From Malachius bipustulatus (lineage: Eukaryota; Arthropoda; Insecta; Coleoptera; Melyridae), in assembly GCA_910589415.1 (NCBI GenBank), contig OU342631.1, positions 15,562,001 through 15,626,000 of the forward strand: 64,000 bases of DNA. Direction: 5' to 3'. The number at the start of each line of letters is the position of its first letter. Positions within the stretch are counted from its first letter, which is position 1. Of this stretch, positions 1 through 64,000 are shown one piece after another. The translations under genes were made by a program, and so were the position numbers. The notes under the pieces are model-generated. The model saw only the letters and a list, made by a program, of their open reading frames with translations. It was not told the DNA's origin and did no database searches.

Positions 1-781
1 AAAAATTTTATCTCTAATTTACCGAAGACTTCTTCGTCAAAGTGGACTTACGAATGTGAGAAAAAAAAAAGCTATTAAATTTTGTTAACAACTGCCCACA
101 AATGAAAGTATCGCAACTCAAAATTTTGTCTGATTTTGATTGGGGATAATTTTAGAAATTCCCGAGGAGATGTTTATGCTTTTTTTGATCTGAACTCAAA
201 AAAACTGTCAACAAATTTTCTGCAGGGTGATATTATGTGATGGCGTGCTGAATCCCTCCACGGTTTTTGTACCCCCGTTTTCCAAATAAATTTTCCTTGT
301 AAGTTGTGATGAGCGAATTTCGAAGTTGGATGTCTCACCTTGAAGCGGTTTTTATATTTTCGGTTTAACACTCTTATTTACCTTTATTTGAGGTCAAAAA
401 ATTGCTCGTTTGCTCTTGGCAGAGCGTAACTTTTTTCCTCGTTAACAGAATTTGGGAAATTTAGCCTCATATTGAAGCTAAAACTTCAGCAAGAAATCCA
501 GGAACGAAATTTGACTCAGGACAAACATTAAAAACAAAACATTGCATACAAAAGTACTCAATTTAAAATTTCTTCTCGTTTTGGGAGGATAATTGAATGA
601 AAATCAACTTTTTTCCGAACTAGCCTTCGTTTGTAAATAAACTAAAATTTTTCTTGCTGACACGAGATAAAAAAAAATGTTGATAAGCAACAGCCAAATT
701 AAATTTGCACGTTTTCTGGTTGAATTAGCGCTCTTTCTTACCTGAAAATGGGTCGTACATCGTTATGAAAATTGCAACAAT
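1..781. other. AT-rich DNA, nothing assigned
   Basis: No ORF longer than about 65 codons and no recognisable protein, RNA gene or repeat boundary was seen here. A-rich runs occur near 60 and 670. Confidence 0.5.
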
Positions 782-1203
782 CACTGGTCGCGTTCAAAGC
801 CGTCAGCTGCAGAGTTGACAGCAAAGTCGCTATCTTGACGATGAATGTTTATTGTGAACGAACATGAACTAGCTGTGCTGCTGAAACTATCCTTAAGTAC
901 TGTCAATAATTTATTGTCAAAACAAATTGCTACACCCTGAAAAACTGAGTAAAGACAAAATGAAAAATTTTATATTAATATTAATTTATTAGGGAGGTGT
1001 AGGTATTCCTACAATATAGCAAACAACAAACATCATAAAAAAGAATAGACAGAAACAGCAAGGGCGCTGCTTCAAAAAAGAGTAAATTTCAGTAGCTGGA
1101 TGATCTTGTCAGCAGCTGGCAGCGCTTTTCAAGACAGCGTCATGCTCAGAGATGTTACTTCCGGTTTGCTGTCAGGAGCTGTCGGTTTTGAACGCAACCA
1201 CTA
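782..1203. mobile_element. Small non-autonomous DNA element (MITE) with inverted ends
   Basis: The outer ~25 bp are imperfect inverted repeats: CACTGGTCGCGTTCAAAG at the left and, read on the other strand, TAGTGGTTGCGTTCAAAA at the right. Both continue into CCG(T/A)CAGCT, and GACAGCAAA follows in both arms. The element is about 420 bp and non-coding, as expected for a MITE mobilised in trans by a DNA transposase. No clear target-site duplication is visible, so the exact ends are uncertain by a base or two and the superfamily is not assigned. Confidence 0.6.
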
Positions 1204-3619
1204 TAGTTTGTCTGAAGTTAAATTTTTAATTGTGTCGATTTTATCAGTTTGGTTTTTAAAATGTTGAGTGATTCTTGACCCTATCACATATTATCGGAGT
1301 GTAGAAAATTTGTGGACATTTTTTTGAGTTCAGATCCAATAAGGCAGAAAAATGAAGGATAGGGCTACTGACAGACGAAAACAAAGTCGAATCCCTTGGG
1401 AATTTCGAAGTTATTCCCAATCAAAATCAGGCAAAATTTTAGGGTGCCACACGTTCATTTGTGCGTTCATTTAGTTAAAAAAAAGAGAATAGTATTAAAG
1501 TGATTGTTCTTAAATCACAATGTAGATTTAATAATAATAATAATAATAGGGGAAGCTTTCCAGCTGATGAACTTTATTCAAAATAACGACAACATCTTTA
1601 ATGGAAGAAGCTCTAGGTAGGTAGGTACATTGTTTATAAATTAAAAAGTGGATTAATGCCGGAGTTGATGTCGAGACTGACAAATTGCAGGCAATGATAA
1701 TTTAGCTTAAGAGCATTCTGACAGCATTTGCACGTTTGCGTTAGGAAGGTAGACTGTTTTTGTAATAATGTCTGGGATGAAAATACAATATCTTGCAGCT
1801 ATATTTCATCGTCTTTCAGGGAATTCATACTTCAACGCCGAGAGACCGAGAATATAAAAGCGCCGGGGAGCTTTGCAGCGTTTGTTTTCCTGTCTTTTAT
1901 TTAGAACGCAACAGATGTAATTCATCAGTGTCAGCTAAAAAGTGCATTATTAGCATGTGCAAAGTTGAGATTACATAGCGGTCGGGCAGGTCGGCAGGTC
2001 GCCTGTTGAGGATTCTTCGGCTTCTTGCTTTTCTTTAATAAGATCATGAGATCGACCGGGGATATTATTAGAACACACATCTGTTTGAGTAGAGTAGGTC
2101 TGCGCTGCCACTTGGCACACTTTTACTCTTACTGTAGTAGCTCAGGTATGGATCATTATAAATCATTATTATGCGAAAATAAGTTAATCTTGACGTGTTT
2201 AGAGCTTGCATTCAACTTTAACGTGACGATTATGTACCTATACGCATGAAGCCATTTTATTGTTTTGATTCGTCGCGCCAAATTTTGAAGACGATATTTC
2301 CTGGAGGGTTTATGATGTCTACTTGTGCATTCTTTAATAACAAAATATGACTAGTTTAGTTGCACTGGAATAATTTTTGTACACGCAGAATAAGAATGAT
2401 GTCGTCTCGAAGTACCTATCTTTGAATCGTTCAGCTTTGAGAATAGTCACAATTACAGAATTACATTAAACTCATAAAAGCAATGGCAACAAAATAGTTA
2501 TCAATGAAAAGTGGCTAACTGATCAGGTTTCGCAAAAATACAGGGTGGTCCAGTTTTTTATGCATTAAATTTAGACTTTATGAGCTATATGTGGGAAATA
2601 CTTCGTTAAGAAAATACAGGGTGTTAAAGTGTTAGGAAGAAAATTGTATTTTTGAAATGTATAAAAATTGACTGATTGGAACAATAATTGGAAGTAATTA
2701 AATTAAATAAAATAAATTAGAAAACAGTAATTATTGTGCCAATTGAAGTACGCATGATCTGATATTCCCAATGAAATGAACGATCCTCTTGAAAAAATAT
2801 AAGTGTCCCATTAGTGCGGGATTCTTTTCTGCCAGCTTCACATTTGAAGGTATAGGCAAAAATATGAGGGAGAAAAATTGTATGGTTTGAAGAGACCTAC
2901 AACCCAAAATAATTTTCAATACCTAATGAAAAAAAAAAAGATAAATACCTACTCTTAATAAAGGTTTCTATTAGGAGGCTAGTTTTTGAGATATTTCGAT
3001 TTATTTTATGAAAAATAACATGGAAATAATTCCACGGTTGAATACAAGACAAGTTCAAAGTTTTCTTCAAAAAATTACAAAATATAAAATATCAAACACT
3101 TCTTGTCTTTCGGAGTTTTACGAAGTAATCTCGATTATTAAAAATCAAAATATCTCAAAAATCTCCCCAGATTCCTTTATATAAAGAGTAGCTTTTTTCA
3201 GACACACCGTTCCAAGTTTGTTCAACCACAAATTGTTCCACCGTTTGTGGGAGTTATGAACATACAAACTGGAACAAACCCCCTCCGAATGGCTACCCCC
3301 AATTTACCTAAGCTTTTAAATGGGAAGTAGGAGCTTGTGATATCTCCTTTGAAAGACCTTTTCATTATCTATTTAAAAATTCCATCGTTTTGATATTCGT
3401 TGATAAAATTAACAAGAAAGAAGAGTTCATGTGCCTGATGTAATTCGTTTTGGAAAAATCAAAAAGTAATATCATTCCAGAAAGTATACCAATTGAATTC
3501 TTTGAAGGTCTTAGCAGCATCCTTATCTTAACCAAAAATATCTTTTCATGCTTTCCATCTGCAGGCGTGATCGACCTAACCATGCACATACATTTTTGTT
3601 CTTTTTAAAAGTTTTTTAT
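1204..3619. other. Unassigned DNA with two TACAGGGTG motifs
   Basis: No gene is supported. A (TAA)n tract lies near 1530-1548. TACAGGGTG occurs at about 2539 and 2615. This 9-mer ends several MITEs elsewhere in the window, so 2.5-3.2 kb probably includes decayed MITE sequence, but I could not trace both ends. Confidence 0.4.
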
Positions 3620-4220
3620 TCTTAATATGAAATCGTATTTTAAGCATAAAAGAAAGAATAATTTTTGCAAGGTCAAGTCGTGTTCAGGAAAAATTTCAAA
3701 AATTTTGTAAATATAAGGTTATAAAAATATGTATATTATATTTTTTTAGTAACTGGGCAGTGAAGATCAACTTTGTCAAAATAAGTTGATCAAAAATAAG
3801 TTAAAATTGAACGCCATGTATAAAATCGTATTTTAAGCACAAATGAAGGAATAACTTTTTTCAAAATCTGGCCTCGTTTCGGAAATATCTCAAAAAATGT
3901 AAAACTAAGGCCGCAATAAAAATATTTTTTATTCGGTAACTGAACAACAATTTTGAAGATATTCCCTAAACGAGGCTTGATCTTGGAAAAAGTTATTCTT
4001 TCCTTTATGCTTAAAATACAATTTTATACATAGCGTTCAATTTTGTCTGTCCAGTTGCTAAAAAATATATATTTTTAATGACAGCCGTAGGTTTACAATT
4101 TTGGAAAAGTTTCCTAAACGCGGCTTGATCTTGAAAAGAGTATTTCTCATGTTTTGTGCTTAAAACGCGTATTTATAAACGACATTTCCTTGTGGCTGTC
4201 CAGTTACCAAACACCCTGTA
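3620..4220. repeat. Palindromic array: two direct and two inverted ~190-bp units
   Basis: Two units run left to right (starting about 3625 and 3818), each containing AAATCGTATTTTAAGCA, a GAATAACTTTTT-like stretch, a CGTTT(C/A)GGAAA-like stretch and GTAACTG. Two more units of the same sequence run in the opposite orientation from about 3960 to 4210. The right end is CACCCTGTA, the complement of the TACAGGGTG terminus seen on other small elements here. The structure is a foldback MITE whose arms are themselves tandem repeats. No coding potential. Confidence 0.7.
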
Positions 4221-4272
4221 TGCTTTTCACATAGATACTATATACAACTTACTTTTTATACAGATACTTTTC

Positions 4273-4410
4273 ACATACCTCCAGTTCAGGAGACCGGGCT
4301 GGCCATTCTAGCTATTCTCGCTCCCCGGTAACCCCATTGGAAAATGTTAACTGGAGGTATCGTCAGACATCGATTCGGTAATGTGGTGGTGCTCCATCCT
4401 ACTGGATCCG
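4273..4410 (-). pseudogene. IS630-Tc1-mariner type transposase fragment
   Basis: The minus strand reads DGAPPHY, then RYLQLTFSN, then LEWPARSPELEV in one frame, broken by three stop codons. This matches the conserved core of insect DDE_3-type transposases around the second catalytic Asp, usually seen as QDGAPPHY followed by EWPPRSPDL. Only about 46 codons survive. The upstream part is cut off at 4414 by an LTR-like block, and I could not find its continuation beyond that block. The fragment is dead: it keeps only a piece of the catalytic domain and has internal stops. Confidence 0.85.
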
Positions 4411-4413
4411 TAT

Positions 4414-4880
4414 TGTTACGGGTCTCACAATAATAATAAATCACCTTCACTAAAGTCTGCCAATTCCTTTATTGACTAACACAAATACATAGATACAACT
4501 TATAAAGTTATAACCTCTAAATCTAAATAATAAACACAGTTCTCTTGTCTCCACTCACAGATTATACACCCCTGGTCTATTCTACACAATCCGCTATATA
4601 CCACTACTGGCTCCCTTACTTCAGACTTCACTTCCACTTTCCAGTAACTACTGCTCTGTCTTCCTTACTATACTTCGGCTTTCAGTTTCATGTCCAAGAT
4701 ACCCTACACTCTAAAGCGCCGACAGCCCTGCCTTCTATAGCAGTGCCGTGGATTCTGGTAAATGTCAGATCGTTCGCGAGACTATTTTAGTATTTAATAG
4801 AACGCACAACTGTCCATCGTTGTGTCATGCGTCGAATTGTCGCGAAACGGTCGTTGTCTTTAATGGGCCAAACCATTACA
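4414..4880 (-). mobile_element. Probable solo LTR of a Gypsy-like retrotransposon
   Basis: Read on the minus strand, the 467-bp block begins TGTAATGG and ends CCGTAACA, the TG...CA form with the TGTNA/TNACA symmetry common in Gypsy LTRs. It has a TATA-like box (4593-4600) and, about 125 bp downstream, an AATAAA signal (4468-4473), giving a plausible U3-R-U5 order. No adjacent primer-binding site or internal coding region was seen, so it is called a solo LTR. The flanks show no matching target-site duplication. It abuts the transposase relic at 4410. Confidence 0.55.
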
Positions 4881-7800
4881 AAAAAATGTTAACAAAACAA
4901 AATGGTGAAACTAGAATGTTAAAGTGGTTAAAATATAATGAGAGTGGTCTCGTTATAGTATTATATATCGGCTGATGGAACCTGAGGATTTTCTTGAGCA
5001 TGATTAAAGATTCCCAAAAACAATAAACCTTTCCGAAATTTATCTCTGTAATTCTCTCAAACAATACGTTAAATACTGACACTGTTTGTAATAATTTTAA
5101 TTTTAATAAACTAATTTTGATTCTAACTATTACTGAGCCGGATTAATAAAAGTCGATACATAAATACGCGCATTTCCTTTATTAAGGTACAGTAGTAGAA
5201 TGACAAAATTTTAGCTGCCGGTTTAATCATTCATATAAAATGATAAGGTGAAAGCAATGCGCGCGCACCTCTAGCTAGCTTGCCGTGAAATACAAGTAAT
5301 AACATTTAAATAAAATACATATATTACCCTGTTTTTTATCAACAACTCAATATTTATTGCAGTCAATCGCTACGAAGTGTTCAGTAAAACTATGGAAACT
5401 GAAAATGTACGCGAAAAAGGTCAAAAAAGGTCCACCGAGAGTTGTTTTTATTAATGGAAAGCATAAAAGATAACTTCATTCTGTTAGAAAATATTAAAAA
5501 TAAAAAGTAAAGTAGTTTAGTTTTATATGAAATGAAATAAATTATTTTTCTGCAGTTGAATGACTCTAATAATAACATGGCTAGCGCGTTGGCGTTATAA
5601 TACCTGACTTGCTGCCATAGGACCTAATAAAAGCGATAAATAGAATGCGAATTTTATTGTCATCGTTACATTGTAATTTGAACGCTTGTGGGTTGTCTAT
5701 TTGAAAAGAGCAAGGTGGTTAGGTATAAGTCAGCAACTTGTAGGAAGAGATTCTATAAAGGGTCATAAAGTGTGACAGAACACACAATAGCCATTGTCGG
5801 TGATTGTGTAGAAAATGTCAAGCGACATTCTGTTTTGTGTGAAAACCCTAACTACAGTATTCAGTGCACAAAACATGCGGGTCCTTCATAGCTACTGTTT
5901 TACATCAAAGGAAACCAATTTTCTACGTTTGCTAAACTCGTCCAATTAAAGCGAAGCGCCCTGCGAAAGTGGACACTTGAGGCAAAGAACTAAAACAATC
6001 CAAATCCAATCTTCTACGAACAATTAGCCCATTTCCGAACGGAGAACCTGATCAATAATTCAGGACGTTTGAATCTCGCGCTCCTGAACATTTGTTTCTT
6101 TATCGGCGAGCGAGTAGCGGGCTGTAAAAAAATCATTTCGAGTATTTGCAGCTCGAACTTTTTAGCAGACGCTTTAAAAATGCAAAGATTCCCGTAATAC
6201 TTTTCGAGTTCCATTCTAAAGCAGCCCTTGTAGATAGTTTTCATTATGTTCAAATCCTTCATAAATTAATGAAGATAAATAATCTAAGAGCTAGCAGAGT
6301 CTTAATTTAAAGTTACTTGAAAATTAAGAATGAACAATTAAAACTTTTCCTGTTACATCGGAGGAATCAGGAAGTGAAGAATTCTGTAGTAGTTATTGTT
6401 TATCTGCTAAGAGGATTTTTTATTAAATATTATCATGGTAGCAGTGTCGTGGTCAATCGGTTGATTTCTATTATAGGTACCTGTGATCATGAAGTTTCTC
6501 ATACAGGGTGAATCGTTCACATCTAGCACGTTGTATTGTAAGAAACCAGTAGTGGAGCCCTCTAAGAATCGTAAAACTCTTGTAAATTGACCACTATATG
6601 AAGAGGTATAGTTGAGAACTCGACTTCTTTAACTTGCTAGAAGTGAACAGATACAAGACAAACGATACAAGAAATAAATGAAAAGAAAAATTGACATTGA
6701 AATATAATAGTATCCGCTAGAATTATTTAAAGGAAAGGAGGTAATAAAATTTTATCTTCATATATCCGCGCTGCAATTGGCACTTGGGAATATTTTATGA
6801 CGACTTTGCCCGCGAGGAGATTTCTAGACGGATAGAAAGAAAAAAAGCATCCTGTATAAGACTTGTTATATTCGGTTACTGTTGTTTTGGAACTGTCTGA
6901 ATAATTTATCAGGCTCAGTTCACTAATAAGACATATCATAGTAAGCCAGAGGCAAGAGAACAGGTAGGGGCGAACCTGAGTAGACCCTAAATGCCCTTTC
7001 CGCCGAGCACCAATTTTCTTAAATTACACATAGCTTTGTTTTCAGCTCTCTGCACAAATCTTTCCAGAAAGCAATTTCGGGCTCGAAAAGGGGGAATAGT
7101 TACGTTTTTCGTAGGCGATAAAGATTCATTACGGTGTATTCCAACGAATATACACGAAAAATTCACTACGCCATTCTTTAGCCGGGACGATAAATGTGTT
7201 TCTTGCGAAGAGGCCGAGACAGTTAATTTCTTGATTTCAACCCGGGCTCATCCGACCGGAGTGAAAGTTTATTTTTCTTTAATTAAAGACAATCCTTGTT
7301 CTAGTCACGGTTACTTCGAATTACAAACAAACAAGTCTTAACAACTTCGGGATTTTTATTTAAAAGTAAATAGCGACTTCAAACAATCTAATTAACTCTA
7401 CTGTGATATAATATTATTGAATTTCCTTTACGTAAAAACGCATCGGAAAACGCCCTTTAAAGCTAGTAAAAAATTCCCTTTATGAACGTATAACGCTATA
7501 GGTATAAGTTTTCCAACAATAACTCCTCTATTAGCATTCGTGTCAATATTTACTTAACAAATAATTTCAAGAAAATCTATTAGGTATATTTAGGCTAGGT
7601 ACGTCTGGTCAAGGTAGACTTTTTATCGATAAACAGACCAGTAGTTGTTTAGGTACTGCGGTGTTAATTTATCAACGACTACTTTGTTGATACAAATAAA
7701 TAAATACATTTATGTATTAAATTTTGAATATTGACTTTTTGGACAGTTAATTTCTTAAGTCAAAATCCTGATAATATTGCAAAGACATTGCCGATGAAAC

Positions 7801-10800
7801 AAAATACCACCAGTTAAAGCTCTTCTAAGCAATAAGTCAATAATATGGTGGTGGGTGAATGCCGAATTGCGTTTGGCCGAGAGGACAACTTAGTTGAATG
7901 GTCCTTACAGGGAACCCTCAGAAGAGGCTAAGGACTCGAACGAGACGTGGAAATGTCGAGCTCCTACATGAAATAATAATTACGTAAGTTTTCCGGCCAC
8001 TTCAACACTCCTTCTGAATATCAACTGACGGCAACTAGAAGCCGCAAATCGACCCTGCGTAATAATGACTTACTAAACAACTGTGCGCCAATTTATGCAA
8101 TGACACTTGATTTACTGCAATCTCGGTTTAACACGCGGTGCTTTTAATTGAACCCTTTGGCTTAACTAACTTTTAGCAACCACTACACATTATTTAACTA
8201 ACAAGGTTTGAATGACTTCGAAACAGATATACAGAGTGTATTGTCAAAGCTGTAGAATTTAAACAGAAAAAATCTCAAGCAATAAATTTAATGTATACTT
8301 AATTATTGTAATTATTACGTCAATTTCATGTCAAGATATCAATTTTTCAGGACGCCTAGACGCTTGTCTTGGAACGCATAATGACCACGGTTATACGTCA
8401 CGAAGAAAATGCCCGACATTAAAGCGACATTTACTTTTTTTATATTTTTATGCAGTAAAAATTGTAAATTCCATATTGAGTCATCAAAAGTCTATTTAAC
8501 GGAATTTATATGAGCATAAATCAATCCAAATCAAGTCTAGACTACCTGGACCTAAGTCACGCATGTCTTAGTCTCGCAATTCATCTGGCACCGGGGGCAG
8601 ATATTCTAATACCTGCGATTTTATCGCTCAAGGCACAACGTCAATAATCAAAACACCCAGCCGGTAATTCTAATAACAAACGAGGGCGCTGTCGTCTACC
8701 TGTTTAGGAACCCTTTTCGTCTGTCTACAATTATTAAGGCGGATCCTCCACAAACAACCACAGATCAAAAGCTAGGCTAGAATGTTATCGTCAATTATAG
8801 TTTCAATAACACCCTGATTGATTGGTGGAATCGGCTTCTGCAAGGTCATAATAGTAAATTATGGGGCGGAATTGTTAAAATAGCCTAACGACAACAATAA
8901 ATAATAATGAGCTATTTTTGATTTTTGATAATTTAATTTCTCAAGAAATTACATCAGCCCGGAGTCGAATTTTATGTTAAATTTACCTCAATTCGACGTA
9001 AATTAGGTCTAAAATTAACCTACAAGTTACGTAATAACTTATATATTCTACTAAGCAAAACTGAAACAACTGATTGTTTCTCATTCATCTTATCAGCTTA
9101 ATCCAAAAAGGTACCTAACTCCAGCGATTATGACTGTAAGTAAAGCTTGCTTTTCGATTCCCGAAGAGCTCTTGATAAAAATGGCGAACTAAACGTTCTT
9201 TTTGAGGCACCACCAGTAAATTAATGCCAACCTCCAGTGTCCAGTTTTCAAGATTAGCCGCCCTCGTAACTTTTAAGGCCAATGATCTTTAAATAGTAAA
9301 GTGCATTTTTTTCTTTCAAGAAGTATGTATTTTGGGAATCAAGCCATTTAGGATATATTTTTTTTGAACCTTCTACCTAAAATGGCTACCTTCAGCCTTA
9401 CATTTTATAACGCCTTTGTATGCCTAATTGTTTGAGAATAGTTGAATAAGGAATAAAGTAGATTACAGTTAAAATTGCTATTTTAAGATTCTGGAAAAAG
9501 AATAACAAAAATGCAGCTTCCGTATCTTCTTACCCGCCAGGCATTCTTTATTCTCTATAATTGATTTATCTCCCCAGCTCTCCCAAATTCACTAAACAAT
9601 GCAAATGCATCAAACAAATGCAAGGAAAGAAAACCTGGAAGCGAAATTGAGTCCAATTTCTCGGCTAGATCAATATCAAGCTTGTCTTCTTAGCAAAAAA
9701 AAAAAACAAGAAACAGAACGTCTTAGCGTGAAATAGCAGGGAAAGCTATACATAATTGGATCCTTTGTAAAATGTACACAGCGTCGTTCATAATATTAAA
9801 TCACTTATGTAATCTCATATAGTTTAACGGTGTAACATAACTTAATAAGGATCAATACATTAATGCTTTTAGTGCCTAACCTACCCGATGCTTATAAGAT
9901 GGCTCGCTTCGCCCTTTATAACAAACGAAGCACCTGTAGTCCTGAATTAACTCACTTTAACCTCGAGGGCAGGAGGTCCCGGGAACTAAAAGCGAAAGTA
10001 ACTTATGACACCTTCAGGCAGATGTTCCGGAGTTTTAATAGAGAAGAAAATAATAGAAGGCAAGTTGTTTATTGGGAATACTCTTGAACATTGTGCCGCT
10101 TTTAGTGTTTTTCATGTGAAATTTTTTTTAGAACTTCATACTTTGTTGTAACGATAACGATTCTAATATGTATTGGGAAACAATTTTCTTTGTCAGTTCG
10201 TTCATCCATCGCAGTGAATATAGTAAGTATGTAGACACTTACCGAGAAAATGTGGGAAATCTCTAGGAATCAGATAGAACTTAAAAAAAAGATGACAAGT
10301 TCCCATTTTTTTGTTTCCTAGCGGCCCTCCCTACCGAGATACAGCCTCCTAAAGGACGCCACTGGAAATCAATTTTTATTGAATAACTTTTAAACTACTT
10401 GATTAAATTTTATGAAAATTTAAAATATTAAACAGTAGTAAGGACCTCTTAAAATACTGCCCTAAAACATAAATTAGCTTGTTCAGTTTACCAGGGGCGG
10501 ACTAGGTTGTACATTTTATTGCTTACATTTTTAACACATTTAAAAAGTTGTCTATTGCATAGTTTTAAGTTGAATCAAAGAAGTTCGAACGTGTTGTTTG
10601 GATATCAAATGATTTTAAATAAATAGACTGCTTATTATTAAGAAAATTAATCACTCTGTAAAAACGTTTTAGAGAACTGGTGGAGGCGAAAAAAAAAGTG
10701 CCACTTGGTTGCTTCCCTTCAACCTATTTCCAGATGTTTGTGATAAAAAGAAAAATAACCAAAATAATCAGCGAGTAACTTAATTGAATTCACATTTTGG

Positions 10801-11258
10801 CTGGAAAATAGAGATCAAATTTAAACAAAAACCCATCAGAGGCTCGAGAAACTTAATACCTACTTGAATCTTCAAGCATAACCAACCAACAGTCAGCTCA
10901 GATCAGGATCAAGGTGTTTAATAATGCTGAAAACAACAATAACGTCGAAATCAAAGCCTAAAAACTAACTTAAAAGATGCGAGATACCCTGCTATAACTA
11001 TACAGGGTGATTTGCTATAAGGATTATTATAATCACAAACTTCAGGTATGAAAAATGGTGTGTATAACTTCAAGAAAACATTGATTTTTCTAACTTTTTC
11101 AAGTTCTTTTGTCTATACCTATGTATTTTTTCTTGGAATTGTGTCTTTTTTACATGACTAAAATTTGCTATTTGCGAAAAAACTCTCTAGATTAATTGTT
11201 GGTTGATGAATATGAAGCAATTCTGTCTCTCTTAGAAGTGATAAAAAGCTAGAAAAAG
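4881..11258. other. Long unassigned AT-rich stretch
   Basis: No gene is supported over about 6.4 kb. The longest ORF (6991-7341, + strand, 116 codons) shows no recognisable motif, signal peptide or codon pattern and is treated as chance. TACAGGGTG occurs at about 6502 and 11001, likely traces of MITEs. The stretch could be intergenic or intronic. Confidence 0.4.
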
Positions 11259-13297
11259 TACCGCGGTAAAGTGAGCAATGAAATGCGGTGCAGCTCTCCA
11301 CACACGTTCGGGCTTGTCTCTCTTCAAATCTCAAATATATTTCTGACTTTTCGCCACATATTACGGGAATATTTACTATAGTACATACCTAATTAAGTAG
11401 GTACTATTATACCTATATAGTCTCAAGATGCAAGTATGTAGGTATGTGTTATTCATGGATTTAGAAAAAATTGATTAGGTACTTGACGCAAAAAAGAGTT
11501 GGTGGGATTGGCCTCCCCGATTTCCTTAATTTTTTCACGAAAAGATACGTATCGACATGTGACATGTTGACATAATTATGTGAAAACGAAAGTGACATGA
11601 TGTCATCATTTTGAGATAAAAATAAAAAATCGCAAAAATATTACTTTTTTACGTGAAAGGTTCAAACGGTAAAAACCAATTTTCGAATTTTTTTAACGAG
11701 AGTCTGTCCCTAAAAATCGAATTTTTATTCGATTTTGTCGACATTGTAAAAATGAAAGCGACATGATGTCATCATTTTGAGAAACAAATTAAAAATCGCA
11801 AAAATTTCTGTTTTTTGAGAGAACGGTTCAAAAGGTAAGAATCGATTTTTCAATTTTTCTTATTAGAGAAAGTTCTGGAGGCGATACATCATATTTCAAA
11901 AAAACCGGCTTCTAAAACGGCCTCGATTCTCTACAAAAAAAAAAAAAAAATCCTAAATATATTTTTTTCCTTCATTTTTTCAGGGAAGATGCGTTTCTAA
12001 ATGACGATCGACATAGTGAAAATGGGATAATCATTTTCCCTGAAAAAATAAAGGAAATTGGAAAAACCAGTCCCGTACCATCAATACGTCTTTTTTATGA
12101 AAAAATTAGATTTTTAGTTTTCATTTTTTTTGTAGAAAATCCAGGCTGTGTTAGGGGTCAGTTTTTCAGGAATAGTGTGTGTCGCTTCAAGGACCGTCCC
12201 TCATAAAAAAATTCGAAAATCGTTATTTCCCTTTCAACCGTTCACGCAAAAAAAAACATAAATTTTAGAGATTTTTTTATTTTTATTTTTTCTAAAAATG
12301 ATGTCGCTCTACTTGTCAACCGTCATGTCGATGCGCATCCTCACTGTAAAAAATTAAGGAAATCCGGAAAATCCGTCACATCAGCAACGGTTTTTTATGC
12401 CAAGTTATCAATTTTTTCTAAACCAGGGTTGTTTCAAAACATATGTCGGAAAATGAAAGCTGTGATCCCCTCGTTTTCAGAAAAAAAAGTTTCTATCAAC
12501 ATGCGGGTCCGCAAACTTTGTCGTTTTCGTGATACAGGGTGACAAAAAAAAATTCTTCAGTTATTTGAGAATATCTCATGCAGGAACCATTTGAGATACT
12601 GAACCCAGCTTTTCTACACATCTTGTCGAATTATCAAATTTTTTTACGTGGCAGTGAAACAAATCTAAAAAAATATCAGAAACAAGTGTTTTTCGTCATA
12701 AAATGCTGTTTTTATTCTCTAAAGCACTTCACATTATAAGGCTTTTGACCAAGAGCATCTTTTTTACCCCGAAAACATTGACAGTTTAAAATGTGCTTCT
12801 ACAATGTCAATTTTTACAGTGTCCAGTTTCCAGAAATTAGGGTCAAAAAATTTGAAGTATACCTAGCCCTAAAATCTCCGCCACTGGCGTTTGAAAAAAA
12901 TTAAAATGTTAGCTAATATCAAGCAAAGCAATAGTAGAATGTGTGCATAAATTCAGTTTTATTTCTCAACCGGTTCGTGAGATATCGTCAAGAAACTGGA
13001 AAGAATTGATTTTTTTACATCCTCTATCTCGAAAACGAAGGGTTTGCGGACCCATGTTAAAAGGAATTTTCTTTCTTAGAACGCTTCAAAGATTCGCACC
13101 TTTCATTTTCCGGTACATATTTTGGAACACTCTCTATAGGTATATTAGTAATAATTATTATTATTAGTAAATATTTCCGTAATACCTATGTGGCGAAAAG
13201 TCAGGAACACATAAGATTTGAAGAGAGACAAGCCCGAACGTGTGCGGAGCGCACCGCATTCCGTTGCTGGAGTTTTGTTGCTCACTTCACCACGGTA
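11259..13297. mobile_element. 2-kb foldback element with a second foldback nested in one arm
   Basis: The outer ends are imperfect inverted repeats: TACCGCGGTAAAGTGAGCAA on the left and, on the other strand, TACCGTGGTGAAGTGAGCAA on the right. The pairing continues through CACGTTCGGGCTTGTCTC and GACTTTTCGCCACAT in both arms. Inner pairs include TTAAGGAAATC and a GATGTCATCATTTTGAG unit that is tandemly duplicated in the left arm (about 11585 and 11765). The right arm carries an extra ~720-bp foldback (about 12425-13145). The element is non-coding. No clear target-site duplication was found. Confidence 0.75.
12425..13145. repeat. Inner foldback nested in the 11.3-13.3 kb element
   Basis: Inverted arms pair ATATGTCGGAAAATGAAAG and GGGTCCGCAAAC on the left with their complements near 13130 and 13050 on the right. 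A TACAGGGTG motif sits inside the left arm at about 12533, and the right arm has a diverged equivalent. The left arm of the outer element has no such block, so this one probably inserted later. Confidence 0.6.
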
Positions 13298-13576
13298 GAA
13301 AAACGATGTCTTCTGTAGTCTGTCGTATATGGTCCAAGGTCTCTTCAAGTTTTCATTTCATTAGGAAAAATACTAAGAGAAAAGATCTACCAAAACCTTC
13401 TTGCGCATCAATCGCAGAAACAGTGTATTTTTATGCGATTTAACTATGAAAATTTTTGCCGCCTTTTAAATTGGCTTTCTGAATTTTTCAATAGTCAGGT
13501 CGAATTTACGTAGTGGTTTACTGTGAAAATTTCATTTCATTTCGTTTGAAAGCGTGCCATAAAATAGATTTTTACA

Positions 13577-13628
13577 TACAGGGTGTCCCAAGATTTCTTT
13601 ATCAACGGATATCCGCGTTATTTCAAAA
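13577..13628 (+). mobile_element. Truncated TACAGGGTGTCCC MITE end
   Basis: About 50 bp starting TACAGGGTGTCCCAAGATTT match the terminal inverted repeat of the complete MITE at 27745-28499, then stop at the deletion junction in copy A. Deletion probably removed the rest of the MITE together with internal family H sequence. Confidence 0.7.
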
Positions 13629-13926
13629 AATGGCTCGGCCGATTTTGCTCAAGTGCAATACCAGACCACTCCTTGTGGACATCTTACTCTCACAAAAATT
13701 TCAGCCCCCTAGATTGAAAACTGCGGCCAGAAACCGTGCCTCAAAGTACGGATTTGGGGAACTTTGAAAGGACACCCTGTAGAAGTAACGTGACTTTTGG
13801 AAACTTTTTCAACGAAAATACAAAGTCATTCCTCAGCTTTATAAGAATCCAAAATTTCGTTCACTAATCTTGAAAGATAAAGCTACAGGAGCGTTTTGAA
13901 ACTCGAAAAATCGTGATTTTGGAGAA

Positions 13927-13948
13927 ATAAATAAATATATATATAAAT

Positions 13949-13982
<34 letters not shown>
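13927..13982. repeat. (TA)n microsatellite with interspersed AAATA
   Basis: An almost pure TA/TAAA tract. It is the same position within family H that carries insertions in copies B, C and D. Confidence 0.95.
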
Positions 13983-14118
13983 CGTGGGCAGGTGAATTTT
14001 GGAAAACCACTTTTTCGTGATCTGGGGGTCATGATTGGTGGACATTTGATGAGTTTGGGTGATTTTCGAAAAGTGATGTCGTCCTCAATAGTGTATTTTT
14101 TTGTTAAAAAAATACACT

Positions 14119-14172
14119 AATAATGGTTGAATAATGGTTGAATAATAGAATAAAAATAATTGATTGAATAAT
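14119..14172. repeat. Short tandem AATAATGGTTG-like repeats
   Basis: Two to three imperfect tandem copies of an ~11-bp AATAATGGTTG unit, followed by a diverged copy, lie directly after the end of family H copy A. Confidence 0.6.
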
Positions 14173-14538
14173 GGAGAAAAATCATAAACCGAAATTAAGT
14201 TTTTACATCAAATAAGCTAAGGCCAGTCAGGCTAGTGGATTAATAATTGTTTGTCCACTAAGTTACCAACGCACATAAAAAACTTCTTGAACTTATTCTC
14301 TTTCAATAATTTTAAAGAAAAGTTACCGTCAGGTAAGCTATTATTACCAAGAATTACTTTTTAGGCTTATAATAGTAAAATTAATAGAAAAATTGAATAA
14401 TTATTTCCGCTGTCGACTGATATTTTTTATGTTTACCATATTCTACTTCTAAGGAAATCTTTTTTTAGACATGAAATGAATGACATGTTGTGAAACAATA
14501 TGCCATTCATTCCTTTTGTGCTGTGAGTAGAGCTAGAA

Positions 14539-14583
14539 ATTGTAGACACGTGTTTCGTCCTGTTTGGGACTCATCAGCACAAT
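14539..14583 (-). ncRNA. Type I hammerhead ribozyme, minus strand
   Basis: Read on the minus strand, this stretch has the full core of a minimal type I hammerhead. CTGATGA lies at 14577-14571. A 4-bp helix II (GTCC/GGAC) closes a CAAACA loop at 14570-14557. GAA lies at 14556-14554. A very short helix III follows (AC...GT around ACGT, 14553-14546), then the cleavage-site C at 14545. Helix I pairs ATTGTG (14583-14578) with TACAAT (14544-14539), 6 bp with one G-U. Predicted cleavage is 3' of 14545. The palindromic ACACGTGT helix III is the short form known from Penelope-like elements and retrozymes, which may act as a dimer. No retroelement ORF is recognisable next to it. Self-cleavage is predicted, not shown. 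Confidence 0.85.
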
Positions 14584-16355
14584 ATATTCATCAACACAAA
14601 TCTAAAAATAATATTTAAAATTTTTGCATTCTTAAATTTTTGACTTAAAGAAGACATATCTGCATGATTTTCGTCCAAGTTTGTTGCGATATTCAATAAG
14701 CGAGTTAGTGGCAGTCGATGTCAGAATTTTGACGTCATAACTGCTGCAACTTGCTCATATCATTGGAAGTTGAACGTTTATACTGTGCGCTGTGTCACAT
14801 CGCTGTGTCACAAGCGATATTTCGCAGGACTGTATTTCGACACAGGAAGCAGATATCGAAGTGTCGTTTTTACCATTGTCATCAAGAAACTTTGTTTCAT
14901 CAAGTAATTATTCTAAGAATGTATGAAGAAGAGGAAGTTCCACGATACTGAGGTGCGTTATTCGTAACATAATCTCATAGGGTCCACAAAAGAGCATCAA
15001 GTTTATAGGTACTGTACATTTACAATAATTATTATTATTACGATTAACGATATACATAGTCATAAATATGATTGTATAAAAAAAAAGATGAGTCATCATA
15101 TTAAATTTAAACATAGCTACAAAAATTTTATAATCCAGGAGACGAATTATCTAATCCCACACAAGCAAAAAAAAATAACAGATTCCTATGTACCATATAC
15201 CCCCACTCCAGTTCTACTTAGATGAGGGTTTGCGACTTCCCAATCTAGAATCCAGCCTTCAGGATGCGATTATTTCTGGTAAAGTAAAGGCAACAGACCT
15301 GTCAGGGAACGCCCTTAAACGGTACAGTAAAGCACCTATACAAATCTCCGGCGGCATTCGTCAGCTTAGCGAGTGGAAGGGGAGATTTTGGTTGAGTTGT
15401 CACAAGTTTTAACAAACCACGTGTTGCAATTGTAGATGTAAGGACGGGCTCCCACCGCTAGCCGACAGACAACATGACAACACTTGACAGACTTCCCTAA
15501 TGACCCTTGCCTTGCACTCTTACAAGATTAAGAGGATGTAGAGTTCATGCCCTGTGTGAGGATTCCCATCCTGAAGCGCCAGGCGCTAGGGCTGACTACA
15601 CTAGATGATTTTTCTGTTTTGGAGTATCTTGGGAGCTTCGATAATTTTGTTGTCACAATATAAATGATTTGTCATAATATCTGATGCTTCCAATGTAGAT
15701 ATGTAATAGCTTTCGTCTTCTGTCAATTGGTTTTCAGTGAGTATTATAGCGTTTATCAAGCAGGCCTTCGAGGCGCCGAGGTGACCCACCGTAGATACAT
15801 AAGAGTTGACGTGGCAGTTTAAAGTAGTGACTAATGTCTTATAAAAATAAATCAATTCAGTGTGCTAATGATCACATAATTCCATACTGGAAGTCTTGAA
15901 AATTTCTACCACCTCGGTTGCATATATGAATCAACTACTTGAGGAAGAGTCTTCAGTCTTTGAATACAAGCGAAGCGATGTAAAGTACCTAACTATAATT
16001 ATTTCTGTGATAAATAATTGATCGACTGAGTCTGGGATAAACTTTGACCACCAATATTAATGTATATAACGTCAAAAACGTTAAAATCAACAAATAATAA
16101 GTTGATATGGTTGACATGACCATCATAATGTAGACAACACAAAAGTCGCTGCAAGAGTCCTTGTATAACATGTTATGACTGCACAAGAACACATTATTTC
16201 AAAAGAGTTTGCGATTTCTATTGCTGTTGAGTTGAAGTATTATTAGTTATTACCGAACGAGATAATTAGTTTAAAATAAGTGAAAATTAGTATAAACATT
16301 GTTATTTTGCTATAAGCGCTTTTTGTTGTTACCTGGAAAAAATTGTTAGTTCAAT
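14584..16355. other. Unassigned DNA
   Basis: No gene is supported. Two ORFs (15188-15412 on + and 15601-15855 on -) flank a relatively GC-rich patch near 15430-15600, but neither shows a motif I recognise. Confidence 0.35.
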
Positions 16356-16609
16356 GCGCCATAGGATGCACCCCAGGCAGCCAAATTGCATGTCAACAAC
16401 TGAGTGCAGTGTCCCCGGCTTATTGCAACATGCCATTAATTCATTCATGCGAGTTAGGGGTGGAAATTGAACAATGTATCTAACACAGCACAGCCTTGAT
16501 CACTTTACCTTAGTGATATCGGATTCATGAAAATGAATAAAATAAAATAAAAGATAAAAATTTCACGGTGGGTTCGAATTGCGTCATAGGATGCACCCCA
16601 GGCAGCCAA
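16356..16609 (+). repeat. Pair of ~29-bp direct repeats 225 bp apart
   Basis: GCG(C/T)CATAGGATGCACCCC followed by AGGCAGCCAA occurs at 16356-16384 and again at 16581-16609, with one mismatch. Weaker similarity (CATG(T/C)CAA) continues just after both. This could be two units of a tandem repeat or the ends of a small element. Nothing in the spacer is recognisable. Confidence 0.7.
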
Positions 16610-19310
16610 GAATCATGCCAATATAAGTGTCGTGTTAAAAAAAATTGCTACTTGGACTTTTATAAGTGTAAATGGTAAAGGGGTTTATACCTAATAAATC
16701 TAAAGAATAAAATGCTTGAACGAGCCTGAAAAATATTATTTCTTGACCTTTTTTATGTACAAAAAATTATGTTTATTTAAGACTCAGAAAAGTAGAAATT
16801 ATGTACCTAGACCTACCTCCTTTCAAGAAGTTTCGTTAAAGTTAAATTACTTTTGCAGAAACGGAACAAAAAATAATAATAATTATTTTTTTTTCGGAAA
16901 TTTTGAGATTATCTGTACAAAAGTTGGAGATTTTTGGATACTTTTTTATTATGGATTATCTTGAAGATTTTTTTGACATCAATTTTCGCCAAAAATCAAA
17001 GTAATACCATTTTTCACCCCATTTGAGCCCTACAAATCAACCCTTCAATATTCCGATCAAAAAAACTCTCGGCTCTGAGAATGGCCACTTTGACAATGCG
17101 ATAAGACTCTCGAATTTTATAGAAGAACGTGGTGGGAGCTCACTTAGGAAGGCTCCCAATGAAAGCCATCAACTGAAGAGAGTAGGTAAGTAATTCAGTT
17201 TAAAAAGTGAGTACCTAATTAGGAATAAATTTCTATAAAATTTTGAAAAAATAAAGTGAATTTTGAAAATTTCACCGAAGAATAATTCTTTCAACTTTTA
17301 AAATATTATGTTCTTTATAGCTACCTTATATGGAAAACGAGAACAAGCATGCTTAGAATTTCAAGAAGAATCAACAACTCTTAATAAGGGAATTCCATGT
17401 AAAAAAATCCGATTATGTCACCCAGAAAATTATTCTAGCAAATAATTAGTAAAATGCGAACGATATTTAGAAAATGTGGTTGATCTGTTCAAGTAGGTAT
17501 ACTTTGGCCAAAACGTGCGTAATCCGGTAATGCTCATAATGATGGGAAATAGTAAAAAATAAATTAATTTTTAGAGCAATTGTAATCAGAAAAAAAACAG
17601 TTCTAAGGATCATGCTGACTGTTTGAATAGGTACTGAATTGTTTCCTTGAAAAAATAATGAGCTAATTTATTATTACCCAAACACTAATTAGAGGAGACA
17701 TAAACATTACACATTTCACGTGTGAAACAGTTCTTTTTTACGGCATAATGACAAACATGAACCGCTAAAAGTTAATTGCGTCTAAAACCTCCCAAATAAG
17801 AGCATTGCCGTTTGTTATTTGGCGATTTAACATCTTTACCTAGCGACGAGTCGTTTTAGTTTTACGTTGAAGGATTAATCTGATGACGGAAAAAATACGA
17901 TGGAAATAGCGCCTAGGAAACATAAACCCAACGTAATCTAGAAAACTTTACAACTAGTAAAACGCAAATTAAAGTTTAACTGCTCAATAATACCTTGTAT
18001 TTTGGCTTTATAAATGCAGTAAAATCCCGATAATGCCGCGATTTATTCTGAACGATTAAAACTGAATGACCGTTAATAAAATTAATGCATTCAGCCCCAC
18101 AACATACCTACACAACCATTTGTTATTTTAGTTTTAATTAACATTTTCCTCATCTAAATGTCAACTTGTTGACAATGTTTTACCCAATCTTACTGCAAAT
18201 TGCAAATTATTTTATTTTCATAAACCTATAGGTTGAATAAATGAGGTCATGATTTTATGAGGCTATAAAAATATGTAAAAGGTTATTATTGTAGGTACAT
18301 AAAATGATCGATTAGTTGGGTGTTCATTTATGTTCACACATATGTTTAGATTACGATACTTGCCGTTAGATAAGTGGTAAGTGTACTGTTAAGAACGAGT
18401 GCGCTTGGTGTTGGTGTTTTAAATAAAAATTCATAAAACTCCAACCGCAAGCAAGATCAAATCAACATTTACCGAGATCAGATAGCACTGCAGACTGCAG
18501 GTACAGGTATGAACTGGTTCGGCATCTTAGACTTATATTTTATTTTAAACTGAAGTCGATAAATCATTCTTATGCTTTATTGTAATAGTTATACAGGGTG
18601 TGTCGCGGGAAGCGGCAGTTTCTTTAACAATGCATCTCCATTGTAAAGCAATATTGTGCAATAAGTTAGTCAGAAAAAGTACTCATGGGCAGTCATAATT
18701 CTGAACATACTCTTTGTATTTCAGTGCCAACCATATGGTTGCTGCGTGGATACTAAACTCCGCCATCTTTTATGACATTTTTATTTAAACTGGGGGATCC
18801 TTATCGAAGCACAGGCTTCAGCGACATTTCAATATTGGTCTCCATATGGAGATATTATAAGTCGAAATAATGCCTAAAAATTGGTCAATAACAAACAAAA
18901 ATAACCAGGTCCGTTCCAAAATATCGACAGAGGCGAATTTGACAATTAGACAAGAAATGAATGACATATTACATGACAATATGCCACTTTTTGATCTATT
19001 TATATCCCTTATTTTCCTCTTGATTACTGTGTTTATTATCAACCTACATAATTTTTGTAACAATCCCAGAATGTCTTTAATACTTTTACTGTTTTTACTG
19101 TTATTTTTATTTATTGTTATTGTATAGTTATTGTTATTTTTACTGTTAATAAAGCTGTTCTTACATTATTTTGGAGAATTTTGGAGGGTGAGATCGACTC
19201 TAGCCCAATTTTGACCAGTTCATTTTAAGACAATGTATGAGATACCGTCACCTTTTTTTTATCTTCCACCAGTTGGGATGCTTCCACCAACTTAACTTTG
19301 GTTAGTTCCT
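16610..19310. other. Unassigned AT-rich DNA
   Basis: No gene is supported. A TACAGGGTG motif occurs at about 18592. A block near 18949-18990 resembles sequence beside the hammerhead at 14.5 kb (see findings). Confidence 0.4.
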
Positions 19311-19378
19311 AAGCCCCTGAAGGTGGCACTTTAGCCGAAACCAGTAGGGCACCCAAAATTTGTAGTTCAAATAAAGTA
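19311..19378 (+). other. Penelope-type 3' end motif, hammerhead-like but degenerate
   Basis: CCTGAAGG, a GGC/GCC stem around ACTTTA, and CGAAAC are followed about 30 bp later by an AATAAAG signal. The same order (GAAGATG, stem, CGAAAC, AATAAAG) closes the Penelope 3' ends at 36.5 and 37.7 kb, and a Penelope reverse-transcriptase fragment lies just downstream. The hammerhead core is imperfect: the last core A of CTGANGA is G, and the stem is offset. It is therefore called a degenerate relative rather than a working ribozyme. Confidence 0.5.
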
Positions 19379-19524
19379 GTCGTACCAAAGCAGACTTTAC
19401 ATTTTCGTTCAACTTTACCATTTGATTAGTAACCATGGTCGTTTCAGCAAGCAATCCCAGCACAAAAAACCACACTGAGGACATATAGCCCGTCATTGCT
19501 GGAGAGAACCGATCGGTTTTTGCC

Positions 19525-19800
19525 CATGAATCCCGTCTCTTTCCTAAATTTTATGGATTGCCCAAGATTCATAAGTTAAATAACCCCAACCATCCAGCTG
19601 TTTCTTTCTATGGGAGCCTTTCTTACAAACACTCTAAATTTCTTTCGAAATATCTACTTGAAATATATACCTCTCATCGCTCTCCTTATTCTGTTAGGAG
19701 CTTATCAGAATTAATCGAGAAAATAAGGTACGCGGTCTTACCTCCTGACTGTTTACTGATCTTTTGATGTTTCTAGTCTTTTTACAAAAATGTCCCAATT
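19525..19800 (+). pseudogene. Penelope-like element reverse transcriptase fragment
   Basis: The translation runs RLFPKFYGLPKIHKLNNP, then VSFYGSLSYKHSKFLSKYL, then YSVRSLSELIEKIR. After a +1 frameshift near 19765 it continues FDVSSLFTKMS. The first block matches the (F)YGLPKIHKP signature that identifies Penelope-like reverse transcriptases. The last matches the FDVVSLFT motif A, which holds a catalytic Asp. About 85 codons remain, and the YADD motif and the GIY-YIG endonuclease are absent. The frameshift and truncation at both ends make it a relic. It lies about 150 bp after the Penelope-type end motif, possibly remnants of the same insertion. Confidence 0.85.
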
Positions 19801-22260
19801 GCACAGGCGTTTGTTCATTTTGTAACGGTTCTTTCAACGATTTCAGTATCGTTCCAGTCGTTACAAGAGTCAAACAAAAAAAGCTTTCAATTTAGCTCAT
19901 AAAACTGCACTACTTTCCCCATCATTGAACTGTTCCTCTAACTGCAGTAGGTTATAAGATTTCTCAATAGTTTATAAGATTAAATGTTGAAAAAACTCAC
20001 CCTGTATATGAAAACATGAAATGTATCCATGATAAACTCTCCACGTGGCACGAACATCTATACGCGAGCGATTATTTCGCACTGTGTGGAATTTCTTGCA
20101 TTTATGACTCATTTGCTGCTAAATAATCACAAGAAGCGCGCGCCAATATTCCAGACTTCTATTGGCTGCTGACTGAGTGAGTGTGTTCTATTGAACTCCA
20201 AAACAATTGGAAAACATTGTGGTTTTTACACATATATATATATACGCACTTGTGGTATTTGATAAATTTTCAGTCTTTCCTTTTGCACTTTTTGGACTCC
20301 AGTTCTTGGACTAGAAGGAGAAGTATATATAAATCGCATTGTTTGATAAAATAAACCTTAATCGGCTCGTGATATAAAATAAAATCATTAGTTAGATAAT
20401 TGCTCAAATAATTTTTGAAATGGGAACTGACTGCCGTCTAGTCGGCTGTATTTAAATCAAAAGGGCCCCTTTCGCAGGCTGCATTTTGGGGAGTTTGACT
20501 CTAAGAAGAAGTCCAAGATGAGTCGAGAAGTTGTTGATCAGCGCCACATCAAAGCTTCGACAGGGTTAGTAATTATGCCTTTGCGTCAAGCGGCGGCAGC
20601 GTGATCTTGCCATAGATTCTAACAAGAAAGGATCCGGCGAGTTCGCCCAAGTGATCTCGAATTCAGTACGTGTGTTTTGATTATGTGATATTTGAGAATA
20701 AATTAAACACTTCACAGGAGCTGCTCCCTACGCTGTAATAAACCAATCACAATCTGGAAGGGCTTTATTTAATTGGGCTTCCCTTTCATGTATACAGTGT
20801 GTGTCGATAGCTTACTAATCGTCTTGCATAATTTCATCAGATCTCATTCGCTGATCCAGAAACGTGTCTTGCTGTGGCATGCGGGTGACACATAATAAAT
20901 GTTTCTGCGATAATTACTAAAGCACATTGTGTGTGCTCCTCGCATTATATTGTTCTACATCAATGCCATGCGGAATAACTATACGATATCAAAGCCTCCT
21001 AGATGGGAGTTTGTACCTATAGCTTATTTATTATTGGTTTATCTGAAATTAATAAATTTTTATGAAAGTTATTTCTTCTCCACTCTGTAGGTTTTTTAAT
21101 CGAGATAATTCACGTCATTGCTATATGAAAGTCTCAACGAAAGTAAAGCTGGTCGATTTCTTTTGATAATGATAAAATTGGGACCATTTTTAGGGTTTTC
21201 AGAGGACCTTAAAAGGAAAAAGAGAAATCCTTATAAGATCGCTCATTTATTGTCCTTCTATCTGGCTGTTACTGTCGAAGTTGTTTGTACGGACTGGATA
21301 AAGTATACCCTGAAATTTAACGCAGGGAGAAAGCTTCAAAACCGCATATTCCTGGCTATTCAAAAATCATACCTTTTTCGTAAATCTTTTGGAATGCATC
21401 TTAGAAAATGCACTATTATGGTCAAGTATGTCCGAGTATTATTGTCAGACAGTTTTTCTGGTCTTATTCTTCTCTCGGATTATGACGTAATTAAAGTAGA
21501 GCATTAACCCGCAAACTTCAGAAGATCATGATTAGAAATTTGCACAGGGAAGTTGAAAAAAAGGCATTTTTGTTGCTTTTTAGATCGTGGGCTATTACTT
21601 TCATAAACTATTAATTCATTGAGATTTTTTTTAACCAACTTAATCCGTGAGAAATGTCACACCATACCAACGTTATCGCTAATCTAGATGAAGATCTAGA
21701 TGGAGTTATGCGCCATAATAATAAACGAACTGTTTTGAAGGAAGCGCAGATAATCTCTCTTTCAGAGTCTAATAAGCAGAATAATTTAGGCAAGAAGGAA
21801 TAAGAAAGCGAATTTTACTAGAGCAGGGTACATGGAATTTGCTCTGTACGAGCTGAAGTTAGATTAGTTAGGCTGAGTCAACTGAAATTCAGGCAAGGGC
21901 TCCTCATACCGTATTCTCGGGGCGGCTTCACGCGGTATTGTAACAAAACTCATCAAATTTGAGGCGTGTTGACAATGTGGATTATATTCAACCTGTGCAC
22001 CGTCGGTAATCTCATCTTAAAGATACGCAGATTTCCTCAGAACTTTGATCAGCCCCTGAATTATGATTATCATCATGATACACCTATGAACTGAATACAA
22101 AATTGTATTCAGCCTTATTATTATCCTCGCTGTGGAATTGTATACATCCATCTTGTGTGTTACAATTACGAAAATAAACAAATTTGTACCTACTATTATC
22201 GTTCGTTATTTACAGTGATGTTTTGTTGAAAATATTAGCCAATTTTTCATCCTGGTCATA
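19801..22260. other. Unassigned DNA, one LTR-like patch
   Basis: No gene is supported. The longest ORF (21118-21507, + strand, 129 codons) has no recognisable domain. At 20440-20760 a TATTTAAA box and two AATAAA signals give a weak LTR-like look, but no defined ends were found. CACCCTGTA occurs near 19998. Confidence 0.35.
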
Positions 22261-22318
22261 CATTTCGCATTATATACTTTTGATTATTTTTATTGAACCT
22301 TGCTTCTTATTAGTTGTT

Positions 22319-22462
22319 AAATGTTCTTCTTTGTTTTGGGTTTTAGGTTCGATATTAAAATATTATTTTTCAAAATATTTTTATAAAAATGAATATTTTT
22401 TTTTTTTTTGAAAAATAATATTTTAATATCGAACCTAAAACCCAAAACAAAGAAGAACATTT
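22319..22462. repeat. Perfect 53-bp inverted repeat (hairpin)
   Basis: The left arm (22319-22371) and right arm (22410-22462) are exact complements, separated by 38 bp of AT-rich sequence. CATTTCGCATTAT occurs just before the left arm (22261) and again overlapping the end of the right arm (22458). This resembles a snap-back duplication made by polymerase template switching, more than a transposon with conserved ends. Confidence 0.85.
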
Positions 22463-22736
22463 CGCATTATACTTTATACATATACGAAAAATATCTGTTC
22501 GAATGTTTCCTTCTGGTACACTTTTAGATTAATATTTTTGCGGCATTAAAACCTTATACTTGGTTGAGAGTGCTTTGATTATGCTGCTAGAATGATGGCC
22601 TAGACATTTCTGAATAAAACAAACAGTACCTTCAATATAGTAGAGCCATCAGGAAACGCAGAACCTGAACCAGAAATGAAGAATGGAAAAGAATAGCCGG
22701 GCCATAATGAAAAGGTGTTTCGGCAAAAATTATGAT

Positions 22737-23578
22737 TAGTGGATTCTGTGAGTCGGACAAATGTGCTCGGATCTCAGAGTCTAACGAGACTAGCCCTCCC
22801 CCCCGTTTTCGAGGATGCTGAATACGATGGTGGTGGTTTAAACTCTTCTCGAGTTGACCGCACCCCCTAAAACTGCCAAAAACCACCCCTATGAAGGGTA
22901 AATCACGGAACTTCTTTATCATGGCGGCCAAACTTGTGTCTACCCCCGTTTTCGAGGTCGCTGAACGCGATGCTGACGTCGAGGTCGGCCCTCGACGCCC
23001 GACAACCTCTCTACGCGGCCAAGAACAACCCCCAAAAGGGGTGAAAAATTAACATGATAACTTTTGATAAAAATAAAACAATAACGAGTAAGGGTGTCAA
23101 ATGCAAGGTGTTTTTATTAACAAATAAAATATAAAGAGGGGTGGGCAGAGCGTGCTCTGATCTACGTACGATACAGGGGTTGACGGGCGTCGAGGACCGA
23201 CCTCGACGTCAGCATCGCGTTCAGCATCCTCGAAAACGGGCGGGGACGGATTTTAGTCGATTTCACGCGGCGAGTTCCCGTTTCACCCATTCCGGGGGTT
23301 GTTCTTGACCGCGTAGAGAGATTGGCGGGCGTCGGGAACCGACCTCGACGTCAGAATCGCGTTCGGCCGCCAAGAGGAAGAAGTTCCGTGATTTACCCTT
23401 CATATGGGTGGTTTTTGGCCGTTTTAGGGGGTGCGGTCAACTCGAAAAGAGTTTAAACCACCACCATCGTATTCAGCATTGTCGAAAACGGGGGGTGGGA
23501 GGCCTAGTCTCGTTAGACTCTGAAATCCGAGCACTTTTCGGTTTTTTTCCGACTCATAGAATTCACTAGAATATTGAT
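22737..23578. mobile_element. Foldback element with GC-rich arms, shorter form
   Basis: The ends are TAGTGGATTCTGTGAGTCGG on the left and CCGACTCATAGAATTCACTA on the right. Arms of 200-300 bp pair imperfectly, including GTGATTTACCCTTCAT/ATGAAGGGTAAATCAC. The arms carry the box CCGTTTTCGAGGATGCTGAA near the ends, and inner CGACCTCGACGTCAGCATCG blocks. The same terminal plan and box occur in the larger element at 42938-44577, so the two are related. It is non-coding; ORFs reading through the arms are symmetry artefacts. No clear target-site duplication is seen at this copy. Confidence 0.8.
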
Positions 23579-24068
23579 ACTCGTTGGCAATTAGCAAAAG
23601 TTCTAGTTGCCATTCTATTTGAATTCTAGGTAAAAGAGCTGCAACAAAAAAGACAACCATAAAGTGATGACAAATAGGAATCGCGGGAGTCGGAGTGGGC
23701 GAGTGTCTGAGTGTCCATTTCCACCCACTGTCTGAGACCTTTTTGAGAAAAGCTGGGAGCTGGAACGAGAAGAGAAGAAAGTTGGAAGTGAGATTCCGAA
23801 GCCATGAAATCATAAAGAGTTGCAGTGACTTCGCTCCATAAATTCTAAAACCTCAGGGAGAATACTCAAAAGTGCTACTTCGATTTATTTAATTTTTTTC
23901 ACGGATTGGAAGTTTGTGGAAGTGAGTTTACCACGTATCTGTGAGAGAAAAATGGAATCTTCGAGCAACAGGTGTACTTCGCTTATCTCCGGGACCTGCA
24001 GTTCAGAAACCTATGTGGAAGGCGACAATTGAACGAGCTCACACACTCCGAGGGACAACAGAGTTTTC

Positions 24069-24242
24069 TACAGATTTCGTATAAGACCCCGATAAGATAC
24101 GTTATGCTTGGACTGCGGAGAAGAAATGGATGATGTAGGACATGCTCTGGTTGCATTTCAAAGATACGAGCCAGAAAGAAAAAGAACTGAAAGTGAATTT
24201 GGATTTCATATAACTCCTGACAACATGATAAATTACAATTGA
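24069..24242 (+). pseudogene. LINE ORF2 C-terminal fragment (Cys motif)
   Basis: The frame reads YRFRIRPR, a stop, DTLCLDCGEEMDDVGHAL, then RYEPER and, further on, ITPDNMI before a stop. This fits the C-terminal CxxC...H region of R1/Jockey-type LINE ORF2 proteins, where CxxC is followed by EDVEHALF-like residues and the last Cys. That last Cys is absent here (VAFQRYEPER). Only about 57 codons remain, with one internal stop. Nothing upstream reads as reverse transcriptase, so it is a small orphan fragment. Confidence 0.7.
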
Positions 24243-26075
24243 ACCAGGTCAGGTGATACCACAGCAATTCCGTGGGAGTTTGCTGAAGCAGACTGGGAAA
24301 GAGTAGGCTTTCCAAAACATTCTGATAACAATTATAATTGAACCTGGTTTCTCTGACTTCACAGAAAGATCCACCTACCCAGGAAAACTGTCGACTGGTT
24401 TCGATTCTAGGAGCTCCTAATATCAAACCTTGCAAAAAGTTTCTGGGAAGTACTGCTCCTATTTAATGTAGGAATTTATGGACTGCAATTCTGCAAAATT
24501 CGATTGGACCTGTCATGAATTGTCACATTGTTACTAAAATTGAATGAAATCGAGTATAGTAGTTCAGTTTGCAGACCGGTTAAAGACAGACCCAAGCAAT
24601 ATTTTTTAAACCAATTTTCTGGAGTCGATGGTCGTCAAAACGTGTAGTTCCTTCGAAGACATTATATTGTAATTTGTGCACGTTCTCAATAATTCTTGCC
24701 CTTTACGTCACATCTCACATGAACGGTCTAAAATTGTCGGTTATTTAATAATAATTGAGATCAAGCAGACCCTTTGCTTGCACTAGCAATTTATAGTCTG
24801 GTCAAATAGTTCAAGAATATTGTAAGAAACTACAGAACGGGGCTCCAGACCATTCTGATTTGAAGAGCGGCTTTCGCGATGAAATAACATCTCACAAATT
24901 GTTTTCGTTATCTCAAATACTTGAAATTTAATAAGACAGCTGAGCCACTAATTGTTAGTGTTGATTTAACCGGAGTAAGTTTTATGAAGGGAATTTAGTT
25001 AATAAGAAGTTGTGGGTATATTACAAAACAAAGTGTAGATAGTATCAGTGTTTCGCTTTATGAAATAAAAGCTGATAAGACATTCTTTTAATTGTGAAGT
25101 AGAGCACGTCTGGCAGTATTAGTACTCTTCTAGTGTATTATTAGATCCAAATTATAAAGACTTCAAATATGAAAAATTACAGTAAAAGGAAAACTAGCGT
25201 ACCTAGAAAAGTCTATTTATCTAGGATGCCTCTTATCTGCGCGACGTTTCTCTGTCTGCTTGTCTTTCTGTCTGTCCGTTTGTGAGCTTATTACTGGGAA
25301 ACTACTCATCCGATTTACATATTGTTTGCTCTCACATCTATCCATTGATTTGGTCAAGTTTCTGACCTTATTAGAACTAGTTCAGTTTGAGCATTAATAT
25401 TGGGATCCGACTACAGACGATGAAGCTGTCTGATTGTATTGTATTGGTATTGGTAACGAACATAGAAATAATTAGGATAAGAAATAATGGATAAGAGAAA
25501 ATTGTTTAGATTTTCAGTTGATAGATTTATCTCATTTCTTCTATAGAATCTAGCCATTATAGAGTTCATTGCTTCCAATAAAAATAATTCAGAGTGACTG
25601 GATTCAATAAAGTTTTGTAGACATAAAAAAAACTTGACAGACTCATCTCGAGGCAACCCGTGGATTCAAAGAAATACATTCGTAAATGAAACAGTTAATA
25701 TTGATGAAACAATTATTAATGGGTGTTCGTTGAAATTGTTTTACAAGAGAAACAGATCCCGAGACATCAATGAAAATGGGAAAATAAAGTGAGAAATGTT
25801 TGATTTTGATAATGAAGGTAAATGTTGAAACGGATTCACAGTTCTTTAAACAAACAGAAATTCATTGGAGTAGGTATGTATGTCGAAATCGAGGGTAATT
25901 TTGAAATTTAAGAGGTAAATTTTCATCAGTTCATTCATCACCTAAGCTGCTGAAATATAATCACTCTGACACCATAAGGTAATTTGTAAATTTTTACAAA
26001 GTGTTGGTATTGCATAATTATCTAGCTATTCATTGAAGAAAAAGTAATTAACCTTAAGGAGTGTAAGGAAACAAA
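24243..26075. other. Unassigned AT-rich DNA
   Basis: No gene or repeat boundary is supported. Small ORFs have no recognisable motif. Confidence 0.4.
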
Positions 26076-26262
26076 ATTCAAGACAATTTTCCAAGGCCAA
26101 GGAAGGTTTTATTATCGCAAAAAAACAATAATGAGTTTAGTTTTTATTGTGACAGGATGTTGATGTTGACTGGAAAAAGCTTGGGAGGTAAGATTGATCT
26201 TTGATGAACACAATCATCAGAATTCTCGGAATTCGCTGGCTCTACTAGATTAACCACAACGA
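26076..26262 (-). pseudogene. Diverged duplicate of a coding tail, copy 1
   Basis: The minus strand reads VVNLVEP, ENSDD, SILPPKLFPVNI and then a stop. The second copy at 26590-26989 encodes nearly the same peptide. Protein-level similarity across diverged DNA indicates that this was once coding, probably the C-terminus of a mobile-element protein. The family was not recognised. In this copy only the last ~45 codons match. Confidence 0.5.
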
Positions 26263-26589
26263 GGCGCTAAACAAGCTGGATGACAAGAAATCGGTGCAGA
26301 AATTATGGGATCCCGCATATTTCAGGAATACCAGATCACGCAAGGAGCTGGTAGATGCAAAACTTCATACCAGGGAACCATTTTGTGGTTGGTCTAACAA
26401 AGCTCTTCACGAAGAAAGCTCTTTCCATTGCAGAAAAAGTAATTAGCCTAGAAGTTTTTTCGGGACGAGCAGGAAGGTCTCTTGAGTGTCAGAAAGAAAA
26501 AATGAGCTATATTCCATCAAAAAACCTCAGCAGACATCATACGGTACGTCGCCGAAGGAAAGCCCGTTGTGGTTGTTGAACTTGGAGCA

Positions 26590-26989
26590 CAATTTTCTAA
26601 GACCAAGGAAGGGGAAAACAGTATTGGAAAAAAAGGAAAAACAGTAATGGGTTTATTTTTCATTCAACAGATTTTTTGATGTTGACTGGAAAAAGATTGG
26701 GAGGTAAGATTGATCCCTGCAGAATATAATCATCAGAATTGTCGGAATCTACTGGCTGTACTACATTAACAACTCTGTTCTGCATGTGGACTGTTACGAA
26801 GTCTATAGGGTCAGTCGTTTGAGCGATTTTTGAGCCCTGAACTTGTGAGTACGTTCTTTTGGTACCTTCTTTAATTAAGTCTACCAAGACCAAGATAATG
26901 AGCCTGTAGTTGATGGGACAGCACACGTTTGGATTTTTACTCGAGAGAAAAATTCCTACCTGTCCATGGAGATAATCACAAGTGACCAC
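26590..26989 (-). pseudogene. Unknown ORF (109 codons) with duplicated C-terminal tail, copy 2
   Basis: An open frame at 26660-26989 ends in RVVNVVQPVDSDNSDD, ILQGSILPPNLFPVNI, KKSVE. The last third matches copy 1 at 26076-26262 in the same frame, and similarity also covers the non-coding sequence after the stop. The N-terminal two thirds match nothing I recognise: no Cys clusters, no DDE or RT motifs. It may be the terminal fragment of a gag-like or transposase protein. It is listed as a relic because it has no evident start context and sits beside its own broken duplicate. Confidence 0.4.
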
Positions 26990-27605
26990 GCATCAGTGAA
27001 ATGACGTTCGGTTGAAATTCAAAAATTTAATTTCGTTAAGACAAAATACTAAAACAGTTGTACTCCTTTCTCTAAAAAGATACAATACGTCCAAAATAAG
27101 TTGGCCGTTTGAGGAGGGAGTATTTTGCCTTTTACCTTCAATATCTGGAAAACTTTTACAAATTATTAACTGGACTACCTATACCCTGCTATAGCCACGC
27201 CTGAAATCTGTAATGACCAATACAGCACATTTCTAATACAACCCGTATTCAACAGTACAATTCTCAGAACCAGAGGCCAAGTTATTCTGGTCCTATTGTA
27301 CATGCACGGGAAAAGATATAAAGAGATAGAATTTAGATAAGGTAAGCGTCTTCCCTCAACGCTTTACTCTCCCAGTCCCGCGTCCTAGGTACACGCTTCT
27401 CTTCTTTAGACCAATCCCAAGACCTTGTCGTCAATATTGCTAAATAAGGAGTTCCACGTAACTCTTCGAGTTCCACGTAGATTTTTTGTGCGCGCGGTGC
27501 ACCTCTCAGGTGAATATTTTCTGCACTGATCAAAGCGTACGTGAATTTACTTATACTTTTAAGAAAAAGGTGGCTATGAATTTTAGCTCAAGAAAACAAT
27601 TCTAT
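26990..27605. other. Unassigned DNA
   Basis: Nothing recognisable. It forms the left flank of family H copy D. Confidence 0.4.
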
Positions 27606-27744
27606 TAGTGTATTTTTTAATAAAAAAATACACTATTGAGGACGACATCACTTTTCGAAAATCATCCAAACTCATCAAATGTCCACCGATCATGACCCCC
27701 AGATCACGAAAAAGTGGTTTTCCAAAATTCACCTGCCCACGATA

Positions 27745-28499
27745 TACAGGGTGTCCCAAGATTTCTTTATCAAAGGATATCCGCGTTATTTAAAAAAAAA
27801 AAACAAATGAAATTCGGAAAATTTCAACCATACCCCTAAGGCTTTGCAGCTGCACCCTCAATGCTGCTTTATGACTTTCCACCCCTAAGTAATCATCCCC
27901 TACTTTTTTTTTTCAAATGACACCCCCATATTTTTTTTGCTCGGCAGAATTGTTGACTTCTTTCTGAATACAATGTCACAAGATTTTTTTAAATCCAGAC
28001 ATATCTAGCACGCCGAAAACAATATAATATCATAACAAACGAGGGTTGTCAAGGAGTTGTAATTTCTTGTTTTTTGTGTTAATGTTTCCTCCAACCACCT
28101 TAACTAGTAATACCGGTGTTACTGGATTAGGCGTTAATAATAATAATTGCGTCTGTGGTTTTAATGTCATATTAAATGTTAATTATTACTCCTTGACGAC
28201 CCTCGTTTGTTATGGTATTATATTGTTTTCGGCGTGCTAGATATGTCTCGAATTAAAAAAATCGTGTGACATTGTATTCAGAAAGAAGTCAACAATCCTG
28301 TCGAGCAAAAATAATATGGGGGTGTCATTTGAAAAAAAAAAGTAGGGGATGATTACTTAGGGGTAGAAAGACGTAAAGCGGCATTGAGGGTGCAGCTGCA
28401 AAGCCTTAGGGGTATGGTTGAAATTTCCCGAATTTCATTTGTTTATTTTTTTAAACAACGCGGATATCCCTTGATAAAGAAATCTTGGGACACCCTGTA
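27745..28499. mobile_element. Foldback MITE, TACAGGGTGTCCC type
   Basis: The arms begin TACAGGGTGTCCCAAGATTT at 27745 and mirror at 28499. They pair for roughly 300 bp, through GGATATCCGCGTT, GGCTTTGCAGCTGCACCCTC, CCCCTACTTTTTTTTTCAAA-like sequence and ACAAACGAGGGT. The ~130-bp centre is unpaired. If the terminal TA is the target duplication, the element starts CAGGGTG and fits the TA-inserting IS630-Tc1-mariner pattern. Non-coding. A truncated end of this family sits in copy A at 13577. Confidence 0.85.
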
Positions 28500-28501
28500 T
28501 A

Positions 28502-29062
28502 TACAGGGTGTTAGTTAAGTACGGGGCCAAACTCCAAGGGGTGCTTCCTTGAGTGATTTTAAGAAGAAAAGTTCAAATAAACATGGGTCCGAAAATGCAT
28601 ATTTTTCAAGATACAGGGTGTCAAACTTTAAAAAAAAATTCGAAGTTTCGTGAATATAGAGATATTCACGAGAAACTCTTTCAATCAATTTTGTTGAAAT
28701 TTTGCAGTTCTGTTTGTAATAACAAGAGGGTAATTTAGCCCCAATTAGATTAAAATTATTAATTCCAGTGGCGTCCCGGAAGACAGTCTAACTAATATTT
28801 TTGATTAAAAAATTGGGCGTCACTGACTTTTTTTTTAATTTTGTATTTTTTTCGAATTAAGCAACTAGAAATACAACTATTTTATCTCTTGAGTTTTTTT
28901 CATATCTTGCTTTGTTTTCGAGAAAAAAAAAATAAAAGTTTGACACCCTGTATCTTGAAAAATATGCATTTTCGGACCCATTTTTATTTGAACTTTTCTT
29001 CTTAAAATCACTCAAGGAAGCACCCCTTGGAGTTTGGCCCCGTACTTAACTAACACCCTGTA
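28502..29062. mobile_element. Foldback MITE, TACAGGGTGTTAG type
   Basis: Inverted arms of about 138 bp start TACAGGGTGTTAGTTAAGTA at 28502 and mirror at 29062, including CCAAGGGGTGCTTCCTTGAG and a second internal ACAGGGTGTCAAAC. The two MITEs are separated by only 2 bp. The TA flanks fit a TA-duplicating transposase of the Tc1-mariner type. A smaller palindrome (GTTTCGTGAATAT...) lies in the centre near 28640-28672. Non-coding. Confidence 0.85.
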
Positions 29063-30682
29063 TTTTATACGAAATTTTATACGAAATTTCGATTTTCAAA
29101 ACGCTCCTGTAGCTTCATCTTTGAAGATTAGTGAACGAAATTTTGGATCCTTATAAAACTTTGGAATGATGTTGGATTTTCGTTGAAAAAGTTTCAAAAG
29201 TCGAGTCACTTCTACAGGGTGTCCCTTCAAAATTCCAGAAATCCGGTTCTTGTGGTATCATTTCAGGTCGCAGTTTTCAATCTAGGAGGCTGAAATTTTT
29301 GTGGGAGTAAGATATCCACAAGGAGTGGTCTGGTATTGCACTTGAGCAAAATCGGCCAAACCGTTTCAAAATGGCAGCCATTTGAATTTTTGGAAAATTT
29401 GCTATTTTTGAGTCCCTGTATGAGCAAGATGGCAATAAAACTTTAAAATAAAATTAACAAGATTGGAAGAAAACTATTTGAAATTTGAATTAAAGCAATA
29501 AAATTGGCATTATTAATATTAATAAGCCAGTGGCGTGGGTAGGAAAAGGGTAAAAATGTCTAAATTTCTATAACCGTTTATGAGTTCATTTTTAAAGAAA
29601 TTGAACTGAAATTTTCACAGTAGGCAAGTACACTAATATCCTGTAACCCTTAAAAGTTTCAAGAAATAAATAAGAAAAATGGCGGAGATATTAATATTTT
29701 TTTCATATGATGTTTATTTCTCTAAAATTTTAAAACCGCTGCTGTAGCTTCATATTTAAGGATTATGAAAGAAATTTTTTACCCTTGCGAAACTTCGAAA
29801 TGACATTTGATTTTCGTAAAAAAATTTCCTAAAGCTGCGTTATTTCTACAGGCTGTCCCTCCAAATTAAAAATAAAAACCGTCTATGAGGCACGGTTTCT
29901 GGTCGCAGTTTTCAATCTAGGGGGCTGAAATTTTTTTATGAGTAAGATAGCCGCAAGAAGTCGTCTGGTACTGTATTTGAGTAAAATAGAACCGTTTCAA
30001 AATGGCGGCCTTTTCAATTTGAGAAAAAATTGCCAAATTTGGAACCTTTATAATACCTACCTATCTATAAGCAAGTTAGAAAAACAAATTTAAACCAAAT
30101 TAACACGATTGGAAGAAAATTATTTTAAATTTGAGTTTATGCAGTAAAATTTGCATATTTTTCATTAATAAGCCGGTGGCGTGGGTAGGAAAAGGGTAAA
30201 AATGGCTAAATTTCTATAACCGTTTATGAACCTTTTTTGAAGGAATTGAGCTGAAGTTTTTCCAGTAGACAACTACACGAATAACCCCTAACTTTGAAAA
30301 ATTTCAAGAAGCAAATAAGAAAAATGGCGGAGATATTCGAATATTTTTACATGATGTTTATTCCTCTAAAATTTCAAATGTTCGGTTTTCAAAATTCCCC
30401 TTTCACTTTTTGCGAATTTATTAAAGGTAGTGTAAAGAATAGTATTTTATAAGTAAAGTTAGCCAGTGGCGGACACAGGAAAAAGGATTTTTTTTTTTAA
30501 TTTGCCAATTTTTTTTTTTTTTTGTTAAATTTAAAAATCCATTCTAATTTTCACAGTAAACAACCACGCTATAACGACCTGATTATGGAAAATTTCAGAA
30601 AGCCAATTTAAAAAGCGGTGAAAATATTTATAATTGAATCGCATAAAAATACACTATTTCTGCGATTGATGCGCAAGAAGGT

Positions 30683-32879
30683 TTTTTTGATGTAAGGTAC
30701 GCGTAAATAAATTTTAACGCCATAAATTTTATTACACTTTCTACGATAGAAACAAAATTTGGCAATAAGGTCTAGCTATAATTTGAATAAGATTTGAGAA
30801 TTATGTTTGATTAGATAATATTTTTGTCTGAAGAACTTGACAGAAAATAATAAAACGTAAATATTCAATTATGAATAAGTAAATTTTGAGACTCTCTTTA
30901 CCTAAATGCGTGTATTTTTATAAAATTTAATTATTATGAGTAAAAACAATTATTCTCGTCTCATAATAATTGGTAAATTAGCTAAAGCTTTTAGCACCAG
31001 AAATAACACTTCTTCTGGTACTTACTTACAGTGGATATTTCTATAGTGCAAATATAAAGCTCAGATGAGAATAGAAGGGAGAAGAAAGAGAGAACTTTCT
31101 AGACTTTGAAAAGTTCAGAAAACTACACAATTCTTGGTTGTATTCAATTAGTTAATTAAGCCGAATTCAAATACGGTAGAACCATAAGTTTGTGTTTATA
31201 TCTTTCGCAAGGGTAAACAGTGAGTTCTCTCCGATAACATTTTCGCCATCCCTGAGCAATTATGGAATTGCTTCGCGTCAATAAAATATTTAACTTTGTT
31301 AGGAGGCGAATTGCATGAGAAAACATAATGAACACTAGAAAATTGCCACTGTATACTACTTATTCATTCCTTCATGAGTTCATTTCTTGTTCCTTTATAG
31401 CTTGGCGGTAATAAAATGTTTCTCTCGCGCATTGCACAGAGAACAAAGAAATAGAAATTAAATTTCTGGGCTATTATTTCTCAACCTCTACAGGCAGCAA
31501 TTAGATCTTAGGGCAGATGCAGAGGAAGCGCCTCAAAAGATTTATCGGAATGACCAGATATATTGGCTATGAAGAAGCAGCCACCTACACGAGTGAACTC
31601 CTCTGTAACTTACTTCTACAGCATCTAAACCTAATAAAACTTTATTTTTCTCGTGAAATATTCAAGGGCGCTCTTTATACGTTTATAAAAGAGTACCACA
31701 TAAAGTTCCAAGAACAAAAACTAATCTATTGATCCTTATAATTTGTTCTCATGAATGTATTCTAAGGATGTAAAAATTATCCTTTCAAAAATTATATTGC
31801 CTTTATTAAACCGCCTGTGGGAACAAATATTTTTAGAAACGCAACCAGGTATAATATACCTACCAAACTACATAACAATGAAATAAACATATCCAATATG
31901 TATGTAGAATTTATGATATGGTCTCGGTTTAGCTACTGGAGTCCTAAAAACACTTACACAACAAGCCTGATTTGTTACGGGAACGGCTTTTCTGAATTTA
32001 TAGCTTAAATGCTTTTTCGTAAGAAATCGCGCAATTTTTCATTAACTTTACTCGCAAACGAGTTTCCAGCTTTATTTTGATGATAAATTTATTTCACAGT
32101 ATCGTAAGTTCAAGTTTCTTAGAGCGGTTACTCTGCATTATTTAAATGCTAGACGGAAAGAATCACTCTGGGTAAAAATCTAAGCTGCAAATCTCTGAAG
32201 TAAACAAGGAAAAACCGACCGTTCACCCTAATTTATCCGAGTGTCGTCTAAATCGCTTAGCGTTCTAATTTATACTTATGACAATTGCGGACCATTGAAT
32301 ATACGAGTATGTACTTGGTGTTAACTTTTCTAGCTTTCATATCGATTTTTCTAGTCCATAAACTTCCAACATCTTCACTCTAATGGAGTCTATATATTTT
32401 AAAAAATTGCACACATTGTGAGCAGTGTGGCATTTAATTTTCTTGTAAATATTATTATTATTGTTATTTTGTTATCTTTTTGTCAGTGTGCTTTTATTTA
32501 TAGATGTGCTCCCAGATACTAAAATTAAACACTCCATTTCTGGGTTTTTCCAAACAGTTGGTATACTACATATCTTTACAGATGGTCAAGGGTAATATAA
32601 CGCAAGTGTATAGAAGAAAGAAGAATAGATGTTAATTTAAAAAAAAAAATCAACAGATTTTCGGTTCATACGATTTTCTTATACCGAATGGCATGGAAAA
32701 CAATACGGCGGCCTTAATAAGAAACAGAAAAGTTTCCTATCGTTATGCGCAAATAATCCATAGAGTATCTTGAACGATTCCCGTACACCAAGTAATTTCA
32801 TAAATATTATTTATATTCGCGGGGTGGGTCCTTTTGAAATTTAGCCCGTGCTCAACTAACAAGTAGGTACTTTCTATAA
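30683..32879. other. Unassigned AT-rich DNA
   Basis: No gene is supported. Short ORFs at 31517-31732 and 31817-32008 show no motif. Confidence 0.4.
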
Positions 32880-32885
32880 ATTTTT

Positions 32886-34519
32886 TTTTTAGCTCTTTTT
32901 CTTAATTTAGCTCTTTCTTCTGCTCAATTTCCGTTCTGTTGGAAGTTATCTAGGGTGATACCTGTCTTTAAAAAAGGAGACAGGAGTCAGATCACCAACT
33001 ATAGACAAATCTGCATTCTACCTAACTTTGGAAAGGTGTTTGAGGAGGTTATATATAGGGTGCTCTATCCTCATGTCAGATTTCTTATATCATCATGTCA
33101 ACATGGCTTCATGAGTGGTCGCTCGACGATCACTAATCTGTTCACCTTTACACAATATACCTCTGAAGCTTTGGATTCTCACTCTCAAGTGGATGTGGTC
33201 TATATGGACTTCTCTAAGGCTTTTGATAGAGTTGACCATGGCTTACTTCTCTCCAAACTCTCCTCATTTGGCCTCTCCGATGCCCTTATAGATTTTCTCT
33301 CTAATTACTTCGCTCACAGACGTCAATATGTGTCCTACGGTGGTTCCAACTCCCCTGAATACCCTGTTACTTCTGGTGTCTTTCAGGGTTCTAAATTGGG
33401 TCCAATCTTTTTCAATTTATTTATAAATGACATTGTTGAGGGTATTGAGGTCGATAATCTATTATATGCTGACGATTTGAAGATCCTTTGTAAGATTCAT
33501 TCATTAGACGATTGTTTAAGACTTCAACGTTCCATCGATCGTATTAACACTTGGTGCAATAAAAATTTACTTCCTCTTAATACCTCCAAATGCTATACCA
33601 TGTCTTTCAGTCTTAAACATACTCTGACCCAGTTTTCATACACTATTGATGGACACCCTGTTAAGAAGGTTACGGAATTCATGGATCTTGGTGTAATATT
33701 TGATCCCAAGCTCTCATTCAGCAAACACATTGACTATGCAGCCACCTCTGCATTTAGATTGCTAGGCTTTATTATTCGCAATTCAATAGATTTTGGAAAC
33801 ATTCTTACCCTCATAACTCTCTTTCGAGCTATTGTCTTGCCTAGACTGGAATATGGCAGTGTGATTTGGTCTCCTGGTTACAAATATCACCTTCTCAGCC
33901 TGGAACGCGTGCAGCGTCGTTTTTTAAAGTTCCTATATCGTAAGAGGACGGGCTCATATCCTGTACAGGGCTACCCTGAGTCTGAACTTCTGATAGAATT
34001 TGATTTTAGAAGTTTGGAGGACAGGCGTGCGTATATGTTTGTGCGCTTTCTTTGGGGACTGTTAAATGGACATATCGATTCTCCTTTTATCCTGTCCCAA
34101 ATCTCCCTTAATGTTCCTCAGGTTGCTCTTAGGCGGCAACAGTTCTTGAGGGTGAGAACCCCGAGGACTAACACTCTTGTCTTCTCTCCACTGCATCGAA
34201 TGTGTGACTGTGCTAATCAGCATGCTGACAGCCTTGATGTTTTCTTTTGCAATGCTCAACAGATTAAAAGATATTTCTTAAGCTTGGACTCAGTCTGACC
34301 AGGATTTGCTGCCGCGTGTTTGCCAAATCTCGCAGTTCATTCTGTTTGATGTATATCTTCTTACATGATTTTTTACAATTTTATTTTATACCTTGGCTTT
34401 TACTTTTTTGTATTATATTGTATGTTTATTTGTAGAGCTGAAATTCTATGTAACTCAGCAGTTATTCACACCCTTTGTATGGCATGTGCTGTTGGGTGGA
34501 TGTAGATAAATAAATAAAA
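32886..34519 (+). mobile_element. 5'-truncated LINE of the Jockey/CR1 group
   Basis: The insertion begins inside the reverse-transcriptase coding region. In-frame residues upstream of 32955 read FLNLALSSAQFPFCWKLSR, matching the usual lead-in to the first RT block. After the stop at 34298 comes about 200 bp of 3' UTR and a short ATAAATAAATAAA tail ending near 34519, typical of LINEs that finish in a simple repeat instead of a long poly(A). The 5' truncation is typical of incomplete target-primed reverse transcription. Family H copy B starts at 34520, directly after the tail, so a target-site duplication could not be identified. Confidence 0.9.
32955..34298 (+). CDS. Reverse transcriptase (C-terminal part of LINE ORF2), intact frame
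   Basis: This open frame of 447 codons encodes an RNA-directed DNA polymerase of a non-LTR retrotransposon. Visible in order are IPVFKKGDRSQITNYR (RT block 1, residues 2-17), QHGFMSGRSTITNL, the motif A region DFSKAFDRVDH with the first catalytic Asp (about residue 84), SGVFQGSKLGPIFF (block 4, F replacing the usual P), and YADDLKI with the catalytic Asp pair (about residue 173). A C-terminal region without RNase H follows. The true reading frame is open upstream to about 32880. The position given is a GTG codon and not a real start, because the element lost its 5' part, including the endonuclease. With no stops or frameshifts it is the youngest-looking coding sequence in the window, yet it cannot move by itself. 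Confidence 0.9.
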   Translation: MIPVFKKGDRSQITNYRQICILPNFGKVFEEVIYRVLYPHVRFLISSCQHGFMSGRSTITNLFTFTQYTSEALDSHSQVDVVYMDFSKAFDRVDHGLLLSKLSSFGLSDALIDFLSNYFAHRRQYVSYGGSNSPEYPVTSGVFQGSKLGPIFFNLFINDIVEGIEVDNLLYADDLKILCKIHSLDDCLRLQRSIDRINTWCNKNLLPLNTSKCYTMSFSLKHTLTQFSYTIDGHPVKKVTEFMDLGVIFDPKLSFSKHIDYAATSAFRLLGFIIRNSIDFGNILTLITLFRAIVLPRLEYGSVIWSPGYKYHLLSLERVQRRFLKFLYRKRTGSYPVQGYPESELLIEFDFRSLEDRRAYMFVRFLWGLLNGHIDSPFILSQISLNVPQVALRRQQFLRVRTPRTNTLVFSPLHRMCDCANQHADSLDVFFCNAQQIKRYFLSLDSV

Positions 34520-35092
34520 CCTTCTTGCGCATCAATCGCATAAAGAGTGTATTTTTATGCGATTCAACTATGAAAATTTTTGCCGCCTTTTAAATTGGCT
34601 TTCTGAATTTTTCAATAGTCAGGTCGAATTTGCGTAGTGGTTTACTGTGAAAATTTCATTTCATTTCGTTTGAAAGCGTGCCGTAAAATAGATTTTTACA
34701 TAATAAACCAAAAAAAAATTGGCAAAATTTAACAATTTCGTCTCTTGTCCTATATACCCGCCACTGACTAACTTTAAAAAGTTACAGGCGAGTTCTGAAA
34801 ACCGAACATTTGAAATTTTAGAGAAATAAACATCATGTAAAAAAATTCGAAAAACTCCGCCATTTCTCTTATTTGCTTCTTTAAATTTTGGAGAGTTACA
34901 AGCTATTAGTGTAGTTGTCTACTCCGAAAATTTCAGGTAAATTCCCTCAAAAATGTGCTGTTAATCAATTAAAGAAATTTAGCCATTTTTACCATTTTCT
35001 TACCCACGCCACTACTAGCTTACTAATGAAAATAATAAAAATTTTATTGCATTAATTCAAATTTCAAATCATTTTAGTCCAATCTTGTTAAT

Positions 35093-35302
35093 AAAGGTTT
35101 GTAGGAGTTTTTATTTTCTGCAATTGTTGGGGTTGGCAGGAGCAGCCATATCTGCATGGGTGGTCTCGCCATAGCCGAGCGCGATGAAAACGGTGCGCTG
35201 GTCTGGTGCTGGTGCTGGTTTTAAATCAAGCAGTCCCGGTCTGAATATTACATTCAATCGTTGTTATTAAACAAGCCTTTAATTGTCATCCTGATTATTT
35301 TG
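35093..35302. mobile_element. ~200-bp insertion in unit 1 of copy B
   Basis: Compared with unit 2 and with copies C and D, about 200 bp of unrelated, GC-richer sequence lies between AATCTTGTTAAT and GTGAAAAGTTTTCTTTC. Its ends show a weak inverted repeat (ATAAAGGTTTGT against ACAAGCCTTTAAT). Class unknown: a small MITE or a short solo LTR are both possible. Confidence 0.45.
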
Positions 35303-36327
35303 TTGTGAAAAGTTTTCTTTCTATATTGCTTATACAGGGACTAAAAGATAGCCTTTTTCCCTAAAATTCAAAAAGCCGCCATTTTGAAACGGCTCGATCG
35401 ATTTTGCTCAAAAAATGCAATACCAGACCACTACTTGTAGATAATATCTTCCTCCCATAAAAATTTCAGCCTCCTAGATTGAAAACTGCTACCAGAAAAC
35501 CGTGTCACAGGACCGGATGTTTCGAAATTTTAAAGGACACCCTGTAGAAGTAACGCGACTTTTGAAAAAATTTTCAACGAAAATTTAACGTCATCCCGAA
35601 GTTTCACAAGAGTAAAAAATTTCTTCCACTAATCTTGAAAGATGAAGCTACTAGAGCGTTTTTAAAATTTTAGAGAAATTTACATCATGTAAAATAAATT
35701 TAAATATCTCCGCCATTTTTGTTATTTGATCCTTGAAATTTGAAGATTAAAGAGTATTAGTATTATAATTGTCTACTGTAAAAATTTTAGTTCAATTCCT
35801 TCAAAAATGTGCTCAAAAACTGTTATAGAAATTAAGCCACTTTCACTCTTTTCCTACCCACGCCACTGGCTTATTAATGGAAAAAATTCAAATTTTTTTG
35901 CATTAACTCAAATTTCAATTAATTTTCTTTCAATCCTGTTAACTTGATGTGAAAGTTTTTTTGCCATCTTGCTCATACAGGAATTCAAAAAATAGTAAAT
36001 TTTCCGAAAATTCAAATGGTCGCCATTTTGAAACGGCTCGGCCGATTTTGCTCAAGTGCAATACCAGACCACTCCTTGTGGACATCTTACTCTCACAAAA
36101 ATTTCAGCCCCCTAGATTGAAAACTGCGGCCAGAAACCGTGCCTCAAAGTCCGGATTTGGGGAACTTTGAAAGGACACCCTGTAGAAGTAACGGGACTTT
36201 TGGAATTTTTTTCAACGAAAATCTAAAGTCATTCCTCAGCTTTACAAGAATCCAAAATTTCATTCACTGATCTTGAAAGATAAAGCTACAGGAGCGTTTT
36301 GAAAATCGAAAAATCGTGATTTTGGAG

Positions 36328-36330
<3 letters not shown>

Positions 36331-36382
<52 letters not shown>
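36331..36382. repeat. (TA)n microsatellite, left part of the copy B tract
   Basis: Nearly pure TA repeats. The matching right part is at 37842-37860, so the Penelope pair sits within one original tract. Confidence 0.95.
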
Positions 36383-36386
<4 letters not shown>

Positions 36387-36485
36387 TAATAGAAGTAATT
36401 GCCAAATAAATATATTAATGGAAAATTGTTAAGGGCTATAGGCAAAAGTCTTTTCTTAAAGTGTGGTCTTTATTATAATATCAAC

Positions 36486-36514
36486 GTTTCGACCGAACAA
36501 TTTGGGTCATCTTC
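36486..36514 (-). other. Hammerhead-like motif at Penelope 3' end (left arm)
   Basis: The minus strand gives GAAGATGACC, a CAAATTGTTC loop, then GGTCGAAAC. The GACC/GGTC stem and GAAAC match helix II and the core of a hammerhead, but CTGATGA is replaced by AAGATGA, so two core bases are lost. Probably a non-functional derivative of the ribozyme known from Penelope elements. Confidence 0.5.
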
Positions 36515-36876
36515 GGGATTCTAAAATGACAAAAAGGAAACAGTTAACGGTATAGCAGCTACTTACTAAAGATTACTTACAATAATTTGACCAATTCAAT
36601 AGGTCTGGAAACATTTGGTAATTAAAAGAATTAAAAAATTTGTAATTTCTCGTCAACTATTTTCTTTGACAGATGTTTTGTCATTGAAAATTTATAATAA
36701 TTATTACATAATAGTAGGTATTAAGACTAGGAACAATTGAAATAATATAAATATAATAATTACAGAATTTTTGATTGATATTATTGTTTAAAAAATTGTA
36801 ATTGTAAGTAAAAGTAAAAATTAGCTAGGTAGTTAATTTTTGTTCATTGTTTTTTGAGAATTTTTGTTATGTATGT

Positions 36877-37139
36877 CTGTTAATTTTGTTGTCATATAAT
36901 AATATGGAGTTGTAAATAATGTTAAGTTCGTTTATATCTGATTTGGTGTTAATGGAATTACTATCTTCATTTATATAACACATCTCAAGAAAAATTCTTT
37001 TTTGAAAATGTTTTTCTTCTGTGAGTACAGAAATGTCTTCAAAGTTGGCCTCGTGATTGTTTTCTCTTTGGTGTTTGGCTAAAGCACAACGTTGTGGTCT
37101 TAATTTTGTATCACTCTTGTGTAATGATATTCGTTGTTT
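36877..37139 (-). pseudogene. Penelope-like ORF, C-terminal end (left arm)
   Basis: The minus strand reads KQRISLHKSDTKLRPQRCAL, AKHQRENNHEANFEDISVL, TEEKHFQKRIFLEMCYINE and ends INELNIIYNSILLYD...RHT, then a stop at 36877-36879. This is the C-terminal end of the GIY-YIG endonuclease region of a Penelope-like element, recognisable by the LHKSD...LRP, AL(A/T)KH..ENNH and (Y/F)xKRxFLEM blocks. About 87 codons remain. The reverse transcriptase and the catalytic GIY-YIG core are missing through 5' truncation. This arm keeps about 20 more N-terminal codons than the right arm. Confidence 0.85.
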
Positions 37140-37157
37140 TAAATAGGTGGAAATTTT

Positions 37158-37391
37158 AAATCACAACGTTGTGCTTTAGCCAAACACCAAAGAGAAAACA
37201 ATCACGAGGCCAACTTTGAAGACATTTCTGTACTCACAGAAGAAAAACATTTTCAAAAAAGAATTTTTCTTGAGATGTGTTATATAAATGAAGATAGTAA
37301 TTCCATTAACACCAAATCAGATATAAACGAACTTAACATTATTTACAACTCCATATTATTATATGACAACAAAATTAACAGACATACATAA
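37158..37391 (+). pseudogene. Penelope-like ORF, C-terminal end (right arm)
   Basis: The plus-strand frame reads KSQRCALAKHQRENNHEANF and on to the same ...NRHT stop at 37389-37391 as the left arm, about 77 codons. It is the mirror copy of the left-arm fragment, with matching sequence through the UTR. It begins abruptly at the centre of the inverted repeat, so it has no start codon and no catalytic domain. Confidence 0.85.
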
Positions 37392-37743
37392 CAAAAATTC
37401 TCAAAAAACAATGAACAAAAATTAACTACCTAGCTAATTTTTACTTTTACTTACAATTACAATTTTTTAAACAATAATATCAATCAAAAATTCTGTAATT
37501 ATTATATTTATATTATTTCAATTGTTCCTAGTCTTAATACCTACTATTATGTAATAATTATTATAAATTTTCAATGACAAAACATCTGTCAAAGAAAATA
37601 GTTGACGAGAAATTACAAATTTTTTAATTCTTTTAATTACCAAATGTTTCCAGACCTATTGAATTGGTCAAATTATTGTAAGTAATCTTTAGTAAGTAGC
37701 TGCTATACCGTTAACTGTTTCCTTTTTGTCATTTTAGAATCCC

Positions 37744-37772
37744 GAAGATGACCCAAATTGTTCGGTCGAAAC
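37744..37772 (+). other. Hammerhead-like motif at Penelope 3' end (right arm)
   Basis: Same degenerate motif as in the left arm (GAAGATGACC...GGTCGAAAC), followed by an AATAAAG signal about 20 bp later. Confidence 0.5.
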
Positions 37773-37996
37773 GTTGATATTATAATAAAGACCACACTTT
37801 AAGAAAAGACTTTTGCCTATAGCCCTTAACAATTTTCCATTAATATATATATATATATATCGTGGGCAGGTGAATTTTGGAAAACCACTTTTTCGTGATC
37901 TGGGGGTCATGATCGGTGGACATTTGATGAGTTTGGGTGATTTTCGAAAAGTGATGTCGTCCTCAATAGTGTATTTTTTTGTTAAAAAATACACTA

Positions 37997-40900
37997 AAAA
38001 AAAAAAAAAATAAAAACATTAATTAGTGAGCAGATTTTATTTCTCAAATAAAAATATCTCGGTTATATTCAACAAAGTGTTAATAAATCAACAGAATGGA
38101 TTAACAAAATAAGTACGGTATGAGTGACCAAACCTCCCGTTACTCCTTAACGCTAAAAAATCAGAAAAAACATTTATTTAGCAGTAAAGAGAAGAGTTCA
38201 CCGAGAAAAACACACTTGTTGGGTTGTCCAATTTATAGATCAAATCAGAAATCACTGCGTTTAAGTTCTTTTCAAGGCGGGTAGCTATGGTTGAAGTTGA
38301 AAGTGTGACGATAAAAGATTATTTGTTGATATTATGTTAACGATGCCTGCCGCGTTCCCACGGAGGAAGAAAGGTACAAATACCTATCAGAGTGTAGCAG
38401 ATAAATGCACTAGCCACGCATCACTATTAGGGACTTTTAAAGCTGTACTTTTTTATTTAGATTATAATAACAATTATTGTTAAAAAATGTTCAAAAGCTT
38501 ATCTATAAATATTTATTGGTAATTTCGGGTGAGTAAATCAAATAATATTGATTTTTATACTAACTAATAACACTTCGCGTTAATCAGGAAATCTGGACGA
38601 TTATATAATTATTAAAGTACAGGAAATTACGAGTCCGGTCCCGGAGTAAACTGGACAAGGTGTATCACATCCAGATTCCTTTTCGTTACATAATAACTAA
38701 CTCCTCACTCCCTTCATCTTCATTGCCTGCAGTACAACAAGGACCTTCAACAAGGAATCACAGCGGTGACGACCAGATTTCAAGTATCTTGGCTGTTATA
38801 CAAGAAGAGTTATTCATAAAAGAAAAAAAGATGAACTTCCGTTTTTTCCCTTTATATTCGCAGTGAAAAATGAAAAACTTTTGGAGTCTGAAATTATACG
38901 GAAGTTCAGTGTCCTCTAAAACGCGTTAACACGTGATCTAAAATACAGCTAAAAACGCCATCTAAGACGAAACAGGCCAAATAACTGAAGGAGACTGAAG
39001 ATGTGCGCGAAAAATTCCGAAACAGGTCAATTTTGTTTCGAGGGGGAAATATTTAGGTGTCAAATTTATCTATCCAAGTTCAACCTCTTAGCAGGGATCG
39101 AATGATTTATCATTTGAAAGGTTTTCAAACTTTCTTTACACCGAAATTCCATATTTTGGCTCTTCCCTAAACGTTACAGAATGAATCGACAAAAGAGGTA
39201 TTCTAAGGAATTATCACTTCCGATACCCGCCGTCGCCGAGAAGTCTCGGAAGTATATGCGCCTACACGCCTAAAAAGTAATGTCGCCAGGTCTGTGTCCT
39301 ATTTTCTAACTAAAAGCATCTCCGTAACTAAAAAACATTTTTTACAAATTTTTCTTCATTTATGATCTGTAACGTATTTGTGGCGTTTAAGTTTATTTAC
39401 GAATAAACATTGAAAATGAATTATTTTTCTCGGGCAAAAATTCGTAGCGACATTTTTCTGAAAAGTATGGCGTACAAATTCACAGTTTTTCTGACGAATG
39501 TCCTAGACTACAGTTTGTCAAGTACGGCGCAAGCATAAAATACCATGAGTCGGAACTTATAAGGTGACGTTGAGATAGATTATTTCGCGATATCGATGAC
39601 GTGGTAGCGGCGTAATTTTAAAGCTCTCTGATTGGTCAGGAGAAGTGGAGTGACACGCACCTGGAAGAAAACGATCGCAAGACTATCTACAGGCACCATT
39701 TCACCTTCTCGAACGTGAAATAGAAACGACAGGTTGAAACAGAAACAATCTCAGACAGTTTATAAGTTTGAGTTGTATACGTAACAAGAGACTAACAAAC
39801 GAATGTGAAAGAGTATCCTTCCTAATTCCGGTAATTTTTTTTATTTGAAAATGTTTTAAAATAATGTAAATTACTGGAAAAATTTGGGTTTGGTCAATTA
39901 AACGCCAGCTCATAAAGTATCTGTCAATTTAAGTATTATTATTAGTTCTAGGTATACTTATCATAATATCTTAAGGAAATTTATAGGTATATGTATTTCA
40001 TTTTTCATGGGTTTGTAACCAAATTTGTAAAAAGAAAAGTTGTTTAGTTGAGTCAAGATTTCTTAAAAGAGAGATAACTCTTTTTCAAAATATTCATAAT
40101 TTGAAAAGGAACAAGTTAAAAGGCCTAAGCTAATTTTGTTTCTTTCTAAAACTTAGGTCATTACTTTCGTAAATTAGATCAAATTAAACAGTCAACTGGC
40201 ATTCCAAAATTTTCCTTTACCTTTCATTTTAAAGTAGGGAGAGAGATTCACATTGGTGTGGAATTTTCTCTTGACCCATACAGTTTGGGCTAATAGTAAA
40301 TTTTTCACAGACAACCCCTTACAGATAATTATTTTTGAAAAGCTATAATTTTCCAAATTTATGTTTACAGGTTAAGAATCACCCTGTAAATTACTCTGAT
40401 GATTAACATAAAGGAGTAGCTATCCCTCGTAAGGGAATGAACTTGGATAGTTTCTTCCTCGATAACAAAATTGACATTTTTTGGAGATTTTCGCGTATAT
40501 CTTCAGTTTACAAGTCATTCGGTCTATTTCTTTTTCGATGGGACAACGTGTATTTATTGATGATAAAAATGTCTGTTTTCATGAAAGTTCTAGACATAAT
40601 ATTGCGAGTAAATTTTCGAATTTTTGACAGTCAAAAAATTATTCAATGTGAAAACTTTAGTGCTACGAATTAATGTAAAAATTCATTTTCCTAATACATT
40701 TAACAAGGATGACAACATTCTATACTTTAGCAAAAGAAATAAAAAAACTCGAATCAGGTAAAAGTTAATTCATTCAGTTTGAAAAAAATTTTGCTTTTAA
40801 AATGAATAAATGAACATGAAAAGTAGCATTTCTTTTGAGTAAATGCAAAGTTTTCCATTTGTTTTTCAGCTAAGAGAATAATTATTGCATCATTTTGGCT

Positions 40901-42316
40901 AAAAAACTAAACTAGACCAATATTTGGAGAAATTACCATTTACATGGAAAATTCCTATTAATCACTGTCTATTATACCGTAGGTATGTATCACAAAACAG
41001 CAAATCACTGAGAATAATATCTACAAGACAAACATTACGTTATTTTAATATTATTTATTTTAGCAGTTCGGTATTATTATTCTGACTTCATAATGGTTTT
41101 CTCACCCTTGAAATGGCATATTAGCCGTTGGGATGATGCAGGGAATAAACAAACAACTAAATAAATAAATAATATCGCACCCATAATGCAAAACGCGCTC
41201 AAAGGAGATATTATTTTATTTGTACCTATTGAATCCAAATCCCATTATTAGGTAGGTATAGCGATTTTATTTGACGATAGAGTTCACACTATACCTTTCC
41301 TATTTTATTATGTCATAAAACATATTTCAATAATCTCGCAATCGTATGCGCACTATTCGTACATTACATGTTTGATTTTCATCAGGTATTATCCCGATTT
41401 TCAACACTCAATTATTGTTCCATGAACACCGTAAACCAAGAAATCGTGACATGAAAATGTAACAAACGTTTGTTTAATCAAAACATGGGTTTTGCATTCC
41501 GCATATTGATTTCTGGCCGTGGCAGCTGCATAAATTGGCCGCCGGAATGCAGGATATTAACCTATCAGAAGTAGATTTCGGTGTATTTTAGCGGAAGCAT
41601 GGCGGTGTCTCCCAGTATCTGAATACCCCTTGATATAATATGATACACACGTCAAGTGTCAACTGTCAGCCAGTTTATATAGAGTAGCCACTGCGATCCC
41701 GATTTGTCTTTGACAGATACATTGGATGTCAGCCAACTCTTACCGAAAGTTTGAGATACTCCACATGCACACGTATGCAGGCGGAATTAATTTGAGATTC
41801 TTATTGGAATCGTGACACATCTGTTTGACATTTTTAAACCATCATTTCTAATTAACGTCCTTCAAAACGATCGTGAAATATTAATACGATAAATTCTTTG
41901 GGTGTAAAAATAGACACTCGTTTGTTGACGCTTGTAACTAGACTAGTGTGTGACTAAAATGAGTCGTAAAAATTCAATCATAAAAGTTGTTTATTAAAGG
42001 TTTTAATCAAATGAAATAATTCGTGGTTCTTTCCTACTTACTTAATAATATGAAAGTTTGATAATGCATGAGCGTGAATCGCTCAAGAAATGACTCAATT
42101 ATGCCATTTTGAAAATTAGGTTGTTGAAATTCTTCAAGGCTAGATCATATGAGCGTATAGTTCGCAGTTCATCGTAACGGGATAACGGGAAGAGACTTTA
42201 TCAGTTTTTCGGCTAGAGAGCCGCGGAGAATAAACGTAAGGGGAAAGCAGATGTCAGTGGCGCACGACTTGACAGTTTTAAAGGGTTTCTTCTATGATTG
42301 TAAGGTATTTTGTCCC
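37997..42316. other. Unassigned AT-rich DNA
   Basis: Over 4 kb with no supported gene. CACCCTGTA occurs near 40383, probably a MITE trace. ORFs such as 38660-38866 and 40437-40673 show no motif. A copy B-adjacent A-run lies at 37997-38011. Confidence 0.4.
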
Positions 42317-42319
42317 TTA

Positions 42320-42433
42320 AGGCCGGTTCTCACTTTTACGACACCCGACGACAGGGTGCGAAGTCCCCCCGCAATTTTTTCGTGTTACCGCGTTGTCGTT
42401 GTCGTCGGGTGTCGTAAAAGTGAGAACCGGCCT
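42320..42433. mobile_element. 114-bp MITE, PIF/Harbinger-like, TTA target duplication
   Basis: A perfect 34-bp terminal inverted repeat starts AGGCCGGTTCTCACTTTTAC at 42320-42353 and mirrors at 42400-42433. TTA stands on both sides (42317-42319 and 42434-42436). A 3-bp TTA/TAA duplication and GGCCGGTTC-like ends are the pattern of PIF/Harbinger elements. The short centre is non-coding. Perfect arms suggest a fairly recent insertion. Confidence 0.85.
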
Positions 42434-42437
42434 TTAT

Positions 42438-42937
42438 TCAGAGCTCGCACAATGGGTATCTCGTGAAAACTAAGAGATACAGAGCAGTGGCGGCTTTTCA
42501 TATGAAGTGATGAGTGAAGTGCCACTTCACGTATTTACAAATAGGTACGTAAATAATGCATTTTTAAATTATTGGAAAAATGATTTATAATAATTTTCTC
42601 TTCTTATACCTACCAATAATAATTACTAAACCGAAGATTCGACCTTTTCTGAGCCTGTTAAACTAGACTTCTTAAAAATGGAATTTTCGAGATGACCGGA
42701 CTTTGTCTAACAGAACATAAAAATGCAAAAAAATCAAGCTGACCGGATTTTTGGGAAACTTGAAATCTAAAGCTGACCGAACTTTGCCAAAAAAAAGCTG
42801 ATCGGATCTTTATTCTGTGTAGGTTTAATCTACACTTCATAAACATTCCAATCCACCAGACACCACTGATACAGAATAGATTTAATTTCAGAAAAAATTA
42901 CCTTTTTTATGGCCATCTTAAGTCTGTCAAGACGTTA
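42438..42937. other. Unassigned DNA between two mobile elements
   Basis: No gene recognised. The segment 42650-42800 has three loose repeats of GACCGGA(C/T)TTT-like sequence, suggesting a decayed tandem repeat. Confidence 0.35.
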
Positions 42938-44577
42938 TAGTGGCGTCTATGAGTCGGAAAAAACCCGAAATATCCGAATGTTTTCAGACGCAATGAAACC
43001 ACCCCCCCCCCCCCTGTTTTCGAGGGTGCTGAACACGATGGCGTAGGGAAAATTTCTTTGCCCTACGTTCACCGTCTATATTGATCAAAAAACCACCCTC
43101 TTTTTTAAAATCTCCGTTCTAATGCCCCCGGGTCGGGAAAAACTCGTGCAACTCACTTCTGGGGAAGTCTTGTATCTAATGACAACTGCTCGTCAACCTA
43201 CGTCCACCCCCTTGGCCAAGAACGCTCCAAGAGGGTTGAATAAAATGTTTTTTTTTTTCCTATAATCCTGAATATTTCTTCATTCTCCCGTTTTCGAGGA
43301 TGCTAAACATGATATGGTAACCATTTTACACCTCTACCACCCGTTTTCATCTCCCCAAATCGAGGAAAGCACCCTCCAAGGGAGTTGAAAATGCGTTTTA
43401 TTATTAATTGAGCAACCTGCCACAAACCCCCGATTTCAAGGGTGCTGAACACGATGGTCACTACCTTAGACCTCTATCGCTCCCCTAAATTGACAAAATC
43501 ACCCTCCAAGGGGGTTGAATTTTTTATTATTATTTTTTTTAATCGGGAATGCTGGAAATGTTATTTTGTATCATAATTTAACGTGCTTTCTATTGGGAAA
43601 AATATGGAGACAACGTTTATGTTACTCTCACGTAAGAATGTGCTGTTCAGCAATGTACCTAATTCCACTTGTAAAAGACCAAGGCCACACTAGTTTTTCC
43701 CCTAGCTTTACTAAAAGATTATCATTACTTATAATATTATTATTTCTAAGTACCTACATAAATTTGTTCAATATTTTCTATTTGTCTTTGCGTGTGCACA
43801 ATGCATTTGTATGTTCTACATTTATTATTATAATTATTAAAGATAAAAATAATAATTATTAAATAATAATTATTAATTATTATTTTTTATTTATTATTAT
43901 ACATATATTAAAGATTAACAATGTTTTATTAAACCTTTACTTTGATTTATCACCATCAAAATATCCTAGTCAAAAGCATAATTCAAAACTGTAACCGTTT
44001 TAAAAAACACATGATATAATGATATCTTGTATATTAAAATTATTATGTATTTCGCGACATAAGAGTAACAGAAACGTTGTCTTCTCTATATTTTTCTCAA
44101 TAGAAAGCACGATAAATTATGATACAAAATAACATTTCCAACGTTCCCGATTAAAAAAAAATTTCAACCCCCTAGGAGGGTGATTTTGTCAATTTAAGAA
44201 GGCGGTAGAGGTTTAAGGTAGTGACCAGCGTGTTACGCACCCTTGAAAACGGGGCTATGCGGCAGGTTGTCCAATTGATAAAAAACACATTTTCAACCCC
44301 CTTGGAGGGGGGAGTTCTTGGCCAAGGGGGTGGGCGTAGGGTGACGGGCAGTTGTCATTAGATACAAGGCTTCCACAGACGCGAGTTGCACGCGTTTTTT
44401 CCGACCCGGGGGAGATTTTTAAAATGGGGGTATTTTTTGGCCAATAGGGGGTCAACGCAACCCGAAAAAGAAATTTGCCCTACGCCATCGTGTTCAGCAC
44501 CCTCGAAGACGTGGGAGGGAAGTGGTTTCGTTGCGTCTGAAAAAAATTGTGTGTTTTCCGACTCATAGACGCCACTA
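42938..44577. mobile_element. 1.64-kb foldback element with repeated GTTTTCGAGG boxes
   Basis: The ends are TAGTGGCGTCTATGAGTCGG and CCGACTCATAGACGCCACTA, flanked by TTA on both sides (42935-42937 and 44578-44580). The arms pair for about 600-700 bp, with an AT-rich centre of a few hundred bp. Each arm holds several copies of a box like GTTTTCGAGG(G/A)TGCTGAACA followed by CGATGG, interspersed with CTCCAAG(A/G)GGGTTGAA. A C-run of about 14 lies at 43001. It is non-coding and shares terminal sequence and boxes with the element at 22737-23578. The TTA duplication hints at PIF/Harbinger mobilisation. Confidence 0.8.
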
Positions 44578-44580
44578 TTA

Positions 44581-46141
44581 TAGGTATACTTACTTACATA
44601 CTTACAAGATATCTGTGACCGTTGCTAGAATATCCTGAAAAAACCGTAAAACTCAAATTTTTTATTTCCTTAATAATAACCCCTTTATTGTTTTTGAAGT
44701 TTCAATTTGAAAATTGGCCTATTGATATTGTTGACATTCTGCATTTATTGAATTTTTTACACCTTCTAGTTTCGAAGATAATATGATAGTCAACTTTTGT
44801 TTTCCTTATAGACACCATATTGGACTCTTCTTTTTTGGAAAGTACAGAAAATTATTCTTATTCAGAAAGTTTATCCTCCAAAACGTCATAATAATTTCAA
44901 TTAGGCACATGCAATATAACAAAGGCACGGAATTTTGGATTCAATTAATTATGATGAGGTCACATCCGTCTTTTATTTTTTTGGCACATTTACCATCTAA
45001 CATATTTTTGGAAAAAAATGATTGAAAGGTATAACGTTGTACACAGAAAAACTGTATTTTCTGTACTTCTTGATAGGAAAATTCATTGTGGTAAACTGAT
45101 GGTCCTGGTATTTGGTATTTGGTATTTTAACTAAATGTGAGAGATGGTTTATGCATGTGGTCCCAAACACTGAAGCCAGCGGGCTTATTGTATTTCTCAC
45201 ATTTAGATTTTCCTTGATTAGAAAACCGATGGTCCTACTACTTACTCATTTGAAAGACATGGTTGATTTCATCGTTTATTTAAATAAATAATATAATAAT
45301 AAAAAAAAATAATAATACAATAATAACATTCCGTAATATACGATACAGTTGAATTTGACTTATAATTATTGCAAGATTAGAACGTTGGCTTGCAAATAAC
45401 GTAAACTCTTAAATGACTATGGTTAATGTTAATATTAGTTCGATGCTTAATTAATACTTAATCATACTCTCTACGCTCTAAACTTCTTCTATTCTCTGTT
45501 TAACACTCTTACTTTATATATTTGATGTTGAGGTCTTAGTAAATGATAGTTTTTGTTTGCAATTAGTTAGGATAACATCTTCTCCCTGCTACTATAGTCA
45601 CTTAAGTTTATCAACATGTCTTGTTTAAATGATTAGAGGTATCTTTCAAATGCATAAGTTGTTATGTCAATACATCTTTTACTTTCATGAATATAAATGT
45701 TTAAATTAACTTAGTCAGATATCTCGAAGAAAATCTTCTTTTACTTTACTAAGCCCTTGCACCATTATGGAGTTCATAAGGGAAACAAAAGTTGATTACC
45801 ATTTATGTTCGAAACTAGTAGGCGTAAAAACAATCAAGTGACACCAATAATTTCAGAATGACAATGTCAATACGACATGCTTTCAAATTAAACTTCAAAT
45901 AATAAAAGAGTTATTGAGAAAATAAAAATGGTGAGTTTTTCAATTTTTTTCAGGATATCCTCATGGATTCGAGATGACCACACAATAGCGCATCTTTTCT
46001 TTAATTTGATCAACTTTATACCTCTTAGCTTATACGAGATACCCACTGAGAGCTTTGAAATAAGAGGCATTCTGTATGTGTAGCTGAATATGTGTAACAT
46101 ATTTTTCTTTGTGATCGTTGATGGTCTCCCGACTCTAATTA
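44581..46141. other. Unassigned AT-rich DNA
   Basis: No gene supported. An (AAT)n-rich patch lies at 45290-45325. Confidence 0.4.
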
Positions 46142-46557
46142 AAAAATTTTCTGCGACACAAAACAATTTAATTTTTTGTGATCAACATGGTTTTTCTGTT
46201 TCTTTTCTGGTAGGTAGCGGATGTTTATTTCGCGTAAAGCACGGATTAGTACTTGACAAGATATCTTCTTTTCATCGTTGTGTAACTCTGTTAGAATTAT
46301 TCTTGTCAAAGTGGGAATTTTATTCCTGAAAATTGCAGCATGAAATTTTCGACGAATACCATACTTCACGTCATCATTGAGTATGGTTCTCTTTCGACCA
46401 GAAGTTACAGCTTTATTTGATTTCTCGTCGGAATTATGGATGACTCTGCAGACTGCACAATCAGCAACATTAGAGAAAGTAGCACACAAAGTAACTACAT
46501 ACCTACCTCTTTCACCAACAAATCCGGCTTTCTAGCCTTACGACCCTTATCCACCAT
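46142..46557 (-). pseudogene. N-terminal fragment of an IS630-Tc1-mariner type transposase
   Basis: The minus strand opens with an ATG at 46557 (MVDKGRKARKPDLLVKE). After a frameshift near 46500 it continues GRYVVTLCATFSNVADCAV, then TSGRKRTILNDDVKYGIRRK, FHAAIFRNKIPTLTRI and LIRALREINIRY, with a stop near 46142. The helix-turn-helix-like part, the (G)RKRTILNDDVKYGIRRK linker and the PTL...LREI(N/G) block match the N-terminal half of the DDE_3-type transposases common in insects. The catalytic DDE half is not recognisable downstream. The frameshift and truncation make it a relic. The fragment at 4273-4410 is from the catalytic half of a similar protein but need not be the same family. Confidence 0.65.
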
Positions 46558-49500
46558 TACACACTCTTCTTGTGTAAGGAAAATTTTGAAGGGACCCTCT
46601 GTACTGACAATGTTTTTTGGAAAGCTTGTTTAACAAAAATCCATTGTCTTCCATAGGGGCTTTTTTTCGAGATGACAATTCACAAACTAACAAATTGGCA
46701 AACTTCATAAAATTCTAATAATTTATCACCGCGACAACTATCGTCACGAACTATTTTCCTACTTCAAATCAGTACAGCCAGGGAATGAAATGATTAAAGT
46801 GAAGACATTTCTTCACTGGTACTTTTCGACCTCAAATATCTCTTCTATCCGCTGGTAGAATAATGAATACCAGGTATGACTCAACCTGTATTGAATAATC
46901 AAAAATACACAAAAGTAATAAGTAAGTAGTTTAAGCAGTTTAGCTTAATTGAAGAAGTATTGATAATCAAACTATCTCCTGTGTGACTTGGATGTAAAAA
47001 TCTTCTTTCGACTAAGAACCATGCAGTAAACTGTTAACTTCAGCAAAGTACGTAATGAAAGCTTCAATCAGTTGTAGACACTCATCAGACTGTTGCAAAA
47101 TAGTTTTATAAAAAAAAATTACCTTGAAAGATATAACGACATTATCTTTGAATGTGGGAATGGCGTTTTAAAATTTTATGACGTGGTGGACGTTCAATTA
47201 ACTTATTACGGAAATCTCTACCTAAACTGTAAAGGGAATAGATTATTTTTAGGAGTATGATGGTAAACAACCTACTTTCCATAACAATGAATCAACGAAG
47301 AGATTTACTTGTACAATCCTCATTAAATTATTGGATAAGTAATGAGAATGTTTATGACGCTGTAAAAAGGCTATTATTTTTACTATCCAATCAAGGATTA
47401 TTAATCTCTTTAAAAGCCTGTTCAAACCTGTACTCAATTCTCTTAATTACGGACATTCTAGCTAACAGTCACGGTTTGAATTGAACTTTTTAACTTAGTC
47501 AAAAGGAGTCGACTGTTCATTTTCATCTGCTTTTCAGAAGTTAGTAATAGTCCCTCGACTCGACGAAGTTACTTTCAAATTTCACTCATTTAAAGGTATG
47601 TTTACGGTAAGCTGAGAGATGCTTCAAGATGTTTGCGAGATCCTTATTCAATTATTACGTAAACATTTTGATATTGTGAAGAAAATCAGAGAACGCGAAC
47701 TTATGTGGCATTGACCTAATACACGGGCTGTTCCTAAAACTTTTGCAGAACACTATTCTGGAAGTGATTCAGGAGGTAATTTTTCATTAAAAACATTACT
47801 GCTACCTCGCATGAACGCCACTAGTAAACAATAGTAGGTACAAATGATTGTGGTTCATTATAAAAATGATTATTGATGCATATAGTCATAGCAAAACTAA
47901 TTAGTTGTGTACAGGTATACCTGATGTAACTTGCTATCAAGGATATTATAAAGAAAATAGTTTTTCGTGCCACTTTACAACCCCGAATATCCAAAATTGA
48001 GACGTATTATAGAACCTATTATCTTAGGAAGCGTTTTTTTAATAACCTTGGGAATCAGCCCCTGAAGTCTTGCGCATAAGTTTACGAATGTCTCCCCTTG
48101 ATGTTTCTGGAATATTTGCTAACTACTACTTGAAATGATGAAATTACCTATGTGTGAATACTGCACGGTCATTAGTCATTAGTGCGCTCAGTTGATTAAT
48201 AATAACCAAACAAAGCAGAGCTTTAATTAATTAATGGCCCTCTTCGTAATGCAATTTGCTATTTTGCTTTGAGCTGCGCAATCGATTTATTTTATTGGTC
48301 AATTAAAACATGAATCACGTTAGTAAAATAAAATACAAATGTTATTTACCTGTAAGGTAATAGAAATTTAAAAATATATTCCAGTTAATTCAGCAGAAAT
48401 GTTGACCTCTATTATTTTCCCAAAACCCCTTGTTACACGCAACAAAACCTTTATCGAAGACATGTTTAACCGTGTGACATTTCCCCGGTTAAGTCATGGA
48501 GTATCGCGAGCAGTTTTCGGAAGGAGCTTGGTCACTTTGGGAATAGAAAGAGGATCAATACCGATTTAATCCAATGTAAGTAAAAGTTATCCAAGGAAAG
48601 GCTACTCTATTATATGAGTCCCAGAATTGTACATTTCGCAGTCGGAAAATCCTGTACTGTTTCTATTTGAGACCGGAATTATTCCCGAACAAGCCCACCG
48701 GGGAAGACATTAGACGTAACCATCTAATATTAGATCTGGGCACAGCTTGTTTTGATTTTATTACGAATGGGGGGAATGATAAAGCCCTTGTAGTGAGAGC
48801 TTATTAACGTATTACCACTCGGGATACTGCTGGACACAGCTTTATCCGCTTCCATCTCTATTATGTACGAGATGGGTTAATATCGGAGTCGGATCTTGCG
48901 TTTATTGCCTTCTTTACTTTTTGCACGAAACGTGACGATATAAATATGACGGTGTCTACTTTGCCGTCTCGACATTCTATGGTATATGCGTTTGGAGGAT
49001 ATTTTTTCGAATTTATATGTATTTAGCAACTCTAGTGTCGATTTTTAAACTTCTAATTGGCTATGTTGTCAAAAAAAAATTGTGATACCATCTGACTAGG
49101 AGTTTAAGTACTCTAGAATTGTATTTCCAGTTGTATAGAAAAACGAAATTGTTGTGGGGATAGCAAAAATTGTATGCCCAAATTCGTTGGGTAGTGAGCA
49201 AAATGAATTAAAGGTAGCAATTTTTGAGTAGGTAGTTTATACTAAACTTTGTCACTTTCATTAATTTGTCTCCATTACAAACTACAAACTCAAATCTTGT
49301 AAACTGGATTCTGGAGGTAGGCATTAATTTACTTGTGGTGTCTCAACACGAATGTTTAGTTCACCCTTTTTATCAAGTGCTCTTCGAGAATCAAAAATTT
49401 ACTGACAGTGAATGCCGCTGGAGTTATTATTCTTTGGGGTCCTTTCCTGGATTAAGCTGATCAAATGAATGAGCCAGATGAATGATCCAAAAAACTTGAT

Positions 49501-50859
49501 AAAATATGTATTGCTTAAAATTAGTCAGTCCTTTTATCGATTCCCGGGGTAATTTTTGATAAAATAATTTCATCCCACTAGAAAAGGTAGCATCCACCTC
49601 CAGGTTAAGTCGGAACTATGACATTTTTGTTACTTGAGGCACCCTCTAACTACTTACTACCAATTTTCAAGCAAATCGATGAAGGCTTAAACTTTTCTGA
49701 GGGACTGTACATGGAGTTAGGTACATTTAGTCATAAACACAAGAGCCGGCAACATAGCGACTGCCGATGTATACCTAAAGCTTTAGTGGTTTTATACACG
49801 CATTTCGATCCTACCTAGTAACAAGACACAACGATATTAAATCTTGGAATTACTTTCCTATAATATGTAATATGAGATCTGAAAATATGGATATAACCGA
49901 TGCTGTTTCTGCCTTTTCGGAACTTCTCAATAATTCTCTTTATTTAAGATGAAAAAAATTTATTTCAAAGCAAAATTTTGAGCGTAGTCCAAATTTGTTT
50001 ATTTATTTTGCGGTTAAAAGATATAAAATAACTTTATACTTTGATTAAAAGTAAGAAGAAAGTCTTATAGTTTCACCTGCTATTATCTCATCTATCCTAT
50101 ATGAATAAATCTACATACTAATTAATTAATTCTACTAAAATCTATTAAGAATAATGTAGTCATTCATATTAAAGCTGGGTAAAGAAAAATGGCATAAAAA
50201 AAAATTAAAAAATCCTAGTAGAATGATGAGACTCTAATTTTTGTACAGCCAACTTAGTCATTATACAGAATGATTGAGGATTGAAATGTTGCTATAATAA
50301 TTTACAGCACAATCCAAACTCCAAACGCAATTGCGATGAAATAGTTATTTATTCAATATGGAACAATGCTACAAAATGACCATGGGAGCCTTCTTTGAGT
50401 TCCATATAAATTAGTTATATTTATGGCCCAGAATTACGAATTTATAAACAAAGTGTGCGCAAATATGGTAATACTTGGCGTTATGGACGGTTGTTGAAAC
50501 ACCACAAACCACGAGTTGCTCCCGAGAGCAGCAATAAATTACGGAATATTCGCTGCAAACCAAACCGCTATGCCTTTGCTTTGCACTCTGGCACTTTGGT
50601 CTTTATAATATCGTATTATTAGATCTCTTCAACGAATTTTAACCCCAACCCCTGTAAGCGAGATATTAAAATGAAAGAGTTGAGAAGCAATCCAGAAAAT
50701 TTTTGTTGATTCGCTTATATCGTGAAAGAAGAATTCAAATAAACAATAATTAATTCATCGTCAAATTAACCTCTGTTGGGTATTTGTCAATTATAGACGA
50801 TTAAAGACTAGAAATATTACTTACCATCACAACTACGAGGTTAGTTCAGACAATACTCG
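46558..50859. other. Unassigned AT-rich DNA
   Basis: Over 4 kb without a supported gene, RNA or repeat boundary. Small ORFs (for example 47257-47484 and 49618-49818) have no motif. Confidence 0.4.
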
Positions 50860-52100
50860 TACGCAGACTGACATCATGAAAAAATGTACTTTATTTAGAA
50901 GTCACATGTCTGGGTCCCTTTCAAAGTACTCTCCAATCCCCCTCCTAAGGGCACACGCTTATCCCAACGGTGATTCCAGTTGTAGAAACACTCCTGGTAC
51001 GCTTTAGCTTTTTTTTTAGTACCCTTTAGCTCCTTCGTCGCATTCACCTATGTCTCAGGAATCGTCTCAAATGTTCTTCCCTTCAAGGGTATTTAAAGTT
51101 TGGGGAACAAGAAAAAGCCACAAGAAGCAAAGTTACGTGAGTTAGGGTGGGGGGAAGAACAGTGATCGAGTGTTTTTAACAAAAACTCACAAGATCAGAA
51201 GCATGAATGCGCTGGAGCGTTGTCTGCGACGGATGACGTCTCTCAGACGTTTCAGAACTTCAATATGTGGTAAGTCTGGTTCACTGTGGAGTCTTGGAGG
51301 AGTTTCCCCTGGTGAACAACACCCTTCAGCATAAAAAAGTCTACATAACCTTGACATTGAATTGAATCTGGTGAGCTTTTTGGGTCTGGGGGACGTTTCA
51401 CCCACCCACTTGGACGATTGGGCCTTCATTTCAATATCAGTATCGTAAACCCGATAATTATCCTTGAGAAGAAGTTTTCGTCTTCGTCTGAACGATCAAG
51501 CGAAGTTCCTAACAAACCTGGACGCGATTGATATTTTTTTGGTGATCCGTCAACTGGTAAGGTACAAATTTCCAGGTGCATCTTCAATTTTTTGGTCAAA
51601 ATTTTGTCACAATACCAACTGATATCTCACACTCCTCAACGAGCTCGATGGTCAGACGTCGATTTGACTTTCATAAGGTGCTGATTTTATACACGGGTGG
51701 TCGTAAATTGAGGTAGAAGAACTGACGCTCATCGTTTTCAAACGACTGTCGACCACCATTAACACATTCAATGCCGTAAGCTTCATAGAATCATCCCTGT
51801 AATAAATTTCACACCATCGAGGTGCATCTTCAATTTTTTGGTCAAAAGTGTATCACAAGATCTAACTGATACCTCTCTTCAACAAGCTTCTTGATGATCA
51901 GACGTCGACTTTCCCTTCATAAGGTGTTGAATTTATCGACGTGGGGTCGTAAATTGAGGTATGTTCATGTTACTTGAAAGATGCTGCACGCTTCATAGAA
52001 ATATCACCATAAAGCTCGTTGAGTAAAGTAAATGTTTCAGTCTCTGAATTTTCAAAGTTCAACACAAAATTGTGCAGCTCCCTAAGCTAAGTTGCTCGTT
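50860..52100 (-). pseudogene. mariner transposase relic
   Basis: Reading the minus strand from about 52070 down, fragments of a mariner transposase appear in the right order. First come LLNELYGDISMK-like and CDKILTKKLKMHLE pieces (N-terminal DNA-binding part). LLGTSLDRSDEDENF follows, then KAQSSKWVGETSPRPKK (51429-51379, the usual QSSxW...PRPKK block after the first catalytic Asp). Next are VLKRLRDVIRRRQ, and finally FLFPKLKIPLKGR-like sequence near 51100 (C-terminal). Several frameshifts and stops separate them. A segment of about 250 bp in the N-terminal part occurs twice in tandem (51540-51740 and 51800-51965). It is dead. Terminal inverted repeats were not identified. Confidence 0.8.
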
Positions 52101-53184
52101 CAGGTAAAGTCATATCACTCATTTTGAAATACGAATTCGACAAACGAAAAATTCACACTTCACTAAAAATCGTCTATAGTTATTCAGCAAATGAAGATAT
52201 CTGCAATGAGAATCATCTGACAGGGAGAGCGATTTTGCAACCAAGAGCAATATCGCGCCCATCTTGCCTCTTTAGTAGAGGAACTTTAGTAGATTTAAAA
52301 AAAGGAAAACATGATTAAACCCACTTCTTAAAACTTACTTACCGACAGTGAGGACACGTCGTGCTTATACCTAGTAGGAAATCAATTGAGCCTCTTAAAA
52401 TAAGTACCAGGTAAGACCAGGTGACTTATATCTTATCTGCAGTTACATTTGAGCAAATGAAAGATTTAAAAAGCAATAAAAACCTTTTAGCGCCCTGGCA
52501 ATCGAATAGCAGTTACTTTTCAAAAAAAAGTTCAAAATTGCAATTTACCGTCTGCTTAGGTAATAAAATTTTCAACACGCTTGATCCTGATATTCTTTAG
52601 CAGTAATTCAATAAGTCTTAATAGAGACATGAAATATAGCTTTACGGGATATGCGCTCGTAAAGAGTGGCTCTGTACCATAAATCTCAAAACATACACGC
52701 TGCCTTCAATAGGTAAGCAATTCTCTTTTGCGGTGCAGTATAAACTCGATTACGTCGTACGTTGCGGGTTGCGGATATTAAAAAATATTGCATATTTTTA
52801 TTCAGGTCGTCAATCTTAAATCATCACTACGAGTACAAAAGGTCGAGCATGAAGCTGAAGCGCAAATCCGTTCATATCAAGCAGGCATGAATAAAAAAAA
52901 ATTAAGGGGAGGCGACTATGATTTTTTTACAATTATCATGTTATGTCATTTAAAATCCATACCTAGATTAGATGTCGAGGACGATGCGTCATGAAGATCA
53001 ACACATTCACTTTTTTTAGGAAAATGTCATTCATGATTCATTACGGTACAATGTCGTCTGCCACCTTCTTTCCCGTTGACGAAAACAATGAGGAAATGTT
53101 AGTAAATAAGTGAATTGTTTTTGAGGAATGCTCTAAAAATGTGCATCAAATTAAATAATTATATTGTTCAAAATGGTTACTCAA
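52101..53184. other. Unassigned DNA
   Basis: No gene recognised between the mariner and LINE relics. Confidence 0.4.
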
Positions 53185-54222
53185 TGGTGATCTAAACCAT
53201 TGATACCATAAAACCTCCAGCAATCTACGTGGAAGATTTTCACAGCCACCACGAACAATGGAAATACATAGATTGTGACGAAAATGGTATCGCACTGGTA
53301 AAATTGGCCGAAGAAGAAAGCCTCCACCTTATCGATGATGTTAAAAATTGATTTACATTTAAATCAGCAGCATGGAGAAGTGAATACAACTCTCACACCA
53401 AATCTCTGGTTCACTTCAACTGGTAACAAAAACCAACCGCTGCCAGTAAGACGAAAACTTCTGGGCGGCTTCCCCCACAACCCCCGTCCAGTCATGATAG
53501 AAGCGGGAACTGCTTAAGCAACTGCTCTCGAGATGTGCATAAATGTCTAAGATGGATCCCACCAACTAGCACTAACTATAATAGACTTAAAAAGTGCATA
53601 CTCAGATGATATTGTAGAGAATACATTTCTGGCTGGACACAGAACAGCGAGGAGCTCCACCAAAGTTTCCTTGATTCTGAAGACCAAGAAATCGCAGATG
53701 AACTTCTGCATAGCCTTGTTCCTTCAAGACAACAAAAATGATCGGTTACAGTGGAAAAGAACTTCCAGACCTCAACCGTCATGCTCGGAATTTGCTCTGG
53801 AAACTAGGCTGCCCAAAGACAAAAGTCAGGTATCCCTCCTAATACAATAGCATCTCACCTAGTTACAGCTTCCAGTGCTTCAAGAGACAAAGTCATACGA
53901 CTGAAACAAGCACCCAATAAGAGATAGAAGCACTTCAAGCACTTGCAGAAACAGAAAGAGCCTCAAAGATGTCAAATCAAGAAAAGCACCGGGATTTGAT
54001 AACATCAGCCCCGATTTCCTGATACACTGCGGAAAATAAGCAAGACGTTGGCTAGCAATTCCTCACTGTCATAATACAGACTGGAAACGTGTCCAAAGAA
54101 TTAAAACAGTTTGAAGTTACAACCATTCTCAAACCAGTAAAACCAACAAACTCACCTAAGAGCTACAGGCTCTTAGCATTGTTATAGTTATACCTATGTT
54201 AGATACAAACTTCTAGCGCTAA
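53185..54222 (+). pseudogene. Jockey-group LINE ORF2 relic (endonuclease and start of RT)
   Basis: Plus-strand translation in shifting frames gives YVEDFHSHHEQW...DENGIALV near 53220 (the GDFN(A/S)HH block of the apurinic-type endonuclease, with GDFN degraded). It then gives FTFKSAAWR, CLRWIPPTSTNYNR, SGWTQNSEELHQSFLDSEDQ and, near 53980, KAPGFDNISPDFLIHCGK, followed by VTTILKP and SYRLLALL. The last blocks are RT blocks 0-1. The order and phrasing match Jockey-type ORF2 in arthropods. Numerous stops and frameshifts, and the loss of everything after RT block 1, make it an old relic. It is a different family from the intact LINE at 32.9 kb. Confidence 0.8.
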
Positions 54223-55771
54223 ATAAAAAAAAAATAGGTAACTGAAAAATTTTCTTGAAAACATAGTAAGTAACGGTGGTACAACCTATCAAGCGTTTTC
54301 AACTGTAAACAAAAATATGAAAAACAAAGGTAGTCTAGTAAAAACTAATCATCTGTGCATTTCAATCAAGAACAATAATAAATGCAACTCATTCAATGTA
54401 TTATTTTAAAGAAAGAATTCAATTGAAATTCAATTAAATTCCATTCATAAAAAAAAGGAAATGCCATCAAATATTTAATCTGATTTAAGGAGGCATTTAA
54501 GAAATTGTCAACTATAAACTTTACAGAAATTAACTAAGCAAACGACAACTTAGTGAAATGTTATGTTGAGATTAAGTGGAGTACTGGCCGACGCCAGATT
54601 ACCCTACTCTGTAAAAACTTTCGTATTATGGTAGTTCTGAGCAATTCTGGAAAGATCGAGCGATAAAATAAAGCCGGGAGCAAAGACTGAACCATTACGC
54701 AAGCAATAAAATGTTAAATAAGTAATTAAATCTCAACAAGAAATACTTGAAGTTTTCGACGACTTCTGCGAAACAGTGTTAATGCACAATCACAGCTGGG
54801 ACATATTTTAACGGTGAATTATTGCAGATTTTGACATTTAATTGTTTTATTGCGGAAGTACTGCTCTCAGAAATTAATTTAATTATAGATCTCCTTGTTA
54901 AAATGAATTCCTTTTCCTCTTTTCTCCTCCTCCTCCGAGGATTCAATTTATAGAACAAAGTTGCCACTAATTGGAAGTGTCTGAGAAGTGCCTCTAACTA
55001 TATGTACATATTTTCAATTTCCCAGTCATGAACGGGAGGAATCCTGCAAAAAGATCCTTAGATTTATAGGATGAGGTTTTTCATTTTTTTCAAGGCACCC
55101 ATTGCCCTGACAGTCGGCTTTCAGCGTTGCGAAATTTAATGCATATTTTATTGTGACTCGGTTTGGTAATGGCAAATTGAAGACTCTCATGGAAAATCGT
55201 GAATTTATAGATCAGAAATCGGAACATAATCCGCCAGTGTTGATTTCCGCTGAAGCCATACATCATTCGGCATATGCAAATTCTGCTTTTCTGAACTCAT
55301 TTATCATTCAAGTCGTTATTATATTCAAACTAGAACTGGCAACTCCTGGATAGAAAATATTTCCCGTTTATTTATTGCGCTTTCCATTTAATCATGCAAT
55401 CTATAAATAAAATAACGCATTCATGACGTTATCGTGCGTCATAAACGCACAAATTAATTCCTATGGCATTGCTAATTATTAATAACGTGCCGAAGCTGGG
55501 GGGAAGTTTCCTAATTGCAAGAGTCGTTGTTGCTATTATAAGTCTCAGACATTCAAGGATAGAATCGGGTCAGATATTGGATCGAAGACGAGCACAGAAT
55601 AATTATTATTCATTTGCGTTGCATTGTTTTTTTAAATAATCATTTTTGCAACTAATATGAACTCGGCAGCTAATATGAACATGACCAGGTGATACTTAGA
55701 GAACTTGATAAGCTGACCAAACTTACATTATAACAAGGTCTCTTCCGAGACCTTGGCCTGTCGGCGGTGTC
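54223..55771. other. Unassigned AT-rich DNA
   Basis: No gene or element recognised. Confidence 0.4.
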
Positions 55772-55809
55772 GGGCCTTCGGCCCTACATCCTCCGGGTCT
55801 TCAGCCCGG
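55772..55809. other. Two adjacent GC-rich stem-loops
   Basis: GGGCCTTCGGCCC (55772-55784, UUCG-type loop) and CCGGGTCTTCAGCCCGG (55793-55809) lie 8 bp apart in otherwise AT-rich DNA. A partial GCCGTCAAAGTT motif after them recurs near 55916. They may be the hairpin end of an undefined repeat. No poly-T follows directly. Confidence 0.5.
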
Positions 55810-55959
55810 ATTTTCAGTAGATACGCCGTCAAAGTTAAAAATTGTCATCATTTATCTTTTTTTTGTTGCTCACATTTTTTCTTTATCACTTCGGCCCTTG
55901 AAGCAGTAGATTCCCCGTCAAAGTTTAACCTATCACATCATTTTGTGTTATTTTTGGTC

Positions 55960-56527
55960 ATTATATACATCCGCGGCTCCTACAGTTTCACTATGGCACC
56001 TATATAGGGGTGGAGAACATACCTATTGTAAAACCAGGAAGGTATTTATTTGCTTTGCAAATGAAAGGGAAGGCCACAAAACGGCTTTAAAAACCAATTT
56101 TGAGAGTGCAAAGAAAGTACGGTCCTGACGCAAGCGTGGAGTAAATAGCACTAGTCTCGATGTAATTAAGGATGTATCCACTTACGACACAATGCGAGCG
56201 CTTCCAAACGTATACAGTCCCGTATTCGCATCATATCCGCTTTTTCATATCGTGAAAAGACCACAGGGATTGATGTTACGATTTTTTGAATATACATAAA
56301 TGCAAAATTCAAAATAAAAATCGTGCCACTGTTATTCTCGAAGATTTTCCTTGCCCTGAAAGTGAAAAAAAAATAGAAATTCGACCGTAGTGCCAAAGAG
56401 GTCTTATTTGTGACCTTAATCTTAGTTTGCAATGGCTGTTGTTAGTTTTTTACCCACCCAGCACCCCTATTTCGCTCCTCGGTCCCGAAAAAATTGATGA
56501 AACTTAGGAGCCGCGGATGTATATAAT
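55960..56527. mobile_element. 568-bp MITE-like element with CCGCGGCTCCTA ends
   Basis: Terminal inverted repeats ATTATATACATCCGCGGCTC at the left and its complement at the right continue as CTA(C)AGTTTCA in both arms (about 30 bp). CACC(C)CTAT-like sequence pairs further in. The ends lie in TATA-rich sequence, so a TA or longer duplication cannot be separated from the repeat itself. The interior is non-coding. Superfamily not assigned. Confidence 0.7.
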
Positions 56528-59500
56528 TACCTTATTTTTTTCTATATCGCTCCTGGAAGACCAATAAGGGAACCTCTTTTTCGCTAGATTCGCGTAAAAC
56601 TTATAGTCACGCGTTAATTTGAGAGTTCAAGTTAATCGTGAAACAGAGTAACAGGTCTTGAGAAGCGCGGAATTTTTTGTACAGCTATCAAATGTTATCT
56701 GACAGCTGTCAAATATGTCAATGCGGTCTGTGGAATCAAAAAAATGCCGATTTAGATTTTTGATTTTTCGATAAAAGTGCTAACATATGCGAGATGAATT
56801 GAAGCCAACACTTTAAATTATATGTTGAAGAAAAAACACTTGAAAGAAATTTCACGATGTAGAAAATATACAAATAAAAGATACAAATAGGGAACGCGGA
56901 AATAACGTCAGAAAAGTCTCAATGACCTGCCGAGTTTTTTTTTTTTTGATTAGGTCAGTTTTGCCAACGTTTAAGGTAAATAACTATATCTACCTTTTTT
57001 GTAGGTAATGGACGTCTCTATCACATTGTTTTGTTATTTTTTCGATCGGTCAAAAAAAGTTGAAAAAAAATTCGAAATTATGCGTAAAATGATATGTGCA
57101 TGCCAAATTTTTTTTTACCGCTCACATAATTTTTTTTTCGAAAAACGATCTCTACAAAGTTTATACGCCTATGCTTTCCCTAAGTAAATGTGCAAACAGA
57201 ATCTCTCTGCGATGTACCATTACTGAGAAAAAATCGTTACCAAACCCTGGGACGTTGCAATAAAAAGTAAGCTCCTGAATGGGGGCCTTAAAATTCTCGA
57301 ATCCCCCTCATTTTCAATAGGCATCGTGAGACCGTGCGCCTCTTCAACCGAGAGTCAAAAATGGCGCCTCTAGAGTGTTCCTTACAAAACGCACAGACAT
57401 TTTTGGCGTGGTAGTCCGCGTATAGGTACTTCGTAGAAACTTTGTTTCACCGGTATCGAAAGTAAAAATAATATCGGCTATAGTAAATTTGGCTGGGTTA
57501 AATTTTCTACCAATCAGATGTCAGAATTTTAAATTAAAGCCAGACAATAATTGTAAAAATATTCCCTAAAATTACCGCTGATAGAAAATTCCAATGGTTC
57601 GCCCTGCTGCGTGCAATAAAAGTGAATAAACATCAAATTTTAATGCTTGAAAAAGTTAAAATGAAATTTGTTTACATTAAAATTAAAAAGGCTCAAAAAA
57701 ATTATTTCTCATGTTTTGATAAAAAAAATAGTTTTACATCCCAAGAACCACCCTGTAGTTTTGAAAGTCTCACTAGTTTTATTGATATTTCCCGGAGTTT
57801 TAAATTTTTCGCTCCATTTTCGCCTACCTAATCCAGTTTCGTGACTTTTTATTCTTCCAGCAACTTACAAGGAACAGGTATAATAAACAGTATTACGGCG
57901 GAGTATAAAAAAATTACACTTGGAATTAGAAATTCGGTATAAAAGGCCAGACTGCTTAATGCGAACCTATTAAGCGAGTTTCTTTAAATCTACTGCAGCA
58001 TTTACTTGGCCATTATGGCACTTGAGCCCGGTCGCATCAAAAGCTTCATTTCCTGTGTGTAAACAGCGCAAATATCTTCCATGGAAGCCTGTTTGGAAAG
58101 CCATAATGTCCTCAGAGTCTAAGCAGCAAGGTCCACGCAGGGTAGCTGCCCTTATCTTTATTGTAATGCGTCGACTGAAAAGTGGCTGCCTCACCGAATA
58201 TGGAAATTCAGTTCGAGAGATACGCCAGACATTACGCCCCGGTGTTCATGTATTCATTGCTTTGCAGCTGGGCTCCGCTTTCGCCATTGTGCCCACAACT
58301 GAGAAAGGAATTGCTTCGTCTGTATCTATCAGTATGAAAAGGAACGTCGTTTTTACATCTGTTCCTCTGGTTACACTAAGCTATCTTAAGAGTTTTTCCT
58401 TTACAAAATTTCCATCGTATCATATTTTCATGTTATGTCTTCGATTTCATAACAGCGATCGTTTAGATGAATTTAGTTCGCAATTTCTGGAACAAATGAG
58501 CTTATAATTATTTAACAATTAGAATCAACAGCTTTAGTTTCTAATTTTCATTTTGACCGAGTTCGCTGTTTTCCAGGAAAGACGTGAAGAGTAATTAAGT
58601 CGTTAGGGCTGCCTGAGCAGACTTCTGAGGAACCTATTGGGAAACTGAACAGGCAATTGTTAGGTAATTCGTATTCCTGGCGACTAGATCCCTTTCGATT
58701 GATCACGGTCAGCTCTGTCGTCTTGCGAAAGGGAATGAAAAGTGCTTTGTTAGGTTAGACGAGCAAAAAGCATCCTTCAAACTAACTAAATACAGCTCTA
58801 CTTCAAGTTACTACCCGTGTCAGAGGAATAACAGTGAGCTGAATTGTGATTCTCTCTTTCAAATTGACTTTGTCATAGCTGCCGTGTAAATTTAACAATT
58901 TCGTCGTGAATTGTTCTCGTAGAATAATACAATATTCTGTTTGTACTGGGTGTAACTGTTAGAAGTTCCTTTATTAAGAAAGTTAAAGCTATCGCTGAAG
59001 TTGACAATAATTTACTTACTTTTCTCCTCTGTTCAATGCATTCTTAGCTGCATAGTTTTAGTTTCTTATTAGAGTGGTATCACTGGTATCTTTAGTCTTT
59101 CTGGCACGCAACTTTATCAATCAATATCCTGTTAATGTGGTTATATTCAAGTGAGAACTTTATGCTCTTATTCATCATTTTCTCTTTTATGATTCTGTAT
59201 TATACGAGTAAAGTAGGTCCATTTGAAGAATGTGTGTGTGGGATGATGCTACGCTACACTGTAGTATAATAATATTATGAAATGGAGTTCATAGAGGGGG
59301 TATTAGACAAGACGGTCTTGAGCTTGACTGCGAAGGTCGTGAAGGAGGGAACGACTAGGCCATAGAAGGGGACATTACGGTTTGGCGGTGCATTCTCATC
59401 GGTAGGCAATAATCCGATGATGAGAAGTAATGCCCGATCCGGGCTCCAGATCGATGTCTGGGGCGATGAGGCATGAAGAGGGCCGCACAGGTTGCTCATT

Positions 59501-61098
59501 CGCATTCCCGACGAGCGCTCGCCGGGCGAGTCGCAGATGCGATGCCCAATAACAAGAAGGAGACGCCAGAGCCTTGTCGTCATGCATTCTTATTCCCCTC
59601 CGCGATGTTTTAAGGAGCAAGGTATTAAGGAACAGGCCGACAAAGCTGAAAAGAATAATGATTCTTAATTTTCATTTCGTTCCTATACTCGACTACGTGA
59701 CCAGAAAGCCAAACGAAAATATGTCACAGGGAATTTTAGCTAACTTTCCTAACTTGGACCATTTGTTAGAAAAATTCAATAATGCTGTACTAAGTTGTCA
59801 TCCACTTGAACATCATCGGTCACCCTAAAATATTATATCGTTGCTTCTGGGATTTAGCTTTATCATTATAGATGACCATGCCAACGGTAATGGTTTCTTT
59901 ATCTTGTGACAGATTTGAATAAAACTAAATCAACTGGAAAAAGATTCAAATCCACCATTATTCACCATAAAGGTCATGCAAATACAGACATAAACTACAT
60001 AATTTAGCTTATCATGTAGGTATAAGGTGTTCTAGCAGTGCAATGTAGGAAATGGATCAATACATATCAAATATGTAGTTGACTTTTAAATCTACCTGTG
60101 TACTTTATAAATAGATGACCTAATTTAACTTTTAAATGAAAGGAATTATTCATTCCGTCCACTTAATGCTTGAAAGCATTAAACGATATACGAACGACTG
60201 AACAGGTCGCACTATTACCATGTTTGATTTAGTACTAAGGCAAATAGGATCAGCAAGTGCCATAATATTCAGTGATCACTTAAAGAATGACAAAACGACA
60301 AGAATAATTAAATAACTATAACTCTTTCCAGTCTGGGCAGCAGATTTTGGTGATTGTTTTCCAAATAACTAACATTTTCATAGCTAAAAGTACATATTCA
60401 ACTATCATAAACTATAGTGGTTTACACCATCCCTCAAAGCTTCCAGAATATGAAAGTTCACGTCGCAAGAAGATGCGAAAAAGGCGTAAGCACGCCGGCA
60501 ACTGAGCTGAATGCATTCTGATCGACGAACTACTGGAGATTTTTAAACATACGTGGCAAGCTCTATACGCAGGATCTACAATTACTCCAAGAACTAAACA
60601 AAAAAGCATTCTTCTTAGAAATGAAAAACCTTCACCTTCAATTGAGCAACTTTAAACTAGAAGAATTTGCTGTAAAAGGCATTTGCCTACGAGGCAGGAC
60701 ATATTCTCTGATTGTTATATAATAAAAAGATCGGCCTCAGTCTCAAAAAAGTCTTCTCGCTTCAGTTAATAAGCCAGCACAATCCAAATTTGAATCAGAA
60801 ACTATCTAGCAAAAGGACCCCCCCCCTAATTGCACAGAAAATCTAGATTTGGCCAGGGTCGTCTCTAAGAAGCTTTGAAATTGATTCGAGGAGTAAGCGA
60901 TTAGATATACCGGTTCGAACTTATTCTATCCAAAGATTAAATTATTTTTTTAGCTGTTACACTGGAATTCAAACTATGACTCGTTTTCAAGATTTCGTAA
61001 TCGATTTCGGCAAGATTCTTTATCATGAACTGTTTGCGGCTGTATTGTATTTATTGAGATACGACATAGAAGATATTTTGCCTCTCTTCTTCTAGTGA
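56528..61098. other. Unassigned DNA with two open or GC-richer patches
   Basis: No gene is supported. The ORF at 58022-58507 (+, 161 codons) and the GC-richer patch at 59290-59640 stand out against the AT-rich background but match nothing I recognise. CACCCTGTA occurs near 57752. A C-run lies at about 60819. Confidence 0.35.
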
Positions 61099-61877
61099 CT
61101 ATTTGATTATAGCACGCCATCCAGTTCCAGTTCTTGGTGGACATTCAGGAGTCTTAGTGGTTTTGAAGATAGTAGGTAAGTCTTTTACCGCTGGTTGGTA
61201 AAGACCTAAACAGCGGAGTGTTCTTTGTTTTATTGCATGACACTCGACTAGGAGATGTATAGGGGTTTCGTTTCCCTCCATGCAGAATCTACAGGTTTGG
61301 TCGTTTTGTAGATCAATCTTGCTAAGGTGTGCTCCAAGTCTAAAATGCCTCGTGAGAAAACCTAATAGAATTCTCAAACAATTTTTGTTAAGTTTGTTTC
61401 GAATTGTTGGTTGTAGTTCCCAAACTTTAATTTCGCCGGTCTTAGTGATGGGAGACCTTTCTTTTCTTTATTTTGTCTATTTTGTCTTTGAGAACCTTCA
61501 GCCGGTTATCAGTGTATCAGCCTTCAGTGCCTTCTACGCCTATGTGTCATGGCACCCAAAGAAGAGCTTCTTTGTTTCCTTTGCCTAATTTATTTTGCTT
61601 CATTTGACATTACCACACCTTTTTTGAACTGATGACGTATGAACTCACTGCCTGTATTGCAGCTTATCTATCCATCAAGATAGCGATTTCTTGCTTTCTA
61701 TACTTTCTGTCGTTATTGAATTGAGCACATCTTCTATCAATAGCGTGGATTTTCGCTTGAAATATGCTGGTGTACTTTCCCATAGGCTCAAGATATTTCC
61801 TACCAGGTCCAAAGACGCATGCACCTGTTCTTTCGATGGTTTTTGATCCTTCTGTGTACCATTTTATGGTATTCTGT
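61099..61877 (-). pseudogene. LINE ORF2 tail: RNase H domain and Cys motif, broken
   Basis: On the minus strand from 61877 the frame reads KWYTEGSKTIERTGACVFGP, then YTSIFQAKIHAID, then AILMDR(stop)AAIQAV and LLWVP. These are the successive RNase H1 blocks of an I/R1/Jockey-type LINE, normally TDGS, QAE and SDSQAAI. The catalytic acids are altered (TDGS to TEGS, QAE to QAK). After frameshifts, 61377-61099 stays open with RHFRLGAHLSKIDLQ and CRFCMEGNETPIHLLVEC, the C-terminal CxxC...H...C motif, ending near GTGW. The N-terminal side is cut by family H copy C at 61878, so any remaining RT should lie beyond the window. Confidence 0.85.
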
Positions 61878-62013
61878 TAGTGTATTTTTTAATAAAAAAA
61901 TACACTATTGAGGACGACATCACTTTTCGAAAATCACCCAAACTCATCAAATGTCCACCGATCATGACCCCCAGATCACGAAAAAGTGGTTTTCCAAAAT
62001 TCACCTGCCCACG

Positions 62014-62052
62014 ATATATATATATATATTTATATATATATATATTTATATA
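62014..62052. repeat. (TA)n tract, left of ribozyme insertion
   Basis: TA repeats with TTTATA interruptions. A matching tract lies at 62440-62475, on the other side of the insertion. Confidence 0.95.
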
Positions 62053-62113
62053 GCTCATTAATAAAGTGCTTTCAATGGCAGACAGCACACGCAACCATCT
62101 AGAGCCCCTCGAA

Positions 62114-62160
62114 GCTGCAGACGGACCGTTTCGGTCTTTTTATGACCTCATCAGTACAGC
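62114..62160 (-). ncRNA. Hammerhead ribozyme, minus-strand copy in left arm
   Basis: Exact mirror of the ribozyme at 62265-62311, so all core elements are present on the minus strand. Predicted cleavage is 3' of the C at 62120. Confidence 0.85.
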
Positions 62161-62264
62161 ATATCGAGATGGAATCCAGAGGCTACGATGCTGTCCGCCA
62201 TCAAAAGCTAGGCCTTTGTATCCATGGCGGACAGCATCGTAGCCTCTGGATTCCATCTCGATAT

Positions 62265-62311
62265 GCTGTACTGATGAGGTCATAAAAAGACCGAAACGGT
62301 CCGTCTGCAGC
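62265..62311 (+). ncRNA. Type I hammerhead ribozyme, plus strand
   Basis: A complete minimal type I hammerhead. Helix I 5' strand GCTGTA is at 62265-62270 and the core CTGATGA at 62271-62277. Helix II is GGTC/GACC around ATAAAAA (62278-62292). GAA is at 62293-62295. Helix III is ACG/CGT with a GTC loop (62296-62304). The cleavage-site C is at 62305, and the helix I 3' strand TGCAGC at 62306-62311 forms 6 bp with one G-U. Every invariant core base is present. Short helix III is the hallmark of ribozymes in Penelope-like elements and animal retrozymes. Activity is predicted only. In a full transcript the antisense left arm would compete with folding. Confidence 0.9.
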
Positions 62312-62439
62312 TTCGAGGGGCTCTAGATGGTTGCGTGTGCTGTCTGCCATTGAAAGCACTTTATTAATGAGCTTTAAATGCCCGAAAATTATATTTTCAT
62401 GATTTATAATCACGGCTCTAATAAAACTTTCATATTTGT

Positions 62440-62475
62440 ATATTTATATATATATATATTTATATATATATATAT
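62440..62475. repeat. (TA)n tract, right of ribozyme insertion
   Basis: TA/TTTATA repeats continuing directly into family H sequence (TTTCTCCAAAATCG). Confidence 0.95.
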
Positions 62476-64000
62476 TTCTCCAAAATCGCGAAATTTCGAT
62501 TTTCAAAACGCTCCTGTAGCTTTATCTTTCAAGATTAGTGAATGAAATTTTGGATCCTTGTAAAGCTTTGGAACGACGTTAGATTTTCGTTGAAAAAAAT
62601 TCCTAAAGTCGCGTTACTTCTACAGGCTGTCCTTTCAAAATTCCCCATATCCCGTTTTTGTCATCTCATTTCAGGTCGCAGTTTTCAATCTAGGGGACTG
62701 AAATTTTTGTGGGAGTAAGATATATATAAGAACTGGTCTGGTATTGTACTTGAGCAAAATCGGCCGAGCCGTTTCAAAATGGCGGCCATTTGAATTTTTG
62801 GAAAAATTGCTTTTTTTTTAACCCCTGTATGAGTAAGATGGAAAAATAACTTTGAAACTAAATCAACATGATTGGAGGAAAATTAATTGAAATTTGATTT
62901 AATGTTATAAAATTTGCATTACTTTTATTAATAAGCCAGTGGCGTGGGTAGGAAAAGGGTAAAAATCGCTAAATTTCTCTAACAATTTATGAGCACATTT
63001 TTGAAGGAATTAAATTGAAATTTTCACAGTAGGCAACTGTACTAATAGCCTCTAGCCCTTAAAAATTTCAAGAAGTAAATAACAAAAATGGCGGAGTTAT
63101 TTGAATTTTTTTTACATGATGTTTATTTCTCTAAAATTTTAAAAACGCTCCTGTAGCTTCACCTTTCAAGATTAATGAACGAAATTTTTTACTTTTGTGA
63201 AACTTAGAGATGACGTTTGATTTTCGTAAAAATAATTTTCCTAAAGTTTTGTTACTTTTACAGGGTGTCCCTCCAAATTTCCAAAAAAAAACCGGTCATG
63301 GAGGCACGGTTTCTGGTCGCAGTTTTCAATTTAGGGGGCTGAAATTTTTTTTGTAGTAATATAACTGCAAGTAGTCGGTCTTGAGTAAAATCGGAATAGC
63401 CGTTCCAAAATGGCTGCCTTTTAAATTTTAGGAAAAATTGATAGATTTTGAACCTCTAAATAAGCAAGTTAGAAACAAAAACTTTTAAGCAAAATTAGCA
63501 TTATTGGAAGAATCGTTATTGAAATTTGAGTTATTGCAATAAAATTTGCATTTTTTTATTATTAAGCCAGTGGCATGGGTAGGAAAAGGGTAAAAAAGGC
63601 TAAATTTCTATAGCCGTTTATTCTATTTTTCTATTTTTGTACGAATCGAACTGAAATTTTTCCAATAGATAACTATACTAATAACCCTTAACTCTGAAAA
63701 TTTTCAAGAAGCAAATAAGAAAAATGGCGGAGATATTCGAATAATTTTTAAATTATGTTTATTCCTCTAAAATTTCAAATTTTCAGTTTTCAAAGCTCCC
63801 TTTTCACTTTTTCAGTTCTATTGATGGTAGTGTAAAAAATAGTATTTTTTAGGTAAAGTCAGCCAGTGGCGGGCAAAGGAAAAGGGGCAAAATTGTTCAG
63901 TTTTACCATTTATTTTGGTTTTGTTAAATTTAAAAATCCATTCTAAGGCACGTTTTCAAACGAAGTGAAATGCAATTTTCACAGTAAACCACTACGCTAA

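Follow-up and report, generated by a model that had tools for sequence, protein, structure and literature searches.

A hammerhead hairpin inserted in a (TA)n tract

The window, by which we mean the whole 64,000-nucleotide stretch of DNA analyzed here, contains a hairpin whose arms (62053-62201 and 62224-62372) match as reverse complements at 149 of 149 bases, as the preliminary description had reported, with a spacer of 22 nt (62202-62223) between them. When one mismatch is allowed, the arms extend to 62049-62201/62224-62376. The borders of the inserted DNA were placed at 62052-62441, which makes the insert larger than the 149-bp hairpin and less symmetric. It is abutted on both sides by the (TA)n tracts of its target, at 62014-62051 on the left and at 62442-62477 on the right. 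The target belongs to a host repeat built of a palindromic terminus, a (TA)n tract, subrepeats of ~638 bp, and a second end motif, and we take this repeat to resemble Helentron-associated elements. Its left module (61878-62013, plus strand) begins with the terminal palindrome, and its right part (62478-64000, plus strand) carries the ~638-bp subrepeats. When the window was joined to the neighboring stretch, the far-end motif of this last host repeat was located just past the window edge, at position 64077.

The right arm harbors a type I hammerhead ribozyme at 62265-62311 on the plus strand, recognized by a structural descriptor and by its fold, with predicted cleavage after 62305, and the structural descriptor also identified its left-arm copy at 62114-62160 on the minus strand. 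Both motifs had been claimed from the letters of the sequence, and both are confirmed. Stem I has 6 bp and is prolonged by an outer helix, stem II has 4 bp and stem III has 3 bp, and all core bases are there. The purpose-made descriptor gave three matches in the window, namely the two hairpin arms and a site at 14577 on the minus strand. On 60 Markov windows of equal size it also gave three matches, which corresponds to a chance rate of ~0.05 per window. The best Rfam match for the hairpin, in a search of 601 bases, was Hammerhead_HH9 with 25.3 bits vs. a gathering score of 52 (E 0.00055), so that the covariance-model match suggested earlier as a check was obtained, but only below the gathering score. 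Folding of a 105-nt piece gave -36.0 kcal/mol with the ribozyme form enforced vs. -39.9 kcal/mol for the free minimum, and the ribozyme form is thus not the minimum. The strongest argument against a chance hammerhead is the recurrence of its 35-nt core, which is present in 50 exact copies across nine loci of the genome. Among viral contigs, a set that may omit records of the own genome, the 35-nt core had no exact match.

Another type I hammerhead of different sequence, at 14539-14583 on the minus strand, scored 56.5 bits and passed the Rfam cut-off; it lies immediately beyond the edge of a host repeat copy. Beyond this hammerhead, Rfam returned no second match over the window.

A 441-nt tandem unit and its genomic copies

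We searched the own genome (a 544-Mb assembly of 52 contigs) at the DNA level with the hairpin as a query. Of 567 search candidates 40 were scored, and the 88 matches listed fall into nine places including the window, with the eight further loci termed L031-L038; the palindromic query may favor inverted loci. Inside the arms, the core-to-core spacing at the nine loci is 441 bases, with a single exception of 450 in L037 that is due to a 9-nt insertion in one unit. Each 441-bp unit of this tandem repeat carries one ribozyme. The hairpin as such can therefore be discarded as the repeat unit, and with it the preliminary view that the unit is an inverted duplication: the actual unit is the 441-nt tandem repeat, and the center of the inversion differs from locus to locus. 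Unit numbering begins (u1) at the base that follows the predicted cleavage site. In these coordinates, the left arm of the window insert (62052-62224, unit sense on the minus strand) runs from u68 back via u1/u441 to u337, and the right arm (62224-62441, unit sense on the plus strand) runs from u360 via u441/u1 to u136.

The arms of the nine loci sum to 20,407 bases (about 20.4 kb) and are nearly identical, departing from a single master sequence at very few internal positions, which suggests that this candidate retrozyme family is young. The longest open frame of the unit has 48 codons in sense and 146 in antisense orientation, and no frame of the unit is long enough for a reverse transcriptase with a GIY-YIG endonuclease. 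Judged by its sequence, the window hairpin very likely belongs to a retrozyme array. The proposal of a hammerhead element of the retrozyme or Penelope kind, carrying a true inversion, is borne out by the 441-bp tandem units and by the mirror arrangement at eight of the nine loci described below.

Two further observations concern the unit. Since 441 is a multiple of 3, one antisense frame meets a single stop per unit (L031), leaving 146 open codons, which may be chance. In the right arm of L031 (2868-8170), the substitution u153A>G is carried by two units with a spacing of exactly three units, which may reflect either duplication of a block or a multimeric template of mixed composition.

Mirror arrays and their outer ends

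Eight of the nine examined loci are head-to-head mirror arrays, with minus-strand units on the left and plus-strand units on the right. In all eight, the 3' sides of the RNA face both flanks and the 5' sides face the center. The left and right arms measure 4.91 and 12.02 units in L031, 3.59 and 4.49 in L032, 1.17 and 2.02 in L033, 1.24 and 0.30 in L034, 0.90 and 0.75 in L035, 3.41 and 6.55 in L037, 0.43 and 2.76 in L038, and 0.39 and 0.49 in the window, so that arm length ranges from 0.3 to 12 units. The ninth locus, L036, is a single arm with one shortened copy (0.86 unit). The arms cross u441/u1, the ribozyme cleavage site, without a scar. The search for other inverted copies that had been recommended was thus positive, and the window copy is not a lone inverted copy among ordinary tandem ones. 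With inversion at 8/9 loci, a single rearrangement is rejected, and mirror insertion is the usual outcome among the loci examined, with a possible bias from the palindromic query and the capped candidate list.

The outer ends were read in unit coordinates as left/right pairs: u95/u136 in L031, u95/u98 in L032 (the right end being read past a substitution, where a strict walk halts at u86), u132/u95 in L033, u103/u129 in L034, u136/u61 in L035, none/u136 in L036, u136/u59 in L037, u89/u136 in L038, and u68/u136 in the window, whose right arm therefore ends at the commonest junction. All 17 outer ends lie inside u59-136, a zone of 78 nt out of 441 that is the AT-richest part of the unit. Position u136 recurs six times and u95 three times, on left and right arms alike, while the remaining 8 of the 17 ends are scattered in the zone, with u59, u61, u68, u89, u98, u103, u129, and u132 used once each. 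Under an even spread, the probability of 17 ends in this zone is ~2e-13, a figure that serves as a guide only because the zone was chosen post hoc and is the AT-richest; the recurrence of u136 and u95 on both sides is more telling. None of the 17 ends uses the TA runs at u217-218 and u400, and none coincides with the ribozyme cleavage site. The same outer end on both arms was seen at none of the eight mirror loci.

Each of the 17 outer ends joins (TA)n-like DNA, and microhomology of u59-136 with (TA)n may contribute to their choice. The nine loci have distinct junctions, and target-site duplications are unreadable inside (TA)n. Host-repeat modules are present on both flanks in the right order at seven of the nine loci (six of the eight others and the window), and on one flank only at the other two. 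Read from the genomic junctions, all 17 outer ends fit a start of reverse transcription inside the RNA rather than at its 3' end, and all 17 fit an AT-rich target as for Penelope-type insertion.

Centers of the arrays and internal variants

Centers were scored as overlap (+) or filler bases (-) between the two arms, together with the distance between the inner ends in unit coordinates. The values are +4 and 19 nt for L031, -10 and 48 for L032, -24 and 29 for L033, 0 and 8 for L034, -10 and 0 for L035, -3 and 128 for L037, +1 and 100 for L038, and +1 and 23 for the window. By chance, 84% of joins are expected to have an overlap of 0 or 1 base; hence only L031 has notable microhomology. The position of the center within the unit is different at every one of the eight mirror loci. 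The inner ends are nonetheless closer than random positions, with a mean distance of 44.4 vs. 110.2 (p 0.001, eight mirror loci), and such closeness may reflect annealing of self-complementary cDNA ends. The centers of L034 and L035 are nearly tight palindromes with short loops, whereas 6/8 centers are without a tight palindrome. The center of L034, at about 1303-1304, lies at u7/u440 beside the cleavage site, as if the cDNA had reached the end of a linear RNA produced by cleavage.

Two properties of the arms bear on whether they derive from one cDNA or from two. Within the zones covered by both arms we found six internal variants (two each in L031, L032, and L037), and none of the six is shared by the two arms; this favors separate synthesis of the arms, a pattern that mutation after insertion could mimic. 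In L031, L032, L033, and L037 the two arms differ in length by the greater part of a unit or more, and the outer end of the shorter one is u95, u95, u132, and u136, respectively, at or near the favored starts. A copy made by snap-back may well be shorter than the arm that served as its template, but nothing would make it stop at a start site, and separate synthesis is again favored.

Two-sided target priming as the best supported explanation

Considering these features together, we think that the window hairpin is probably a short insertion of a putative non-autonomous, non-LTR hammerhead retrozyme, generated when a circular or multimeric RNA was copied from both nicked strands of the (TA)n tract. 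Two-sided target priming of this kind is the best supported explanation of the arrays, though not a proven one. The mirror structure, the common outer zone, the (TA)n targets, the differing centers, and the passage of arms across the cleavage site are read directly from the sequence, and we infer the following steps. The template would be a circular or multimeric RNA of the 441-nt unit. Both strands of a (TA)n tract would be opened by a reverse transcriptase with an endonuclease, the Penelope class being its likeliest source, and both 3' ends would prime reverse transcription within u59-136, preferably near u95 and u136. Each cDNA would follow the template round over a length between a fraction of a unit and twelve units, and joining of the two cDNA ends would yield a head-to-head mirror array. 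The more specific proposition that a circle is reverse transcribed from both strands of one cut, with each cDNA rolling independently, so that retrozymes normally insert as mirror arrays, we hold to be somewhat better than an even bet. If it is true, such arrays preserve the traces of two-sided target priming in the genome and would also be sources of long double-stranded RNA. A transcript of both window arms is predicted to fold as a single long hairpin (-313 kcal/mol). The window copy itself comprises 0.39 + 0.49 unit with one ribozyme per strand; being shorter than one unit and having a single ribozyme on each strand, it would presumably release no monomer circle unaided.

The unequal arms, their common outer zone, the unlike ends within each locus, and the single outward orientation count in favor of two-sided priming, as do the unshared internal variants, the host-repeat modules on both flanks at 7/9 loci, the scarless passage through u441/u1, and, from independent biochemistry, the both-strand extension by a Penelope-like protein (PMC11167929). 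Several observations count against it or against parts of it. Fully independent cDNAs do not predict inner ends that are nearer than random, and the near-tight palindromic centers of L034 and L035 are likewise unfavorable. The scattered single-use ends and the AT-richness of the zone count against a reading of the outer ends purely as start sites. Also unfavorable are the lack of similarity between the unit and the Penelope-like insert of the window, and the small share of candidates scored (40 of 567) with a query that may favor inverted loci. In addition, insertion by a Penelope-like protein in vitro was unaffected by hammerhead mutants and gave no reads at the cleavage site (PMC11167929), which argues against circles as a needed template.

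The closeness of the inner ends is the main attraction of one-sided target priming followed by snap-back, in which a single cDNA would fold and copy its own strand, and the resulting mirror arm would join the other flank. The short center loops of L034 and L035 and the 23-nt distance in the window suit this model as well. We nevertheless regard it as rather unlikely, because the shorter arms of four loci end at or near favored starts, no internal variant is common to both arms (later mutation could hide sharing), and the inner ends of L038 and L037 are as far as 100 and 128 nt apart. Moreover, the host modules on the two sides differ at the seven loci that have both, which means that at these loci neither flank is a copy of the other. 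For Adineta vaga Penelope copies, which have this head-to-head topology and carry palindromes where the copies join, self-priming on an antisense template has been put forward (PMC3846280). As an account of the present loci it appears very improbable, given that most centers (6/8) lack a tight palindrome and that the model does not require both outer ends to be located at (TA)n in one start zone.

Inverted arrays are hard to assemble, and this lends some plausibility to ordinary tandem retrozyme arrays that were later inverted by recombination or by mis-assembly. Such an origin is very improbable for eight mirror loci that have eight different centers and yet obey one orientation rule and one outer zone, with both flanks formed by host repeat in the right order at 7/9 loci. 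Finally, a hairpin-type DNA transposon (MITE) carrying a hammerhead by chance would account for the TA targets, and two other hairpins of the window (27790-28455 and 28501-29063) resemble, by eye, TA-inserted MITEs with terminal repeats. This possibility is extremely improbable; the ends of the arrays are not fixed terminal repeats, the insert is part of a tandem repeat with a 441-bp unit, an arm can hold between 0.3 and 12 units, and the variable ends alone speak against a MITE.

Relation to known systems

Metazoan non-LTR retrozymes, as described by Cervera and de la Pena 2020 (PMC7229834), have a type I hammerhead and tandem repeats of 150-450 bp. The family described here is alike in its complete type I hammerhead, its short tandem repeats (441 bp), and its multiple copies. 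The circles reported in that text are of ~170-400 nt, compared to a would-be circle of 441 nt here. Mirror arrays make up 8/9 loci in our set, whereas the main text of that paper never uses the word "inverted". In the model given there, circular RNA is copied by a reverse transcriptase with target priming or small-RNA priming, and Penelope-like elements are named as a strong candidate; as far as that text goes, it leaves priming and enzyme undecided for the return of retrozymes into DNA. A literature search of titles and abstract openings found no published description of mirror retrozyme arrays.

The Penelope-like protein PAc cleaves and extends both strands in vitro and prefers AT-rich DNA (PMC11167929). 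It starts internally at two adjacent sites, with an interval between them that equals the known 30-40 bp tail, and hammerhead mutants had no effect on its insertion in vitro, with no reads ending at the cleavage site (PMC11167929). The arrays share with PAc the hammerhead and an apparent internal start of reverse transcription, and with Penelope-like elements in general the AT-rich targets. The favored ends may also be spaced like a tail: from u95 to u136 there are 41 nt, and u136 is 33 nt from u103, which was used once, with 8/17 ends elsewhere in the zone. In contrast to Penelope-like elements, which have a frame for a reverse transcriptase and endonuclease, the arms here are multimers of a small unit without such a frame. 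Head-to-head inverted copies are a further likeness to Adineta Penelope, in which, according to PMC3846280, head-to-head is the most frequent inverted arrangement and is ascribed to antisense self-priming; that paper gives a tail of 31 bp and a usual Penelope protein of 800-900 aa. For the origin of Penelope head-to-head copies, self-priming was therefore proposed in 2013 (PMC3846280), and extension of both strands was demonstrated in vitro in 2024 (PMC11167929). The apparently young family keeps starts, run lengths, and joins readable, and such readable arrays make the two models testable by sequence alone in any genome that has them.

Twin priming of LINE-1, in which one RNA is primed by both target ends and an inverted junction results, offers another comparison. 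Under two-sided priming the arrays would resemble it in having two ends, one RNA, and an inverted junction. They differ from it in that the arms of LINE-1 are different parts of the RNA, whereas both arms here start in one zone and repeat the same unit.

Other inserts of the window

The window contains four copies of the host repeat (13392-14111, 27599-30700, 34507-37997, and 61871-64000), and in three of the four a hairpin insert lies at or beside the AT tract. By eye, the remaining hairpins in the window appear to be unrelated inserts that occupy the same tracts, and we dropped the idea that a single mobile family carries a variable snap-back cargo within a shared host repeat.

A second mirror insert, at about 36383-37852, occupies the (TA)n tract of another host repeat copy. 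Its two arms match exactly over 687 bases. The left one encodes a C-terminal piece of 92 residues that we take to be Penelope GIY-YIG-like. A Pfam search with this piece returned only a non-significant match to DUF7542 (E 0.16), Pfam had no match to a 79-residue piece of the same insert, and protein searches with its pieces found nothing. The left outer end of the insert is ~27-31 bases longer than the right, an offset that resembles the Penelope tail (31 bp in Adineta, PMC3846280). The 441-nt unit has no sequence similarity to this Penelope-like insert (p 0.59), and the possibility that the retrozyme borrowed its 3' end from it is rejected on this ground.

Side by side in yet another host repeat copy are the two inverted-repeat elements 27790-28455 and 28501-29063, with ends like ACAGGGTGT, which by eye are probably TA-inserted MITEs. 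A long open frame at 32880-34298 on the plus strand has a reverse transcriptase domain (RVT_1, E 9.4e-30) and is probably a fragment of a non-LTR retrotransposon.
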